DNA of 64,000 bases from Solirhodobacter olei (GTDB lineage: Bacteria > Pseudomonadota > Alphaproteobacteria > Rhodobacterales > Rhodobacteraceae), in assembly GCF_004010155.1 (NCBI RefSeq), contig NZ_RRYH01000012.1, positions 124,001-188,000 on the forward strand, given 5' to 3'. Position numbers and translations under genes: made by a program. The notes beneath the pieces were generated by a model that had not been told where the DNA came from, ran no database searches, and saw nothing but the letters and a program-made list of their open reading frames with translations. Every line of letters starts with the position of its first letter. Position 1 is the first letter of the stretch. Positions 1 to 64,000 of this stretch are shown here, piece after piece.

Positions 1-28
1 ACGCGGCGGCTTTTCGAATAGGCCCGGG

Positions 29-1396
29 ATGCGGATCGCCCTTGCCTGCCTGGCCCTGCATTTCTGCGCCGCCGCAGCCCCGGCAGGGGCCGGGGAGGAC
101 CCGCCGCCGGGCACCACGCTGCGCTTCGATCTCGCATCCGCCCTGCGGGTGGATCGCAACTTCGCCCTCGCCCCCGCCGCGCCGGGAACCTCCACGCTTT
201 TTGACACGCGGCTGGGCTTCGGCCTCCGCTCGGTCACGCGGCAGGACCGGCTGATCCTCGATCTTGGCGGCACGCTGCGGCTGGCCCGGCTGCCCGGGCA
301 GGGGGACGAGGCGCGCATTGACGACCGCACGGCGCGGCTGGGCTACCACCACACCGGCGCCGGTGCGCGGATGGAGGTCCGCGTCGAGACCGGGGTGGCC
401 GATCTGCGCTTCCTCGACCCGCTGGAGCAGGCCCGGCTGTCGGGCAGCGACCTCGCCGGCGGCACGGCGGGCCAGCGGCGCATCACTACGGCTCGGCTCG
501 GCTTCGCATCCGGGATCGACGCACCCCTCGGACTGACGGCCGAGGCCGGGGCGCGGACCCGGCGCTATTCCGGGGCAGGCGCAGGCCATTACGACAGCCG
601 CAGCCTGCGGGCCCGGCTTGGCCTTCGGCTGCAGCTGGCGGAGGGCGCCGAGGCCCGCGCCTGGCTCAGCCGGATCGACTATCGCGCGAAGGACCCTGCC
701 GGGTCAGTGGAACGGCAGGGCCGGCTGGGCGTCACGCTGGCGCAGGACCTGCCCGGCGCGCTGCGGCTGGAGCTGAGCCTCGGCGCGGCGCGGCAGACGC
801 AGACCACCGGGCGCCGGAGCACGGCGATCGGCGGTGCGGTGCTGACCCGCGAGGCCGGGCGTGGGCGGCTTTCGGCAGAGCTCCGCCGCGATCTAGGGCC
901 GAACGGGCCGCGGCAGACGCTCCTGCTTTCACGCGTGATCGAGCTGCCGGAGGGCGGGCTTTGCTTCCGCCTCGGGGCCTCGCGTCTCAACGGCGGCGCG
1001 ACGGAGGGGCTGGCGCGGCTGGACTACCGCCAGGCCCTGCCCACGGGACGGTTCCGCCTGCGCCTGTCGCGCGAGATCGCGAGCCCGGTGCCGGACGGCG
1101 GTCTCGACGTGGGCGAGGAGCTGATCACCCGGGCCGACGCACGCTACCGCTACCAGATCAGCGCGCGCGACAGGATCGACCTCTCGGCGCTTTTCGCCCG
1201 CACCGACCCGGCGCTTGCATCCGGTGCCGGGCGGCAGAGCTGGACCACGCTCAGCGCCACCTTCACCCGCCAGATGACGCCCGGCTGGGCCCTCGCGGCC
1301 GGGATCAGCCATCGGCGCAGCACCGCGGCCGGCATTGCGGGCCGCGACAACCTACTCTTCCTCCGGCTCAGCCGCAGCCTGACCGTCCGGCCCTGA
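29..1396 (+). CDS. Putative outer-membrane beta-barrel protein
   Basis: This 455-residue protein has an N-terminal signal peptide (short basic start, Ala/Cys/Leu-rich core, cleavage near AGA-GED around residue 22). The rest is alternating polar and hydrophobic strands rich in Arg, Leu, Gly and Thr, as expected of an outer-membrane barrel. I see no catalytic motif. Barrels of this general look occur in exopolysaccharide loci, and a glycosyltransferase lies two genes downstream, so a role in polysaccharide export or modification is possible but only inferred. The ATG follows GGCCCGGG, a weak ribosome site. Bases 1-21 read in frame to a TAG at 19-21 and may be the tail of an upstream gene, which cannot be proved here. 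The rhomboid gene starts 17 bases after the stop. Confidence 0.6.
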   Translation: MRIALACLALHFCAAAAPAGAGEDPPPGTTLRFDLASALRVDRNFALAPAAPGTSTLFDTRLGFGLRSVTRQDRLILDLGGTLRLARLPGQGDEARIDDRTARLGYHHTGAGARMEVRVETGVADLRFLDPLEQARLSGSDLAGGTAGQRRITTARLGFASGIDAPLGLTAEAGARTRRYSGAGAGHYDSRSLRARLGLRLQLAEGAEARAWLSRIDYRAKDPAGSVERQGRLGVTLAQDLPGALRLELSLGAARQTQTTGRRSTAIGGAVLTREAGRGRLSAELRRDLGPNGPRQTLLLSRVIELPEGGLCFRLGASRLNGGATEGLARLDYRQALPTGRFRLRLSREIASPVPDGGLDVGEELITRADARYRYQISARDRIDLSALFARTDPALASGAGRQSWTTLSATFTRQMTPGWALAAGISHRRSTAAGIAGRDNLLFLRLSRSLTVRP

Positions 1397-1413
1397 GCTG
1401 ACGGAGAATTCGC

Positions 1414-2160
1414 TTGCGCGCGGGGGTCCCAATGCCGCAGTCAGGGGCCATGATCCGAGCCGACGCCCCAGTCAGACCGCCCCGCGAGAGCCTCCCCCGC
1501 CGCTTCACCGGCTGGATCCGGAGGGAGCCGGTGGCGGCCGTGATCCTGATCCTCTGCGTCGCGATCGAGGCGGCGCTGGAGGGCAACGACGCCGGGCTGT
1601 GGGGCGCGCCGGGCTGGCGCGACGCCGCCTATTACTACGGCGCCTTCTGGGCCCCGCTGCTGAAGGGTGTGGCGCCGCTCTTTCCCGGCCAGCGGGAGGC
1701 GATGTTTCTCAGCTACGCGTTCCTGCACGGCGGCTTCCTGCATGTGACGCTGAACATGTGGACGCTTGTGGTGCTGACCCCGCCGGTGACGGCGCGGCTG
1801 GGCCAGGGGCGGTTTCTCGTCCTTTACCTGATCACGGCGGTGGGCGGCGGTGCGGGCTTTGCGCTCTTCAGCTTCTCGAACAATCCGATGATCGGCGCCT
1901 CCGGTGCGCTCTTCGGCATGGCGGGCGCGCTGCTGGCCTGGGCCTGGTCGGACCGCCGCGCCTTCGGCTGGAGCCGGATGCAGACTGCGCGGGCGCTGGC
2001 GCGGCCGATCCTCTACCTCGTCGCCTTCAACGTGGTCTTCTTCTTCGTCACCAATGGCGAGCTCGCCTGGGGCGCGCATCTGGGCGGGTTCCTGACCGGC
2101 TGGGTCGTGGCGCTTCTGCTCGGCCGCCGCGGCTGGCCTTTTGCGAAGACCCGCTCGTAA
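1414..2160 (+). CDS. Rhomboid family intramembrane serine protease
   Basis: This is a membrane-embedded serine protease that cleaves transmembrane substrates. The 248-residue product has about six hydrophobic segments. The catalytic GASG motif puts the nucleophile at Ser163 and the partner His at about residue 222 in GAHLGG. An H-x4-N element (LHVTLN, Asn at about 114) supplies the usual oxyanion side chain. The start is uncertain: TTG at 1414 has a good GGAG seven bases upstream, while ATG codons at 1432 and 1450 are in frame and would give proteins shorter by 6 or 12 residues. The last 148 bases, including the catalytic His codon, overlap the minus-strand glycosyltransferase frame. The substrate is unknown. 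Confidence 0.88.
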   Translation: MRAGVPMPQSGAMIRADAPVRPPRESLPRRFTGWIRREPVAAVILILCVAIEAALEGNDAGLWGAPGWRDAAYYYGAFWAPLLKGVAPLFPGQREAMFLSYAFLHGGFLHVTLNMWTLVVLTPPVTARLGQGRFLVLYLITAVGGGAGFALFSFSNNPMIGASGALFGMAGALLAWAWSDRRAFGWSRMQTARALARPILYLVAFNVVFFFVTNGELAWGAHLGGFLTGWVVALLLGRRGWPFAKTRS

Positions 2161-3350
2161 GCGGCCAGAAGCGGGGGCACCGAATGCGCCCAGCAGAGGC
2201 GCTCGACCAGCCGCGCGCGGCCGATCTGCCCGATGTCCCGGGCGCGCGCGGGATCCTCGATCAGGCTGGCGATCTTCCGGGCGAAATCGCGCGGGTCGTT
2301 CGGCCTTGCGTAAAGCGCCCCCTCGCCCGCCGAGGCGCGCCCCTCGGCAAGGTCGAACTGCACCACCGGCTTTGCCAGCGCCATGTATTCCAGCACCTTG
2401 TTCATGGTGGAGATGTCGGTCATCGCGGTCTTCGGGTCCGGGCTGACGCCGATGTCGCAGCTGTTGAGCGCGGCCAGAAGCGCCGCGCCGTAGAGCGGAC
2501 CGGTGAAGGTGAAATGCCGCTCCAGCCCCCGGGCGGCGACGTCGCGCCGCACCTCTGCCAGATGCGGCCCGAAGCCCGCGATAAGGGCATGAAGGTCGGC
2601 ATGCCCCATCTCGTGCACCAGGTGGTCGACGGCTGACACGAGAAGGTCCATCCCCTCCTGCTGGCCGATCACCCCGACGTAGCCGAGCACGGTCCGCGCA
2701 CCCTTCCGCAGCGCCGCGTCGGGGGGGCCGGGGGCGAAGCTTTGCGCCGGCGGGCCAGAGCGGACGACGAAGACATCCTCTGCCGCCATCCGCCCGCGGG
2801 TCAGCGCGATGCGCCGGAAGCTTTCGTTCGGGGCGATCGAAACGCTGGCCGCGGCGAAACTCAACCGCTCGCAGAGGCGCATCAGGCGTCGGAGCGGGCC
2901 GCGGCGGTGGAACTTGGCCTCGAACAGCTCGGGGCAGGCGTCGTGCTGGTCGAAGACGAACCGCACCCCGCGCGGGCGGTAGAGCAGCGCGATGAGGAAC
3001 AGAAGATCGGGCGGGTTGCAGCCGTGGATCACGTCGAAGCCTCGCGTCCGCCAGACCTGCCGGGTACGGCGCAGCATGTGGCGGAGCGCATGGACGTATT
3101 CCCGCGCGTAGGCGCCGGCGCCGGAATGCGCCTCGGGTGGTTCGGGGTAGCGGTGGATCTCCACCCCCTCGCGCAGTTCGAAGGGCTCGGTCCATCCCCG
3201 GCCCGTCGGGCAGATGACGCTGACCTCGTGGCCATGCGCCACAAGCGTCGTTGCCTCCATCCAGACCCGCCGGTCAAGCGGGACCGGCAGGTTCTCCACC
3301 AGGATCAGGACCCGGCGGCGCGGCCCGGGTACAAAGCTCTCATCGGTCAC
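2013..3350 (-). CDS. Glycosyltransferase, GT4-type
   Basis: The product is a GT-B fold glycosyltransferase of the GT4 type, expected to move a sugar from an activated donor during surface polysaccharide synthesis. The N-terminal half has VLILVENLPVPLDRRVW, typical of EPS glycosyltransferases. The C-terminal half has a GYVG loop, the ALNSCDIGVSPDP segment and the donor-site KVLEYMALAKPVV motif with the EYM glutamate. A GTG start at 3350 is chosen because GGGGAGAGG precedes it; another GTG at 3374 lacks a ribosome site. The last 45 or so residues are basic and of low complexity, do not look like a GT fold, and are encoded antisense to the rhomboid 3' end. This is probably stop-codon drift. The acceptor sugar is unknown. 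Confidence 0.82.
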   Translation of the reverse strand: MTDESFVPGPRRRVLILVENLPVPLDRRVWMEATTLVAHGHEVSVICPTGRGWTEPFELREGVEIHRYPEPPEAHSGAGAYAREYVHALRHMLRRTRQVWRTRGFDVIHGCNPPDLLFLIALLYRPRGVRFVFDQHDACPELFEAKFHRRGPLRRLMRLCERLSFAAASVSIAPNESFRRIALTRGRMAAEDVFVVRSGPPAQSFAPGPPDAALRKGARTVLGYVGVIGQQEGMDLLVSAVDHLVHEMGHADLHALIAGFGPHLAEVRRDVAARGLERHFTFTGPLYGAALLAALNSCDIGVSPDPKTAMTDISTMNKVLEYMALAKPVVQFDLAEGRASAGEGALYARPNDPRDFARKIASLIEDPARARDIGQIGRARLVERLCWAHSVPPLLAAYERVFAKGQPRRPSRSATTQPVRNPPRCAPQASSPLVTKKKTTLKATR

Positions 3351-3521
3351 GGCCCTCTCCCCGTCCGCAAGCACGGGGCCAGTGAACCGCGCGCAGAGTT
3401 AAAGCGGGGTTAACCGTGGGGTGGCAGAGAACCAGCCCAGGCCGGGCGAAAGCTGCGGCCGTCCGAGGTCGCAGGCATACGGGCGCGGCCCGGGGGGCCT
3501 GCCAGCCAAGCAGGAGGTCCG

Positions 3522-3782
3522 ATGGACAGTTTCAAGGAATTTCCGACCACACCGGTCTCGCCCGCGCATGACGCGGCCGCCGTCACCCCCGACGACGCCG
3601 CCGCGCTGGCCGAGGTCAGCCGCGCGCTTTACGTCGGCCAGGCCGGGGACCTGGCGGTCACCATGGCAGGGGGGCAGCAGGTCACCTTCGCGGGCGTCGC
3701 GGCGGGCAGCCTGCTGCCGGTGCGGGCCGAGCGGGTGCGCGCGACCGGCACCACGGCGGGAGCGATCGTCGCGCTCTGGTGA
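3522..3782 (+). CDS. Small spike-base-like protein (RCAP_Rcc01079-like)
   Basis: An 86-residue protein with a strong AGGAGG ribosome site about six bases before the ATG. The pattern RALYVGQAGDL, then VTMAGGQQVTF, then LLPVRAERVRATGTTA and a terminal ALW resembles the head-spike base protein family named after R. capsulatus Rcc01079. In that species the protein belongs to the gene transfer agent (GTA) head spike. The assignment is by recall of the family pattern, not by a search. No capsid, portal, tail or second spike gene is next to it, so it stands alone between a glycosyltransferase and parC. It may be a dispersed GTA accessory locus or a relic of one. Confidence 0.62.
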   Translation: MDSFKEFPTTPVSPAHDAAAVTPDDAAALAEVSRALYVGQAGDLAVTMAGGQQVTFAGVAAGSLLPVRAERVRATGTTAGAIVALW

Positions 3783-3788
3783 GCGGGA

Positions 3789-6113
<2,325 letters not shown>

Positions 6114-6220
6114 GGATCTGGTGTAAATCGCCCCAAAGCCGGGGTCCAGAGCCAATCCCGCGCCTTGCCGCCGAAGCGCGCGCGGGCTAGCCAGAATGCA
6201 GCAGTTTTCGCGGAGGACGC

Positions 6221-7051
6221 ATGGCGGACCGCACGATCCTGATCACCGGCTGTTCCTCCGGCATCGGCTACGACGCCGCCCGCGGGCTGAAGGCTCGGGG
6301 CTGGCGGGTCTTCGCGACCTGCCGAAAGCCGGAAGACTGCACACGGCTTCAGGCCGAGGGGCTGGAAAGCCTGCCTCTCGACCTCGCCGACCCCGAAAGC
6401 ATCGCCGCAGCGGTGGAAGAGGTGCTTTCGCGCACGGGTGGCACGCTCGACGCGCTCTACAACAACGGCGCCTTTGCCTGCCCCGGCGCGGTGGAGGACC
6501 TGCCGCGCGGCGCGCTTGCCGAGATCTTCGAGACCAACGTCTTCGGCACCCACGACCTGACCCGCCGGATCATCCCGGTGATGCGGGCGCAAGGGCACGG
6601 CCGGATCGTCACCTGCTCCTCCGTCCTCGGGCTTGTCGGCGCGCGCTGGCGGGGGGCCTATGTGGCGACGAAATTCGCCCTCGAAGGGCTGACCGACGTG
6701 ATGCGGATCGAGATGCGCGACACGCCCCTGAAATTCATCCTGATCGAGCCGGGGCCGGTCACCTCCAGGATCCGCGTCAACGCGATCCCCCATTTCGAAC
6801 GCTGGGTGAACTGGCAGGCCTCGCCCCGCGCCGGCCAGTACCGCGATCAGCTGAGGAAACGGCTTTACGAGGACAGGGGGCCAGACCCGTTCGAGCTTCC
6901 CGCCGCCGCCGTGACCCGCAAGCTTGTCCATGCGCTGGAAAGTGCGCGGCCGCGGGCGCGCTATTACGTCACCACGCCGACCTACCTGATGGGTGCGCTC
7001 AGGCGGATCCTGCCGACATCGGCACTCGACTGGCTGATCGCCAAGGGCTGA
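6221..7051 (+). CDS. Short-chain dehydrogenase/reductase (SDR)
   Basis: A classical NAD(P)-dependent SDR of 276 residues. The cofactor motif TGCSSGIG lies at residues 9-16, the structural NNG-type motif is in YNNGAF, and the catalytic Ser (TCSSVLG), Tyr147 and Lys151 (YVATK) are all present. An Arg (CRKPED) after the second strand suggests NADP preference, which is inference. The C-terminal part is longer than in minimal SDRs and resembles members acting on lipid or steroid-like substrates, but the substrate is not known. The ATG follows GCGGAGGACGC with a GGAGG ribosome site. It is divergent from parC and followed 88 bases later by a HIG1-type membrane protein. Confidence 0.88.
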
Positions 7052-7139
7052 AATCCGCCCGCTGCGCCGACCCGCCGCAGCAGTTTCCGGTTCGCTTTTG
7101 CCCGCCGTCGCGATAGGGATGGCCAAGGGGGGCCTTGCC

Positions 7140-7337
7140 ATGTTCCACGATCCGCTCTTCATCCTCGTCGTCATTGCCGTGCTGGTCACGCTCTTCATCC
7201 TGATGCTCGGGATCGGCAGCTTCGGCTTCGGCGGCAAGTTCCACGCAAACAACGCCAACCGGCTGATGCGATACCGTATCGCGGCGCAGGCGGTCGCCAT
7301 CCTCTGCATCCTCATCTTCGTATATTTCCGGCGCTGA
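7140..7337 (+). CDS. Twin transmembrane protein with HIG1-like domain
   Basis: A 65-residue protein with two membrane segments: the first at about residues 4-28 and the second at the C-terminus (QAVAILCILIFVYF). They are joined by a polar loop that includes the FGGKFHANNANRLMRYR stretch typical of small HIG1-like proteins. In mitochondria, HIG1 proteins associate with respiratory supercomplexes; the bacterial role is less clear. The ATG at 7140 is preferred because AAGGGGGG sits about eight bases upstream; an in-frame ATG at 7119 would add seven residues. The adenosyltransferase gene begins two bases after its stop, so the two are very probably co-transcribed. Confidence 0.8.
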   Translation: MFHDPLFILVVIAVLVTLFILMLGIGSFGFGGKFHANNANRLMRYRIAAQAVAILCILIFVYFRR

Positions 7338-7339
7338 CC

Positions 7340-7912
7340 ATGGTCGTTCTGAATCGCATCTACACCCGCACCGGGGACAAGGGATCCACCGCGCTCGGCG
7401 ACGGCTCCCGCGTGCCCAAGCATTCGCTCCGCGTTGCCGCCTACGGCACGGTGGACGAGACGAACTCCGCCCTCGGCCTCGCCCGCCTGCATGCAGAGGG
7501 GGAGGCCGACGCCGCCCTTGCCCGGATCCAGAACGACCTGTTCGACCTTGGCGCCGATCTGTGCCGTCCGGACATGGCCAAGGACGCCGAGGCGCCCTAC
7601 CCCGTGCTGCGCATGGTCGAGAGCCAGGTCGCCCGGCTGGAAGGCGAGATCGACGCGATGAACGCAAAGCTGGAACCGCTGCGCAGCTTCATCCTGCCCG
7701 GCGGTTCGCCGCTGGCCGCGCATCTCCACCTCTGCCGCACCATCTGCCGGCGGGCCGAGCGGCTCGCGACCGAGCTTGCGGGCGAGGAGGAGGTCAACCC
7801 GGCCGCCGTCAAATACCTCAACCGCCTGTCGGACTGGTTCTTCGTCGCCGCCCGTATCGCCAATGACGACGGCCGCGCCGATGTCCTCTGGGTGCCCGGC
7901 GCGACGCGTTAG
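7340..7912 (+). CDS. Cob(I)alamin adenosyltransferase, PduO type
   Basis: ATP:cob(I)alamin adenosyltransferase makes adenosylcobalamin from reduced cobalamin and ATP. The 190-residue product starts with the ATP-binding YTRTGDKGSTALGDG motif at about residues 8-22, followed by the conserved AAYGTVDETN region. The C-terminal RAERLATEL and LNRLSDWFFVAAR helices match the trimeric PduO family. Adenosylcobalamin would serve coenzyme-B12 mutases such as those of the ethylmalonyl-CoA pathway, suggested here by the mcd gene at 60.5 kb; that link is inference. The gene lies two bases after the HIG1-like gene, and 130 bases separate it from etfB. Confidence 0.9.
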   Translation: MVVLNRIYTRTGDKGSTALGDGSRVPKHSLRVAAYGTVDETNSALGLARLHAEGEADAALARIQNDLFDLGADLCRPDMAKDAEAPYPVLRMVESQVARLEGEIDAMNAKLEPLRSFILPGGSPLAAHLHLCRTICRRAERLATELAGEEEVNPAAVKYLNRLSDWFFVAARIANDDGRADVLWVPGATR

Positions 7913-7927
7913 GGGAAAACGCGGCGT

Positions 7928-7961
7928 CCTGTCGCCGAAACCTGTCGATTTTGACCTGTCG
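7928..7961 (+). promoter_or_regulatory. Triple CCTGTCG direct repeat upstream of etfBA
   Basis: The heptamer CCTGTCG occurs three times, at 7928-7934, 7941-7947 and 7955-7961, in the 130-base gap before etfB. Start-to-start spacing is 13 and 14 bases. It lies 81-115 bases upstream of the etfB start codon, a plausible place for an activator or repressor site. No regulator is identified and chance is not excluded. Confidence 0.3.
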
Positions 7962-8042
7962 TTTGGGGCGGCAAGCCGGTAACAACCCTCGGACGACGCC
8001 ATGTCCCCGGGGCCCGGGGGGCTGACAGAGAGGAGTGCACGC

Positions 8043-8804
8043 ATGAAGGTTCTGGTGCCCGTGAAGCGGGTGATCGACTACAACGTTAAGGTCCGTGTGA
8101 AGGCGGACGGGTCGGGCGTTGACTTGGCCAACGTGAAGATGTCGATGAACCCGTTCGACGAGATCGCTGTTGAACAGGCGATCCGGCTGAAGGAAGCCGG
8201 GCAGGCCGAAGAGATCGTCGTCGTGTCCGTGGGCGTGAAGCAGTCGCAGGAGACGCTCCGCACCGCGCTTGCGATGGGCGCGGACCGCGCGATCCTGATC
8301 GAGGCCGCCTCGGACGTGCATCAGGACATTGAGCCGCTGGCGGTGGCCAAGCTTCTGGCCGCCGTGGTGAAGGAAGAGGCCCCCGGCCTGGTTCTCGCCG
8401 GCAAGCAGGCGATCGACAATGACATGAACGCCACCGGCCAGATGCTGGCGGCGCTGCTGGGCTGGTCGCAGGGCACCTTCGCCTCCGAGCTGGCGGTGGA
8501 GGGCGACACCGCCGTCGTCACCCGCGAGGTCGACGGCGGGTTGCAGACGATCAAGGTGAAGATGCCGGCCGTGGTGACGGTCGACCTGCGCCTGAACGAG
8601 CCGCGCTACGCTTCGCTGCCGAACATCATGAAGGCGAAGAAGAAGCCGCTGGAGGAAAAGACGCCCGCCGATTACGGCGTCGACGTCACCCCGCGGCTGA
8701 CCGTGGTCAAGACGGTCGAGCCCGCCGGCCGCAAGGCGGGCGTAAAGGTCGGCTCGGTCGAGGAGCTGATCGCGAAACTCAAGGACGAAGCGGGGGTGAT
8801 CTGA
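8043..8804 (+). CDS. etfB: Electron transfer flavoprotein beta subunit
   Basis: EtfB, with EtfA, forms the soluble FAD/AMP flavoprotein that takes electrons from acyl-CoA dehydrogenases and passes them to ETF-ubiquinone oxidoreductase. The 253-residue product begins [19 protein letters not shown], as is typical. It has the AMP-binding region ([18 protein letters not shown]) and the recognition-loop segment [21 protein letters not shown] at about residues 182-202. The ATG at 8043 is chosen because GAGAGGAG lies just upstream; a farther start at 8001 would add residues not found in the family. The stop overlaps the etfA start by one base (TGATG), showing translational coupling. Confidence 0.96.
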
Positions 8805-9730
8805 TGGCCGTTCTTCTTCTGGGCGAAGTGACCGACGGCACGCTTTCGGTCGATGCCACCGCCAAGACCGTCAACGCCGTCAAGGCCCTGGGCGATATCA
8901 CCGTGCTCTGCGCCGGCGCCCATGCCGCCGAGGCCGCCGCCGAGGCCGCGAAGATCGCGGGCGTGGCCAAGGTGCTCTGCGCCGAGGATGCCTCGCTCGG
9001 GCACCGGCTGGCGGAACCCACCGCGGCGCTGGTCGTGGGCCTCGCCTCCGGCTACAGCCACATCGTGGCGCCGGCGACGACCGACGCCAAGAACGTGCTG
9101 CCGCGCGTCGCGGCACTTCTGGACGTGATGGTGATCTCGGACGTCTCCGGCGTCGACGACGCCGAGACCTTCGAACGCCCGATCTACGCCGGCAACGCGG
9201 TCCAGACGGTGAAATCGTCCGACCCGATCAAGGTCGTCTCGATCCGTACCTCGGCCTTCGACGCGGCTCCTATGGGCGGCTCCGCGCCGGTGGAGACGAT
9301 CTCCGCCGCCGCCGACCCGGGCCTGTCGAACTGGGTGGAAGACAAGGTCGCCGCCTCCGACCGGCCAGAGCTGACTTCGGCCAAGATCGTCGTCTCCGGC
9401 GGCCGCGGCGTCGGCTCCGAAGCCGATTTCGCGCTGATCGAGAAGCTGGCCGACAAGCTCGGCGCAGCCGTGGGCGCCTCGCGCGCGGCAGTCGATTCGG
9501 GGTTTGCCCCGAACGACTGGCAGGTCGGACAGACCGGCAAGGTCGTGGCGCCGGACCTCTACGTCGCCGTCGGCATCTCGGGCGCGATCCAGCACCTCGC
9601 CGGGATGAAGGACTCCAAGGTCATCGTCGCCATCAACAAGGACGAAGAGGCGCCGATCTTCCAGGTCGCCGATTACGGCCTCGTCGCCGACCTTTTCCAG
9701 GCCGTGCCGGAGCTGACCGACAAGCTCTGA
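8804..9730 (+). CDS. etfA: Electron transfer flavoprotein alpha subunit
   Basis: EtfA carries the FAD of the ETF heterodimer. The 308-residue protein has an N-terminal domain that packs against EtfB and a C-terminal FAD domain. The FAD domain contains the [13 protein letters not shown] motif, the [21 protein letters not shown] stretch and the [24 protein letters not shown] signature. It is coupled to etfB by a one-base overlap and is followed by a strong hairpin at 9755-9780. In many relatives hbdA follows directly, but here a polysaccharide module intervenes. Confidence 0.96.
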
Positions 9731-9754
9731 GGCCCCCGCCTCCACAAGACCCCG

Positions 9755-9780
9755 GAAGGCCCGCCCCCGCGCGGGCCTTC
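9755..9780. terminator. Hairpin between etfA and the EPS module
   Basis: A perfect 10-base inverted repeat, GAAGGCCCGC at 9755-9764 and GCGGGCCTTC at 9771-9780, has a six-base loop. It lies between the convergent stops of etfA and the EPS kinase gene and can terminate from both sides. The T-tract is weak, so rho independence is probable but not certain. Confidence 0.75.
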
Positions 9781-9793
9781 TGCCATAAGGGCC

Positions 9794-10657
9794 TCAGGCC
9801 TTGGTCAGAACGAGCCCGGCGACCGCGGTGATCGCGGCCACCGCGCGCTCCGTCGCGTCGACCTCCTGCACCGTGGCGCGGTTTGCCTCCACCAGGATAA
9901 GCGCCGCATCGGCCAGCGCCAGCGCCGCCTCCGCCTCCAGCCCGGCGTCCAGCGGGGCGGCATCCATCAGGATCAGATCCGGCGCATAGGCAAGATCCAT
10001 CGCCGCAAGCGCCTGCCCGGCCGAAGGGGCACCCAGCAGATCCGCCGGGCTCGCCCGCCCCGAGGCCGCGAGGCCGAAGGCCACGCCGCCCCCGAAACGG
10101 CGCGCAGCGGCCGCGAAGGGCGCCCGGCCCTCCAGCACCTCGGCAAGCCCGCTCGCCATGCCGGTGACCGGGCTCTGGCCCAGAAGCCGCCCCAGCCCCG
10201 GCGCCCGCAGGTCGAGGTCGAGCGCGATCAGCCGCACACCGGGCGCACGGGCGAAGGAGAAGGCGAGGTTGGCCAGCGCCGTCGTCCGCCCGGTCCCGGC
10301 CGCGGCCGAGACCAGCGCGATGCGGCGCCAGCCATTGCGCCGCGCCTCCTCGGCCAGCCGGGCGCGCAGCAGGTCCCAGGGCGCCGCAGCGCGCCCGCCC
10401 TCGCGGCTCACGACGCGCAGGCGCTGAAGCCGGGCCGGGTCCGGGTCGATCGGTGACAGCCCGTGCCAGGCAAGCGATATCGCGCCGCGCGGCGCCGGCC
10501 CTGCCCCGGTCTGCGCCACCGCTGCGGCACTCGGCACCAGCCGGGGGCGCGGCCAGGCCCCGGCTGGTGCGGTCTGCTCCCCGGCCCCGCCTGAGGGTTC
10601 GGACCCGGCTGTGCGCTGGCGGCGCGCCTTTTCCAACGCCTGTTGCAGATAATCCAT
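9794..10657 (-). CDS. CpsD/CapB-like polysaccharide P-loop ATPase (degenerate BY-kinase)
   Basis: The protein resembles bacterial tyrosine kinases that control polysaccharide chain length through a Wzz partner. The 287 residues open with [12 protein letters not shown], a common start in this family. The Walker A region reads AGTGRTT at 120-126, with Arg124 where the catalytic Lys is expected. Walker A' is present in LDLDLRAPG (146-154) and Walker B in LILMDAAP. There is no C-terminal tyrosine cluster, so autophosphorylation of the classical kind is unlikely. The Wzz-like gene ends nine bases upstream of its start, indicating one transcription unit. It may be an inactive or regulatory ATPase rather than a kinase. 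Confidence 0.78.
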
Positions 10658-10665
10658 CCAGCCCC

Positions 10666-11979
10666 CTAGCCTGCAAGATCGCGTAGCCGCGCAAGCATCA
10701 GCCCGGCGTCGAGCCGCAGCCCGCCCCCGGCGGGCGAGACCGCCAGCAGACCGAGGCCCAGCACCGCCCCGGCCACAAGCCCCGCCCCGATGCCGCCGGT
10801 CAGGATCAGCCGCCGCCGTGGCGCCACCGGATCACTGGGCACTTCGGGGGGCGAGACCACCTCCAGCCTTTCGCCGCCTGCGGACAGCGCGATCCGCTCC
10901 GCCCGCCGCGCGGCATCGCGCTTCTCCACCGCCGCGCGGTAACGCTGGCGCAGGGCCGCCCCGTCGCGGTCGAACGCCTCGAGCGCCAGCGCATTGGCCG
11001 GAATGTCGGCCAGCGCCCGCTCCCGCGCGGTGATCTGCCGGCCGAGTTCGGCGCTCCGGGCGGCGCGCGCCGCCGGACCGGATGCCGGATCGGGCCGGCT
11101 GCGGCTGTCGGCCAGGCGTTCCGCCTCCACCGCCCGGCGCAGCGCGGCGACCCGGGTTGCGATCAACACCACCCGAGGATTTCGTTCGGAATATAGCGCC
11201 CGGGCCTGCGCCAAGTGGGTCTCTGCCGCGGCGAGCTGCCGGGTCGCCTCCGTTTGCGAAGGTGGAGCGGCCGGGCGTGGCGCGGGTTGGTTCAACGCGT
11301 CCTGCCGGGCGCGCAGATCGGCCAGATCGGCCTCCAGCCGGCTGCGGTTCTCCGGCAGCGCCAGCCGATGGGCGCGGCGGAAGGCCAGCACCTCCTTCGC
11401 CTGCCCGTCGAGCGCGGCGCCGGCACGCGTAACCTCACGCCCGAAGAAAGCCACCGCCGCCTGCGAAGACGCAATCCGCTGCTGCCGGTCTTCCTCCAGA
11501 AGCCGCGAGAGAAGGGCCCTCACGACGCCCGCCGCCAGCGCCGGGCTGCGCGCACGAAAGCCGATTTCCAGAAGCGGGGCCTGGTCGCGCCCCGACCGCG
11601 CGGTGATCCGCGTGGCCCGGGCCATCGCCGCGGCGATCCGGTCGGGCGACATTCTGCGCTGAGGCGGGAAAACCCCGACCTCATGCGCGACCGCAAGCAG
11701 GGTTTCCCGCGCCAGAAGCCGCTCCCGGTAAAGCTGCAACTGGCCAGGCGCCGGCACGGCTGCGCGCCGATCGTCGCCAAGCTCTGGCGCGACGAGGGTA
11801 ACCTGTGCCTGCGCCGCGTAGACCGGCGGCAGATGCCGCACGGCCAGCACAGCGAGGCCCGCGATCACCGACGCCACCGCCAGGGCCAGCGGCAGCCGCC
11901 GCAGCGCCCGCCCGGCCCAATAGGCCCGGGCGCTGCGCCTGGCCGGGCCCGGGCCGGCGATCGTACGAGCGGCTGCCAT
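10666..11979 (-). CDS. Wzz-like chain-length determinant / polysaccharide co-polymerase
   Basis: A 437-residue inner-membrane protein with one membrane segment at about residues 28-48 and a second near 395-418 (LILTGGIGAGLVAGAVLG). Between them is a long periplasmic domain rich in Ala, Arg, Glu and Leu that should form coiled coils. This is the PCP/Wzz layout that sets polymer length. The QAQVTLVAPELG segment after the first helix matches the start of the Wzz domain. The start at 11979 is chosen because its ATG shares one base with the TGA of the upstream ATPase gene; the same frame stays open to 13008, but that extension overlaps the ATPase and is a shadow. The kinase-like gene follows after eight bases. 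Confidence 0.84.
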   Translation of the reverse strand: MAAARTIAGPGPARRSARAYWAGRALRRLPLALAVASVIAGLAVLAVRHLPPVYAAQAQVTLVAPELGDDRRAAVPAPGQLQLYRERLLARETLLAVAHEVGVFPPQRRMSPDRIAAAMARATRITARSGRDQAPLLEIGFRARSPALAAGVVRALLSRLLEEDRQQRIASSQAAVAFFGREVTRAGAALDGQAKEVLAFRRAHRLALPENRSRLEADLADLRARQDALNQPAPRPAAPPSQTEATRQLAAAETHLAQARALYSERNPRVVLIATRVAALRRAVEAERLADSRSRPDPASGPAARAARSAELGRQITARERALADIPANALALEAFDRDGAALRQRYRAAVEKRDAARRAERIALSAGGERLEVVSPPEVPSDPVAPRRRLILTGGIGAGLVAGAVLGLGLLAVSPAGGGLRLDAGLMLARLRDLAG

Positions 11980-12923
11980 CACCCTGCGGCCCGGTGCAGC
12001 GCGGGCGCCTGGGCCGCCGAGGCGGGCGGCAGCACCGGCGGCGGGGCCTCGCAACCGAAAAACACGCCCTCCGACAGGACCAGCGCCACCAGCGCCTCGT
12101 CCACCCGTCCACGCTCCAGGCCCCAGGCATAAAGCAGCGCGAAATCGCAAAGCTGGTTGACCAGCCGGGCGATTCCGCCGGTGGCCGCGTGGATGGCCTG
12201 GGCGGCCGCGGGCGTCACCTCTTCGCCAGTGCCGCCGGCCGCGCGGAGCCCGTGGGCGACATAGGCCGCGACCGTCTCCGCATCCATCGGCCCGAGATGA
12301 CTGGCCGCCGCCACCCGCTGCGCCAGGGGGCGCAGCCACGGGCCGCGGAGGCGGTCGCGCAGGTCGCCATGGCCCACCAGCACCAGTTGCGCCAGCGGCG
12401 CGGTGCCCTCGAGCGGGTTGGTCAGCAGGCGCAGATCCTCCAGCGCGGTGGTGTCGAGCGCCTGCGCCTCGTCCACGATCACAAGAATCCGCCGTCCCGC
12501 CGCGCGTTCGCCCAGCGCCACCGACGCCAGCTGGCCCGCCAGGGCCAGCGCGTCGGCCTCCGGAGCCGGGGGCTGGCCCAGCGCCGCAAGCACCCAGGCC
12601 GCCACCGGGCGCGGCCCGGGCTGCCCGTTGGCCAGCAGGGCCACCCTGACATCCCCACCGAGCCGGGCGATCAAGTCCTGCACCAGCGTGGTCTTGCCGG
12701 TGCCGGGCTCGCCGGTCAGCACCACCGCCGTGGCGGCGGAGACCACGCCATATTCCAGCACCGACTGCGCCCGAAGATGCGCGCCGGACCAGTAGATCGC
12801 GCCCTCTGCGGGGGTGGCGGCGAAAGGCCGGGCCGATAGCCCGAACGCCGCGGCATAGGGCGGCAGAGGATTGGCCGCCGCCGCACCGCGGTCCGCCCAG
12901 CTGTGTCCGAAGGAGATACCCAT
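11979..12923 (-). CDS. ExeA/GspA-like AAA ATPase of the EPS module
   Basis: An AAA ATPase of 314 residues. It opens with the YAAAFGLSARPFAATP motif found in ExeA-like proteins, then Walker A GEPGTGKTT at 71-79 and Walker B ILVIVDEAQ at 146-154, followed by a sensor region with a conserved TNP. ExeA-like ATPases occur in type II secretion, in Tn7-like transposition as TniB relatives, and in exopolysaccharide clusters next to Wzz and tyrosine kinases. The last context fits here, because the Wzz-like gene overlaps its stop by one base and no transposase is near. A hydrophobic tail suitable for membrane insertion is not obvious. The precise role in polymer assembly is unknown. Confidence 0.82.
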   Translation of the reverse strand: MGISFGHSWADRGAAAANPLPPYAAAFGLSARPFAATPAEGAIYWSGAHLRAQSVLEYGVVSAATAVVLTGEPGTGKTTLVQDLIARLGGDVRVALLANGQPGPRPVAAWVLAALGQPPAPEADALALAGQLASVALGERAAGRRILVIVDEAQALDTTALEDLRLLTNPLEGTAPLAQLVLVGHGDLRDRLRGPWLRPLAQRVAAASHLGPMDAETVAAYVAHGLRAAGGTGEEVTPAAAQAIHAATGGIARLVNQLCDFALLYAWGLERGRVDEALVALVLSEGVFFGCEAPPPVLPPASAAQAPALHRAAG

Positions 12924-13048
12924 GACCTGCCGCCCTTCTGTCTGGGGCCAGGGAGGCCGCAGGCCCGGGCCGGGCCACGAACCCCTCCCCGGGCCGCGAG
13001 GCCATCATCGCGCCGCATGATTAACGGAGGCTTAAGCAAGGCCGGGGG

Positions 13049-13876
13049 TCAGACTAGCTCCCTCAGGACCGGGGAGAGCTGGCGGGCGACCTCCTCATGC
13101 GCGGCGGGACCCGGCAGGCCGGCGGCGGCGGCTACATCATAGGCCGACAGCACCAACCCGGAGGCGCCCTGCGCCTCGGCCATGGCGGGGCCCACGACCT
13201 CGACATAGGCGCTGGTCTGGGTGGCGACGGCCTGGATCATGGCGCGATCGACCAGCAGGGGATCGCGGTCGAGACGCAGCGGCTCGCCCTCCTCCGCCGG
13301 GGGGTGATCGGCCATCCACAGCAGCACCGAGCGGCCGCCGAGCCGCGCCAGAAGCAGCCGCATCCGCGCCACCCAGGCGGCCTTCAGCTCCTCCGCAAGG
13401 ATGGCGAATTTCTCTGGCGAGGCGGCCTGCAGGGTGGAAAGCATGTGGCGGGTGAAGTTGAATTCGGTGAAGTCGACCTCGCGGAAGATGGCCTTCATCA
13501 GGCCGGAGGCGCGCAGGAAGCGGTCGTTCCGGCGCGGATGCACGGCGTAGTAGCGATTCGTCATGTTGTGCGCGCCGAGGATCTGCACCACCGTCGCCAT
13601 GCCGCGGCGGCAGGCGGCAAGCACCTCCGCATCGTTCAGGAACACGTCGACGCCGGCATTGAGACAGCCGAAATTGAAGATCCGCAGCCCTGTCTGCGCC
13701 TCGATCAGCGCGGGATACGGGGTTTCGATGAACCTGCCATAGGTCTCCGTCCCGCCGAGAACGGTCATGTAGCCGCCCTCCAGCCGCCGCCGGGGGCCGC
13801 GGAACATAAGCCGCGAAGTCCCGAATCTGTAGGGGGAATAATCCAGCGCCCCCTCGGCCATGCGTTCAAATGCCAT
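13049..13876 (-). CDS. DUF6473 family protein
   Basis: A 275-residue protein of a family I know only as DUF6473, common in Rhodobacteraceae. The conserved start is MAFERMAEGALDYSPYRFG, followed by FRGPRRRLEGGYMTVLGGTETYGRF. The core has an LGGTETYG loop and an internal QILGAHNMTNRYYAVHPRRNDRF block that look like a small hydrolase or transferase site, but no known catalytic triad can be assigned. The ATG at 13876 is preferred over one at 13939 because the family begins there. It is the first gene of the minus-strand polysaccharide module, 125 bases upstream of the ATPase. A role in polysaccharide or glycan modification is inferred from position only. Confidence 0.75.
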   Translation of the reverse strand: MAFERMAEGALDYSPYRFGTSRLMFRGPRRRLEGGYMTVLGGTETYGRFIETPYPALIEAQTGLRIFNFGCLNAGVDVFLNDAEVLAACRRGMATVVQILGAHNMTNRYYAVHPRRNDRFLRASGLMKAIFREVDFTEFNFTRHMLSTLQAASPEKFAILAEELKAAWVARMRLLLARLGGRSVLLWMADHPPAEEGEPLRLDRDPLLVDRAMIQAVATQTSAYVEVVGPAMAEAQGASGLVLSAYDVAAAAGLPGPAAHEEVARQLSPVLRELV

Positions 13877-14078
13877 ATGCCCCAGCCACCCGATTGCCCC
13901 GCAGGGCGCCGCCCCGCCCATGGCGCGGCGCGTCCGCACCCAGATTGGCGCATGCGGGTTTCCATTTGCCTAAGACGCGGCAGGCCCGCAGCGCGCGGGC
14001 GGAATTCGGCGCCGCGCGGCCTTGCGCCCCTGCCGCGCCGCCGCATATGGTTCGGCCGCATCAATCGGGGGACAGGGC

Positions 14079-14954
14079 ATGGAGATCCGGAAGGTCGGCG
14101 TGGTCGGCGCGGGGCAGATGGGCAACGGGATTGCCCATGTCTTCGCGCTCGCGGGCTACGAGGTGCTGATGACCGACATCAGCCAGGAGAGCCTCGACAA
14201 GGCGATGTCGCTGATCGGCCGCAACCTGGACCGGCAAGTCGCGCGCGAGAAGATCTCGGAGGCGGAGAAATCCGCCGCCCTCGGGCGCATTTCCACCACG
14301 CTGCGGCTGGCCGATCTGGGTCCGACCGACCTGGTGATCGAGGCGGCGACGGAACGGGAGACGGTGAAGCAGGCGATCTTCGAGGATCTGCTGCCGCATC
14401 TGAAGCCCGAGACGATCCTGACCTCGAACACCTCTTCGATCTCGATCACCCGGCTGGCCTCGCGCACCGACCGGCCGGAGAAATTCATGGGGTTCCACTT
14501 CATGAACCCGGTGCCGGTGATGCAACTGGTGGAGCTGATCCGCGGCATCGCCACCGACGAGCCGACCTACAAGGCGCTGCTGGAGGTCGTCGGCAAGCTC
14601 GGCAAGACCGCCGCCTCGGCCGAGGATTTCCCCGCCTTCATCGTCAACCGCATCCTGATGCCGATGATCAACGAGGCGGTCTACACGCTTTACGAGGGCG
14701 TGGGCTCGGTGCAGTCGATCGACCTGTCGCTGAAGCTCGGGGCGAACCATCCGATGGGGCCGCTGGAGCTGGCGGATTTCATCGGGCTCGACACCTGCCT
14801 CGCCATCATGAACGTGCTGCACGAGGGGCTGGCGGATACCAAGTACCGGCCCTGCCCGCTGCTGGTGAAATATGTCGAGGCCGGGTGGCTCGGGCGGAAG
14901 ACCAAGCGCGGGTTCTACGACTACCGCGGCGAGACCCCGGTCCCGACGCGGTAG
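14079..14954 (+). CDS. hbdA: 3-hydroxybutyryl-CoA dehydrogenase
   Basis: The enzyme interconverts 3-hydroxybutyryl-CoA and acetoacetyl-CoA with NAD(P). The 291 residues show the N-terminal Rossmann motif GVVGAGQMGNGIA at about 6-18 and the catalytic Ser/His/Glu/Asn set, including TSNTSS, GFHFMNP and the LVELIRG glutamate. The C-terminal dimerisation domain contains FIVNRILMPMINEAV and HPMGPLELADFIGLD. The ATG at 14079 follows GGGGACAGGGC. In related genomes hbdA normally follows etfA; here 4.3 kb of opposite-strand polysaccharide genes separate them. It probably works in short-chain acyl-CoA, polyhydroxybutyrate or ethylmalonyl-CoA metabolism. A GTGCGCA palindrome lies 30 bases after the stop. 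Confidence 0.94.
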   Translation: MEIRKVGVVGAGQMGNGIAHVFALAGYEVLMTDISQESLDKAMSLIGRNLDRQVAREKISEAEKSAALGRISTTLRLADLGPTDLVIEAATERETVKQAIFEDLLPHLKPETILTSNTSSISITRLASRTDRPEKFMGFHFMNPVPVMQLVELIRGIATDEPTYKALLEVVGKLGKTAASAEDFPAFIVNRILMPMINEAVYTLYEGVGSVQSIDLSLKLGANHPMGPLELADFIGLDTCLAIMNVLHEGLADTKYRPCPLLVKYVEAGWLGRKTKRGFYDYRGETPVPTR

Positions 14955-14984
14955 GCGGGGCCTGATCGGGGCGGCGGTGGGACG

Positions 14985-15253
14985 GTGCGCAATGAATGCG
15001 CACCCTACGCCGGGATTTCAGATCGACCAAGAGGCCGGCCCAAGCAGGGCGAGCGCCTGCCCGCGGGATGGCGCGTCGGGCCGGTCGAGCTTCGCCATTT
15101 ATGGCTGCCAGGTTCTGCTTGAGCCGGAGCATTGCGAGGGGTGACAAAGCGCCAGCCCGTCCGGGCGGGCAGGCGCTCGCCCTGCGCCTTCGGCGCGCAC
15201 CGGGCGGAACGGGGCCTAGCTCAACGCCGTAGGGTGCGCATTTATTGCGCACC
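14985..15253. repeat. MITE-like nested inverted-repeat element, 269 bp
   Basis: The 317-base gap after hbdA holds a symmetrical structure and no gene. Its ends, 14985-15010 and 15228-15253, are 26-base copies of the dispersed GTGCGCATTCATTGCGCAC palindrome in opposite orientation, differing at one base. Inside, 15045-15065 and 15165-15185 form a perfect 21-base inverted repeat. There is no transposase frame and no clear target-site duplication. It may be a non-autonomous mobile element or two REP-type units that form a long hairpin. Confidence 0.6.
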
Positions 15254-15271
15254 ACCACCCCGGCCTCCCCC

Positions 15272-15895
15272 TCACGCCTTCCGGAACAACGCGATCAACG
15301 CCCGATCCCCGCGATGCGCGGGGTCGGCTCCGGGGCCGTAGATCGCGACCTCCGGCAGGTCCAGATCCGTGATCGCCTCCCCGAGGGCTGCGAGCTTCTC
15401 GGCAAATCCGCTGCTCTCGTAGACCTCGGCATTGATCGACAATGCGAAAAGCGCCCCCGGCGCGGCGATGCGCAGAAGCTCGTCCAGCGCCTCGGGCCCA
15501 ACATGGCCATGCGTGAACGTGCCCGAACTGGTGATGCCGCCATAAAGCCCGTCCGCCAGCGGCAGGGGCCCGGTCAGGTCCAGAACATGCGTCGCGCGGT
15601 AAAGCCCCTTGGCCTCCGCCCGGGCCAGCATCTCGGGCGAGATATCGGCGGCCTCAACCGGCCCCACGCCCAGCTCCGCCAGCCGCGCGGCCAGCAGGCC
15701 GGTTCCGGCGCCGACGTCGAGCACCGGGCCCGCGCCGCCTTCCGCCGCAAAGGCCTCTGCCACGGCGGCGGGCAGCCGGTAGCCCTGCGTGGCCGCAAAG
15801 CCCTCGTCATAGCTCTCCGACCAGTCGCGGTAGAGCCGGATCGAATCCTCCGGCGTCTTGAGGCCGTAGGCGTCTTCGAGATCGGGATCGTCCAT
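15272..15895 (-). CDS. Class I SAM-dependent methyltransferase
   Basis: A 207-residue methyltransferase. SAM-binding motif I is VLDVGAGTGLLAARL at about 58-72, and the acidic residue after strand two is in VEAADIS. A motif IV-like GGITSSGTFTHGHVGP stretch and a post-IV helix follow. The N-terminus (LYRDWSESYDEGF) resembles Williams-Beuren-type and ubiquinone/menaquinone-like methyltransferases, but the substrate is unknown. The ATG at 15895 gives the usual family length; the same frame stays open well upstream on the minus strand, where it is antisense to the next gene. It is divergent from the YeeZ-like SDR, and its stop lies 18 bases from a GTGCGCA palindrome. Confidence 0.82.
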   Translation of the reverse strand: MDDPDLEDAYGLKTPEDSIRLYRDWSESYDEGFAATQGYRLPAAVAEAFAAEGGAGPVLDVGAGTGLLAARLAELGVGPVEAADISPEMLARAEAKGLYRATHVLDLTGPLPLADGLYGGITSSGTFTHGHVGPEALDELLRIAAPGALFALSINAEVYESSGFAEKLAALGEAITDLDLPEVAIYGPGADPAHRGDRALIALFRKA

Positions 15896-15970
15896 CCCCC
15901 GATAGGGCCAAAGACCGCGCCGGAAATCAACCCGCTTGCGGATCGGAGCCCGAGACGCGAGAACGGGGAC

Positions 15971-16816
15971 ATGCCCACGCTCCTCTCCCTCGGTCACGGC
16001 TATTCGGCGCAGGTCTTCGCCCGGCAGATCCTGCCGCAGGGCTGGCGCGTCATCGGAACCACGCGAAAGGCCGAGAAGGCGGAAGCGCTGCGCGCGGAGG
16101 GGGTGGAGCCCCTCGTCTGGCCCGGCGCGGACCTCGCCCCGGCACTGGCCGAGGCGACGCATCTCCTCATCTCCGCCGCGCCCGATGCAGCGGGCGACCC
16201 GTTCCTCGCCGCCGAAGGCGCGCGGATCGCGGCGGCGAAACATCTGGAATGGGTCGGCTATCTCTCCACCACCGGCGTCTACGGCGATCATGAGGGGGAC
16301 TGGGTGGACGAGAGGACGCCCCCCACCGCCACCAGCCGCCGCGGCAAGGCGCGCGTGGCGGCAGAGGCGGCCTGGCTGGCCACCGGCTTGCCGGTCCATA
16401 TCTTCCGGCTCGCCGGCATCTACGGCCCCGGCCGCGGCCCGTTCGAAAAGATCCGCAACGGGACCGCCCGGCGGATCATAAAGCCGGGGCAGGTCTTCGG
16501 CCGCATCCATGTCGAGGACATCGGCCGGGTCCTTTCCGCCTCGATCGCCCGCCCGAACCCCGGCGCGATCTACAACGTCTGCGACGACGAACCCGCCCCG
16601 CCAGAGGACGTGATCGGCCATGCGGCCCGCCTCCTCGGCCTGCCGGAGCCGCCCGAAGTCCCCTTCGAGGAGGCGGAGATGTCGCCAATGGCGCGCAGCT
16701 TCTACGGCGATTCGAAGCGGGTGCGGAACGACCGCATCAAGGACGAGCTCGGCGTGACGCTCCGCTACCCCGGGTATCGCGAGGGGCTGGCGGCGATCCT
16801 CGCCGCCGGGGGCTGA
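15971..16816 (+). CDS. YeeZ-like NAD(P)-dependent epimerase/dehydratase (extended SDR)
   Basis: A 281-residue extended SDR. The N-terminal nucleotide-binding loop is LGHGYSAQVFARQ, a YeeZ-like variant of GxxGxxG. It is followed by YLSTTGVYGDHEG, where the Ser/Thr and the Tyr of VYG sit at the active site, and by the FRLAGIYGPGRGPFEKI region typical of epimerase-like SDRs. The usual Lys four residues after the Tyr is not obvious (YGDHE), so catalysis is uncertain, as in other YeeZ members. The ATG at 15971 follows ACGGGGAC. The function is unknown beyond sugar-nucleotide or related oxidoreductase chemistry. It converges on dxs with nine bases between the stops. Confidence 0.8.
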   Translation: MPTLLSLGHGYSAQVFARQILPQGWRVIGTTRKAEKAEALRAEGVEPLVWPGADLAPALAEATHLLISAAPDAAGDPFLAAEGARIAAAKHLEWVGYLSTTGVYGDHEGDWVDERTPPTATSRRGKARVAAEAAWLATGLPVHIFRLAGIYGPGRGPFEKIRNGTARRIIKPGQVFGRIHVEDIGRVLSASIARPNPGAIYNVCDDEPAPPEDVIGHAARLLGLPEPPEVPFEEAEMSPMARSFYGDSKRVRNDRIKDELGVTLRYPGYREGLAAILAAGG

Positions 16817-16825
16817 GCACGGCCC

Positions 16826-18742
16826 TTAGGCCCGCTTCCCCACCATCGACACGCCCAGCGCCTCCAGCGCCTTGGCCTCGATCTGCGCCGCGCCGAGGCC
16901 CGCGACGGCATACATCGCCGCCGGGCTCGCCTGGTCGATGAAGATGTCCGGCAGGACCATGGAGCGGAACCTGAGCCCCCGGTCGAAGACGCCCTCTTCC
17001 GCCAGAAGCTGGGCGACATGGCTGCCGAAACCGCCGATGGCGCCCTCCTCGATGGTGATCAGCGCCTCATGCTCGCGCGCAAGCCGCAGCACCAGATCGC
17101 GGTCGAGCGGCTTGGCGAAGCGCGCGTCGGCCACTGTGGGAGAGATCCCGCGCGCTGCGAGCGCCTCGGCCGCCTTCTGCACCTCGGAAAGCCGGGTGCC
17201 GAAGGACAGGAACGCCACGCGGCTCCCCTCGCGCAGGACGCGGCCGCGGCCGATCTCCAGCACCGTGCCGCGCTCCGGCAACTCCACGCCCACACCCTCG
17301 CCCCGCGGATAGCGGAAGGCGGAGGGGCGGTCGTCGATCGCCGCGGCGGTGGCGACCATGTGCATCAGCTCCGCCTCGTCCGCCGCAGCCATCACCACGA
17401 AGCCCGGAAGGTTGGCGAGGAAGGCCACGTCGAAGGCTCCGGCATGGGTCGCGCCATCGGCGCCGACAAGCCCGGCGCGGTCGATGGCGAAGCGCACCGG
17501 CAGGCGCTGGATCGCCACATCATGCACCACCTGGTCGTAGCCGCGCTGCAGGAAGGTGGAATAGATCGCGCAGAAGGGCTTCATGCCCCCCGCCGCAAGC
17601 CCGGCGGAGAAAGTCACCGCATGCTGCTCGGCGATGCCCACGTCGAAGCAGCGGCGCGGGAAGCGCTCGGCGAAAAGGTTCAGGCCGGTGCCGTCCGGCA
17701 TGGCGGCGGTGACGGCCACCACCCGGTCGTCCGCCTCCGCCTCGCGGATCAGCCCGCGCGCGAAGACCTTGGTATAGGCGGGCGCGTTCGATGGCGCCTT
17801 GGTCTGCGCCCCGGTCAGCACGTCGAAGCGGGCGGTGGCATGGCCCTTGTCGGCCGCTGCCTCCGCCGGGGCATAGCCCTTGCCCTTCTTGGTGATCACA
17901 TGGATCAGCATCGGCCCCGTCGCCCGCGCCTTCACCGTGCGCAACAGCGGCAGAAGCTGGTCCAGGTCATGCCCGTCGACCGGGCCGACATAGGTGAAGC
18001 CCAGCTCCTCGAACAGCGTGCCGCCCACGGTCATGCCCTTCAGCATGTCCTTGGCCCGGCGCGCGCCCTCCTGGAACGGCTCCGGCAGGAAGCTGACGGC
18101 GCCCTTGGCGATCTCCTTCAGCTCCTGGAACGGCACGCCCGCATAGAGGCGCGAGAGATAGGTCGAGAGCGCCCCCACCGGCGGCGCGATCGACATGTCG
18201 TTGTCGTTCAGGATGACGAAGAGCCGCTTGCCGAGGTGGCCGGCGTTGTTCATCGCCTCGAAGGCCATGCCCGCGCTCATCGCGCCGTCGCCGATCACGG
18301 CGATCACGTCGCCCACGCCCTCGGCACCCAGTTCCCGCGCCATCGTGAAGCCGAGGCCGGCGGAGATCGAGGTGGAGCTGTGCGCAGCTCCGAACGGGTC
18401 ATAGGGGCTTTCCGAGCGCTTGGTGAAGCCCGAAAGCCCGCCCTCCTGCCGCAGCGTGCGGATCCGGTCGCGCCGCCCGGTCAGGATCTTGTGCGGATAG
18501 CACTGGTGGCCGACGTCCCAGATCAGCTTGTCGCGCGGCGTGTCGAAGACGGCATGGATCGCCGTCGTCAGCTCGACCACGCCCAGCCCCGCGCCCAGGT
18601 GCCCGCCAGTCACCGACACGGCAGAGATCGTCTCCTCCCGCAGCTCCTTGGCCAAGAGCTTCAGCTCACGGTCGGAGAGCGCCTTGAGATCGGCGGGAAC
18701 CGTCACGCGGTCGAGGGTCTGGGTCTTGGGTCGGTCGCTCAT
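16826..18742 (-). CDS. dxs: 1-deoxy-D-xylulose-5-phosphate synthase
   Basis: DXS condenses pyruvate and glyceraldehyde 3-phosphate in a thiamine diphosphate-dependent step that starts the MEP isoprenoid pathway. The 638 residues match the family length. The N-terminal domain has [14 protein letters not shown] and the ThDP-binding [18 protein letters not shown] motif. The central transketolase pyrimidine domain includes [15 protein letters not shown] and [17 protein letters not shown], and the C-terminal domain ends the protein. AAAGGG precedes the ATG. It is the last gene of the minus-strand deacetylase-xseB-ispA-dxs run and lies 17 bases after ispA. In photosynthetic relatives the pathway feeds carotenoids, quinones and hopanoids. 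Its cofactor links it functionally to the thiamine uptake genes at 36-39 kb. Confidence 0.96.
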
Positions 18743-18759
18743 CGGAGCCCTTTCGGCGC

Positions 18760-19626
18760 CTACATGTCGCGCGCAATAACGAAGCGGGCGCAGTGCCGCA
18801 AGGTGTCGCCCGCCGCGCCGTAGGGGGCGAGCGCGTCCTCGGCCTCGGCCACAAGGGCCGCTGCCCGCGCCCGCGCGCCCTCCAGACCGAGGAGCGAGAC
18901 GAAGGTGGCCTTGCCCGCCGCCGCGTCCTTGTGAAGCCGCTTGCCCGCCTTGCCGGCATCGCCGGTGACGTCGAGGATATCGTCCGCGATCTGGAAGGCC
19001 AACCCGAGCGCCGTGGCATAGGCGCGCAGCGGTGCCGGATCGGCCCCGGCGAGGATCGCCCCCGCCTCTGCCGCCCAGCCGATCAGCGCGCCGGTCTTGC
19101 CCGCCTGCAGGCGGGTGATCTCCTCCAGCGTCAGCGGCGCTTCCGCCGCCTCCGCCGCCATGTCGAGGGCCTGGCCCAGCACCATCCCCTCGGACCCCGC
19201 CGCCCGGGCAAGACCCGCAACCAGCCGCAGCCGAATGTCCGCCGCGCCCAGCGCCGGATCGGTCAGCAGCTCGAAAGCGAGGGTCTGAAGCGCGTCGCCG
19301 GCGAGGATCGCCGTCGCCTCGTCCCAGCGCACATGGACCGTGGGGCGGCCCCGGCGCAGGTCGTCGTCGTCCATCGCCGGCAGGTCGTCATGGATCAGGC
19401 TGTAGGCATGAAGCGCCTCGACCGCCGCCGCCGCGGAAACCGCCCGCTTTGGCGCCAGCCCATGCAGCCGCGCCCCTTCGAGGACGAGGAAACCGCGCAT
19501 CCCCTTGCCACCCTGAACCGCGTAGCGCATCGCCTCGATCAGCGGCAGCGCGCCCCGGCCCGCCAAGGCCTCCGCCAGCCGCGCCTCGCAGCGGGCAGCG
19601 TCCTCGGCCAGCGCCGTGATGAACAT
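18760..19626 (-). CDS. ispA: Polyprenyl synthetase, probable farnesyl diphosphate synthase
   Basis: A trans-prenyltransferase that builds geranyl/farnesyl diphosphate from IPP and DMAPP. The 288-residue length fits bacterial IspA. The first Asp-rich motif is [17 protein letters not shown] at about 79-95, with the extra residues typical of bacterial FPP synthases. The second is DDILD at about 220-224, followed by [17 protein letters not shown]. Upstream, [14 protein letters not shown] gives the usual IPP-binding basic residues. It lies one base after xseB and 17 bases before dxs, a conserved bacterial order. Product length (C15 or C20) cannot be settled without testing the residues before the first Asp-rich motif. 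Confidence 0.93.
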
Positions 19627-19627
19627 C

Positions 19628-19867
19628 TCAGAGGCCTTCCGCCGGTTCCGTTCCGGCCGCGCGGCCCTCGGAGACGCGGATTTTCTCCACCTTCTCCTCG
19701 GCCGCTTTCAGCTTCTCGGCGCAATGCTTCTTCAGCTTCGCGCCGTCCTCGTAGAGCGAGATCGATTCCTCGAGCGGCACGTCGCCGCGCTCCAGCCGGG
19801 TCACCACCTGCTCGAGCGCCGCCATCGCCTCTTCGAAGCTCATTTCCGCGACCGGCTTGCCCGTCAT
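19628..19867 (-). CDS. xseB: Exodeoxyribonuclease VII small subunit
   Basis: A 79-residue protein of the XseB family. The signature is MSFEEAMAALEQVVTRLERGDVPLEESISLYEDG at about 8-41, predicted to form two helices, followed by a Lys-rich tail (KLKKHCAEKLKAAEEKVEKI). With XseA, which is not in this window, it forms a single-strand-specific exonuclease. The start overlaps the stop of the deacetylase gene by four bases, and ispA starts one base after its stop, so it is translationally embedded in an isoprenoid operon. Small size and a conserved neighbourhood make the call firm. Confidence 0.93.
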   Translation of the reverse strand: MTGKPVAEMSFEEAMAALEQVVTRLERGDVPLEESISLYEDGAKLKKHCAEKLKAAEEKVEKIRVSEGRAAGTEPAEGL

Positions 19868-20793
19868 CCGCCCCGCTCCTTCAATATCTCGACATGGGCC
19901 GCGACCGACGCGCCCAAGGCCTGAAGATCATATCCCCCCTCCAGTGTCGAGACCACCCGCCCGCCGCAGGCCCGCTCCGCAAGGTCGCAGATCGCCCCGG
20001 TCAGCCAGCGGAAATCCTCCACCTGCCATTCGAGGCCCGCGAGCGGATCGTCGGCATGCGCGTCGAACCCGGCGGAGATCAGGATCAGTTCCGGCGCAAA
20101 GGCCTCCGCCGCCGGCAGGATCACCTCGCCCCAGGCCGCGCGCATCTCCTCGCCCCCCGTGCCGGGGTCGAGCGGGACGTTCAGCACCTGCCCATGCGCG
20201 CCGCGCTCATTGGCATAGCCCGTGCCGGGATAAAGCGGCATCTGGTGCGAGGAGGCGAAGAAGGCGCGCGCCTCGTCCCACAGCAGATCCTGCGTGCCGT
20301 TGCCGTGGTGCACGTCGAAATCGAGCACCGCGACGCGGCTCAGCCCATGCACCTCCAGCGCCCGCTTGGCCGCGATGGCGACGCTGCCGAACAGGCAGAA
20401 GCCCATCGGGCTTTCCCGCTCGGCATGGTGCCCCGGCGGCCGCAGCGCGCTGAAGGCGTTCTGCGCCTCGCCGCCCAGAACGGCATCCACCGCGGCGCAG
20501 GCTCCGCCCGCCGCGCGCAGGGCCGCCTCGAAGGAGCCCGGCGACATGAAGGTATCGGGGTCGAGCTGCGCGAAGCCCTCGGCAGGCTCCGCCGCCCGGA
20601 TCCGCTCGACATAGGCCTCAGGATGGCAGCGCAGCAGATCCGCCTCCTCCGCCCTTGGCGCCTCGCGCCGCTCGAGACCCGGAATGGCGTCCAGCGCCGC
20701 CTCCACCGCCTCGATCCGACCCACCCGCTCCGCATGGCCCGGCGGCGTCAGATGCCCCCGCCCCGCTGGATGCGTGAAAACAACCGTCGTCAC
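19864..20793 (-). CDS. Histone deacetylase family protein (arginase/deacetylase fold)
   Basis: A zinc-dependent deacetylase of the class II histone deacetylase/acetoin-utilisation family, 309 residues. Metal and catalytic motifs are visible: RPPGHHAE (paired His), LDFDVHHGNGTQD (Asp and His zinc ligands) and SAGFDAHADDPL (third ligand). The natural substrate is probably a small acetylated amine or a protein, not histone. A GTG start at 20793 is chosen because the family begins with a TTVVFTHPAGRGH-like strand and GAGG sits upstream; an ATG at 20847 would add 18 residues that do not fit. It overlaps xseB by four bases, so it is probably the promoter-proximal gene of the dxs operon. Confidence 0.9.
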   Translation of the reverse strand: MTTVVFTHPAGRGHLTPPGHAERVGRIEAVEAALDAIPGLERREAPRAEEADLLRCHPEAYVERIRAAEPAEGFAQLDPDTFMSPGSFEAALRAAGGACAAVDAVLGGEAQNAFSALRPPGHHAERESPMGFCLFGSVAIAAKRALEVHGLSRVAVLDFDVHHGNGTQDLLWDEARAFFASSHQMPLYPGTGYANERGAHGQVLNVPLDPGTGGEEMRAAWGEVILPAAEAFAPELILISAGFDAHADDPLAGLEWQVEDFRWLTGAICDLAERACGGRVVSTLEGGYDLQALGASVAAHVEILKERGG

Positions 20794-20899
20794 CTCAGCC
20801 TCACTTTCCGTCCAAAATATCTCGGGGGTCGCCATTGGTTGCGCCATTGGTCCGAGAAATCAATGGCGACGGCAGCGCCCCGGTCCAACGCTCGCCGCC

Positions 20900-21604
20900 T
20901 CAATCCGGCGCCAGCATATACCCCGACCCGCGCACCGTCTGCAGATACCGCGGCTGGCGCGAATCCGCCTCGATCTTGCGCCGAAGCCGGGTGATCTGCA
21001 CGTCGACCGCCCTCGCCGTCGCCTGCCCGTCGTCCCGCCCGAGGTCGGAGACGAGCTTTTCCCGGCTCACCGCCGCGCCCGGCTGGGCCGCGAAGATCCG
21101 CATCAGCGCGGCTTCGGTCGCTGTCAGCCGCACCTGCTCGTTGCCGCGCCACAGCTCGCCTCGGTCGACCTCGTAGCGCACCGGCCCGAGGTTCAGCACC
21201 TTCGGACCGGACTCGGCCGCCTTGGGCGAGGGCGCCCGGCGCAGGATCGCGTTGATCCGGAGCAGAAGCTCCTTCGGCTCGAAGGGTTTCGCCAGGTAAT
21301 CGTCGGCGCCCGCCTCCAGCCCCTCGATCCGGCTGCCCGTCTCGCCCCGCGCGGTCAGCAGCAGGATCGGCGTCGGCAGCTGCGCGCGCAGCGCGCGCGT
21401 CAGGCTGATCCCGTCCTCGCCCGGCATCATAACGTCAAGCACGATCAGGTCGAAGTCGAGCCCCGCCAGAAGCCGCCGCGCATGCGCCGCATCCCGCGCC
21501 GCCGTCACCAGAAACCCGCTGCGGACCAGAAACTTCTGCAGAAGGCCCCGGATCCGCTCGTCGTCATCGACGATAAGAAGGTGGATGTCGGTCTCCGTGC
21601 TCAT
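20900..21604 (-). CDS. petR: OmpR-type response regulator, PetR-like
   Basis: A 234-residue response regulator with a receiver domain (phospho-acceptor Asp57 in IVLDVMMP, acidic pair in VDDDE, Lys in LAKPFEP) and a winged-helix OmpR DNA-binding domain ending RYLQTVRGSGYML. It overlaps the MarR-type gene by four bases (ATGA). In R. capsulatus the adjacent petP (MarR-like) and petR genes lie upstream of petABC and are needed for growth. The same pair is here, but about 11 kb from petABC. The name is by analogy with that arrangement. No cognate histidine kinase is adjacent. Confidence 0.86.
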   Translation of the reverse strand: MSTETDIHLLIVDDDERIRGLLQKFLVRSGFLVTAARDAAHARRLLAGLDFDLIVLDVMMPGEDGISLTRALRAQLPTPILLLTARGETGSRIEGLEAGADDYLAKPFEPKELLLRINAILRRAPSPKAAESGPKVLNLGPVRYEVDRGELWRGNEQVRLTATEAALMRIFAAQPGAAVSREKLVSDLGRDDGQATARAVDVQITRLRRKIEADSRQPRYLQTVRGSGYMLAPD

Positions 21605-22110
21605 GCGCCACCATCCCGCAGGGTCATGTACTGTCGCCGCATCTCAGGCTCCATCATCGCCTCCAGCACCTGCCGGAAACCCGCCACCGCCTGCGGCCCC
21701 GCGGCGCGATAGGCCGCGCGCATCCGGCTCCGCTGCGCTTCCGACAGCTCACGCTCCAGCGCCTCGCCCTTTTCGGTCAGCGTCAGGTGCCGCTCGCGCT
21801 TGTCGCGCCGGCCGACCTGGCTGGCCACCAGACCGTCCTCGATCAGCGTCCGCAGCACGCGGTTCAGCGACTGCTTGGTCACGCCGAGAATCGACAGAAG
21901 GTTGTTCACCGTCGTGCCGGGCGAGCGATGGATGAAATGCATCGCCCGGTGATGCGCGCGGCCGTAGTCGTGCCGCTCCAGGATGCGGTCGGGATCGGCG
22001 GTGAAGCCGCGATAGGCGAAGAACATCGCCTCGATGCCCTTCCTGAGCTGCTCGTCGGTCAGAAACAGCAGGCTTTCGCCGCCAACCGGCCCGGCTCCTC
22101 CTTCCGCCAT
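21601..22110 (-). CDS. petP: MarR family regulator, PetP-like
   Basis: A MarR-type winged-helix protein of 169 residues from the second of two adjacent ATG codons (22110; the first is at 22113). AAGGGGGA precedes them and favours the second. The helix-turn-helix is in TTVNNLLSILGVTKQSLNRVLRTLIEDGLV, and the wing is in RRDKRERHLTLTEKGEAL. It is co-transcribed with petR by a four-base overlap, the PetP-PetR pairing known in Rhodobacter. The intergenic region toward ilvE (22111-22284) is unusually AT-rich for this genome and may carry the promoter of both units. The ligand is unknown. Confidence 0.84.
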   Translation of the reverse strand: MAEGGAGPVGGESLLFLTDEQLRKGIEAMFFAYRGFTADPDRILERHDYGRAHHRAMHFIHRSPGTTVNNLLSILGVTKQSLNRVLRTLIEDGLVASQVGRRDKRERHLTLTEKGEALERELSEAQRSRMRAAYRAAGPQAVAGFRQVLEAMMEPEMRRQYMTLRDGGA

Positions 22111-22284
22111 CATTCCCCCTTGCAGATCACAAAACACATCGACTTTCCCGATTTTATGTCAGCCTTGTTGACTATCCAAGATTCAATTGCTACCGAACTG
22201 CGGAAATCGCGAAATATTATGTCCTCCCCGGACCTAATATGCGCAATTTTCGCAAAAAGAACACCTGGGCCGAAGGAGGATGCG

Positions 22285-23154
22285 ATGGCTGGCGCCTATG
22301 ATGATCGCGATGGCTGGATCTGGATGGACGGCAAGCTGGTGCCGTGGCGCGAGGCGAATGTCCATATTCTGACCCATGCCATGCACTATGCCTCCTCCGT
22401 CTTCGAAGGGGAACGCTGCTATTCCGGCAAGATCTTCCGGGGCCGCGACCATTCCGCGCGGCTGCTGAAATCGGGCGAGCTGCTGGACATGCAAATCCCC
22501 TACACGGTCGACCAGATCGAGGAAGCCAAATACGCCATGCTGAAGGCCAACGGCTGGACGGACGCCTATGTGCGCGCCCTCGCCTGGCGCGGCGCGGGCG
22601 AGGACATGGGCGTCTCCGCCCGGCGCAACCCGGTGCGGCTGGCGATCGCCGGCTGGGAATGGGGCAACTACTACGGCGACGCGAAGTTCAAGGGCGCCAA
22701 GCTCGACATCGCGAAGTGGAAGCGCCCCTCGCCCGAGACCATCCCGACCGCGGCCAAGGCGGCCGGCCTCTACATGATCTGCACCATGTCAAAGCACGCG
22801 GCAGAGGCAAAGGGCTGCTCGGACGCGCTGTTCTTCGACTACCGCGGCTACGTGGCCGAGGCGACCGGGGCCAACATCTTCTTCGTGAAGGACGGCGAAG
22901 TGCATACGCCGCTGCCGGATTGCATCCTGAACGGCCTGACGCGCCAGACCGTCATCGCCATGCTGAAGGAGCGCGGCATCACGGTGCATGAGCGCCACAT
23001 CGAGCCGGGCGAGCTGGAGGGCTTCCAGCAATGCTGGCTGACCGGCACCGCCGCCGAGGTCACCCCGGTGGGCCAGATCGGCAGCTACAGCTTCGAGGTT
23101 GGCGCCATCACCCGCGAGATCTCCACCGACTACGAAAAGCTCGTCCGCGCCTGA
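22285..23154 (+). CDS. ilvE: Branched-chain amino acid aminotransferase
   Basis: A fold-type IV PLP aminotransferase that transfers the amino group between glutamate and the branched-chain keto acids. The 289 residues carry MHYASSVFEGERCY near the N-terminus. The PLP lysine is Lys158 in TAAKAAG. FFDYRGYVAEATGANIFFVKDG contains the phosphate-contact Glu-x3-Gly-Ala-Asn, and LNGLTRQTVI and TGTAAEVTPV follow. An excellent AAGGAGG site precedes the ATG at 22285. It is divergent from petP and ends in a strong hairpin at 23181. Confidence 0.95.
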   Translation: MAGAYDDRDGWIWMDGKLVPWREANVHILTHAMHYASSVFEGERCYSGKIFRGRDHSARLLKSGELLDMQIPYTVDQIEEAKYAMLKANGWTDAYVRALAWRGAGEDMGVSARRNPVRLAIAGWEWGNYYGDAKFKGAKLDIAKWKRPSPETIPTAAKAAGLYMICTMSKHAAEAKGCSDALFFDYRGYVAEATGANIFFVKDGEVHTPLPDCILNGLTRQTVIAMLKERGITVHERHIEPGELEGFQQCWLTGTAAEVTPVGQIGSYSFEVGAITREISTDYEKLVRA

Positions 23155-23180
23155 GGCAGGACCGAAGCTTAAGCAAGAAG

Positions 23181-23202
23181 CGGCCGCCCCCTGGGGCGGC
23201 CG
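23181..23202. terminator. Terminator between ilvE and the P450 gene
   Basis: CGGCCGCCCC at 23181-23190 pairs perfectly with GGGGCGGCCG at 23193-23202, with a two-base centre (CT) and flanking A- and T-rich bases (AAG before, TTTCGCTT after). It lies 27 bases after the ilvE stop and faces the convergent P450 gene, so it probably serves both. Confidence 0.8.
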
Positions 23203-23243
23203 TTTCGCTTGTCAGGGCGGGGAGGCCGGTCCGCGTTCAGCTC

Positions 23244-24602
23244 TCAGCCCTGAACGGGCTTTGCACGCAGCATCATCGGCCCGCCGGGCCGCATGGTGAA
23301 CGTCAGGACGGGCTCCGGGATCGGCTTGTCGCTCATCGACAGGTCCACCCGCCGGATCAGCGAGGCCATCAGCACGGTAATCTCGGTCTCGGCATATTGT
23401 GCGCCGATGCATATCCGGGGGCCATCGCCGAAGGGAATGAACTGCCCCCGTCGCGGCTTCTCGCCCAGGAACCGTTCCGCCCGGTATTCCTCCGGTGCCT
23501 CCCAGAGCTCCGAATTCCGGTGCAGGGAATAGATCGGGAAGAACAGCGCATCGCCCTTCTTGAAGGTGACGCCCTTCACGGTCAGCTCCGCATTCGCATC
23601 CCGGGCGAAGAAGGCAGCCGCCGGGTAAAGCCGCAACGTCTCGCGCACATGGGCAAGAAGGCGCGGCATCTTCTGCAGACTCTCGAAGGTCACCGGCCCG
23701 TCGCCGCAGGCCGCGATCACCTCCTCGCGCAGGACTGCCTGCACTTCGGGATAGAGCGCCAGAAGGTAAAGCCCCCAGGCCATCGTGTTCGCCGCCGTCT
23801 CGTGCCCGGCGACGACGAAGGTCAGCAGGTTGTCGACGGTGGTCTCGATGTCCTCGACGTCCTCCTCCAGCGTCTCGATCATCAGGTCGAGGAAATCCTG
23901 CGGCTCCTCCCGCCCCTCGGAGCGGCGGCTCTCGATCACCTGGCGCGCGAGGTCCCGCATGCTGGTCACCGGCTCCTTGCTCTTCAGCCATTTGCGCCGC
24001 GGCACCCAGGAGGGCAGGCCCATCAGGTCGAACAGCGAGATGAAGGAGATGAACTCGAAATACCTCTTTAGGCCGGCGCGGATCACCGGTGGCGCCACCG
24101 TCTCGGTCCCCGAGAACATCACCCGCGAAATGTTCATCAGAGTCGCCTCGGGCGAAAGCCGCGCCACGTCGATCTCGCCGCCACCCTCCAGCGCCTGCTG
24201 GGCGAACTCCTCGCCAGTCTTTGCAAAATGGGTGACCAGCATCGGCAGGTTCCGGGCGGCGAAGAGCGGCGCGTAGCGGTGACGCTGCACCTTCCACTTC
24301 TCACCCTCGCTCAGCATCAGTCCGTTCCCGACGGCGGAGCCGAGGATATCCTTGGTGAACTTCGCCTTGGGGAAGGTCCGCCCCTGCCCGATCAGGATCT
24401 CGGTGATCATCTCCGGATCGCAGATCCAGTGGATGTTCACCGGGCCGCGCAGATAGGTCTGGTGCTTGGTCTCATCCGGGATCACCCAGAGCATGTTCTT
24501 GCCCGCCAGCCGCGCGAAGGCGATCAGGCCGATGGGCTTCGTGGCCAGCGCGGCGGAGGCGGGTTCCCGCGTCTCGGCGCTGTGGATCACCGGTTGGTTC
24601 AT
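23244..24602 (-). CDS. Cytochrome P450
   Basis: A heme-thiolate monooxygenase of 452 residues. The I-helix AGHETAANTMAW carries the acid-Thr pair, the K-helix ExxR is in RETLRLYP, and the heme loop FGDGPRICIG gives the Cys ligand at about residue 398. There is no fused reductase domain, and no ferredoxin or reductase gene lies beside it, so it needs partners from elsewhere. The sequence around LRLYPAAAFFARDA resembles class II-like bacterial P450s such as the CYP102/CYP110 groups, but the subfamily cannot be fixed by eye. The substrate is unknown. The gene stands alone, convergent with ilvE. Confidence 0.92.
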   Translation of the reverse strand: MNQPVIHSAETREPASAALATKPIGLIAFARLAGKNMLWVIPDETKHQTYLRGPVNIHWICDPEMITEILIGQGRTFPKAKFTKDILGSAVGNGLMLSEGEKWKVQRHRYAPLFAARNLPMLVTHFAKTGEEFAQQALEGGGEIDVARLSPEATLMNISRVMFSGTETVAPPVIRAGLKRYFEFISFISLFDLMGLPSWVPRRKWLKSKEPVTSMRDLARQVIESRRSEGREEPQDFLDLMIETLEEDVEDIETTVDNLLTFVVAGHETAANTMAWGLYLLALYPEVQAVLREEVIAACGDGPVTFESLQKMPRLLAHVRETLRLYPAAAFFARDANAELTVKGVTFKKGDALFFPIYSLHRNSELWEAPEEYRAERFLGEKPRRGQFIPFGDGPRICIGAQYAETEITVLMASLIRRVDLSMSDKPIPEPVLTFTMRPGGPMMLRAKPVQG

Positions 24603-24917
24603 CTTCGCTCTCCATCCGTGCCGGCCCAGCCGAGCCCGGCGCAGACCTTACCACGCAACCTCTCGGTGAACAGCCGCAATGCCATCTTCTCGCCACAGTC
24701 CCCGCCGGACTGTGGCGCTTGGGCGACCGCGGATGACACGTCACGCCGCCTGTCGCTGCCGGGTCTGCCACAGGGGCCCGGACTGCGGCAACGGCGGGGC
24801 CGGCAGCCCGACCCTATGGTTTCTCATAGATTGCGCGCGGCCATCACGGCGTCGTGAAATGCCCGTGATCGGTCCGCTCGGGCGGGTCGGGAAACCTCTC
24901 AACAGCAGGGCACACTG
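24603..24917. other. Intergenic region before the surface lipoprotein
   Basis: This 315-base region lies between the divergent P450 and lipoprotein genes. I see no tRNA, small coding frame with a ribosome site, or clear palindrome. It must hold the promoter(s) of one or both genes, but no convincing -35/-10 pair can be named. Confidence 0.5.
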
Positions 24918-25538
24918 ATGGACACCAAATTCGCGCTCGTCGCACTCACCACCTGTTTCGCGCTGTCGGCCTGTGGCGGCGGCGGCAGCAGCACCGGCAG
25001 CAGCACCGGAGGCACCACCGCGGCGCTGTCCTCGGCAGAGGCGCAATCCGTGGCCACCACCTACACGGACTACCAGAACCGCATCAAGGACGGTTCGCTG
25101 ACCGAGACCACCCCGACCGGGAAGGCCTCCATGGCAGGCTATCTCGGCATCGACAACGTCAGCACCGACAACCCCGACCTGTCCGCGTTGGGCAAGCTGG
25201 CGATGGATGTCGATTTCGACGCCGGCAAGCTGAGCGGCACGGCCTCTGACTTCGGGGTCTACACGGGCACCGCCAGCGAGAAGACGGATATCAACGTCAC
25301 CGGCTCGCTGGATGTCACGGGCACGGTCTCGGGCTCCGCGCTCTCGGCCACCGCCTCCGGCACGGTGTCCGACGGCACGACGCCCTCGGACCTCAACCTG
25401 AACATGACCGGCAAGTTCTATGACGACTCCGGCACGCTGACCGCGGTCGGCACTCACACCGGGACGATGAAGGACCACGGCGCGAGCGACTCAAGTGCCT
25501 GGAACGTCGATGGCGGCTTCTACGCCACCAAGCAATAA
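24918..25538 (+). CDS. TbpB-like surface lipoprotein, probable Slam substrate
   Basis: A 206-residue lipoprotein. The lipobox LSAC puts the lipidated Cys at residue 19. A Gly/Ser/Thr linker follows (GGGGSSTGSST and on), as in surface-exposed lipoproteins tethered to the outer membrane. The C-terminal half is a run of short beta strands with Thr/Ser/Gly repeats (LSGTASDFGVYTGTASEK, then VTGTVSGSALSATASGTV) ending DGGFYATKQ. This resembles the TbpB-type lipoprotein barrel of Slam-dependent proteins. A Slam-like gene follows after 135 bases. Iron-protein binding cannot be claimed; the ligand is unknown. The ATG has a CAGGG-like site upstream. Confidence 0.8.
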   Translation: MDTKFALVALTTCFALSACGGGGSSTGSSTGGTTAALSSAEAQSVATTYTDYQNRIKDGSLTETTPTGKASMAGYLGIDNVSTDNPDLSALGKLAMDVDFDAGKLSGTASDFGVYTGTASEKTDINVTGSLDVTGTVSGSALSATASGTVSDGTTPSDLNLNMTGKFYDDSGTLTAVGTHTGTMKDHGASDSSAWNVDGGFYATKQ

Positions 25539-25562
25539 GCCGGCACCTCCACCGGTTCGGGG

Positions 25563-25581
25563 CCGGGGGCCATGCCCCCGG
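25563..25581 (+). promoter_or_regulatory. Intercistronic hairpin between lipoprotein and Slam genes
   Basis: CCGGGGGC at 25563-25570 pairs with GCCCCCGG at 25574-25581 across a three-base loop, 25 bases after the lipoprotein stop and 92 before the Slam start. No T-tract follows, so it looks more like an mRNA-stabilising or attenuating hairpin than a full terminator. It could make the lipoprotein more abundant than its translocon. Confidence 0.5.
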
Positions 25582-25673
25582 TCTTCGCAGGCGCGGGATG
25601 CCGTTTCCCCCATCCCGCGCCGCCCCCCGATCCGCCCTGCCCCAATCCGCGCCCCGGAAAGCTGCGACGCGCC

Positions 25674-26957
25674 ATGCGCCTATTCTCTCCGCTCATCGCG
25701 GCCGTCCTCGCGGCTGGCCCGCTTTCCGGCCTCGCCGGTTCCGGATCGGCCCACGCCGGCACGGTGGCCCCGGCGGCAGGCCAGGCCCAGCCCGGAGGCA
25801 AGGCCAGCCCCGAGACCGCCCCGCGCACCGTCGCCGACTGGATCGCGCTCGGCGACCGGCAGATCTCCCAGGGCCGTGCCGCTGCGGCAGTTCTGATCTT
25901 CGGCGCCGTCGCGGCGCGCCAGCCGGATTACCCCCCGGCCCAGGAGGGCCTGGACAGGGCCTTCGCCCGCTTCGGCCCGGTCGGCCGCGCCGAGGGCTTC
26001 CTGCGCTACGCCCTTGCCGAGGATCCGGCACGGGAGCGCGCGCTTCTCGCCGCCTGGCAGGCGCTCGACCGGGCGCATCCGCTGCGCTTCTCCGGCTCGG
26101 CCTCGATCCTGCCCAGCAGTAACGTCGACCACGTCGCCTCCGAACGCTACCTGGTCACCGATTTCGGCACCTTCCTGATCGACGGCGGTGGGCAGGAAAG
26201 CACGGGCGTCGGCCTCGGCTATTCGCCGGGCGTCGACTACATCCTTCATTCCCGGCCCGGCGCGCGGGTCCGGCTGCATGCGGACTACGCCGGTGCCTGG
26301 TTCGACGCCGCCCCGCTGCGCTATGGCGAGCCGAGCCTCGGGATCACCTACGAAAGGCTCGGAGGCCGGGCACCCTGGTCGCTGGAGGCCTTCGCGAGCC
26401 GGCGCCGCTACGGCGGCACGGGTCAGGTGGTCACCGCCGACAACACCGCGCGCGGGCTTGAGCTGCGCAAGGCCTGGCGGCCGGGGCGCGGCGGACGCGT
26501 GCTGCTGGACCTCGGCGCGGTCTACCGGCGCTACTCCGAAAAGCCCTATCTGACCGGCCCGACCTATGACCTCGACCTGTCCCGGATCCGGCCAGTGGCC
26601 GCGCATGGCCGGATCAGCTACGGGCTGCACCTGCAACGCGGCCGGCCACGCAAGAACTACCACCGCTATTCCGGGGTCGAGCTGCGCGTCGGCTACGCGC
26701 GTCCGGTCGTGCCGGACCTGCAGCTTTCGGTCACGCTGGGGCTGGGGCAGCGGCTCTACGACACCGCCTTCCCGATCGTCGGAGAGCGGCGGCGCGACCG
26801 CACCCTCAGCCTGGGCATCGGGGCGAAACTCAGCCGCCTGAAGATCTTCGGCCGCACGCCGCGCCTGAGCTGCACGGCCTGGCGGACCCGTTCGAACATC
26901 GCGCTCTACACCATCGGCTCGGTCGATTGCGCAATGACGCTAACGCTTGATTTCTAA
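25674..26957 (+). CDS. Slam-type surface lipoprotein assembly modifier
   Basis: Slam proteins move lipoproteins across the outer membrane to the cell surface. The 427-residue product has a signal peptide (cleavage near HAG-TVA, about 28) and an N-terminal helical TPR-like domain (about 45-145, with LGDRQISQGRAAAAVLIF and FLRYALAEDPARERALLAAW). A C-terminal barrel of about 280 residues begins at LRFSGSASILPSSNVDHVASER and ends in a terminal Phe (MTLTLDF), as outer-membrane barrels do. This layout and the SILPSSN motif match DUF560/Slam. The lipoprotein gene immediately upstream is the natural client. The start has a poor ribosome site (GGAAAG, 13 bases away), so the exact N-terminus is less sure. 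Confidence 0.8.
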   Translation: MRLFSPLIAAVLAAGPLSGLAGSGSAHAGTVAPAAGQAQPGGKASPETAPRTVADWIALGDRQISQGRAAAAVLIFGAVAARQPDYPPAQEGLDRAFARFGPVGRAEGFLRYALAEDPARERALLAAWQALDRAHPLRFSGSASILPSSNVDHVASERYLVTDFGTFLIDGGGQESTGVGLGYSPGVDYILHSRPGARVRLHADYAGAWFDAAPLRYGEPSLGITYERLGGRAPWSLEAFASRRRYGGTGQVVTADNTARGLELRKAWRPGRGGRVLLDLGAVYRRYSEKPYLTGPTYDLDLSRIRPVAAHGRISYGLHLQRGRPRKNYHRYSGVELRVGYARPVVPDLQLSVTLGLGQRLYDTAFPIVGERRRDRTLSLGIGAKLSRLKIFGRTPRLSCTAWRTRSNIALYTIGSVDCAMTLTLDF

Positions 26958-27155
26958 GCAGAACCGGGCAAGATCGATGCATGTGGGATGGAGTTGTGAC
27001 GGTAGGGCCTGTTTGGCACGCGAGGGATCGGCACTTTGGCCGGCTCCGATCGCGGCATCGCGCGATCCCGCCCGGCATCCGACAGGACAGGCTTATGGGA
27101 CCGGCGCGCGGCGCGCACCTGGTGGACCGGCCGCCCCCCCGCGGATGAGCGCCGC

Positions 27156-28247
27156 ATGAACGGCCCGCTGTCGCATCACGACATCTATGATGCCGCGCTC
27201 GACGACACGCTCTTCGACGCGCTGCCGGTCTGGATGGCGCGCGAGATCGACGTACCCTCGGCGGTCTTCATCTGGCTGCACCCCGGCGACTACCGCGAGA
27301 TCACCGCCGGCACCCAGGCCGAGGCCAACGAGGTCTATAACGACTTCGAGGGCCACGATCCCTGGCTGGCTCAGGCGACCGACGACAAGTTTGGCATCGG
27401 CGCGTTCCGGCTGTCGGACAGCGTCTCGGCCCGCGAGTTCGAGCGCAGCGAGATGTACAACGCCTTCATCCGAGAGAACCGGCTGGACCGCTACTGGTGC
27501 CTCGGCATGATGCACGGCACCCGCGATGGCCGGGTGGCCACGGCCTTTCACAAGTCCCGCCGGGGCGGGGATTTCACCGATGCCGAGCACCGCTCCATCA
27601 ACCGCCATGCCGAGGATCTCGGCCGGCTCCACACGATCCGGCGCGAGCTGCACCGCAACCGCATCCGCGACATCGTCGCCGCCGACAACAGCCTGATCGA
27701 CGACACGCCGGTGTTCGAGCTCGACCACCAGGGCCGCCTCTTGCGCCTGAACGGCAAGGCGGAGCTGCTGGTTCGCCTGCATCCGGCGCTGGCGGTCGAT
27801 GCCCGGCGCGTGCTGAAGACCCAGGGCCGCGGAGAGCGCGGCTTCCGCGCCGCGGTCGGGGCAGCGACCGAAGCCGTGCGGCGCCGCGCCGGCGCGGTGG
27901 AACTCGGCCCGGCGCGGGCGGAGGACGGGCGCCTGATCCCAGCGCTGCGGCTGAATTTCCTGCCCCGCACCGAGGGCGGGCGGAAGGTGCTGGTGATCGC
28001 CACGACAGAGGCCGAGGGCGGGCTGCAGGCGCTCTTCGACGCGCCACTGGAAAGCGTGCGCCTCACCCCGCGCGAGCGCGACGTGCTGCACGGGCTGATG
28101 CGTGGGCTGCGGCGCGACCAGCTCGCCCACGACCTCGACCTGGCGGTGCCGACGATCGACCTGCACAGCACCAACCTGGGCCTCAAGCTCGGCGCCCGTA
28201 CCATCGCCGAGGCGGTGGCGCTTTCGCTGAAGTTCGGCCTGCTCTGA
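27156..28247 (+). CDS. LuxR-type helix-turn-helix regulator
   Basis: A 363-residue regulator with a C-terminal LuxR/GerE DNA-binding domain at about 303-356. LTPRERDVLHGLMRG begins it, and the QLAHDLDLAVPTIDLHSTNLGLKLG recognition helix follows. The N-terminal 190 residues lack receiver motifs and do not show the acyl-homoserine-lactone contact pattern clearly; they look like a GAF/PAS-like sensor. It is 198 bases after the Slam gene on the same strand and could control it, but that is inference. The ATG at 27156 fits the domain start. No luxI-type synthase lies nearby. Confidence 0.82.
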   Translation: MNGPLSHHDIYDAALDDTLFDALPVWMAREIDVPSAVFIWLHPGDYREITAGTQAEANEVYNDFEGHDPWLAQATDDKFGIGAFRLSDSVSAREFERSEMYNAFIRENRLDRYWCLGMMHGTRDGRVATAFHKSRRGGDFTDAEHRSINRHAEDLGRLHTIRRELHRNRIRDIVAADNSLIDDTPVFELDHQGRLLRLNGKAELLVRLHPALAVDARRVLKTQGRGERGFRAAVGAATEAVRRRAGAVELGPARAEDGRLIPALRLNFLPRTEGGRKVLVIATTEAEGGLQALFDAPLESVRLTPRERDVLHGLMRGLRRDQLAHDLDLAVPTIDLHSTNLGLKLGARTIAEAVALSLKFGLL

Positions 28248-28314
28248 GCCGGCCACGCGCGCAGGGCACCAAACGCCACCGCGCCATCCGATCCGGACCG
28301 TTCTGAGGAGAAGG

Positions 28315-28390
28315 TGGTGAGCCCGACAGGATTCGAACCTGTGACCCACTGATTAAAAGTCAGTTGCTCTACCAACTGAGCTACGGGCCC
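28315..28390 (-). tRNA. tRNA-Lys (anticodon UUU)
   Basis: A full cloverleaf on the minus strand with the 5' end at 28390 and an encoded CCA at 28315-28317. The acceptor stem GGGCCCG pairs with CGGGCTC (one G-T pair), the T-loop is GGTTCGAATCC, and the anticodon loop reads CTTTTAA with anticodon TTT. A small GCCCCC/GGGGGC hairpin at 28432-28447 separates it from the second tRNA gene. Confidence 0.97.
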
Positions 28391-28488
28391 ACGCTGGCGC
28401 GGGTGCTACGGAAATGGGCGACAGGGGTCAAGCCCCCAATCGGGGGCAACACGCATTTCCCGGCCTGCGATCGATGTTCGGGGGAAAA

Positions 28489-28564
<76 letters not shown>

Positions 28565-28668
28565 ACGGGCGGCGAAGTAACGCCAAGCCAAACCGGGCAC
28601 AAGAGGAAAATGCACGCCACCGCGCGGAACGCTGGATTCCCCGCCCGCCCGGCTCTATATGCGCGGCC

Positions 28669-29505
28669 ATGGACAGCGCGCATTCCCCTTCCGGCCTGCC
28701 CTTCGTGAAGATGCACGGGGCGGGCAACGATTTCGTGGTGATCGACCGGCGCAGCCCGGCCGCCCCCGAGGTCACGCCCGCGCTCGCCCGCGTGGTGGGC
28801 GACCGGCATCGGGGTGTCGGCTACGACCAGCTGGTGACGATCACGACCGATCCGGAGGCCGACGCGCGGCTGACCTTCTGGAACGCCGACGGCACCCAGG
28901 CCGGCGCCTGCGGCAATGCCACCCGCTGCGTCGCGCAGATGCTGATGGCCGAGACCGGCAAGCCCCGCCTCACGCTGCGCACCGCCCGGGGCCTCCTGTC
29001 CGCCGAAGAGACGGCAGAGGGCCTGATCCGCGTCAACATGGGCCAGCCCCAGCTCGACTGGGCAGAGATCCCGCTGGCGCAGGCTGCCGACACGCTGCAC
29101 CTGCCGATGCCCGGCGATCCCGCCGCGGTCGGCATGGGCAACCCGCATTGCATCTTCTTCGTCGAGGATGCCGGGGCGGTCGACCTCGCCGCCCGCGGCC
29201 CGGGGCTGGAACACGACCCGCTCTTCCCCGAGCGCACCAACGTTGAATTCGCGAGCCTCCTGGGCCCCGACCGCCTGCGCCTGCGGGTGTGGGAGCGTGG
29301 CACCGGCATCACGCTGGCCTGCGGCTCCGGCACCTGCGCCACCGCCGTCGCCGCCGCCCGGCGCGGGCTGACGGGCCGCAAGGTGACGGTTGAGGTCGAC
29401 GGCGGCACGCTTCTCGTCGACTGGGCGGAGGACGGCGTCTGGCTGACCGGGCCGACCGCGCGGGTCTTCTCGGGCCTGCTCGACCCGGCGCTGGCCGGGG
29501 CCTGA
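28669..29505 (+). CDS. dapF: Diaminopimelate epimerase
   Basis: DapF converts LL- to meso-diaminopimelate for lysine and peptidoglycan synthesis by a two-cysteine mechanism. The 278 residues show [12 protein letters not shown] at about 11-22, the first catalytic Cys81 in GACGNATRC and the second Cys218 in [10 protein letters not shown]. Both are required and present. The mtaB gene starts two bases after the stop, so the genes are probably co-transcribed. It lies next to the lysine tRNAs, which transcribe in the opposite direction. Confidence 0.96.
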
Positions 29506-29507
29506 GC

Positions 29508-30755
29508 ATGGGCGCCCCGGTCTTCGCCACGCTTGGCTGCCGCCTCAACGCCTACGAGACGGAGGCGATGCGCGAGCTTTCCGAAGGGATCGAGGATCTC
29601 GTCGTCGTCAACACCTGCGCGGTGACGGCGGAAGCGGTGCGCAAGGCCAAGCAGGAGATCCGCAAGCTGCGCCGCCAGAACCCCGCCGCCACGCTTGTGG
29701 TGACGGGCTGCGCCGCGCAGACCGAGCCCGAAACCTTCGCTGCCATGCCCGAGGTTTCCCGCGTTCTCGGCAATGCCGAGAAGATGCGCCCCGAAAGCTG
29801 GCAGGGCCTGCGCACCCCCGACCTGATCGGCGAGACGGAGCGGGTGCAGGTCGACGACATCATGTCGGTCAGGGAGACGGCCGGCCACCTGATCGACGGC
29901 TTCGGCCGCCACCGCGCCTATGTGCAGGTGCAGAACGGCTGCGACCACCGCTGCACCTTCTGCATCATCCCCTACGGCCGCGGCAATTCCCGCTCGGTCC
30001 CCGCGGGCGTGGTGGTGGAGCAGATCAAGCGCCTCGTTGGCAAGGGGTTCCAGGAGGTCGTGCTGACCGGGGTGGACCTGACGAGCTGGGGCGCGGACCT
30101 GCCGGCGGAACCCAAGCTCGGCGATCTGGTGCTGCGCATCCTGAAGCTGGTGCCGGACCTGCCGCGGCTCCGGATCTCCTCGATCGATTCGATCGAGGCC
30201 GACGACCGGCTGATGCAGGCCATCGCGACCGAGCCGCGGCTGATGCCGCATCTCCATCTCTCGCTGCAGCATGGCGACGACCTGATCCTGAAGCGGATGA
30301 AGCGCCGCCACCTGCGCGACGACGCCATCGCGTTCTGCGAAGAGGCCCGCCGCCTCCGCCCCGGCATGGTCTTTGGCGCCGACATCATCGCGGGCTTCCC
30401 GACCGAGACCGAGGCGCATTTCCAGAACTCGCTGAAGCTGGTCGAGGAGTGCGGGCTGACCTTCCTGCACGTCTTCCCCTATTCCGCCCGCAAGGGCACG
30501 CCCGCCGCCCGCATGCCCGCCGTCGCCGGCCCCGCGATCCGTGAACGCGCCGCGCGCCTGCGCGCCGCGGGCGAGGCCGCGCTCTCCCGCCATCTCCTGG
30601 CCGAGCAGGGCCGCACCCACCGCATCCTGACCGAGCGTCCCCGCATGGGCCGGACCGAGCATTTCACCGAGGTCCGCTTTGCCGAGGACCGCCCCGAGGG
30701 CACGATTCTGGAGGCGCGCATCACCGGCCAGGACGGCGCCACGCTTCTGGCCTGA
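29508..30755 (+). CDS. mtaB: tRNA t6A37 methylthiotransferase MtaB
   Basis: A radical-SAM methylthiotransferase that turns t6A37 of tRNA into ms2t6A. The 415 residues have the UPF0004 domain with three conserved Cys (Cys11 in ATLGC, VNTCAVT and VTGCAAQ) that hold an auxiliary cluster. The radical-SAM motif C-x3-C-x2-C follows at Cys145, Cys149 and Cys152 in CDHRCTFC. The C-terminal TRAM-like part is present. MtaB rather than MiaB is chosen because of the shorter N-terminus and the GCRLNAYE sequence. It follows dapF by two bases. Confidence 0.92.
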   Translation: MGAPVFATLGCRLNAYETEAMRELSEGIEDLVVVNTCAVTAEAVRKAKQEIRKLRRQNPAATLVVTGCAAQTEPETFAAMPEVSRVLGNAEKMRPESWQGLRTPDLIGETERVQVDDIMSVRETAGHLIDGFGRHRAYVQVQNGCDHRCTFCIIPYGRGNSRSVPAGVVVEQIKRLVGKGFQEVVLTGVDLTSWGADLPAEPKLGDLVLRILKLVPDLPRLRISSIDSIEADDRLMQAIATEPRLMPHLHLSLQHGDDLILKRMKRRHLRDDAIAFCEEARRLRPGMVFGADIIAGFPTETEAHFQNSLKLVEECGLTFLHVFPYSARKGTPAARMPAVAGPAIRERAARLRAAGEAALSRHLLAEQGRTHRILTERPRMGRTEHFTEVRFAEDRPEGTILEARITGQDGATLLA

Positions 30756-30870
30756 ACCCGCCCCGGGCCGCGGCGCCGCGCCCCGCGCCTGTGATCGGCG
30801 TCAATGACCAGGGCCGGGACCCTGCCCATCCTTCGCATTCACGAAACCGTGATAACCGAAGGAGAAGACG

Positions 30871-31290
30871 ATGCCAGCCCTCCGCATATCGCCCGCCCTT
30901 GCGACCCTCGCCGCCAGCCTGGCCCTGTCTCTCGCCGCGCCCGCGCGCGCCCAGGACGAAAGCGTTGGAAAGGCGCTCTTCGCCTCGAACTGCGCCGCCT
31001 GCCACGGCGAGACCGCCAAGGGCGACGGCGACATGGCCGGGGTGATGACCATTCCAGCGCCGGACCTGACGCTGCTCGCACGGCAGAACGACGGCACCTT
31101 CCCCTTCCTGAAGGTGTTCCACGTTATCGACGGGCGCACGGGCGTGCGCAGCCACGGCAACCCGATGCCGGTCTTCGGGCGAAGCTTCGAGGCCGCTCAG
31201 GGCGGCGCGGACAATCCCTTTGGCGCGGTGATCGAGGCCCGCGGCAAGGTGATGTCGATCGCGCTCTACCTCGAGTCGCTGCAACGCTGA
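30871..31290 (+). CDS. Periplasmic c-type cytochrome
   Basis: A small secreted monoheme cytochrome c of 139 residues. A signal peptide ends near ARAQDES (about residue 28). The heme motif CAACH gives Cys41, Cys44 and His45, and a Met after PMPVFG probably serves as the sixth ligand. It carries a short, single heme domain similar to the small class I cytochromes. It is not adjacent to an oxidase or dehydrogenase that would show its partner. An AAGGAGA site precedes the ATG. It may shuttle electrons in the periplasm. Confidence 0.88.
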   Translation: MPALRISPALATLAASLALSLAAPARAQDESVGKALFASNCAACHGETAKGDGDMAGVMTIPAPDLTLLARQNDGTFPFLKVFHVIDGRTGVRSHGNPMPVFGRSFEAAQGGADNPFGAVIEARGKVMSIALYLESLQR

Positions 31291-31351
31291 TGCCGCTTGG
31301 CGGAGGGCCGGTCCGGGCCTAGAACGGCGCCTTGAACAACCCGAGGCGCCC

Positions 31352-31966
31352 ATGCATCCCAATCCCGCCTTCCGCCAAACCCCGTCCGGCCAGAACCTCG
31401 CCTTCGCGCGGGCCCGCAGCTTCGGGATGCTGGCGGTGAACGCCGCCGACGGGCCGCTTCTGTCGCATATCCCGTTCCAGCTGGCCGAGGACTGCCTGAG
31501 CCTGGATCTGCATCTCGTCCGCTCCAACCCGATCAGCCGCACCCTCGCCACGCCGCAGCCCGCGGTGATCGCCGTCACCGGGCCGGAGGGCTACATCTCG
31601 CCCGACTGGTACGGGATGGAGGACCAGGTCCCGACCTGGAACTACGTCGCCGTCCACCTGCGCGGCACGCTCTCGCTTCTGCCCGAGGACGAGATGCACG
31701 GCCTGCTCGACCGGCTCTCGGCTCAGTTCGAGGGGCGGCTTGCGCCGAAGACGCCCTGGACCTCGGCCAAGATGTCCACGGGCGCGATGGAGCGTATGAT
31801 GCGGATGATCGTCCCCTGCCGCATGGTGGTAGAGGACGTGCAGGGCACCTGGAAGCTGTCGCAGAACAAGCCCGACGCCGCCCGCCTCGGCGCGGCCGAT
31901 GGGGTCGATGCGGCTGGGCAGGCGCCTGAAGCCGCCGCCCTCGCAAGGCTGATGCGCGAGGTCTGA
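31352..31966 (+). CDS. PaiB-like FMN-binding protein
   Basis: A 204-residue protein of the PaiB family, which has a split-barrel flavin-reductase-like fold and was named for a negative regulator of protease and sporulation genes in Bacillus. Features seen are the start MHPNPAFRQ, the LLSHIPFQL strand, the SPDWYGMEDQVPTWNYVAVH motif and SAKMSTGAMERMMRMIVP near the C-terminus. Whether it regulates genes here is unknown; a flavin- or heme-linked enzyme role is equally possible. It follows the cytochrome gene by 61 bases. Confidence 0.85.
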   Translation: MHPNPAFRQTPSGQNLAFARARSFGMLAVNAADGPLLSHIPFQLAEDCLSLDLHLVRSNPISRTLATPQPAVIAVTGPEGYISPDWYGMEDQVPTWNYVAVHLRGTLSLLPEDEMHGLLDRLSAQFEGRLAPKTPWTSAKMSTGAMERMMRMIVPCRMVVEDVQGTWKLSQNKPDAARLGAADGVDAAGQAPEAAALARLMREV

Positions 31967-31984
31967 GCGCCCTTACCATGAAGA

Positions 31985-32047
31985 GGGCCAGCGCCCGTCC
32001 CGGGGTGGACGGTGGCCCGGCGCCGCTACGCGACGCTGTTTTGGGCC
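31985..32047. repeat. Composite intergenic hairpin repeat, copy 1 (diverged)
   Basis: GGGCCAGCGCCCG at 31985-31997 starts a unit whose second half, GGTGGCCCGGCGCCGCTACG and on to GGGCC at 32043-32047, resembles the copies at 35824, 39402 and 55140 but with many changes. It can fold back on itself. It lies between the PaiB-like gene and the GST gene. Confidence 0.5.
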
Positions 32048-32078
32048 GGGCCGTGGGAGAGGCTTCCTCCAAGCCCCT

Positions 32079-32102
32079 TAGGGTGCGCATTCATTGCGCA
32101 CC
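32079..32102. repeat. GTGCGCA palindrome copy
   Basis: A TAGGG prefix followed by the 19-base core GTGCGCATTCATTGCGCAC, which is an imperfect inverted repeat with a five-base centre. One of five copies in the window, here 112 bases after the PaiB-like gene and 69 before the GST gene. Confidence 0.85.
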
Positions 32103-32171
32103 GCCCCGCCCCATGGACAGCCGCACGGCCGCGCCCTACCTTCCCGGCGCCGCCAGCCGAAAGGATCCGCC

Positions 32172-32777
32172 ATGCGCCTCCATTCCAACCCCGCCTCTCC
32201 CTTCGTCCGCAAGGTCCTCGTCCTGCTGAAGGAGACCGGGCAGGAGGCCGACGTTACCCTCGTTCCCGCTGCCGGCCATGCCGTCGCCCCGGGCACCATG
32301 CCGGTCGCCCAGAACCCGCTCGGCAAGATCCCGACGCTGGAACGCGACTCGGGTCCCGCGCTCTACGACAGCCGGGTGATCTGCCGCTTCCTGGACGACC
32401 GGGCCGGCGGAAAGCTCTATCCCGCGGCGCCGCGCCTCTGGGACACTTTGACGCTGGAGGCCACCGCTGACGGCATCATGGATGCCGCCGTGCTGATGCG
32501 CTACGAAACCACCGTGCGCCCGGAGGCCGCGCAGTTCGCGCCCTGGATCGAGGGGCAGTGGGAAAAGATCGCCCGCGCCCTCGACACGATCGAGGCGCGC
32601 TGGATGAGCCACCTCTCAGGCCCAATGGATATGGGCCAGATCGCCGTCGCCTGCGCGCTCGGCTATCTGGATCTGCGCCATCCCGGGCGCGACTGGCGCG
32701 CGCCCCGGCCCGCGCTCTCGGCCTGGTACGCGGCGATACTGACCCGCCCCAGCCTGGCCGAAACCATCCCTGCCTGA
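32172..32777 (+). CDS. Glutathione S-transferase family protein
   Basis: A 201-residue GST-like protein. The thioredoxin-fold N-domain starts MRLHSNPASPFVRKVLVLL, where Ser9 is in the usual catalytic position, then has NPLGKIPTLE (cis-Pro) and a YDSRVICRFLDD glutathione-contact region. The C-terminal helical domain has MDMGQIAVACALGYLDLR, an N-capping box-like segment. The type resembles YibF-like GSTs of proteobacteria. The substrate is unknown. The ATG at 32172 follows GGATCCGCC. Confidence 0.87.
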   Translation: MRLHSNPASPFVRKVLVLLKETGQEADVTLVPAAGHAVAPGTMPVAQNPLGKIPTLERDSGPALYDSRVICRFLDDRAGGKLYPAAPRLWDTLTLEATADGIMDAAVLMRYETTVRPEAAQFAPWIEGQWEKIARALDTIEARWMSHLSGPMDMGQIAVACALGYLDLRHPGRDWRAPRPALSAWYAAILTRPSLAETIPA

Positions 32778-33003
32778 GCCGCCCCCGCGCCCTCTCCGCC
32801 GCCCGTCCCGGCGCCCTGCCCCGTTCCCGAAGCTTGCGAAAAGCCCCGGGGCGCGGCAAATTCGCCCAGTAATCCGTGCCACTGCGCCGGATTGTCCGCT
32901 GGACGGACGTATGGGAGGGCGCTAACAAGCCTGTGAGGACGGCGGAAAACCGCCGCGGTCTAAGCATTGGGCCGGCATCCCGGCCTGGGAAGGGAGAAGC
33001 CAC

Positions 33004-33567
33004 GTGTCTCACGCAGAAGAACCTAGGGCAACTCGAAGAGACTTTCTGTATTACGCGACCGCCGGTGTTGGCGCCGTGGCCGCCGGCGCCGCAGCCTGGC
33101 CGCTGATCGACCAGATGAACCCTTCCGCCGATGTCGCGGCCCTGGCCTCCGTCGATGTCGACATCTCGAACGTCCAGGAAGGCACGCAGATCACCGTCAA
33201 ATGGCTCGGCAAGCCGATCTTCATCCGCCACCGCACGGCAAAGGAGATCAAGGAAGCCCGCGCCGTCAAGATCAGCGACCTGCCCGATCCGAAGGCCGAG
33301 AACTCCAACCTCCCCGACGGCGCCCAGGCGACCGACGAGAACCGCGTCCTCGACAAGGAGGGCAAGTGGCTCGTCATGATCGGCATCTGCACCCACCTGG
33401 GCTGCGTGCCGCTCGGCAACAACGCCGGCGAGTACGACGGCTGGTTCTGCCCCTGCCACGGATCGCAATACGACACCGCCGGCCGTATCCGCAAAGGCCC
33501 GGCGCCGCGCAACCTGCAAATTCCGGTCGCGAAGTTCACCGACCCGAAAACCGTTAAGCTCGGCTAA
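33004..33567 (+). CDS. petA: Ubiquinol-cytochrome c reductase Rieske iron-sulfur subunit
   Basis: Rieske subunit of the bc1 complex, which moves an electron from ubiquinol to cytochrome c1. The 187 residues have a Tat-like N-terminal anchor ([23 protein letters not shown]). The cluster-binding motifs are CTHLGC at about 129-134 and CPCHGS at about 149-154, with two Cys and two His ligands. The GTG start at 33004 follows GGGAGAAGCCAC. It is first of petABC, and petB begins 11 bases after its stop. The preceding 226 bases hold a GTCC/GGAC and a GGCGG/CCGCC inverted repeat but no firm promoter. Confidence 0.96.
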
Positions 33568-33578
33568 GGGAGAGAGAG

Positions 33579-34907
33579 ATGGCCGGAATTCCCCACGACC
33601 ACTACGAGCCGAAGTCGGGCATCGAGAAGTGGCTGCACGAACGCCTGAAGATCGTCAGCCTGGTCTATGACACGCTTATGATCCCGACCCCGAAGAACCT
33701 GAACTGGTGGTGGATCTGGGGCATCGTGCTCGCCTTCTGCCTCGGGCTGCAGATCATCACCGGGATCATCCTGGCGATGCATTACACGCCGAACACCAGC
33801 ATGGCATTCTCCTCGGTCGAGCACATCATGCGCGACGTGAACGGCGGCTACTTCATCCGCTATCTGCACATGAACGGCGCCACGCTGTTCTTCCTCGCCG
33901 TCTACATCCACATCTTCCGCGGCCTGTTCTACGGCTCCTACAAGGCCCCGCGCGAGGTGACCTGGATCGTCGGCATGCTGATCTATCTGCTGATGATGGC
34001 CACGGCCTTCATGGGCTACGTGTTGCCCTGGGGCCAGATGTCCTACTGGGGCGCGACCGTCATCACCGGCCTTTTCGGCGCCATCCCCGGCATCGGCCCG
34101 CATATCCAGACCTGGCTCCTCGGCGGGCCGTCGGTCTCGAACGCGACGCTGAACCGCTTCTTCTCGCTGCACTACCTGCTGCCCTTCATCATCGCAGGGC
34201 TCGTGATCGTGCATATCTGGGCCTTCCACTCGACCGGCAACAACAACCCCACCGGGGTCGAGGTGCGGCGCGGCTCGAAGGAAGAGGCGGAGAAGGACAC
34301 CCTGCCCTTCTGGCCCTATTTCGTGCTGAAGGACCTCTTCGCGCTGGGCATCGTGGTGACGATCTTCTTCGCCATCGTCGGTTTCATGCCGAACTACTTC
34401 GGCTCGCCCGACAACTACATCATGGCGGATTCGCTGAAGACCCCGCCCTCGATCGAGCCGGAATGGTACTTCCTGCCCTTCTACGCGATCCTGCGCGCCT
34501 TCACCCAGGACGTCTGGGTGGTGCAGCTCGCCCATTGGGTGACCTTCGGCATCGTCGACGCGAAGTTCTTCGGCGTTCTGGCCATGTTCGGCGCCATCGC
34601 GGTGCTGGCGCTGGTTCCTTGGCTCGACACCTCCACCGTCCGCTCCGGCCGCTTCCGGCCCAGCTTCAAGTGGTGGTTCCGGCTGCTGGTGGTCGACTTC
34701 CTGGTTCTGATGTGGTGCGGCTCGCAATTCCCGACCGCGCTGATCGGCTGGATCTCCCTGATCGCCGCAACCTACTGGTTCGCCTATTTCCTCGTGATCC
34801 TGCCGCTTCTCGGCGTGCTGGAGCGTCCGCTGCCAACGCCGGCAACGATCGAGGAGGACTTCAACGCCCACTACGGGACGGGCGGCGCAGCCCATCCGGC
34901 CGAGTGA
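33579..34907 (+). CDS. petB: Ubiquinol-cytochrome c reductase cytochrome b
   Basis: Cytochrome b, the membrane core of the bc1 complex, holds two b hemes and both quinone sites. The 442-residue protein has eight membrane helices. The paired heme His are visible in [19 protein letters not shown] and in [17 protein letters not shown]. The Qo-site PEWY motif is at [22 protein letters not shown] site lies upstream. It is the middle gene of petABC, 11 bases after petA and 17 before petC, so the three are co-transcribed. Confidence 0.97.
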
Positions 34908-34924
34908 GAGAAAGGACCGCGAAG

Positions 34925-35749
34925 ATGATCCGGAAACTGACGCTCTCGGCCATTGCCGCCACCGCCCTCCTGATGGCGGGCATGGCGCAGGCGCAGGAGG
35001 CGGCGACGCCTGCCATCCCCGACGTGCCCTTCTCCTTCGACGGGCCCTTCGGCACCTACGACCAGCACCAGCTGCAGCGCGGCCTGCAGGTCTATACCGA
35101 GGTCTGCTCGGCCTGCCACGGCCTCGACCTGGTGGCGATGCGCACGCTGGGCGACCCCGGCGGCCCGCATCTGAGCCAGGACCAGGTGAAGGCCTATGCC
35201 GCCGCCTTCCCGGTGAACGACACCGCCTCGAACCCGCAGTTCCTCGACAGCTCGGGCAACCCGCGCAAGCTGATCCCCTCGGATCACTTCCCCTCGAACA
35301 ACTCGATGGGCGCGCCGGACCTCTCGGTGATGGCGAAGGCGCGGGCGGCGTTCCACGGCCCCTACAAGCTGGGGATCAACCAGCTGATCCACGGCATCGG
35401 CGGGCCGCAGTACATCGTGGCGCTGCTGACGGGCTTCACCGACAAGACCAAGAACCTGGCCGGCTCCACCGTCTACCAGAACCACATCTTCCCCGGCGGC
35501 TGGATCCGCATGCCGCCGCCGCTGGCGGCCGGGCAGGTGACCTTCGCCGACGGCTCGCCCAACGACCTGAAGAGCGAGGCCGAGGATGTCGCGGCCTTCC
35601 TGATGTGGGCCGCCGAGCCGCATATGGACGCGCGCAAGCACGCGGGCTTTGACGCAGTCTTCCTGCTGGTGATCCTGACCTCGCTTCTTTACCTCACCAA
35701 CAAGCGGATCTGGGCCGATGTGAAGGGCAAGAAGAAGGCCGACGCCTGA
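34925..35749 (+). CDS. petC: Ubiquinol-cytochrome c reductase cytochrome c1
   Basis: Cytochrome c1 takes the electron from the Rieske centre and passes it to periplasmic or membrane cytochrome c. The 274 residues have a signal peptide (cleavage after AQA, about 24) and the heme motif CSACH (Cys61, Cys64, His65). A Met ligand lies in the later WIRMPPPL stretch, and one C-terminal membrane anchor (AVFLLVILTSLLYLTNK) precedes a short cytoplasmic Lys-rich tail. The last gene of petABC, it is followed by a clear terminator at 35776-35799. Confidence 0.97.
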   Translation: MIRKLTLSAIAATALLMAGMAQAQEAATPAIPDVPFSFDGPFGTYDQHQLQRGLQVYTEVCSACHGLDLVAMRTLGDPGGPHLSQDQVKAYAAAFPVNDTASNPQFLDSSGNPRKLIPSDHFPSNNSMGAPDLSVMAKARAAFHGPYKLGINQLIHGIGGPQYIVALLTGFTDKTKNLAGSTVYQNHIFPGGWIRMPPPLAAGQVTFADGSPNDLKSEAEDVAAFLMWAAEPHMDARKHAGFDAVFLLVILTSLLYLTNKRIWADVKGKKKADA

Positions 35750-35775
35750 GGCAACGCCCGCCCGAGACACCGAAG

Positions 35776-35799
35776 CGCGCCCCACCCGGGGCGCGTTTT
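35776..35799 (+). terminator. Rho-independent terminator of petABC
   Basis: CGCGCCCC at 35776-35783 pairs perfectly with GGGGCGCG at 35788-35795, loop ACCC, then TTTT. It lies 27 bases after the petC stop. An intrinsic terminator is likely. Confidence 0.85.
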
Positions 35800-35823
35800 C
35801 ATTTGGGGCTCCATCCCGGAGGA

Positions 35824-35890
35824 GGGCCAGCGCCCGTCCGCCCCCAAGGGCGGGCGCTGGCCCGGCGGGCTACGCCCGCTGTTTCGGGCC
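35824..35890. repeat. Composite intergenic hairpin repeat, copy 2
   Basis: GGGCCAGCGCCCG at 35824-35836 and CGGGCGCTGGCCC at 35851-35863 form a perfect 13-base inverted repeat. It continues into a second small hairpin (GCGGGC, loop TAC, GCCCGC) and a CTGTTTCGGGCC end. The 38-base segment at 35853-35890 is, in reverse complement, almost identical to 55140-55177. Confidence 0.75.
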
Positions 35891-35931
35891 GAAGGTGAGT
35901 ATTCGGGCCAAGGAAAAGGGGGCGCCATGGC

Positions 35932-35957
35932 CGTAGGGTGCGCATTCATTGCGCACC
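35932..35957. repeat. GTGCGCA palindrome copy
   Basis: A full 26-base copy with CGTAGG prefix and the core GTGCGCATTCATTGCGCAC. It ends six bases from the thiQ stop, so in the direction of thiQ transcription it is the first feature after the gene. Confidence 0.85.
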
Positions 35958-35963
35958 AAGCCC

Positions 35964-36659
35964 TCACGCCCCCAGATACTCCGCCAGCGCCTTCGGCGGA
36001 TCGGCGAAGAGCGCCGCCGTCGGCACCGGCGCCTCCGCCCGGCCCTCCGCCACCAGAATCGTCAGATCGGCGATCCGCTCGGCATCGCGCGGATCATGGG
36101 TGACGATCAGCAGGGTCGATCCCGTCTCCGCCGTGATCTCTGCCACCAGGTCCAGCATCTCCGCCCTCAGCGCGGGCCCGAGCGCCGCGAAGGGCTCGTC
36201 GAGCAGAAGGATCGGCCGCGCCCGCAGAAGCGCGCGGGCCAGCGCCACCCGGCTCTGCTGCCCGCCCGACAGCGCGGCGGGCCGGCGGTCGCCCAACCCC
36301 TTCAGCCCCACCCTCGCAAGCGCCCCAGCCACGCGGGCCCGCTCCTGCTCGCCCAGCCGCAGGCCCGGCCTCAGCGCCAGTCCAACGTTCTCCGCCGCCG
36401 TCAGATGCGGGAAGAGGTTGTTATCCTGGAAAAGGATCGAAAGCGGCCGCTTCCCGGGCGCCAGCGGCCCCAGGTCGCCGCCCTTCCACAGCACGCGGCC
36501 CGCGGCGACCGGCTGGAACCCCGCGATCGCGGCCAGCAGCGTGGATTTCCCCGCGCCCGAGGGCCCGATGACAGCCACCCGCGCGCCCTCCGGCACCGTC
36601 AGATCGGCCGAGAGCGTGAAGCCCGTCATCTCGATCCTCAGAGTCTCAAGCCTCAGCAT
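35964..36659 (-). CDS. thiQ: Thiamine ABC transporter ATP-binding protein
   Basis: The ATPase of the ThiBPQ thiamine importer, 231 residues. Walker A is GPSGAGKST at about 34-42, the signature is LSGGQQSR, and Walker B is PILLLDEPFAALGP. It starts MLRLETLRIEMTGF, and its first 14 bases overlap the end of thiP. The last gene of thiB-thiP-thiQ, it is followed within six bases by a GTGCGCA palindrome. Confidence 0.93.
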   Translation of the reverse strand: MLRLETLRIEMTGFTLSADLTVPEGARVAVIGPSGAGKSTLLAAIAGFQPVAAGRVLWKGGDLGPLAPGKRPLSILFQDNNLFPHLTAAENVGLALRPGLRLGEQERARVAGALARVGLKGLGDRRPAALSGGQQSRVALARALLRARPILLLDEPFAALGPALRAEMLDLVAEITAETGSTLLIVTHDPRDAERIADLTILVAEGRAEAPVPTAALFADPPKALAEYLGA

Positions 36660-38202
36660 TCACCCGCCCCCCGCGGTCGAAGATCCAGAACAGCGCCAGG
36701 CTCAGGATCAGCAGCAGAAGCGCCGCGCCATCGGCCTCCGCCATCCGGTATGCCCCCATCAGCCGGTAGATCTCCAGCGGCAGGGTCGCCCCATCGGATC
36801 CGGCGAAAAGGGTGATGACGCCCAAATCCCCCATCGACAGCGCCGCCGCCAGCCCCAGCGTGAAGCCCAGAGGCCGGCGCAGCCGCGGCAGGGTCACCAG
36901 CCGCAGCCGCGCCAGCGCCGGCAGATCCAGGCTGTCCGCCAGCCGCCCCTGCGTCGCCTCGATCTGTTGCAGCGCCGGCAGCAGGGCCCGCATCGCGAAG
37001 GGCAGCGCCAGCAGCGCGTTGACCAGCGCCGTCACCGGCAGCGCCAGCGCCGCCGGGTCGGCCACCGGATCGATCAGGATGAACAGCCCCGTCCCCAGCA
37101 CCAGAGGCGAGGCGGCAAGCGGCAGCATCCCGGCAAGGTCGAGCCAGCGCCCGACCCCGCGGCTCCGCGCCAGGCCCAGCGCCAGCGCCACCACGGCGCA
37201 GATCGCGGCCGAGGCCAGCGCTACCGCCAGCGAGCGCAGGGCGGCGGTCCAGACCTCTGCCGGCAGCCCCGGCAGCGCCGCCGCGCCGCTGAGGGCCACC
37301 GCCAGCAGCGGCAGCACCAGGAACAGCCCCGCAAGGCCGATCGCCACCGCATCGAGCGCCCGCAGCGCCAAGGCGTCGGCATCCCAGCGCCGCACCGGCC
37401 GGTCCAGGCCCGCCAGCGCCGCCTCGGGCAGCGTCAGCTTCAGCGCGACGAGCGTGGCGATGGCGCAGAGGCCGAACTGCAGCCCGGCCAGCAGCGCCGC
37501 GCGGCCCAGGTCGAAATCGAAGCGGAAGGCCTGGTAGATGGACAGTTCGATCGTCGTCGCCGCCGGCCCGCCACCGAGCGTCAGCGCAATGGCGAAACTG
37601 GTGAGGCAGATGAGGAAAATCGCCAGGCACGCCCCCGGCGCCACGGCGCGCAGCATCGGCCGCTCGATCAGCCGCGCGACCTCCCGGGGCCCGAAACCCA
37701 GCGCGGCGGCAAGGCGGAACCGCTCCGCCGGGATTGCCAGCCAGCCCTGCAGGATCAGCCGCACCGCCAGCGGCAGGTTGAAAAAGACATTGCCGAGGAT
37801 CACGCCCCAGAAGCCGTAGATCGTCACTCCCGGCAGCCCCAGAGCGCCGAGCGCCGCGTTGACCATGCCGCCCCGCCCGAAGATGGCCAGAAGCCCGAGG
37901 ATGGCGACGATCACCGGCAGGATGAAGGGCGCCCCCATCAGCGCCACCAGCACCCCGCGCCCCGGAAAGCTGCGGCGCGCCAGCGCGCGGGCGACCGGCA
38001 CGGCCAGCGCCACTGACAGGAGCGCCGAAAGCCCCGCCTGCACCAGCGTGAAGCGCAGAGCGGCCAGATCCGCCGGATCCAGCCGAGCAACCCCCGTGGC
38101 ATTCGCTGCCACGGCCGCGAGCGTGCCGAGCGTCAGCGCGGCGAGGAGGCCCCCCGCCGCGCCGCCGGCCACCCGGATCAGCGGCTCAGCGCGTCGCGCC
38201 AT
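36646..38202 (-). CDS. thiP: Thiamine ABC transporter permease
   Basis: A fused-duplicated permease of 518 residues with about 12 membrane helices in two halves. Each half has an EAA-like loop (the first near AALGFGPREVARLIERPMLR, the second near DSLDLPALARLRLVTLPRLR) that docks with ThiQ. The length and duplication fit ThiP. The 25-base overlap with thiB and the 14-base overlap with thiQ show a tight operon. It lies under control of the TPP riboswitch upstream of thiB. Confidence 0.91.
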   Translation of the reverse strand: MARRAEPLIRVAGGAAGGLLAALTLGTLAAVAANATGVARLDPADLAALRFTLVQAGLSALLSVALAVPVARALARRSFPGRGVLVALMGAPFILPVIVAILGLLAIFGRGGMVNAALGALGLPGVTIYGFWGVILGNVFFNLPLAVRLILQGWLAIPAERFRLAAALGFGPREVARLIERPMLRAVAPGACLAIFLICLTSFAIALTLGGGPAATTIELSIYQAFRFDFDLGRAALLAGLQFGLCAIATLVALKLTLPEAALAGLDRPVRRWDADALALRALDAVAIGLAGLFLVLPLLAVALSGAAALPGLPAEVWTAALRSLAVALASAAICAVVALALGLARSRGVGRWLDLAGMLPLAASPLVLGTGLFILIDPVADPAALALPVTALVNALLALPFAMRALLPALQQIEATQGRLADSLDLPALARLRLVTLPRLRRPLGFTLGLAAALSMGDLGVITLFAGSDGATLPLEIYRLMGAYRMAEADGAALLLLILSLALFWIFDRGGRVNAEA

Positions 38203-39161
38203 TCGGCCAGCGCGCTGTCGCGCAGCGCCTTCGCCTTCTCGGGCGCGAGGAAGAGCGTCTTCGTCGGGTGATATTCATCGAACCCCTTCGGCAGCCCGTC
38301 CTTCAGCTTGATCACCGGGTACATCCAGTTCGTCTCCGGGATGATCTTCTGGAAGGCATCCGTGGTCATGAAGCTCAGAAACTCGTCGGCGAGCTTCTGG
38401 TGCTTCGAGCTCTTCAGCTTCGCCGCGACCTCGACCTCCATGTAATTGCCCTTGGTGAAGAGCGCGGCGCCCTTGGTCGCGTCCTTCTCCTCGATCAGGT
38501 GATAGGCGGGCGAGGTGGTGTAGGACAGGACCATGTCGGCCTCGCCCTTGGTGAACATGCCATAGGCCGCATCCCAACTGGGCGTGACGGTCAGGATGTT
38601 GTGCTTCAGGCTTTTCCAGATCTCGCCGGCCTTGTCGCCATAGACATCCTTCACCCAGTAGAGCAGGCCCAGGCCGGGCGTGGAGGACCGCGGATCCTCG
38701 ATCACCACCTTCAGGTTGGTCTTGGCCAGCTCCGGAAAGCTCTTCGGCACGTCCTTCACCTTGGTCTTGTCATAGACGAAGGCGAACCAGCCGTAGTCGA
38801 AGGGCACGAAGACCGGATCGGTCCATTTGATCGGCAGGTCGAGCTTCGGCAGCGGCCCGTGATCGGCGAAAAGCCCGGTCGCGGCGGCGTCGGCAGTCAG
38901 GCTGGTGTCGAGGCCAAGCACGACATCGGCCTTGGTATGCTTGCCCTCCAGCTTCACGCGAGAGAGCAGCGCCGCCCCGTCACCGGTGGCGACGAAGTTC
39001 AGATGGCAGTGGCAGATCGGCTCGAAGGCCTTCTTCACGGCCGGGCCGGGGCCCCAGCTCGCCACGAAGCTGTCGTAGGTGTAGACGGTGAGCGTCGGGG
39101 TCTCGGCCTGGGCAGCAGTGCTCGCCAAGGCAATCAGACCCGCAGCAATCAGAGCTTTCAT
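38178..39161 (-). CDS. thiB: Thiamine-binding periplasmic protein
   Basis: The periplasmic substrate-binding protein of the thiamine importer, 327 residues with a signal peptide ending TAAQA (about 19). It has the TLTVYTYDSFVASWGPGP start typical of ThiB/TbpA and binding-pocket stretches such as PFDYGWFAFVYD and LVLGLDTSL-like VLGLDTSL. The ATG at 39161 is chosen because TGGAGG (39172-39167) sits five bases before it; a TTG at 39173 that would lengthen the protein lies in that ribosome site. First gene of the operon. Confidence 0.94.
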   Translation of the reverse strand: MKALIAAGLIALASTAAQAETPTLTVYTYDSFVASWGPGPAVKKAFEPICHCHLNFVATGDGAALLSRVKLEGKHTKADVVLGLDTSLTADAAATGLFADHGPLPKLDLPIKWTDPVFVPFDYGWFAFVYDKTKVKDVPKSFPELAKTNLKVVIEDPRSSTPGLGLLYWVKDVYGDKAGEIWKSLKHNILTVTPSWDAAYGMFTKGEADMVLSYTTSPAYHLIEEKDATKGAALFTKGNYMEVEVAAKLKSSKHQKLADEFLSFMTTDAFQKIIPETNWMYPVIKLKDGLPKGFDEYHPTKTLFLAPEKAKALRDSALAEWRDALSR

Positions 39162-39204
39162 ATCGTCCTCCAATGCGACGGGCGGGGTCGGGCTGGAGGC
39201 TGAT

Positions 39205-39301
39205 CCTCTACCTTCCCTCCGCCGGTCTTAACCGGTTCAGGTTCAACGGGTTCGCTTGCGCATCTCAGCCCTGGGTCGTCAGACCCCCAGGCACCCCGAG
39301 G
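39205..39301 (-). promoter_or_regulatory. TPP riboswitch (THI element) controlling thiBPQ
   Basis: Reading the minus strand from 39301, the conserved TPP aptamer parts appear in order: GGGGTGCC, CTGAGAT, ACCCGTTGAACCTGA, GGTTAAGACCGGCG and GAGGGAAGG. The outer stem pairs CCTC at 39298-39301 with GAGG at 39205-39208. Just after the aptamer, CCTCCA (39194-39199) is complementary to the thiB ribosome site TGGAGG (39167-39172). TPP binding could therefore free CCTCCA to mask the site and stop translation. The mechanism is inferred; the aptamer is clear. Confidence 0.93.
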
Positions 39302-39688
39302 TGAGGCGGACCATAACGCGAAGCGCGCAGGGCGCAAGGGGGGTGGAGGAGGGGCTACCACGCTCAGGGCGAGCACCTGCCTCAGTCACCGGCCCCCCGG
39401 ACCCGAAACAGCGGGTGCAGCCCGCCGGGCCAGCGCCCCGCTTCGGGGCCTTACGCGGCCCCACCGGGGCCACGGTCCCCCTCCGCACCCCCAAGGCCGG
39501 GCGCTTCTTGAACTCACCGCCCCGGCAAACCGAAGGGGTTCTTTACCCCATAAACGGACGGACCCCAGCCGCCGCCAGCGCCCACCCGCGGACGGCCACC
39601 GGCCCTCTTCCCCGCGCATCTCCCCCTCCCGCCTTCTCATCCCCGCCCGCCCCTGCTATGGCTTGCCCGCCGCCGCCTGGAGCCTGCC
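39302..39688. other. Non-coding gap between the thi riboswitch and aroC
   Basis: This region has no convincing gene. It must hold the divergent thiB promoter and probably the aroC promoter. A composite hairpin-repeat copy (39402-39437) occupies its centre, followed by GC-rich low-complexity sequence. I cannot name any promoter element. Confidence 0.5.
39402..39437. repeat. Composite intergenic hairpin repeat, copy 3
   Basis: CCCGAAACAGCGGGTGCAGC followed by CCGCCGGGCCAGCGCC. It matches the 55140-55177 copy at most positions and the 35853-35890 copy in reverse complement. No GTGCGCA palindrome is attached here. Confidence 0.7.
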
Positions 39689-40789
39689 ATGAGCCTCAAC
39701 ACCTTCGGCCACCTCTTCCGCGTCAACACCTGGGGCGAAAGCCACGGGCCGGCGCTTGGCGCCACGGTGGACGGCTGCCCCCCCGGCCTTCCGTTGACGG
39801 AAGAGGCGATCCAGCCCTGGCTCGACCGCCGCAAGCCCGGCCAGAACAAGTTCACCACCCAGCGGCGCGAGGCCGACGCGGTCAGAATCCTCTCCGGCAC
39901 CTACGAAGGGCTGACCACCGGCACCCCGATCCAGCTCGCCATCGAGAACACCGACCAGCGGTCCAAGGATTATTCCGAGATCGCCGCCAAGTTCCGCCCC
40001 GGCCATGCCGACATCACCTACTGGCAGAAATACGGGCTGCGCGACCCGCGCGGCGGTGGCCGCTCCTCGGCGCGCGAAACCGCGGCCCGGGTCGCCGCCG
40101 GCGGCGTCGCCCGCGCAGCGCTCGCCCATCTCGCGCCCGAGCTCTCCATCACCGGCTACATGGTCCAGATGGGCCCGCATGTGATCGACCGCCGCCGCTT
40201 CGACTGGGACGAGATCGAGAAGAACCCGTTCTGGGTGCCCGACGCCCGCGCCGCCGCCGACTGGGCCGATTACCTCGACGAGCTGCGCAAGTCCGGCAAT
40301 TCCGTCGGCGCGGTGATCGAGGTCACGGCCCGCAACGTCCCTCCCGGCCTTGGCGCGCCGATCTACGGCAAGCTCGACAGCGACCTCGCCTCCGCCATGA
40401 TGTCGATCAACGCGGTCAAGGGCGTGGAGATCGGCGAGGGGATGGGCGCGGCCTCCCTCACCGGCGTCGAGAACGCCGACGAGATCGAGATGGGCAACGA
40501 CGGCCCCCGGTTCCTGTCGAACCACGCCGGCGGCATCCTCGGCGGCATCTCCACCGGGCAGGACGTTGTGGTGCGCTTCGCGGTGAAGCCGACCTCCTCC
40601 ATCCTGACGCCCCGCAAGACCATCACCACCGGCGGCGAACGGGCCGAGATCGTCACCAAGGGCCGCCACGACCCCTGCGTCGGCATCCGCGCCGTGCCGG
40701 TGGGCGAGGCGATGATGGCCTGCGTGCTGCTCGACCACATCCTGCTCGACAGGGGCCAGACCGGGGGCATCCGCGGAAAGATCGGCTGA
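39689..40789 (+). CDS. aroC: Chorismate synthase
   Basis: AroC uses reduced FMN to make chorismate from EPSP, the last step of the shikimate pathway. The 366-residue protein fits the usual length. It starts with [25 protein letters not shown], contains [37 protein letters not shown] (FMN and substrate site), the [20 protein letters not shown] motif and the [18 protein letters not shown]-terminal signature. The AEC transporter gene starts one base after the stop. Confidence 0.97.
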
Positions 40790-40790
40790 C

Positions 40791-41738
40791 GTGGCAGGCC
40801 TCCTCTCGATCACCTTCCCGATCTTCGCGCTGATCGGGCTCGGGTATCTGACGACCGCGCGCGGCGTCTTCGACACCGCGACGATCCGCACGCTCGGCCG
40901 CTTCGTCATCCGCATCGCCCTGCCCGCGCTGATCTTCAACGCGGTCTCCAAGCGCGACCTCGCCGAGATCTTCAACGCCGGCTACCTCCTCGCCTATCTC
41001 TCGGGCTCGCTTCTCGTCGTCCTGGCCGGCTGGCTTATCCTCCGCCGCTGGCCGGGGGTGGACCGCACCACGCGAACCGTCTGCCTGATGGGAATGAGCT
41101 GCTCGAATTCCGGCTTCATCGGCTATCCGATCGTGCTTCTGACCTTCGGCAGCATCGCCGGGGTGGCCCTGGCGCTGAACATGATGGTGGAAAACCTCGT
41201 CATGATTCCGGCCATTCTCGCCGCGCTCGAAATCGCCTCTACGCCCCCGGGCGGCAACCGCCTGCGCGTCGGCGTGGGCGTATTCCGCCGGCTGATCCGC
41301 CAGCCGCTCGTCCTCGCGCTGCTGGCCGCCCTCGCCTTCGCCCTGACCGGGATGCACCTGCCGGCCCCGCTCGACCGGACGGTCGGCATGGTCGCCACCG
41401 CATCCGCGCCGCTGTCGCTCTTCGTGATCGGCGGCTCGCTGGTCGGTCGTCCGCATGGCGGCGCCCTTCCGCTGGCCGGCGTGATCGTCGCGATGAAGCT
41501 CGTCGCCCATCCCGCCGCCGTCGCGCTGATGATCCTGCTGGTGCCGCATCTCGGCATCGCGCCGCCCACGCCGATCCTCTCCCACGCCGCAATCCTGATG
41601 GCGGCTGTGCCGATGATGGGCATCTTTCCGATCATAGCCCAGGCGCATGGGCGCGAGGGGCTGGCCTCTCTGGCGCTGCTGGCGGCGGTGCTGACCTCGT
41701 TCGTCACCCTCACCGGCGTCCTCGCGCTGCTGCGCTGA
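40791..41738 (+). CDS. AEC family transporter
   Basis: An auxin-efflux-carrier-like permease of 315 residues with about ten membrane helices. It starts LLSITFPIFALIGLGYLTTARGVFD, typical of this family, and has SCSNSGFIGYPIVLLTFGS in the first half. Bacterial AEC proteins move malonate, malate or related acids, but the substrate here is unknown. GTG at 40791 is the start and follows aroC by one base, so it is probably translated from the same message. It converges on the WYL regulator gene. Confidence 0.86.
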   Translation: MAGLLSITFPIFALIGLGYLTTARGVFDTATIRTLGRFVIRIALPALIFNAVSKRDLAEIFNAGYLLAYLSGSLLVVLAGWLILRRWPGVDRTTRTVCLMGMSCSNSGFIGYPIVLLTFGSIAGVALALNMMVENLVMIPAILAALEIASTPPGGNRLRVGVGVFRRLIRQPLVLALLAALAFALTGMHLPAPLDRTVGMVATASAPLSLFVIGGSLVGRPHGGALPLAGVIVAMKLVAHPAAVALMILLVPHLGIAPPTPILSHAAILMAAVPMMGIFPIIAQAHGREGLASLALLAAVLTSFVTLTGVLALLR

Positions 41739-41854
41739 TCGGGTGCGGCGGGCGGGCCCTGTCCCGGCCGCGCAGCCCGATGCGGCGCTTCCCGGCCGCC
41801 TCCTCGGCCCGACCGACACCGACACCTCCGCTCCTGACGGGATCCGGGCCCTCC

Positions 41855-42568
41855 TCAGCCGGGTCCAGGCGGGCGCCGTTTCGCCGTCTCCGCCCGGATC
41901 TCGTCCAGGAAGGCGCGCAAAAGCGGCACCCGGCGCGGGCGAAAGCTCTCCCCCGTCGCCGCAATCGCCTCCATCCGGTCCAGGCGGAACCGCCGGAACC
42001 CCTGCCGCAGGCAGCACCAGGCCAGGCACATCTGCACCTTCTCGAAGAAGATGATGGAGAGCGGCCAGATCCGCCGCTCCGTCCGCTGCCCGTCGGTGTC
42101 GACATAGACGAGGTCCAGCGCCCGCTCCTCCCAGCAGGCCTCGCGCAGCGCGCCCATGTGGATCGCGGGCTCCGGCCGGCCCTCGAAACGGTAGCTCTTC
42201 ACCACCGCATGCATCGCCTGTCGCTGCTGCCGCTCCGGCAGCGTGGCGGTGATCTTCGCAAGCGCCATCTCCGCCGCCGCCGCCAGCGCCCGGTCGCCCA
42301 TGTAGCGCACCTCGGCAAGGCCGAGGACAAGCGCCTCGATCTCCTCCCGCCCGAAGGTCTGCGGTGGCAGGGCGGTATCCTCGACCAGCCGGTAGCCATA
42401 GCCCGGCTCGCCGTCGATCAGCGCGCCGCCCGCGCGCAGCGTGTCAATGTCGCGGTAGAGCGTGCGGAGGCTCACCCCCGTCCCCTCCGCCAGCCGCGCC
42501 GCCGTCACCGGGGCGGGCAGGTCGCGGAAAAGCTGCATCAGGCGGAACAGGCGATCTGCGCGGGCCAT
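41855..42568 (-). CDS. YafY-like HTH/WYL regulator
   Basis: A 237-residue transcription regulator. It has an N-terminal winged helix (LFRLMQLFRDLPAPVTAARLAEGTGVSLRTLYRDIDTL at about 7-44), an Arg-x-Leu-x-x-x-D stretch and a C-terminal ligand-binding WYL-like domain that binds small nucleotides or nucleic acids in other members. The VYVDTDGQRTERRIWPLSI part is the usual WYL strand. It is divergent from a GST gene with 77 bases between, a typical regulator-target pair. The effector is unknown. Confidence 0.86.
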   Translation of the reverse strand: MARADRLFRLMQLFRDLPAPVTAARLAEGTGVSLRTLYRDIDTLRAGGALIDGEPGYGYRLVEDTALPPQTFGREEIEALVLGLAEVRYMGDRALAAAAEMALAKITATLPERQQRQAMHAVVKSYRFEGRPEPAIHMGALREACWEERALDLVYVDTDGQRTERRIWPLSIIFFEKVQMCLAWCCLRQGFRRFRLDRMEAIAATGESFRPRRVPLLRAFLDEIRAETAKRRPPGPG

Positions 42569-42645
42569 CGGGCTACTGCCGGAAACTGTCAGGAGGGGTG
42601 CAGCATAATCCTCTTATCGAAACCCGCCAGAAGAAAGCTCACGCC

Positions 42646-43266
42646 ATGATCACGCTCTACCATTCGCCCTTCTCCCGCTCCTCCCGCATCGTCACCCTGA
42701 TCGACGAGCTTGGCGCGCTCGACCGCGTGCGGATCCGCGATGTCACCATCCGCCGCGCGATCCCGCCCTCGGGCGAACGTGACCCCGCCAACCCGCACCC
42801 CGAGGGCAAGGTGCCACTCCTCGTCGACGGTCCGGCGCTGATCCGGGAATCGACCGCGATCCTCCTTTACCTGACCGAGAAGTTCCCCGAGGCGAAGCTC
42901 GGCGCCGCCCCGGGCACCGCCGAACGGGGCCGCTTCCTCAGCTGGATCGCCTATTACGGCTCGGTGGTGGAGCCGGTGGTGATCTTCGACCGGATGGAGA
43001 TCACCCACCCCTTCCTGCGCGACAGCTACCGCGGGATGCACGAGGTCCTGGAAAGCTTCGCCCGTGCCCTCGACGCCGGCCCCTACCTGTTGGGGGAGCG
43101 GTTCACGGCGGTGGACCTGCTGATGTCCTCTACCTTCGCCTGGTACCCGGACGGTCTGCCCGACTTGAAGTCGATCCAGGACTGGCATGCCCGCTGCCAG
43201 GCGCGCCCGGCCGTCGCCCGCACCGTGGCGCGCGACCGCGCTGCGATGGAGGCGATGGCGGCCTGA
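42646..43266 (+). CDS. Glutathione S-transferase family protein
   Basis: A GST of 206 residues. The thioredoxin domain begins MITLYHSPFSRSSRIVTLID, with Ser8 and Ser11-Ser13 near the glutathione thiol, then has NPHPEGKVPLLVDG with the cis-Pro, and ESTAILLYLTEKF for glutathione contacts. The C-terminal domain carries FTAVDLLMSSTF. Divergent from the WYL regulator and therefore likely under its control. A second GST lies at 32172 and is not closely similar. The substrate is unknown. Confidence 0.88.
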   Translation: MITLYHSPFSRSSRIVTLIDELGALDRVRIRDVTIRRAIPPSGERDPANPHPEGKVPLLVDGPALIRESTAILLYLTEKFPEAKLGAAPGTAERGRFLSWIAYYGSVVEPVVIFDRMEITHPFLRDSYRGMHEVLESFARALDAGPYLLGERFTAVDLLMSSTFAWYPDGLPDLKSIQDWHARCQARPAVARTVARDRAAMEAMAA

Positions 43267-43281
43267 GCCTCAGGCCCGCGT

Positions 43282-43701
43282 TCAGGCGCTGGTGGCGGCG
43301 GCGAGCGCCTTGTCCATCAGCGCCTTGATCTTCGCCTCGCCGGTCTCCCAGTCGAGGCGGCCGATCATCCTGTCGCCCTTCAGAACGATCAGCGTCGCCC
43401 GCTGGCTGACCTTCAGCCGGCGGGCGATCGCGCTGTTCCTGTAGGTGTCCCAGTCGACCACCACGAAGTCGACATGCTTGCCATAGGCCGGGTTGGCCTT
43501 GCGCAGCCTGTCGATCACGCGCGTCTGCGCCGCGCAGGTGGAACACCACGTGGCGTGGAATTCGAGGAAGACGACCTTGCCCTCGCCCAGCGCGCTCTTC
43601 ACCAGGCCGGGCTTGTAGGCCATCGGCGCCGCCGCCTTGGCGACCAGCGGCGCGGCGAGCGAGACGGTAGCGGTCAGCATGAGGAAATCGCGACGGTTCA
43701 T
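43282..43701 (-). CDS. Periplasmic thioredoxin-like protein
   Basis: A 139-residue thioredoxin-fold protein. A twin-Arg start MNRRDFLMLTATVSLAAPLVAKA gives a signal or Tat signal peptide. The active site CSTC has Cys53 and Cys56, after the ATW that precedes most thioredoxin sites. ATG at 43701 is chosen because GGAG lies six bases upstream; a TTG overlapping the CcdA stop at 43719 is also possible. It is co-transcribed with the CcdA-like gene and probably receives electrons through it in the periplasm. The client (cytochrome apoproteins, sulfenic acids or others) is unknown. Confidence 0.88.
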   Translation of the reverse strand: MNRRDFLMLTATVSLAAPLVAKAAAPMAYKPGLVKSALGEGKVVFLEFHATWCSTCAAQTRVIDRLRKANPAYGKHVDFVVVDWDTYRNSAIARRLKVSQRATLIVLKGDRMIGRLDWETGEAKIKALMDKALAAATSA

Positions 43702-43715
43702 CTTTATCTCCCTGT

Positions 43716-44429
43716 TCAAATCGATACGGAAAGGTCCTGCAGCCAGGCCGGCGTGATCGAGACCAGCCAGCCCTCCGCCACATGTTCGAGCCCGAAATAA
43801 AGGGCGAGGCCGGTAAGCGCGAAGATCGCGCCCGTCAGCGGACGCGAGAGCTGCGCAAGCCGCTGCATCGCGGCCCGGTTGCGCGAGATCAGCGAGCGCG
43901 CGCCGTAGCCAAGGATCAGGATAACGGTACCGGTCCCGGCCGCGAAGGCCAGCATCGTGGCCCCGGCCTCCGCCAGCCCCTTGCCCCGTGCCGCCAGCGC
44001 CAGCGCGCCGCCCAGCGTCGGGCCGACGCAGGGGCTCCAGATCGCGCCGAGCAGCAGCCCGCCCAGGAACTGCCCGCCCGCGCCCCGCGCCTCGATCCGC
44101 TGCGCGCCGCGGTCGGCCCGGGCGGCGAAGCCGTTGGTGGCAAAGGCGAAGCCGCGGCCGGCCGCGGGGATCATCATCAGAAGCCCGAAGGCCGCAAGCG
44201 CCAGCGCCCCGCCCCGGGCCAGCGCCTCGCTGCCGATCCCGAAGGCCGCGCTCAGCGCCGCGATGCCCACGCCCGCCGCCGTGAAGGCCGTGCCGAGACC
44301 CAGCGCCAGCGCCAGCGGACCAAATCGGCTGGCCTGCAGGGCAGAGGCCAGCACCAGCGGCAGCACAGGCAGCACGCAGGGATTGATCAGAACCAGCAGC
44401 CCCGCGGCATAGGCCAGAATCATGGTCAT
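43716..44429 (-). CDS. CcdA/DsbD-like thiol reductant transporter
   Basis: A membrane protein of 237 residues with about six helices. Two conserved Cys-Pro-rich motifs sit in helices 1 and 4: LINPCVLPVLPL (Cys18) and IWSPCVGPTLGG (about 134). They are the redox pair that moves reducing equivalents from cytoplasmic thioredoxin to the periplasm. The gene ends 15 bases before the thioredoxin start, and this pairing matches CcdA-TlpA/ResA and SoxV-SoxW. No cytochrome c maturation genes are adjacent, so the final acceptor is open. Confidence 0.88.
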   Translation of the reverse strand: MTMILAYAAGLLVLINPCVLPVLPLVLASALQASRFGPLALALGLGTAFTAAGVGIAALSAAFGIGSEALARGGALALAAFGLLMMIPAAGRGFAFATNGFAARADRGAQRIEARGAGGQFLGGLLLGAIWSPCVGPTLGGALALAARGKGLAEAGATMLAFAAGTGTVILILGYGARSLISRNRAAMQRLAQLSRPLTGAIFALTGLALYFGLEHVAEGWLVSITPAWLQDLSVSI

Positions 44430-44507
44430 CGGCAGTCCCGTTCCATTGCTCTTGCCTGAACGAGTCTACGCCGCGCGAACCGTTACGGATCGCTCTTCAC
44501 ATAACTG

Positions 44508-45392
44508 TCAGTGGGCGGCCGGCGCCACCCTGCGGGTCCGCGACCATTGCACCGCGAAGATCCCGGCGGCGATGATCGCGACCCCCAGGATATCCGACGG
44601 CCCCACCTGCTCATGCAGCAGCACCGCCGCGATCAGAACGCCGAAGAACGGGTTGAGGAAGTGGAAGGTCGCCGCCCGCGTCGGTCCGATCCGGTTGACG
44701 AGCATGAACCAGATCCAGGTCGCCAGCAGCCCCGGCACCAGCGTGACATAGACGAAGGCCGCGGCGAGGGCCGGGGTGACCGTCACCCGGAACGGCTCCG
44801 TCAGCCCGGCGACAACGCCAAGCACGACGGCCCCCACCAGCATCTGCAGCCCCACGATCATCAGCACGTTCCCGCCGGATGAGGTGCCCCGCACCGTCAG
44901 CGTGGCCAGCGACAGCGCCACGACCGCCACCCCGCAAAGCGCCACGCCCCAGGCCGGTGCGCCGCCCTGAAGCCGCGTCGCCATGATCACCGTGACGCCG
45001 ACGAAGCCCGCCACCAGCCCCGCCACGCCCAGCGGCCGCAGCCGCTCGCCCAGGAAGGCCCAGCCCGCCAGCGCCACGATCAGCGGCATGGTCGAGGCGA
45101 TGATGGCGGCCAGCGAGGCGTCGACCCGCTGCATCGCGATGTAGTTGAGCCCGAGGTAGAGCGCGTTCTGGCAAAGCCCGAAGACCGCCGTCGCCCGCCA
45201 CTGGCCGCGCGTCAGCCGGGGGGTCTGCCCAAGGGCTGCGGCGATGCTCACGCCGATGATCCCGGCCAGCAGGAACCGCAGCACCAGCGCCCAGAGCGGC
45301 GGCGCGGCGGCCACGATCATATGCGCCGCCGAGAAGGCGGAGGACCATACCAGAGCGAAGCTCAGCCCCATCCCGATTGCAACGATGTCCAA
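44508..45392 (-). CDS. DMT superfamily (EamA) transporter
   Basis: A ten-helix drug/metabolite transporter of 294 residues with two EamA repeats. The repeat ends are seen in LAGWAFLGERLRPLGVAGLVAGFVGVTVI and in GVLIAAVLLHEQVGPSDILGVAIIAAGIF. TTG at 45392 is chosen as start because AAGGGG is well placed and the family begins with an MDIxAIGxGLSFALVWSSAF-type segment; the next ATG at 45371 would remove seven residues. The substrate, perhaps an amino acid or metabolite exported from the cell, is unknown. On the same strand as the CcdA gene but probably separate. Confidence 0.86.
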   Translation of the reverse strand: MDIVAIGMGLSFALVWSSAFSAAHMIVAAAPPLWALVLRFLLAGIIGVSIAAALGQTPRLTRGQWRATAVFGLCQNALYLGLNYIAMQRVDASLAAIIASTMPLIVALAGWAFLGERLRPLGVAGLVAGFVGVTVIMATRLQGGAPAWGVALCGVAVVALSLATLTVRGTSSGGNVLMIVGLQMLVGAVVLGVVAGLTEPFRVTVTPALAAAFVYVTLVPGLLATWIWFMLVNRIGPTRAATFHFLNPFFGVLIAAVLLHEQVGPSDILGVAIIAAGIFAVQWSRTRRVAPAAH

Positions 45393-45583
45393 GCCCGGCC
45401 CCTTCTCTTCTCCCCCAGGGCGGCCGAATACCGGCAGCCCGGACGAGACCCTACAGCGCCCACCGGCAGGGGCAAGCGCCCCTCGCCTGCCCTCGACCAA
45501 GGAGGGCGGGGGCCGACCGCGGGTGGGCGCTGCCCGGCGACGCTGCGCGCCGCGCATCGGGTGGGGGTCAAGCCCTTCCCCCC

Positions 45584-45627
45584 AAAAACGAAGAAGGGCC
45601 GCCGAACGGCGACCCTGCACGGCCCTT
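45584..45627 (-). terminator. Terminator of the HU gene
   Basis: On the minus strand AAGGGCC (45627-45621) pairs with GGCCCTT (45600-45594), with an inner GCCG/CGGC pair, followed by CGTTTTT. It lies just after the HU stop and looks like a rho-independent terminator. Confidence 0.75.
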
Positions 45628-45650
45628 GCGGGCGCGGAATGGGAACGGGC

Positions 45651-45938
45651 TCAGCCGTTCACGCTGTCCTTCAGCGCCTTGGCGACCGAGATCTTCACGA
45701 CCTTGTCGGCCGGCTTGGAGATCTGCTCGCCCGTCGCCGGGTTGCGCACCATCCGCTCCGGGCGGGCGCGGCAGGACACCTTGCCGATCCCCGGCAGGGT
45801 CACGGCGCCACCGTCGACCACTTCCTTGGTCACGATCGCAGCGATCGCGTCCAGCGCGCCGGAGGCGGTTTTCTTGTCCGACCCCATCGCCTCGGCGAGC
45901 GCGGCGACGAGCTGGGTCTTGGTCATGGGTTTCGACAT
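45651..45938 (-). CDS. HU family DNA-binding protein
   Basis: A 95-residue nucleoid protein. It has the two N-terminal helices (MTKTQLVAALAEAMGSDKKTASGALDAIAAIV) and the ITLPGIGKF-like GAVTLPGIGKVSCRARPERMVRNPATGEQI region forming the DNA-binding arm with the usual RNPxTG tip. Two ATG codons occur in a row (45941 and 45938); the second fits GGAG spacing better. It bends DNA and helps organise the chromosome. It has its own terminator. Confidence 0.94.
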   Translation of the reverse strand: MSKPMTKTQLVAALAEAMGSDKKTASGALDAIAAIVTKEVVDGGAVTLPGIGKVSCRARPERMVRNPATGEQISKPADKVVKISVAKALKDSVNG

Positions 45939-46067
45939 CATTGTCTCCTCGTTTTGTGCCCGGCTTGATGCGGGGTCTCATGCCCGGTTACGGGCGATGG
46001 TCCCGCTACACCTTGTTTTGCTGGCTGAAGCAAGCAATTTCAGCACTGCGCGCGGAAAAACCGCGCG

Positions 46068-47552
46068 TCAGAGGAAGGCCGTCTCCTCGAAACTACGCAA
46101 CTTGCGGCTGTGGATGCGTTCCAGAGGCATATCGCGCAAACGCTCCATCGCGCGCACACCGATCTCCAGATGCCGGGCGACCTGCGTTCGGTAGAAGTCG
46201 CTGGCCATTCCCGGCAGCTTCAGCTCACCATGCAGCGGCTTGTCGGAGACGCAGAGAAGCGTGCCGTAGGGCACCCGGAACCGGAAACCGTTGGCCGCAA
46301 TCGTGGCGCTTTCCATGTCAAGCGCGATGGCGCGGCTGAGGCTCAGCCGATGCACCGGCCCGGACTGGTCGCGCAGTTCCCAGTTGCGGTTGTCGATCGT
46401 GGCGACCGTGCCCGTGCGCATGATCCGCTTCAACTCGTAGCCCTCGAGCTTGGTGACCTCGGCCACCGCCTCCTGCAGGGCCACCTGCACCTCGGCCAGC
46501 GCCGGGATCGGCACCCAGACAGGCAGATCGTCGTCAAGCACGTGATCCTCGCGCAGATAGGCATGGGCCAGCACGAAATCGCCAAGGCTCTGGCTGTTCC
46601 TCAGTCCCGCGCAATGCCCGACCATCATCCAGGCATGCGGGCGCAGCACGGCGATATGGTCGGTCGCCGTCTTCGCGTTCGAAGGGCCGACGCCGATATT
46701 GACGAGCGTGATCCCCTGCCCGTCTGCGCGCTTGAGGTGATAGGCCGGCATCTGCGGCGTCTTCGGCACGCCGTCGAAGGCCTGGTCGGCCGCGGTGATC
46801 TCCAGGTTCCCCGGCGCCACGAAGCCGGTGTAGCCGGAGGCCGGATCGGCCAGCGCCGCACGGGCGAAGCCCTCGAATTCCTGCACGTAGAACTGGTAGT
46901 TGGTGAACAGAACGTGGTTCTGGAAATGCTCCGCGTCCGTCGCCGTGTAATGGCTCAGCCGCGCCAGCGAGTAATCCACCCGCTGCGCGGTGAAGGGCGC
47001 CAGCGGCGCCGAGCCGTCGGGATTGGCGGTCCTGAGGCCGTTGACGATATCGTCGTTCGTCGTCGAAAGATCCGGCACGTCGAAGAAATCGCGCAGCGAG
47101 AAGTCCAGCACGCCCTCCTGCGGCACCGCCACGCCGGACATCGTCGCCAGCGCGAAATGCACCGGGATCGGTACGGCCGAGGCACCGATGACGACCGGCT
47201 GGCCGTGGCTGCGGATCAGAAGGTCGATCTGCTGCTCCAGGTAGTTGCGGAACAGGTCCGGCCGGGTGACGGTGGTCGAATAGGTGCCGGGCTGGGTGAC
47301 ATGGCCGAAGCTCAGCCGGTTGTCGGCCTTCAGGAAACTCGTCACCGTCAGCCGGATCTCGGGGTAGAAGGCGCGGTAGCGCGCCGCCGGGCGCACGCCG
47401 CCGATGATCTCGCCGAAATGCTTCGACAGGAACCGGGTTGCGTCTTCGTACAGCTCCTCCAGACGGTCCACTGCTGCCCGGGCCGAGGTGAAGGTCTCCG
47501 CCGCGGGCGGGATCGGGGTCAGGATCGGCAGGTTCGGATCGGCACGTGTCAT
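46068..47552 (-). CDS. amn: AMP nucleosidase
   Basis: AMP nucleosidase splits AMP to adenine and ribose 5-phosphate. The 494 residues match E. coli Amn (about 484). The N-terminal domain includes ARYRAFYPEIRLTV. The C-terminal catalytic phosphorylase-like domain includes VNIGVGPSNAKTATDHIAVLRPHAWMMVGHCAGLRNSQ and DMESATIAANGFRFRVPYGTLLCVSDKPLHGELKLPG. ATG at 47552 is preferred because GAGAG lies five bases upstream; 47564 is a weaker alternative. It is the first gene of its unit and follows HU on the same strand with a gap of 129 bases. Confidence 0.94.
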   Translation of the reverse strand: MTRADPNLPILTPIPPAAETFTSARAAVDRLEELYEDATRFLSKHFGEIIGGVRPAARYRAFYPEIRLTVTSFLKADNRLSFGHVTQPGTYSTTVTRPDLFRNYLEQQIDLLIRSHGQPVVIGASAVPIPVHFALATMSGVAVPQEGVLDFSLRDFFDVPDLSTTNDDIVNGLRTANPDGSAPLAPFTAQRVDYSLARLSHYTATDAEHFQNHVLFTNYQFYVQEFEGFARAALADPASGYTGFVAPGNLEITAADQAFDGVPKTPQMPAYHLKRADGQGITLVNIGVGPSNAKTATDHIAVLRPHAWMMVGHCAGLRNSQSLGDFVLAHAYLREDHVLDDDLPVWVPIPALAEVQVALQEAVAEVTKLEGYELKRIMRTGTVATIDNRNWELRDQSGPVHRLSLSRAIALDMESATIAANGFRFRVPYGTLLCVSDKPLHGELKLPGMASDFYRTQVARHLEIGVRAMERLRDMPLERIHSRKLRSFEETAFL

Positions 47553-47713
47553 GGCGGCTCTCATCAGTGGATCGCCGCTTATGCACTGTCGCGGGGGCCG
47601 CGATCAACCCCCGGGTGCCGCGGCCTTCCGCCGATCCTGCCGGTCCGCGTCCGCCCGCTCAAGTGAAGCTTGGGTAACGCCCCGCCGCGGCCCTGCCCCG
47701 GCCCGGTCGGCGT

Positions 47714-48586
47714 TCAGTCCTGGCCCAGCGCCAGCGTCCGCTCGCGCAGCCAGGCCATGAAGCCCCGCGGGTTGCTGGACCATTTCGCGATCTCCTCGCG
47801 GCCGATCGGCTCGCCGATGATCGGCGCCTGCGGATGGTTCAGCGCATGCTTGATCTCGTGCAGCAGCAATCCCTGCCGCAGCGTGGCCGACAGCTGGTTG
47901 GCGATATGGTACCAGCGCGAATTCTGGCCCTGGAACCGGATCGGCAGCACCACCGCCCCGCTCTTCAGGATCATCTTCGCGGTGAACGGGTTCCACTCGG
48001 CCTCCACCGCCGGGCCCCACCAGTTCTCCGAGGCCGCCACCTGCCCGGAGGGGAACAGGATCACCACCCCGCCATCCTTCAGGTGTTCCATGGCGATGCG
48101 CCGCATCTCCAGGCCCTTCTCCAGCGCGCCATCCTCGTGCGGGAAAGGCACCGGGACCATGTGGTAGGCGATCTCCTCGATCCCGGTCAGAAGCGAGCGG
48201 GTGAGGATCTTGAAGTCCTGCCGCACATGGCCCACCAGGCAGCCCATCACCAGCCCGTCGACTAGGCCATGCGGGTGGTTCGCCACCACGACGACCGGGC
48301 CGCTCTTGGGAATCCGCGCGATCTGCTCGGCCGGCGTCATGAGGTCGATCCCCATGATGTCCAGCGTGCGGTCCCAGAACTCCTTGCCGCGGGCGGGCCC
48401 GCGCGCCTCGAAGCGGCGGATCAGGCGCAGCAGGGTGAACTTGCCGGTCAGCCATTCCAGAACGCGGATGGCATTGGCCTTGAACGGGCTGGTGAAGGTC
48501 CCGGCATAGGACAGCCGGCGCTTGTCGTAGGGCTTGTAGTCGGCGTCGCCGATAAAGCGGGAGGGTTGTGACGTTTGGTCGTTCAC
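47714..48586 (-). CDS. PlsC-like lysophospholipid acyltransferase
   Basis: A 290-residue acyltransferase of the PlsC/LPLAT superfamily. The catalytic H-x4-D motif is NHPHGLVDG, followed by a FPSGQVA motif III for the glycerol phosphate. It lacks a strong N-terminal membrane anchor, although an amphipathic stretch before the motif may bind the membrane. GTG at 48586 gives a family-like N-terminus; the frame is open upstream to 48691, but that part is a shadow. It precedes the phosphotransfer genes. Whether it acts on lysophosphatidate or on an unusual lipid is unknown. Confidence 0.84.
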   Translation of the reverse strand: MNDQTSQPSRFIGDADYKPYDKRRLSYAGTFTSPFKANAIRVLEWLTGKFTLLRLIRRFEARGPARGKEFWDRTLDIMGIDLMTPAEQIARIPKSGPVVVVANHPHGLVDGLVMGCLVGHVRQDFKILTRSLLTGIEEIAYHMVPVPFPHEDGALEKGLEMRRIAMEHLKDGGVVILFPSGQVAASENWWGPAVEAEWNPFTAKMILKSGAVVLPIRFQGQNSRWYHIANQLSATLRQGLLLHEIKHALNHPQAPIIGEPIGREEIAKWSSNPRGFMAWLRERTLALGQD

Positions 48587-48620
48587 GGGTCTTCTGTCCC
48601 CACGAGGCCCGCTCGTCGCC

Positions 48621-48890
48621 TCAGAATTCCTCGCCGAACCGATCCGCAACGAGCGCTTCCAGCGCGTCCGCCAGCTTGTCGGCCTCGGCACCGCTGGTTC
48701 GGACCTGAATAGTGGTTCCGCGCGACGCTGCCAACATCAAAAGCCCCATGATGCTGTCGCCGGCGACCGACATACCGTCGCGGCTGACCTCTGCCGCGGC
48801 ATCATGCGCCTCGACGAGCTCGACGAACTTGGCGGAGGCCCGCGCATGCAGACCTTTCTCGTTAACGATCTTCAGGCTCCGTTCCGCCAT
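48621..48890 (-). CDS. ptsH: HPr phosphocarrier protein
   Basis: An 89-residue HPr. The phosphoryl-accepting His15 is in GLHARAS, and a Ser phosphorylated by HPr kinase is expected in DSIMGLLMLA (Ser46 position). It is the last gene of the chvI-chvG-hprK-rapZ-EIIA-ptsH run and overlaps the EIIA stop by one base (TAATG). No enzyme I lies in the window. It probably acts as a regulatory rather than sugar-transport phosphocarrier, since no EIIB or EIIC is next to it. Confidence 0.94.
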   Translation of the reverse strand: MAERSLKIVNEKGLHARASAKFVELVEAHDAAAEVSRDGMSVAGDSIMGLLMLAASRGTTIQVRTSGAEADKLADALEALVADRFGEEF

Positions 48891-49291
48891 TACACACTCT
48901 GTCCACCGCCCAGATCCAGGCTATTGATGTATTTCCGCCCGGCATCCAGCGCGCACGCCACCGCGTCAGAGACCTTGCGGTCACGCGACTTGGCCAGTTT
49001 CACCAGCATCGGCAGATTCGCGCCGTAAAGGATGCGCCGGTCGCCGCGCGCGCAGGCCGGCAGGCTCAGGTTCGAGGGCGAGCCGCCGAACATGTCGGTG
49101 ACCACGACCACGCCGGATCCGTCGTCGACCGCGTCTGCCGCGTCACGGATTTCCTGCTGCTTCTGCGCCCGGTCGTGGTCGTCCTCGATCGAGATGGTGC
49201 GAATGGCGGGCAGCTTGCCCACCACATGCTCCATCGCGGAGAGATACTCCCGCGCCAACCCGCCATGTGCGACGATCACGATTCCGATCAC
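48890..49291 (-). CDS. Mannose-type PTS EIIA protein
   Basis: A 133-residue EIIA of the mannose family. The active His is His9 in IVIVAHGGLA. The rest has the DMFGGSPSNLSLPAC strand-loop common to the family. GTG at 49291 gives an EIIA of usual length. It precedes ptsH with a one-base overlap and follows rapZ by 25 bases. In alphaproteobacteria this protein works in a regulatory phosphorelay with HPr and HprK, not in sugar transport. Confidence 0.93.
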   Translation of the reverse strand: MIGIVIVAHGGLAREYLSAMEHVVGKLPAIRTISIEDDHDRAQKQQEIRDAADAVDDGSGVVVVTDMFGGSPSNLSLPACARGDRRILYGANLPMLVKLAKSRDRKVSDAVACALDAGRKYINSLDLGGGQSV

Positions 49292-49316
49292 GCCTTGTAC
49301 CTTGCCGATGGCGTGC

Positions 49317-50189
49317 CTAACCGGCCCGCCGCTCCAACTCCAGATGCCGTTTAGACACCTGCCAACCCGCCTCCGCAAGCACCTCGGAGAGTTTTTCTGC
49401 GACCGCAACAGACCTGTGTTGTCCCCCGGTGCACCCGAATGCAATCGCAAGATGAGCGCGCCCCTCCGCAAGCTGCGCCGGAAGCATCAATAGCACCAGA
49501 TCGGTGAGCAGACGGAAATAGTCCGCGAAGCGCTCGTCCGCCTCGACATAGCCGGACACGTCCGGGTCGCGCCCGTCCTTCTCGCGCAGCGCCGCCTGCC
49601 AGTGCGGGTTGCGCAGGAATCGGGTGTCGAAGACCAGGTCGACCCCCTGCGGCACGCCCCGCCGGTAGGAAAAGGAAAAGACCGAGACGGTCAGTCGCGG
49701 CCCGCCCTCCGTGCCGAACCAGCGCCCGATCTCGGCCGCCAGCTCGTGCGGCGTAAGCCGGGTGGTGTCGACCAGCACGTCGGCCCGGGCGCGGACCTGC
49801 TCCAGAAGCTCGATCTCGCGCGCGACGCCCTCCGCCGGGGCCTCCGCCGGGGCCATCGGATGGCGGCGGCGGGTCTGGGCGTAGCGGCGGATCAGTTCCT
49901 CCGGCGCGCAGTCGAGAAACAGCACTTCCGCGCTGACATCCGGCGCCCGCGTCAGCCGATCGACCAGCGCCAGGAAAGCGTTGACCGAGAACTCCCGGTT
50001 CCGCACGTCGATGCCCAGCGCGATCGGCCGCGGCAGCGGCGGGCCGTCCAGCAGCCTCGGCACCAGCGACAGGGGCAGGTTGTCGATCGCCTCGTAACCG
50101 AGATCCTCGAAAGCATGGATCGCCGTCGAGCGCCCCGCGCCCGAAGGCCCCGTTACAAGGACCAGCCGGTAGCCGCCGTTCTCCGTCAC
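49317..50189 (-). CDS. rapZ: RapZ (RNase adapter / nucleotide-binding protein)
   Basis: A 290-residue RapZ family protein. The P-loop reads GPSGAGRST with Arg in the Lys place; I recall this Arg as usual in alphaproteobacterial RapZ, so it may not be a defect. Family blocks include the [13 protein letters not shown] segment, the RHPM region and the C-terminal [15 protein letters not shown] with the substrate-binding loop. In enterobacteria RapZ guides RNase E to GlmZ, but no GlmZ is known here, so the target is unclear. GTG at 50189 is the start, after GGGGAG. Confidence 0.93.
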
Positions 50190-50217
50190 CCTGCCGTTCT
50201 CCCCGGAAACCGCGGCC

Positions 50218-50703
50218 TCATGCCTGCCGCCCTCCCTTGAAGTATTGCAGAAGCGCCGCAGGCAAATAAGGGCTCAACTGGCCGTGAAGAAGCGGAACCT
50301 CACAGCCCAGAAGCGCGATCGTCCGCGGCGGGGGCAGCCGCTCCAGGTCCCGCCGGTCCAGCTCCATCACCGCCGAAACGCGCACCTCCGCCACCGCTTC
50401 CGCGCGCAGGATGCCAAGGCCCCGCGCCTCGATCAGCCCGGCGATCGCCTCGGGCGCGCGCGCATAGACCCGGTCGCCCCGGCGCCGCACATGGGTCCTG
50501 TCGTCGGAAACCAGCGCCGCACCCAGCGCCATCAGCCCCAGCGCCAGCGCCGATTTGCCGGTGCCCGCCGCACCGAGGATCAGCAGACCGCGCCGCTCAA
50601 GCACGACACAGGAGGCATGAAGCGTCTGTTCCGGCTCCCCGTCGCCCGGCGCGGCCCCGCCGATCGGCGCGGCCGGGTCCTGCGGCGCGGGCGCCCGGCT
50701 CAC
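50218..50703 (-). CDS. hprK: HPr kinase/phosphorylase, truncated alphaproteobacterial form
   Basis: A 161-residue HprK with only the C-terminal catalytic domain, the usual form in alphaproteobacteria (Gram-positive HprK has about 310 residues). The P-loop is GAAGTGKS at about 44-51, followed by [11 protein letters not shown] and the HprK signature region [17 protein letters not shown]. It phosphorylates the regulatory Ser of HPr. It overlaps the chvG stop by four bases, tying nutrient sensing to the ChvG/ChvI system. Confidence 0.93.
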
Positions 50704-52433
50704 ACCGGCAGGCCCACGACGAAGCGGGCGCCCAGCGGTTCAGAGCCCGGATCGGCGTCGGTCGGGCGGATGTTCTCGGCCCAGATCACGCCGCCGTGGG
50801 CCTCCACGATCTGCTTGGAGATGGCGAGGCCGAGGCCGGAATGGTCGCCGAACTGCCCCGGCGGGCGCTCGGAATAGAAGCGCTTGAAGATCTTGCCCAG
50901 CGCCTGGTCGGGAATACCGGGCCCGGTATCCTCCACCACCACCAGGATCCGGTTCTCGCGCTTGCGGGCCCAGACGCGCACCGCGTCGCCCTCCTCGCAG
51001 AAAGAAATGGCATTGGTGATCAGGTTCACGAAGACCTGCGCCAGCCGCCCCTCGAGGCCGGAGATCATGATCGGCTCGCTCGGCAGGTCGGTGATGAAAT
51101 CGACCCGCTTCTTCACCGCCTCCTGGCCGAGGTATTCGGTGATGTTGGAGATGGTCTTGAGCAGGTTGAACCGCTCCTCCTCCTCCTTCACCAGCTCGGC
51201 GTCGAGCCGCGAGGCGTTGGAGATGTCGGAGACGAGCCGGTCGAGCCGTCGCACGTCATGGTCGATGACCGACAGCAGCTTGTCGCGCTGCTCGTCCTTC
51301 TTCGCCATGCGAAGCGAGGCGACGGCGGAGCGCAGGCTCGCCAGCGGGTTCTTGATCTCGTGGGCAACGTCGGAGGCGAACTGCTCGTTCGCCTCGATCC
51401 GGTCGTAGAGCGCCGCGACCATGCCGCGCAGGGCGACCGAAAGCCGCCCGATCTCGTCCGGCCGCGCCGTCAGGTCGGGGATGCGCACCCGGCCCGGGCT
51501 CATCTTGCGGGCGTTCTTGTCGCGGCCGAGCTCGGCTGCGGCGGCGAGGTCGGACAGCGGGTTGGCGATGGTCGAAGCCAGCACCAGGCTCAGCCCGATC
51601 GAGACCAGGATGGCGATGACGAACATCTGCAGCACCTGCTCGCGCTCGTTGCTGACAAGCTGGTCGATCTCGCCCGCCGCACTGGCCACGGCAACGACGC
51701 CCGTCACCCCGGTCGGGCCCATGATTGGGGTCGCCACGGTGAAGACGGCATGACCCGCCGCGTTGGTGGTGGTCTGCACCACGGTCTTGCCGCCAAGCGC
51801 CCTCGGCACCAGCGACGCCACCTGCTGCGTCGCGCTCTCATTGCCCGCCTTCGGCGCGCCCCCCCCCAGAACGGAGGAGGCGGCGTTCCACACGCCGCTC
51901 AGGAAATTGGTGATCACCGCGTTGCTGGGCTGGGTAGAGAGGCCCTGAACATTGTCCTGCGCCGAGCCGACGACACGGGCGATCTGCTTGCCCGAGGGAT
52001 CGAAGAGGAAGGCCTCGCTTCCCGGCGCCAGCCCGGCATCCGACAGCGTCGCGGCCATCTCGCCCGCGCTCTGCGCCGGGCTCTGTGCCGTGGCGCCCGC
52101 GGCCGCACCTGCCCTTGCCGCCTGCTGCGCCTCCAGCGCATGGGCGATCAGGCGGCTTTGCGAGACGATGCCCCGCTCGGCCTGGATCACCAGGCTGTCG
52201 CGGAACGGGTTGAGGTAGAGCACCCCGGTGACCAGGATGATCAACCCCAGCAGGTTGAAGATAATGATCTTGCGGGCCAGGGGGGAGGAGTTGAGGAAGG
52301 CGAAGCCGGACCGCCTGCGACGGCCCTCGATCTCGCCGTCTTCGTCGGCCTCGACCCAATCCTCGCCCAGCAGGACCTCAGGGGCTGGGGCCTGCACCTT
52401 CTCGCTCCTCTCGAAACCCGACGCGATGTTCAT
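50700..52433 (-). CDS. chvG: Sensor histidine kinase ChvG
   Basis: A 577-residue membrane histidine kinase. It has two membrane helices (about 47-67 and 262-285) around a periplasmic sensor domain with an Ala/Gly-rich insert. Next come a HAMP linker, the H-box [16 protein letters not shown] with the phospho-accepting His, and the N-box ([10 protein letters not shown]), G1 (DTGPGI) and G2 ([10 protein letters not shown]) of the ATP domain. ChvG/ChvI is the acid- and envelope-responsive pair of alphaproteobacteria. It overlaps chvI and hprK by four bases each, giving coupled translation. Confidence 0.95.
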
Positions 52434-53131
52434 TCTTCGTTGTATCGGTAGCCGATTCCATAAAGGGTCTCGATCGCCGAAAATTCCGGATCGACCGACC
52501 GCATCTTCTTCCTCAGCCGCTTGATGTGGCTGTCGATGGTGCGGTCGTCGACATAGACCTGGTCATCATAGGCGATATCCATCAGCTGGTCACGGCTCTT
52601 GACGAAGCCGGGCCGCTGGGCGAGGGCCTGCAGCAGCAGGAATTCGGTCACCGTCAGCGACACTTCCTGCCCGCGCCAGACCACCGAATGGCGCAGCGGG
52701 TCCATCACCAGGCTGCCGCGCTCCATCACCTTGTTCTCTTCGCTGGTCGCGACCTCGCCCGAGGCGATCGCGTCCTGCCGGCGCAGCAGCGCACGGATCC
52801 GCTCAACCAGAAGGCGTTGGCTGAATGGCTTCTTGACGTAGTCGTCCGCGCCCATCCGCAGGCCCAGAACTTCGTCGATCTCGTCATCCTTGGAGGTCAG
52901 GAAGATCACCGGAACGGCGCTTTTCTGCCGCAGCCGCTGCAGCAGGTCCATGCCATCCATCCGGGGCATCTTGATGTCCAGAACGGCCATGTCCGGCATG
53001 CGCTTGTTGAACGCGTCCAGTGCCGTCTGCCCGTCGTTGTAGGTCTCGACCTCGAACCCCTCGGCCTCCAGGGTCATCGAAACGGATGTCAGAATGTTCC
53101 GATCGTCATCGACGAGCGCAATCCTCGACAT
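52430..53131 (-). CDS. chvI: Response regulator ChvI
   Basis: An OmpR-type response regulator of 233 residues. The receiver has DDDR acidic residues, the phospho-acceptor Asp52 in VLDIKMP and the Lys in VKKPFSQ. The C-terminal winged helix contains the recognition region [36 protein letters not shown] at 53131 is chosen for its AAGGGG site; an upstream in-frame start at 53173 lacks one. It heads the operon down to ptsH and is divergent from pckA. In relatives ChvI controls pckA, and the 340-base gap holds repeat signals that could be its sites. Confidence 0.95.
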
Positions 53132-53300
53132 GAGTTTTCCCCTTATCTGCTCTCTGTGCCTGTTTTTTGCCACAGTGTCCGGTTTTCAGCGTTTCGAATC
53201 AACCGCTAAGTGCGAATCGCCCCCGGCGGAGACATCAGAAAACACCGAAATTCGGAATCGTTGACTAATATGTCTCACTTCCCCGTGTGGGGGTGCGGCT

Positions 53301-53330
53301 GGTTGCGCTAACCTGCGCTTGGTTGCGCTA
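53301..53330. promoter_or_regulatory. Three phased TGCGCT decamers between chvI and pckA
   Basis: Three 10-base units in a row read GGTTGCGCTA, ACCTGCGCTT and GGTTGCGCTA, so the TGCGCT core recurs at exact 10-base spacing on one face of the helix. They lie 170 bases upstream of the chvI start and 142 upstream of pckA. A protein that binds as a head-to-tail oligomer, perhaps ChvI, could use them. This is inference; the sequence pattern is clear. Confidence 0.55.
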
Positions 53331-53372
53331 TCATGGCCAAACCCTTCTGTTCCTTTACAGAACCGCCATGAT
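53330..53372. promoter_or_regulatory. Inverted repeats upstream of pckA
   Basis: ATCATGGC at 53330-53337 and GCCATGAT at 53365-53372 are perfect inverted repeats. Between them TTCTG (53345-53349) pairs with CAGAA (53358-53362). They start at the last base of the decamer repeats and may form a leader hairpin or an operator. The pckA ATG is at 53472. Confidence 0.5.
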
Positions 53373-53471
53373 ATAGCTTTCTGGAAGGGTTCCGCAGGAC
53401 CCTTTGGCGCCAATTGGCCCTGGCGCCCCCTGAACGGAGAGAACCGCCGCGGCGGTCATTGGAGCTTGCAG

Positions 53472-55070
<1,599 letters not shown>

Positions 55071-55090
55071 GCTGCCTTCGGGCCACGCGG

Positions 55091-55110
55091 GGTGCGCATT
55101 CATTGCGCAC
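55091..55110. repeat. GTGCGCA palindrome copy
   Basis: The GTGCGCATTCATTGCGCAC core with one leading G, 20 bases after the pckA stop. Its orientation relative to the gene is opposite to the copies after hbdA and thiQ. Confidence 0.85.
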
Positions 55111-55139
55111 CTCTGCGCCCCGCCCGTCCGCTCTCCCCC

Positions 55140-55177
55140 GGCCCGAAACAGCGGGCGTAGCCCGCCGGGCCGGCGCC
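55140..55177. repeat. Composite intergenic hairpin repeat, copy 4
   Basis: GGCCCGAAACAGCGGGCGTA followed by GCCCGCCGGGCCGGCGCC. Apart from one base it is the reverse complement of 35853-35890, the clearest sign that this is a true dispersed family. It lies in the 241-base gap between pckA and the DsbG-like gene. Confidence 0.8.
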
Positions 55178-55311
55178 CACCCGCGGACGGTCCCTGCCCC
55201 TCCTCACCAAGTCGAGTGCACCCTGCCCCCCCCCTTGCGGCCCGGACCCAGAGATGCAACCTGCGACATGGCCGCTCCGGCCAGCGAACAGACAGGCGAG
55301 AAGGATTTCCC

Positions 55312-56178
55312 ATGGCCCACCCCTCGACCCACCGGCGCAACCGCACCGCCACAGGCGCCCGGCGCCTGGTGCTCGCGGCGGCCCTCGCCGCGATGGCGGC
55401 CCTGCCCGCGCTCACCCGCCCGGCCCAGGCCCAGACCGCACCCGAGATCGTGCCCGTCCCTGCGCCGGTCGCCGCCACGATCGACAAGCTCAGCCAGGGC
55501 CACGCCAAGATCCTGAAGGCCTTCAAGGCCCCCGACGGGCTGATCGGCGTCGCCCTCTCCGCCGGCCCCAGCCATAACGCGATCCTCTATGCCACGCCGG
55601 ACGGCAAATACATCATCCAGGGCTCGATCATCGATTCCGACGGGCAGGACCTGACACAGCTCGCCGCCGCCTCGGTGCTGCCGAAGCCCCCGGGCGCGGC
55701 CGAGAACTTCGCCGCCCTCGACAAGGCCAAGACCTACCTCTGGGGTCAGCCGAGCGCGAAGAAGGAGCTCTGGATCGTCTTCGACCCGAACTGCATCTAC
55801 TGCCACAAGACCTATGACGACCTGAAATCCTTCGTCGCCAAGGGCGAGGTGAAGGTGCACATCATCCAGGTCGGCTTCCTGAAGCCCAGCTCGCTCGGCA
55901 AGGCCGCCGCGATCCTCTCCGCCAAGGACCCGGCCGCGGCGCTGGCGACGGACGAGGACAAGTTCGACGTCGCCAACGAGGAAGGCGGCATCACCCCCGA
56001 TACCACTGACAGCGCCGCCGTGGCAGAGGTCAAGGCCAACAACGAGTGGATGAACGGCCAGGGCATCGGCGGCACGCCCTACCTGCTCTACAAGGACGCC
56101 TCCGGCAAACCGCACGCGATCGCCGGCTACGACCCCGACACAGCCAGCCTCGTCGCCAAGATCGGCAGCGCCAGCTAA
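55312..56178 (+). CDS. DsbG/DsbC-like periplasmic thiol:disulfide protein
   Basis: A 288-residue secreted protein. A signal peptide ends after PAQAQ (about 41), preceded by a basic start. A thioredoxin-like C-terminal domain has the catalytic CIYC (Cys161 and Cys164) in FDPNCIYCHKTYD and the cis-Pro in GIGGTPYLLY. Size and domain order (dimerisation region, linker, thioredoxin fold) resemble DsbG. CIYC differs from the common CPYC/CGYC. It probably acts as a disulfide isomerase or sulfenic-acid reductase; the partner is unknown. AAGG precedes the ATG, and a strong terminator follows at 56224. Confidence 0.88.
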   Translation: MAHPSTHRRNRTATGARRLVLAAALAAMAALPALTRPAQAQTAPEIVPVPAPVAATIDKLSQGHAKILKAFKAPDGLIGVALSAGPSHNAILYATPDGKYIIQGSIIDSDGQDLTQLAAASVLPKPPGAAENFAALDKAKTYLWGQPSAKKELWIVFDPNCIYCHKTYDDLKSFVAKGEVKVHIIQVGFLKPSSLGKAAAILSAKDPAAALATDEDKFDVANEEGGITPDTTDSAAVAEVKANNEWMNGQGIGGTPYLLYKDASGKPHAIAGYDPDTASLVAKIGSAS

Positions 56179-56223
56179 GGCCACGCGCGGGCGGCACATC
56201 CGGGCCAGCACAACACGACAGAC

Positions 56224-56249
56224 CGCCCCGGGTTCGCCCGGGGCGTTTT
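56224..56249 (+). terminator. Terminator after the DsbG-like gene
   Basis: CGCCCCGGG at 56224-56232 pairs perfectly with CCCGGGGCG at 56237-56245 across a TTCG tetraloop, then TTTT. A stable rho-independent terminator 45 bases after the stop. Confidence 0.9.
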
Positions 56250-56288
56250 CGTTTGCGGGACGGGGCGGCGGGCTCTAAGCCTCGCCCC

Positions 56289-56645
56289 ATGCGCATCCTC
56301 GAGAACATCATCAGCGACCGAGGCTCGAAATACGCAGTCTCCGGCGGTCCCTGCGCGTCCGAGGAGGAGGCGAAGGCCTTCCTCAAGGAGCTGTGCCGCA
56401 GGAAGAAATTCGCCAAGGCGACGCATAACAGCTGGGCGCTTCTGACCGGCGAGGGCCCGCTGAAGAACGACGACGGCGAGGCGGGCGCCGGCATGGTGAT
56501 CCTGCGCATGCTGGAGCGCGAGGAGCTGCGTGACCATGTCGTCGTGGTCACCCGCTGGTTCGGCGGCAAGCACCTGGGCGGCGACCGTTTCCGGCATGTG
56601 CAGGAGGCGGTGCGGATCTACCTCGAAGACCTGCGCGCCGGGTGA
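56289..56645 (+). CDS. IMPACT/YigZ-like (UPF0029) protein
   Basis: A 118-residue protein with the UPF0029/IMPACT fold. Features are the start with ENIISDRGSKYAVSGG, the AKATHNSWALL and DDGEAGAGMVIL motifs and the RWFGGKHLGGDRFRHVQEAV helix. It is shorter than E. coli YigZ (about 200), since the second domain is absent, so it is a minimal form. The function is unknown; IMPACT homologues link to translation control and YigZ to proline-related enzymes. It converges with the LprI-like gene. Confidence 0.82.
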   Translation: MRILENIISDRGSKYAVSGGPCASEEEAKAFLKELCRRKKFAKATHNSWALLTGEGPLKNDDGEAGAGMVILRMLEREELRDHVVVVTRWFGGKHLGGDRFRHVQEAVRIYLEDLRAG

Positions 56646-56650
56646 CGGGT

Positions 56651-57064
56651 TCAGCCGGGCGGGATCGGGCAGCTCAGATCGCCCTCGGGGCAATGCAGAA
56701 ACCCCTCGATCAGCTTCGTCCGCACCTTGGTGAAGTCGTCGAGGCACATGGCCTGGACCATCGGCTGCGCGCTTCCCCCCTCGACGGCGGAGGCCACGAA
56801 GGCGCAATGCGCGTCGCGGTAGGCAATCCACGCCCGCTCCGATTGCCGGAAAAGTTTCGTCTGCGCCGGGCTACTCTTGAGGCGATGGATCGCCTGCCCG
56901 TAGACCCGGTTCAGCTCGGCGTCGCTTTTCTTCAGCGCCGCGCCCGCGCACTGATCCATGTCGAGCTGGGTCTGCGGGTTGGCGCAATTCAACGCGGCGG
57001 CCGGCCAGGCAGACAGGGCCGTTCCCACGGCGAAAAGACAAAGGGCGAAAAATCTGGCGTACAT
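56651..57064 (-). CDS. LprI-like lysozyme inhibitor family protein
   Basis: A 137-residue secreted protein with a signal peptide (cleavage near AAALN, about 25) and the LprI-type domain. QTQLDMDQCAGAALKKSDAELNRVYGQAI and AWIAYRDAHCAFVASA carry conserved Cys, Trp and Arg residues. The Mycobacterium homologue inhibits lysozyme; most family members are uncharacterised, so the role here is uncertain. The ATG at 57064 follows GGAGGT with good spacing; an upstream frame start at 57082 is less likely. Confidence 0.83.
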   Translation of the reverse strand: MYARFFALCLFAVGTALSAWPAAALNCANPQTQLDMDQCAGAALKKSDAELNRVYGQAIHRLKSSPAQTKLFRQSERAWIAYRDAHCAFVASAVEGGSAQPMVQAMCLDDFTKVRTKLIEGFLHCPEGDLSCPIPPG

Positions 57065-57218
57065 CCTGGGACCTCCAAACACTTCGAAAAATCAATTTCG
57101 GCGCAAGTCGCGAATGTGACTCACCCCTGAAGCCTCGCCGCCGGGACCGACCTGTCAAGCCGTCCGGCCGGCCGTTGGGCGAAGGCCGCCACCACCGTCC
57201 CGCAATACGGTACATTTA

Positions 57219-57240
57219 CGGTGCGAAAGCGGTGCAAAAG
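57219..57240. repeat. Tandem 11-base repeat upstream of recO
   Basis: CGGTGCGAAAG at 57219-57229 is followed at once by CGGTGCAAAAG at 57230-57240; ten of eleven bases agree. It lies in the 253-base divergent gap between the LprI-like gene and recO and may be a binding site or a chance duplication. Confidence 0.4.
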
Positions 57241-57317
57241 CTGTGTTGAATCGGCAGGCGGTTTTTTCAGCCCTCCCAACCCCTTGCCGGGCGCGCCCCG
57301 GGGTGCTTACTGAAACG

Positions 57318-58043
57318 ATGGAATGGCGCGACGAAGGCGTCCTGCTGTCGGCCCGCGGCCACGGCGAAAGCGCCGCGATCATCGAAGTCTTCACGGCCGG
57401 CCACGGCCGCCACGCCGGCGTCGTGCGCGGCGGCGGCTCGCGCCGCATCGCCCCGATCCTGCAGCCCGGCGCCCAGCTTTCGCTGGCCTGGCGCGCCCGG
57501 CTCGACGCCCATATCGGCGCCTTCACGGTCGAACCGATCCGCAGCCGCGCCGGCGCGATCCTGTCGGACCGGCTGGCGCTGGCGGGGCTGAATTCCACCG
57601 CCGCGCTGCTTGCCTTCACCCTGCCGGAACGCGAGCCGCACCCCGATCTCTACGCCGCCTCCCTTGCGCTTTTCGACGCGCTGGCAGAGGGGTCCGACTG
57701 GCCGCTCCTCTACCTGCGGTGGGAGCTTAACCTATTGGAAGAAATGGGTTTCGGCCTTGATCTCGGCAGTTGCGCGCTGACCGGCAGCCGCGAGGATCTG
57801 GCCTATGTCAGCCCCCGCTCCGGCCGCGCCGTCAGCCGCGGGGCGGCGGGGGAATGGGCAGATCGGCTTCTGCCGCTGCCCCCCGCGCTTCTCGGCCAGG
57901 GCCCGGCCAGCGCGGCAGAGATCGCGGCCGGCCTGCGCCTGACCGGCCATTTTCTCGAGAACCACCTCGCCCCGGAACTCGGCCATCGCCCGCTGCCCGA
58001 GGCGCGGCGCCGGCTGGTGGCGCTGCTGTCCCGCACCGCCTGA
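57318..58043 (+). CDS. recO: DNA repair protein RecO
   Basis: RecO helps load RecA onto SSB-coated DNA in the RecFOR pathway. The 241-residue protein has the N-terminal OB-fold start [26 protein letters not shown] and [10 protein letters not shown]. The helical C-domain contains [22 protein letters not shown] and [12 protein letters not shown]. The zinc-type Cys motif is reduced, as usual in alphaproteobacterial RecO. In relatives it follows era and DUF1491; here these lie about 5 kb downstream on the opposite strand, so the locus is rearranged. Confidence 0.9.
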
Positions 58044-58131
58044 TCCACCACAAACGACCTGCCCCTGTCGCCGCCGATGCAGACGCGCGGCCCGCCCCGA
58101 GCGCCAATGCGGGCAGGGAGATCTGGCCGCC

Positions 58132-59373
58132 ATGGCGCCGCGTTACATACCGCTTTTGCTGAAACACGCCGACACGCCAAGCATCTCCGGCTTCGCGACC
58201 CTCTCCGGCATCGAAGCCGCCATCCGCGGCCTCATGATCTCGGTGATGCCGCTGGTGGTCTATGACGCGCTCGGCAGCGCCTCGCTCGAATCCCGGCTCT
58301 ATTTCTTCGTCGGCTGCGGCTCTCTGACGACCGGCCTCATGGTGCCCTGGCTCACCCGCTTCATCCCGCGGCGGTGGATGTATACGGCCGGGACCTGCTC
58401 CTACATGCTGGGGCTGAGCCTCGCGATCCACGGCGGGCCGACCGCCACCAGCTTCGCGCTGCTGTTCACCGTCCTCGGCACGGCGACCTGCTTTGTCTGC
58501 CTCAACGCCTATGTGCTCGACTACGTGCCACGGATCCACCTCGGCCGCTGCCAGAGCCAGCAGATGCTTTACAGCGCGACCTCCTGGACCCTGGGCCCCG
58601 TGCTGGGCGTCTGGCTGCGAAGCCTCTGGGCGCCCGCCCCCTTCATCCTCGCACTCTGCTTCGCGGTGCTGCTGGTGACAGCCTTCTGGCACCTCCGGCT
58701 CGGCAACGGCAAGGCGATCAGCCGCGCGAAGGCCCCCGCGCCGAACCCGCTCGCCTATCTCGGCCGCTTCCTTGCCCAGCCGAGGCTGGTGCTGGGCTGG
58801 GTCTTCGCCGTCACCCGGTCCTGCGGCTGGTGGGTTTACGTCGTCTACCTGCCGATCTTCTGCGTCGAGCACGGTCTGGGCGAACGGGTTGGCGGCTTCG
58901 CGCTGTCGCTGTCGAATGCCATGCTCTTCACCACGCCGTTCCTTCTGCGCTTCATCCAGCGCGCCGGGGTGCGCAAGGCGATCCGCGCGGCCTTCCTCTG
59001 CGCAGGCACCTTCTTCGCCGCCGCCGCCTTCGCCGCCCCCCTGCCCTGGGGAACGGTTGCGCTTCTGGCCTCTGGCTCGATCTTCCTGGTGTTGCTCGAC
59101 GTCTCGGCCGGGCTGCCGTTCCTGATGGCCGTGAAGCCTTCGGAGCGGACCGAGATGGCCGCGATCTATTCAAGCTTCCGTGACGTCTCCGGCATCCTGA
59201 CGCCCGGCATCGCTTGGCTGGTGCTGCTGGCCGCGCCCGTCTCCGGCGTCTTTCTCGCCGCCGGATGCGGGCTTCTCACCGCCTCGGCGCTGGCGGCAAA
59301 CCTGCATCCCCGCCTCGGCGCCGCGCGGCCCTCGCATGGCCTTCCGCTGCGAACGATCGAACCCGGCGAATAG
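58132..59373 (+). CDS. MFS transporter
   Basis: A membrane protein of 413 residues with about 12 helices in two six-helix halves, typical of the major facilitator superfamily. The loop between helices 2 and 3 has a basic RFIPRRWMYTAG in the place of the GxxxDRxGRR motif, which is degenerate. The central loop is short. No substrate motif is recognised. The ribosome site (GGGAG, 12 bases away) is weak. It follows recO by 88 bases and converges on the SDR gene. Confidence 0.84.
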   Translation: MAPRYIPLLLKHADTPSISGFATLSGIEAAIRGLMISVMPLVVYDALGSASLESRLYFFVGCGSLTTGLMVPWLTRFIPRRWMYTAGTCSYMLGLSLAIHGGPTATSFALLFTVLGTATCFVCLNAYVLDYVPRIHLGRCQSQQMLYSATSWTLGPVLGVWLRSLWAPAPFILALCFAVLLVTAFWHLRLGNGKAISRAKAPAPNPLAYLGRFLAQPRLVLGWVFAVTRSCGWWVYVVYLPIFCVEHGLGERVGGFALSLSNAMLFTTPFLLRFIQRAGVRKAIRAAFLCAGTFFAAAAFAAPLPWGTVALLASGSIFLVLLDVSAGLPFLMAVKPSERTEMAAIYSSFRDVSGILTPGIAWLVLLAAPVSGVFLAAGCGLLTASALAANLHPRLGAARPSHGLPLRTIEPGE

Positions 59374-59376
59374 CGC

Positions 59377-60396
59377 TCAGGCCTCAAGCGCGAGCAGCGC
59401 CCGGGTCGAGGCCTTAACCGCCTCCGGCCCGGGGATGAAGCTCATCCCCAGCCCGTCCCGCGCCCGGTCGTTCGAGACGCCTTCGAACCGGCCGAGAGAG
59501 GGCACGATCGCGCGGATCGAAGGGTCAAAGACGCCGAGCGCCCGGATCAGGATATCAGGCGCGACCCTCCGAGCGACGCGACGTCCCGGCGCCGCCTCGG
59601 CAACCGCCGCTGCGATCTCGGCGAACCACATCGTGCCCGCGCAGGCGATGAAGCGCTGGCCCGCTGCGTCCGGCCGCTCCAACGCGCGCAGGTGCATCTC
59701 TGCCACGTCGCGCACGTCGACCACGCCGAAGCTGATCCGGGGCACCATCGGGTCCCTGCCGCGCAGCACCCGCCTGATCACGCCGATCGAGCTGCCGTAC
59801 TTCCCGTCAAGCGGCGGGCCCAGCACGAAGGCCGGGTTTATGACCGCGAGCTCCAGCCCCTCGGCCTCGGCAGCGAAATCCCAAGCCGCACGCTCCGCCA
59901 GCGTCTTAGACTTCATATAGGCCGTGGTCGCGGGATGGGCGGTGTCGGTCCAATCGTGCTCGTCGAAAGCAAGCTTGCCAGTCGCGGGCTCCCGGCCCGA
60001 GACCGCGGCGACGGACGAGGTCAGCACCACGCGTCGCATCCCCGCCCGCGCCGCCGCGGCCATCGCCCGGCGGGTGCCTTCAACGGCGGGACGGATCAGC
60101 TCCGCCTCGTCCTTCGGCTGGGCCAGAGGGAAGGGAGAGGCGGTATGGATCAGCGCCTCATGCCCGGCGAAGGCGTCATCCCAGCCGTCATCCCGTTCCA
60201 GGTCCAGAGTGGCGAATCTCAGCCGCTCGAGGCTTCCCGGAACGGCAAGCGCGGGCCGTAGGGCAGCGCGCACCTCTTCTGCCCGGGCAGGCGAGCGGAG
60301 CGTGCCCGTCACCTCGTATCCGGCGTCGAGGAACCGAAGCAGCACCTGTTTCGCGATGAAGCCCGAGGCCCCGGTGACGACAACCTTCCCCGGCAT
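59377..60396 (-). CDS. NAD-dependent epimerase/reductase (DFR-like SDR)
   Basis: An extended SDR of 339 residues like dihydroflavonol reductases. The nucleotide loop is VTGASGFIAKQV near the N-terminus. The catalytic Ser is in VLTSSVAAV and Tyr-x3-Lys in AYMKSK. The FVLGPPLDGKYGSS motif lies later. The ATG at 60396 has GGGAGGT just upstream and is preferred over the GTG at 60402. The substrate is unknown. It follows mcd in the same direction with a 64-base gap. Confidence 0.88.
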   Translation of the reverse strand: MPGKVVVTGASGFIAKQVLLRFLDAGYEVTGTLRSPARAEEVRAALRPALAVPGSLERLRFATLDLERDDGWDDAFAGHEALIHTASPFPLAQPKDEAELIRPAVEGTRRAMAAAARAGMRRVVLTSSVAAVSGREPATGKLAFDEHDWTDTAHPATTAYMKSKTLAERAAWDFAAEAEGLELAVINPAFVLGPPLDGKYGSSIGVIRRVLRGRDPMVPRISFGVVDVRDVAEMHLRALERPDAAGQRFIACAGTMWFAEIAAAVAEAAPGRRVARRVAPDILIRALGVFDPSIRAIVPSLGRFEGVSNDRARDGLGMSFIPGPEAVKASTRALLALEA

Positions 60397-60460
60397 CCGC
60401 ACCTCCCGGCTGATGGATCACCCGGGGCAAGCTAGGGCCGGGGCGCCCGCGGAGCAACCC

Positions 60461-62104
60461 TCAGCCCAGAAGACGCCGCGCGATGACCTGCGCCTGGATC
60501 TCGGCCGCGCCCTCGAAGATGTTGAGGATCCGCGCATCGCAGAGGATCCGGCTGATGCGGTATTCCAGTGCGAAACCGTTGCCGCCGTGGATCTGCAGCG
60601 CATTGTCGGCCGCGGCCCAGGCCACCCGCGCGGCAAGAAGCTTCGCCATCCCGGCCTCCAGGTCGCAGCGGCGGCCATGGTCCTTTTCCCAGGCCGCGCG
60701 ATAGGTCAGCTGGCGGGCGATCGCGATCTCCACCGCCATCATGGCGAGCTTGCCGGACACGCGCGGGAAGGCCGCAAGCGGCCTGCCGAACTGCTGCCGG
60801 CCGTTGGCGTAGTCCAGCCCCGCCTCAAGCGCTGCCTGCGCCACACCCACGGCGCGGGCCGCGGTCTGGATCCGGGCGCTCTCGAACGTCTGCATGAGCT
60901 GCTTGAACCCCTGCCCCGGCGCGCCGCCCAGAAGGTTCTCGCCCGAGACGCGGAACCCGTCGAAGCCGAGCTCGTATTCCTTCATGCCGCGGTAGCCGAG
61001 CACGCCGATCTCGCCCCCAGTCATGCCGGGCGTGGGGAAAGGGTCCGCCTCCGTCCCCGGCGCCTTCTCGGCGAGGAACATCGAAAGGCCGCGCCAGTCG
61101 TCGGTCTCCGGATCGGTGCGCGCCAGAAGGGTCATCACATGCGCCCGGGCGGCGTTGGTGATCCAGGTCTTGTTGCCCGTAATGCGCCAGTCCGCTCCGT
61201 CGCGCACCGCGCGGGTACGAAGCGCGCCGAGGTCCGATCCGGTATTCGGCTCGGTGAAGACGGCCGTCGGCAGGATTTCTCCGCTTGCGATCTTCGGCAG
61301 CCAATGCGCCTTCTGCGCTTCCGTCCCGCCGCAAAGGATCAGTTCCGCCGCGATCTCGGAACGGGTGCCGAGAGAGCCCACGCCGATATAGCCGCGCGAA
61401 AGCTCCTCCGAAACCACGACCATGGAGGCCTTGGACAGGCCGAAGCCGCCGTATTCCTCCGGGATCGTCAGGCCGAAGACGCCCATCTCCGCCAGCGCCT
61501 CGATCACCGGCATCGGGATAAGCTCGTCCCTCAGGTGCCAGCCCTGGGCATGGGGGATGACCTCCTCGTCCGCGAAGCGGCGGAACTGGTCGCGGATCAT
61601 CTCCAGCTCGTCGTCGAGCCCGCTTGCGCCAAACGTCGCCTGCCCTTGCCCTTCGGCCATCAGCGCCGCGAGGCGGGATCGGGCGGCGGCGGAGTTGCCC
61701 CGGGCCATGAGGCGCTCCGCCGCCGCGCCGAACCCGGGGGAAAGGCCAAGGTCCTGCAAGCGCGCGACCTCCCCCTGGCTCATCGGGATCCCGCCCGCGA
61801 TCTGGGCGAGGTATTCGCCGAAGCCGATCTGCAGGATCAGCGCCTCGATCTCGCCGAACCGGCCGGCAGCCCGAAGCCGCAGCGCCCAGTCCTGCAGCGC
61901 CGAGAGCGCCTCGACATAGGTCGCGAGCCATGACGCGGAATGGGCCGCGAACTGCTCCGCCTCCAGAGCCGCGGCGGAGGGCGCGCCGTCGGGCGCCACG
62001 CGCGCCCGCAGCGCCGCCACCGCACGGTCGCGCAGGGCGTGAAGCTCCGGGACCGCGGCGGCGGTCAGCTCCGCAAGGTCGGGCAGGAGGGCAGCATCGG
62101 TCAT
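60461..62104 (-). CDS. mcd: Methylsuccinyl-CoA dehydrogenase
   Basis: An acyl-CoA dehydrogenase of 547 residues. It has an extra N-terminal domain of about 165 residues and an acyl-CoA dehydrogenase core from about QGQATFGASGLDDELEM, with FAD contacts in FTEPNTGSDLGALRTRAV and the C-terminal QIHGGNGFALEYRISRILCD and NIFEGAAEIQAQVIARRLLG. This extended layout is that of (2S)-methylsuccinyl-CoA dehydrogenase (Mcd) of the ethylmalonyl-CoA pathway, which makes mesaconyl-CoA. The electrons go to ETF (etfBA at 8-9.7 kb). ATG at 62104 gives the family length; a farther upstream start is possible. A general acyl-CoA dehydrogenase is the alternative. Confidence 0.85.
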   Translation of the reverse strand: MTDAALLPDLAELTAAAVPELHALRDRAVAALRARVAPDGAPSAAALEAEQFAAHSASWLATYVEALSALQDWALRLRAAGRFGEIEALILQIGFGEYLAQIAGGIPMSQGEVARLQDLGLSPGFGAAAERLMARGNSAAARSRLAALMAEGQGQATFGASGLDDELEMIRDQFRRFADEEVIPHAQGWHLRDELIPMPVIEALAEMGVFGLTIPEEYGGFGLSKASMVVVSEELSRGYIGVGSLGTRSEIAAELILCGGTEAQKAHWLPKIASGEILPTAVFTEPNTGSDLGALRTRAVRDGADWRITGNKTWITNAARAHVMTLLARTDPETDDWRGLSMFLAEKAPGTEADPFPTPGMTGGEIGVLGYRGMKEYELGFDGFRVSGENLLGGAPGQGFKQLMQTFESARIQTAARAVGVAQAALEAGLDYANGRQQFGRPLAAFPRVSGKLAMMAVEIAIARQLTYRAAWEKDHGRRCDLEAGMAKLLAARVAWAAADNALQIHGGNGFALEYRISRILCDARILNIFEGAAEIQAQVIARRLLG

Positions 62105-62285
62105 GGCGACCCCGTCATGCGGCATGAGTCGGATCCTTTCTGCGGTCGCATCGTGATACGGGCTTCGCAACCGCAGCGCAACATTAATTCGTTTACGCCC
62201 GAAAATGCGCACAAACATGTCGCATCAGATTTCACCTGTACCTCCCGCTCGGGCAGGCTAGAAACGCCCTGAGGGACGGGGAAAA

Positions 62286-63044
62286 ATGTTCGATCTGCCA
62301 CCGCATATCCTGATCGGCGTGATCGCGGTCACGCTGTTTGCCAGCTTCGTGAAGGGCGCGGTGGGCTTCGGCATGCCAATGCTGATGATCTCCGGCCTCG
62401 CCTCCCTGCTGCCCGCGCACGAGGCGCTGGCGGCGCTGATCCTGCCGACCGTGGCCACCAACCTGATCCAGGCCTTCCGGCAGGGCCTACGCCCCGCGCT
62501 GGCCAGCCTTTACGACTGGCGGCGCCACGTGATCACGCTCTGCATTTTCATCGCGATCTCCTCCCAGCTCGTCGTCGCCATCCCCGCGCCGCTGCTGCTG
62601 GGCACGCTGGGCCTGCCGATCTCGCTTTTCGCGCTGAGCCAGCTTGGCGGGCTGGAGCTGCGCTTCCCCGCCCATAACCGGCCGCGGGCAGAGATCATCT
62701 CCGGCGCGATCGCGGGGTTCTACGGCGGGCTCTCGGGCGTCTGGGGGCCGCCTTTGATCGCGATGCTTCTGTCGTTCAACATCGACAAGCGCGAAGGCAT
62801 GCGGGTGCAGGGCGTCGTGTACCTGATCGGCGCGGTGATGCTGCTGGCCGGCCACCTGCGCTCCGGCATCCTGAACGCCGCGACCGCACCCTTGAGCGCT
62901 ACCCTCGTGCTGCCCGCCCTCCTGGGCATCTGGGCAGGCTTCAAGCTGCACGACCGGCTCGATGCCGCGCGGTTCCGACGCTGGACGCTGATCGTTCTGG
63001 CGCTCGCCGGCCTCAACCTGCTGCGCCGCGCGCTGGGGTATTGA
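62286..63044 (+). CDS. TSUP/TauE-SafE family membrane permease
   Basis: A 252-residue membrane protein with about eight helices and the two-fold repeated TSUP pattern: FVKGAVGFGMPML in the first half and GFYGGLSGVWGPPL in the second. Family members export sulfite, sulfoacetate or other anions, but the substrate is not known here. It is divergent from mcd. GGGG precedes the ATG (GAGGGACGGGGAAAA). It converges with the DUF1491 gene with a three-base gap. Confidence 0.86.
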   Translation: MFDLPPHILIGVIAVTLFASFVKGAVGFGMPMLMISGLASLLPAHEALAALILPTVATNLIQAFRQGLRPALASLYDWRRHVITLCIFIAISSQLVVAIPAPLLLGTLGLPISLFALSQLGGLELRFPAHNRPRAEIISGAIAGFYGGLSGVWGPPLIAMLLSFNIDKREGMRVQGVVYLIGAVMLLAGHLRSGILNAATAPLSATLVLPALLGIWAGFKLHDRLDAARFRRWTLIVLALAGLNLLRRALGY

Positions 63045-63047
63045 GCG

Positions 63048-63380
63048 TCAGTCGCTGAGCCCGTCCTGGTCGAGCAGGCTGCGGCCCTGCCGGTCCTCCA
63101 CCTCGATCACCCAGAGGTCGGGATCGAAGCCACGCTGGCGAGCGATGGCTTCGTCCACCTCCCGCTCCGCCCCCTCGGCCAGCGTCACCCAGGTCCGCGC
63201 GCCGCTCATGAGGTCGAAGGAGCGCTGGAAGGCCTGCGCCCGGCCGTCGAGCGTGGCGAGCTTCACCAGCACGGCGCCCGCGGTATCATCGCCATGCGCG
63301 GTAACATAGGCCGGTATATCGGCCTGCCGCAGCCGCGCGAGATAGGCATGCACCCAAAAGCTGGAGGTGAGCCGCGCCAT
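63048..63380 (-). CDS. DUF1491 family protein
   Basis: A 110-residue protein of the DUF1491 family, often encoded between era and recO in alphaproteobacteria. It shows the start SSFWVHAYLARLRQADIPAYV, GAVLVKLATLDG and a C-terminal DLWVIEVEDRQGRSLLDQ pattern. No enzymatic motif is visible. It follows era by eight bases on the same strand, so the two are co-transcribed. Function unknown. Confidence 0.85.
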   Translation of the reverse strand: MARLTSSFWVHAYLARLRQADIPAYVTAHGDDTAGAVLVKLATLDGRAQAFQRSFDLMSGARTWVTLAEGAEREVDEAIARQRGFDPDLWVIEVEDRQGRSLLDQDGLSD

Positions 63381-63388
63381 CGGCGGGG

Positions 63389-64000
63389 TCAGTCCCCGTC
63401 CTTGAACTCGAGCCCGATCTCGGAATAGCGCTCGGCCTCGTCTTCCCAGTTCGGGCGTACCTTCACCTGCAGGAAAAGGTGGACCGGCCGGCCAAGGAAA
63501 TTGGCGATCTCCGCCCGGGCGGCGGTGGAGATGCCCTTGATCGTCTCGCCCTTGTGGCCAAGCACGATCCCCTTGTGGCCGTCGCGGGCGACATAGATGA
63601 TCTGGTCGATCCGGGTGGAGCCATCGTCGCGGTCCCGCCAGCTCTCGGTCTCCACCGTCAACTGGTAGGGCAGCTCCTCATGCAGGCGCAGCGTCAGCTT
63701 CTCGCGGGTGATTTCGGCGGCGATAGCGCGCATGGGCGCATCGGCGATCTGGTCTTCCGGGTAATACCATTCGTGCTCGGGCAGTTCTCCCGCCAGCCAG
63801 TCGCGCAGGTCCTCGACCCCGTGGCCACGCTCGGCGGAGATCATGAAGGTCCGCTCGAAGGCGAAGGCCGCGTTCATCTCCTCGGCCAGCGCAAGAAGCG
63901 CCTCGGCCTTCACCCGGTCGATCTTGTTGATCGCGAGCGCCACGCGCTGTTTCGGCGAAAGCCGCTCCTTCAGCGCGTCGAGGATGCTGCGCACGCCGTC
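63389..64000 (-). CDS. era: GTPase Era, C-terminal part (partial at window edge)
   Basis: The frame is open to the window end, so only the last 203 codons are present and the true start lies beyond 64000. Visible parts are the G4 motif NKID with a following G5-like SAERGHGV (Era uses ISAxxG), the interdomain DQIADAPMRAIAAEITREKL helix and the C-terminal KH domain with IVLGHKGETIKGISTAARAEI, which binds 16S rRNA near its 3' end. Era helps 30S ribosome assembly. The P-loop and the switch motifs are out of view. Confidence 0.94.
   Translation of the reverse strand, partial: DGVRSILDALKERLSPKQRVALAINKIDRVKAEALLALAEEMNAAFAFERTFMISAERGHGVEDLRDWLAGELPEHEWYYPEDQIADAPMRAIAAEITREKLTLRLHEELPYQLTVETESWRDRDDGSTRIDQIIYVARDGHKGIVLGHKGETIKGISTAARAEIANFLGRPVHLFLQVKVRPNWEDEAERYSEIGLEFKDGD

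Follow-up and report, generated by a model that had tools for sequence, protein, structure and literature searches.

Cargo and Translocon Genes at the Locus

Two adjoining genes on the + strand of the 64-kb stretch of DNA analyzed here (the window) encode a lipoprotein resembling T11SS/Slam cargos and a predicted outer-membrane translocon of the Slam type, and a LuxR-type regulator gene follows on the same strand. The lipoprotein gene (positions 24918..25538, + strand) specifies 206 amino acids, with a lipobox recognized by eye (LSAC, Cys19) and a Gly/Ser/Thr linker behind it. The lipobox cysteine was invariant in all 14 rows of our alignment. The single cargo sequence stays under the Pfam threshold, because PF01298 (TbpB_B_D) gave 22.2 bits against a cut-off of 26; a single-protein phmmer search of solved structures found no relative of it, and an NCBIfam scan returned nothing specific for either the cargo or the window Slam. 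When the 14 rows were searched as a profile, the C-lobe barrel of LbpB was matched with an E value of 1.9e-5, followed by NHBA (0.01) and TbpB (0.1).

The AF2 model of the cargo, built from six sequences (pLDDT 82, pTM 0.77), begins with a disordered N-terminus, followed by a helix (residues 39-58) and then by a barrel with eight or nine strands (69-205), and contains no handle, pedestal or N-lobe domain. Structural comparison by VIA-align ranked NHBA highest (Z 12.2), followed by TbpB (11.5), LbpB (11.2), HphA (11.1) and fHbp (11.0), with generic 8-stranded barrels close behind (OmpX 11.0, OprF 10.8). Foldseek likewise placed NHBA first (E 1.4e-3), biotin-binding avidins being not far behind. 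The predicted protein is therefore an 8-stranded barrel like the Slam cargos, but generic OmpX scores about equally; since OmpX and OprF lie so near the Z-scores of the cargos, the fold alone cannot settle the family, and it is the sequence that decides.

The second gene (25674..26957, + strand) encodes the predicted Slam (SlipAM/DUF560) translocon of 427 amino acids. Its longest open reading frame spans 25572-26957 (461 aa); the orthologues begin at the position matching 25674, which in view of this alignment is likely the true start, 135 nt beyond the end of the cargo gene. RNA folding of this intergenic stretch gave nothing notable (z -1.3). PF04575 (SlipAM) matched the protein at E 5.8e-8, its 33 bits exceeding the cut-off of 22, and a profile of the window Slam matched TPR chains. 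The protein can be divided into a signal peptide, a TPR-like helical domain and a barrel with a terminal Phe, and its AF2 model (pLDDT 76.8) shows five helices (53-134) followed by about 15 longer strands, the last residue being Phe. Foldseek searches with this model returned OmpG and the exporters PelB and BcsC among the top matches; no solved Slam structure was among the matches listed.

An earlier note on this DNA had described a lipobox lipoprotein with a Gly/Ser/Thr linker and a TbpB-type beta domain, followed by a Slam with a helical TPR-like domain and a barrel ending in Phe. The first description is borne out by the lipobox cysteine, the LbpB C-lobe profile match and the modeled barrel, and the second by PF04575, the TPR profile and the AF2 model; both TPR-like helices and barrel are present in the predicted structure. 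Of the Pfam searches proposed in the same note, the one for Slam exceeded its cut-off and the one for the cargo domain did not. A candidate second Slam at window positions 2-1396 was rejected, as its profile match (E 1.1e-15) was spread over barrel repeats and it had no Pfam match.

Conservation of the Pair and Survey of Slam Loci

Of 394 genomes of the family, 45 have matches to the window Slam (E<=1e-5) and 17 have matches to the window lipoprotein (E<=1e-3). The two genes adjoin in the same order in Thioclava marina (G254; 53% and 59% identity), and they also adjoin in Pacificibacter maritimus (G260) and in genome G042 at about 30-35% identity; a metagenome-assembled genome (MAG; G156) has a window-type Slam (59%) that sits at a contig end. 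As the same pair in the same order recurs in Thioclava and others, the pairing is not a matter of chance. In a tree of 108 Slam sequences (including the window and locus L187, and leaving out the short Slam frames of L154 and L200), the window Slam clusters with those of G254, G260, G042 and G156 (SH-aLRT 90), outside the thyX/glyoxalase clade. Taken together, profile, predicted fold and conserved pairing support the identities assigned to cargo and Slam.

At the level of whole genomes, a Slam at E<1e-20 is present in 16 of the 17 that match the window lipoprotein (all but G171), compared with 238 of 394 overall, a figure obtained from rows sorted by hand. A genome of the same genus (G182) carries an orphan cargo that was found by profile only (E 1.3e-24), and its best Slam match (E 1.8e-7) is not convincing; a cargo therefore need not imply a Slam. 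The genome under study has a second Slam with its own cargo on contig C31, next to thyX and glyoxalase genes, and two further cargo-like lipoproteins on contig C36.

With a profile grown from the window cargo, an adjacent barrel lipoprotein (frames at most 600 nt apart, on either strand) was found at 81 of 108 fetched Slam loci, in 76 cases upstream on the same strand. These loci come mostly from the top of a longer ranking of Pfam Slam matches, with some from the search with the window Slam, and are not a random sample, several genomes being repeated; loci L183-L194 were left out of the count since they had been chosen by cargo, and one of them, L187, also has a Slam. Pairing differed by locus type: 33 of 34 for the thyX type, 16 of 16 for loci linked to a histidine kinase or a NarL-type response regulator, 3 of 4 for the window type (a contig end truncates the fourth), 28 of 52 for others and 1 of 2 for unplaced loci. 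Among the 27 unpaired loci, two have no upstream sequence because of contig ends, and L092, L100 and L122 have an adjacent lipobox frame, seen by eye, to which the profile gave no match or too low a score.

Barrel-only queries from the window and from a thyX locus, stripped of signal peptide and linker, recovered 80 of the 81 adjacent cargos between them, the window barrel alone recovering 55. A strict lipobox was present in 77 of 86 matches to the window-barrel query vs. 54 of 2886 other frames, and reversed decoys produced one match (E 3.9e-4) in the thyX-barrel search and none in the window-barrel search. When PF01298 was run on 82 cargos (the 81 and that of the window), 12 were found at E<=1.5e-5, which is about the cut-off, and 25 at 0.01. 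The Slam profile matched 351 of the 394 genomes at E<=1e-6, 238 of them at E<1e-20, and the Pfam model at least 145.

These counts bear on the dearth of cargo reported for marine T11SS, for which the available text of PMC12282271 offers three options: that cargos are rarely adjacent, too divergent or changed in function. According to the same text, 8 cluster 3 loci out of 145 had TbpBBD and there was 0.21 cargo per protein, and cargo was found in 10 of 11 loci checked by hand. Because 81 of 108 loci were paired here, yet no more than 12 of 82 cargos come up to roughly the Pfam threshold, our sequence comparisons, made on a different set of loci, support the second option, in which marine cargos would be too divergent and fall below threshold.

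A LuxR-Type Regulator Beside the Pair

The regulator gene (27156..28247, + strand) encodes 363 amino acids with a C-terminal GerE domain (PF00196, 37.2 bits against a cut-off of 23.5, E 2.2e-9), in agreement with the LuxR-type gene that the earlier note had placed after the pair, and orthologues 65-70% identical to it lie beside the pair in other genomes. Pfam had no match for its N-terminal part of about 295 amino acids. Strong matches to this part (64-100%) were restricted to 4 of the 394 family genomes including this one, all beside a window-type Slam; a weak match (25%) was found in G318. Further downstream lie two tRNA-Lys genes (on the opposite strand), dapF, a radical-SAM gene, a cytochrome c gene and a gene for an FMN-binding protein. 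Upstream of the cargo is a divergent cytochrome P450 gene, and Thioclava marina has Trk potassium genes there instead.

Thirteen loci of this LuxR were examined in named genomes (four Thioclava, four Pacificibacter, two Alloyangia, and one each of a Paracoccaceae MAG, Pseudooceanicola and Celeribacter). Intact Slam and cargo genes accompany it at five of them: the four Thioclava loci have cargo, Slam and LuxR in that order on one strand, and P. maritimus has intact cargo and Slam on the strand opposite luxR, as well as what by eye looks like the trace of a Slam C-terminus just ahead of luxR (L209). In P. marinus (L210, L211), remnants of a Slam C-terminus broken by stops and frame changes lie just upstream of luxR, and in the Paracoccaceae MAG (L213) a Slam without cargo beside LuxR runs to the contig end. 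No Slam was detectable near LuxR at the other five (L215, L216, L217, L219, L220), and an exclusive partnership of LuxR with Slam was therefore rejected. As judged from gene order, the LuxR gene is a conserved partner of the cargo-Slam pair, though the two are not always together. The Slam link is thus common to one LuxR branch and is absent, or was lost, elsewhere. G042 has no 363-aa LuxR; a nearby 189-aa GerE protein has nearly the same recognition helix (PTVDLH...NLRRKL), which is unlike that of one aligned NarL-type regulator from another Slam locus.

A Conserved Dyad Upstream of the Cargo Gene

An operator-like dyad, CCTATGGTTTCTCATAGA (24813..24830, strand not assigned), which fits CCTAT-N8-ATAGG with one mismatch, lies 105 nt upstream of the cargo ATG. 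Its exact core CTAT-N8-ATAG (24814-24829) is the only such site in the window; with up to one mismatch the window has two dyad sites, the second at 57731. When the sequences preceding the cargo genes of the window and of four Thioclava were aligned, a near-invariant block emerged, and since the four Thioclava promoters come from close relatives, few independent lineages are represented. Across the clade, the dyad starts at -105 to -108 from the cargo ATG with 0-1 mismatch in all seven readable cargos (the window, four Thioclava, G042 and P. maritimus). It is perfect in G042 and longer in the Pacificibacter copies (GAACCTAT-N8-ATAGGTTC), and the cargo-upstream dyad was equaled in none of 400 random 160-mers. 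In the MAG G156, contig C126 breaks off about 100 nt beyond a dyad, as expected if an unassembled cargo follows. Twelve dyad sites were scored in all, the P. maritimus site being counted twice (L132, L209).

The dyad was found at 3 of the 79 Slam-adjacent cargos that could be scored (two of the 81 could not), and these three are the fetched members of the window clade. Sites with up to one mismatch numbered 14 in 1.28 Mb of background, and the exact CTAT-N8-ATAG occurred once elsewhere in 1,283,636 bases after removal of further copies of the module. Upstream of luxR itself, a dyad with at most one mismatch was found in only 2 of 15 regions, both from Alloyangia (L215, 192 nt upstream with one mismatch; L220, 168 nt upstream with none), sites that were matched in 6 and 0 of 400 random 300-mers, respectively. 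Within 300 nt upstream of luxR it is absent in the window, Thioclava, Pacificibacter, L213, L219 and L216, the luxR start used for L216 being 3 nt off a start codon. No motif common to all relatives was found directly upstream of luxR, and promoter and terminator scans yielded nothing informative. A genome-wide regulon defined by the bare 9-base dyad was rejected, as its count did not exceed the backward-pattern control (26 matches vs. 44 in six genomes; 2 vs. 8 in this genome). Considering its sequence and placement, the dyad is likely bound by the LuxR-type proteins.

Proposed Role of the Module

From the computed identities, predicted folds, conserved gene order, conserved dyad and absence of a receptor match (see below), we infer that cargo, Slam and LuxR probably form a signal-controlled surface-display module with a task other than that of a TonB-coupled co-receptor. 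The lipoprotein would pass through Sec, acquire its lipid at Cys19 and travel to the outer membrane, where the adjoining Slam is predicted to recognize the cargo barrel and move the cargo through its pore. It would then hang on the cell surface by its lipid and the flexible Gly/Ser/Thr tether, the barrel with its loops acting as the effector itself, since the modeled cargo has no handle, pedestal or N-lobe domain. The downstream-encoded LuxR-type protein would bind the dyad at 24813-24830, about 90-105 nt before the cargo ATG, and serve as the on/off switch of the cargo-Slam pair, driven by a signal presumably sensed by its N-terminal part. Translocation, LuxR binding, the sign of regulation and the ligand are thus inferred parts of the proposal, and surface-ligand binding or adhesion would be the likeliest task. 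If so, the small, barrel-only cargo offers a minimal substrate for asking what a Slam recognizes, and the module provides T11SS with a regulator-operator pair that can be tested, in a host for which TonB-coupled uptake seems improbable.

A tentative reading, possible in our view yet doubtful, is that the module works as a feedback surface sensor, in which LuxR would act essentially on one operon and the loops of the Slam-displayed, barrel-only lipoprotein would bind the same cue, or partner cell, to which LuxR responds. If true, it would represent a switchable surface-recognition device whose T11SS cargo is minimal and free of an effector, in a cell lacking TonB-dependent receptors.

It is also conceivable, if unlikely, that Slam and cargo are as described but that LuxR regulates something else, the dyad belonging to the core promoter or leader of the cargo gene as a conserved element. 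TATAGT/TATGGT occurs within the dyad, part of which may be a promoter -10; a -10-like TATAGT lies inside the Thioclava dyad, and conservation runs 3' of the dyad into the leader. Moreover, luxR has its own upstream gap of about 200 nt with no dyad there in the window, and some LuxR relatives have no Slam. However, both arms of the dyad are largely kept in P. maritimus (CCTACAAGTTCCTATAGG) while the hexamer is not, a dyad stands upstream of luxR in Alloyangia where there is no Slam, and the other scored Slam cargos do not have it. We therefore retain signal-controlled display as the preferred reading of the locus.

Given the homology of the barrel to the LbpB C-lobe and a fold similar to HphA and haemophilin, the cargo might alternatively serve in metal or haem capture as a co-receptor like TbpB, LbpB or haemophilin, passing its load to a receptor encoded elsewhere. 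The earlier note had remarked that no TonB receptor adjoins the pair; none was found in the neighboring genes scanned, and searches of the whole genome (rated 100% complete) with two Pfam models gave no match to Plug (PF07715) or the receptor barrel (PF00593), whereas each model matched in 3 of 14 control genomes. Among five relatives, the Plug model matched one to three receptors in four and none in G156. G254, G260 and G042 do encode TonB-dependent receptors, but the nearest on the same contig as the window-type Slam is more than 100 kb from it. At the Slam-less P. marinus locus L217 a TonB-dependent receptor gene lies about 0.5 kb from luxR. Compared with a full TbpB/LbpB co-receptor, the cargo has a single helix and a barrel, with no handle or N-lobe domain in its model. 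As no receptor was matched and the nearest ones on the Slam contig of the relatives lie more than 100 kb away, a TbpB-like co-receptor role in this host is quite improbable, and the lack of any receptor match in the genome lends weight to the guess in the earlier note that the cargo does something other than TonB-coupled iron capture.

We give very little weight to an ordinary periplasm-facing or secreted lipoprotein beside a Slam-like porin without translocation activity, for which the sub-threshold single-sequence Pfam match, and the orphan paralogues far from any Slam, in G182 without a convincing one, might be cited, as such lipoproteins adjoin Slam at 81 of 108 fetched loci and 16 of 17 genomes with a window-lipoprotein match have a Slam at E<1e-20 (238 of 394 overall).

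Comparison With Known Systems

The best structural match of the cargo, the C-terminal barrel of NHBA (GNA2132), is likewise a small single-barrel domain (Z 12.2 over 126 residues), but the two share 18% identity, and the matched piece is the C-terminal domain of a larger protein. The window pair has in common with Slam1/Slam2 and their substrates TbpB, LbpB, fHbp and HpuA (T11SS cluster 1A) a lipoprotein cargo with a C-terminal barrel, a TPR/barrel translocon and adjacent genes. It differs in its cargo of 206 aa with one barrel and a model without handle or N-lobe, in a Slam that reaches only 33 bits with Pfam, and in a genome in which no TonB-dependent receptor was matched. Translocation by Slam has been shown for TbpB, according to the available text of PMC9090332. 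The picture in the earlier note of Slam pairs as chiefly Neisserial no longer holds, since T11SS pairs in Rhodobacteraceae/Roseobacteraceae are described in the accessible part of PMC12282271, as are handle and pedestal domains of T11SS cargos.

The marine cluster 3 T11SS locus with thyX, glyoxalase and DUF1194, as far as it is covered in that text (PMC12282271), shares with the window the bacterial family and a lipoprotein cargo beside the T11SS protein. In contrast, the thyX-linked clade of our own tree does not include the window Slam, none of the 12 neighboring window genes scanned is thyX, glyoxalase or DUF1194, and the pair has a LuxR partner. The mature cargo is also shorter, at 188 aa in the window and 164-180 aa in three relatives, vs. 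a median of 315 aa.

A parallel in regulation is NilB/NilC of Xenorhabdus nematophila with its repressor NilR, where a dedicated transcription factor likewise controls a T11SS protein and its lipoprotein cargo and whether surface exposure is detected thus depends on regulation (PMC9100927, available text). There, nilB and nilC have separate promoters on which NilR and Lrp act, whereas the window has a LuxR-type protein and one dyad before the cargo; control by NilR nevertheless provides a precedent for regulated T11SS display (PMC9100927, same text). In the literature on Slam/T11SS systems, judged by titles and the openings of abstracts and with subscription papers mostly outside its scope, no description of a cargo-Slam-LuxR module was found. 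On this comparison, the pairing of gate and cargo is of a known kind, and the built-in LuxR switch, together with the apparent absence of a TonB receptor from the genome, is new.

Barrel lipoproteins away from Slam genes

Orphan barrel lipoproteins, that is, lipobox proteins with a TbpB-type barrel encoded away from any Slam gene, were observed in two genomic settings. In four genomes, one to three of them were flanked by the RF3 gene (prfC) and a Hint_2-domain gene, with an SDR gene next in order (locus L224, 3985-8680, on contig C36 of the genome holding the window, and loci L226, L191 and L193). Hint_2 was identified by Pfam in all four loci; the assignments of prfC and SDR come from Pfam for L224 and were made by eye for the other three. 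Slam was not found within the fetched stretch of any of these loci, the profile search having covered L191 and L193 only. The same-genus genome represented by L226 (G182) contained the cargo, and a convincing Slam was absent from that genome. In two other loci (L189, 5496-7495; L190, 4640-6624; two genomes), tandem orphan barrel lipoproteins adjoined genes for TspO, assigned by Pfam, and for an oxidoreductase, identified by Pfam in L189 and judged carotenoid-type by eye.

Elements in the window and related loci

Between the cargo and Slam genes of the window lies a GC-rich hairpin (25559-25584), which could lower the amount of Slam relative to cargo; the RNA fold z-score of the surrounding stretch was only -1.3. 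At the window start, which truncates it, a beta-rich ORF of 463 aa (5-1396) had no match in a Pfam scan, and its product looks like an outer-membrane barrel protein.

In Pacificibacter, decayed remnants of the Slam C-terminus were observed 5' of luxR, the gene of the GerE-domain regulator (L210, 2099-2443; L211, 7411-7785; by eye, L209). A TonB-dependent receptor gene (Pfam) adjoins luxR in Pacificibacter marinus (L217, 9627-11828), at a locus without Slam. A further copy of the operator-like dyad (CCTAT-N8-ATAGG) was also present in Pacificibacter, and directly 3' of it lies a small ORF whose product begins in a signal-like manner (IMISLSACLMATEASAF; L211, about 6900-7230; L243, 1119-1427).

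Elsewhere, one Slam-cargo group (16 loci, e.g., L108, 7786-10041, and L098, 9904-10629), the cargos of which were for the most part Gly-rich, was linked to histidine kinase genes and to genes for a NarL-type response regulator.
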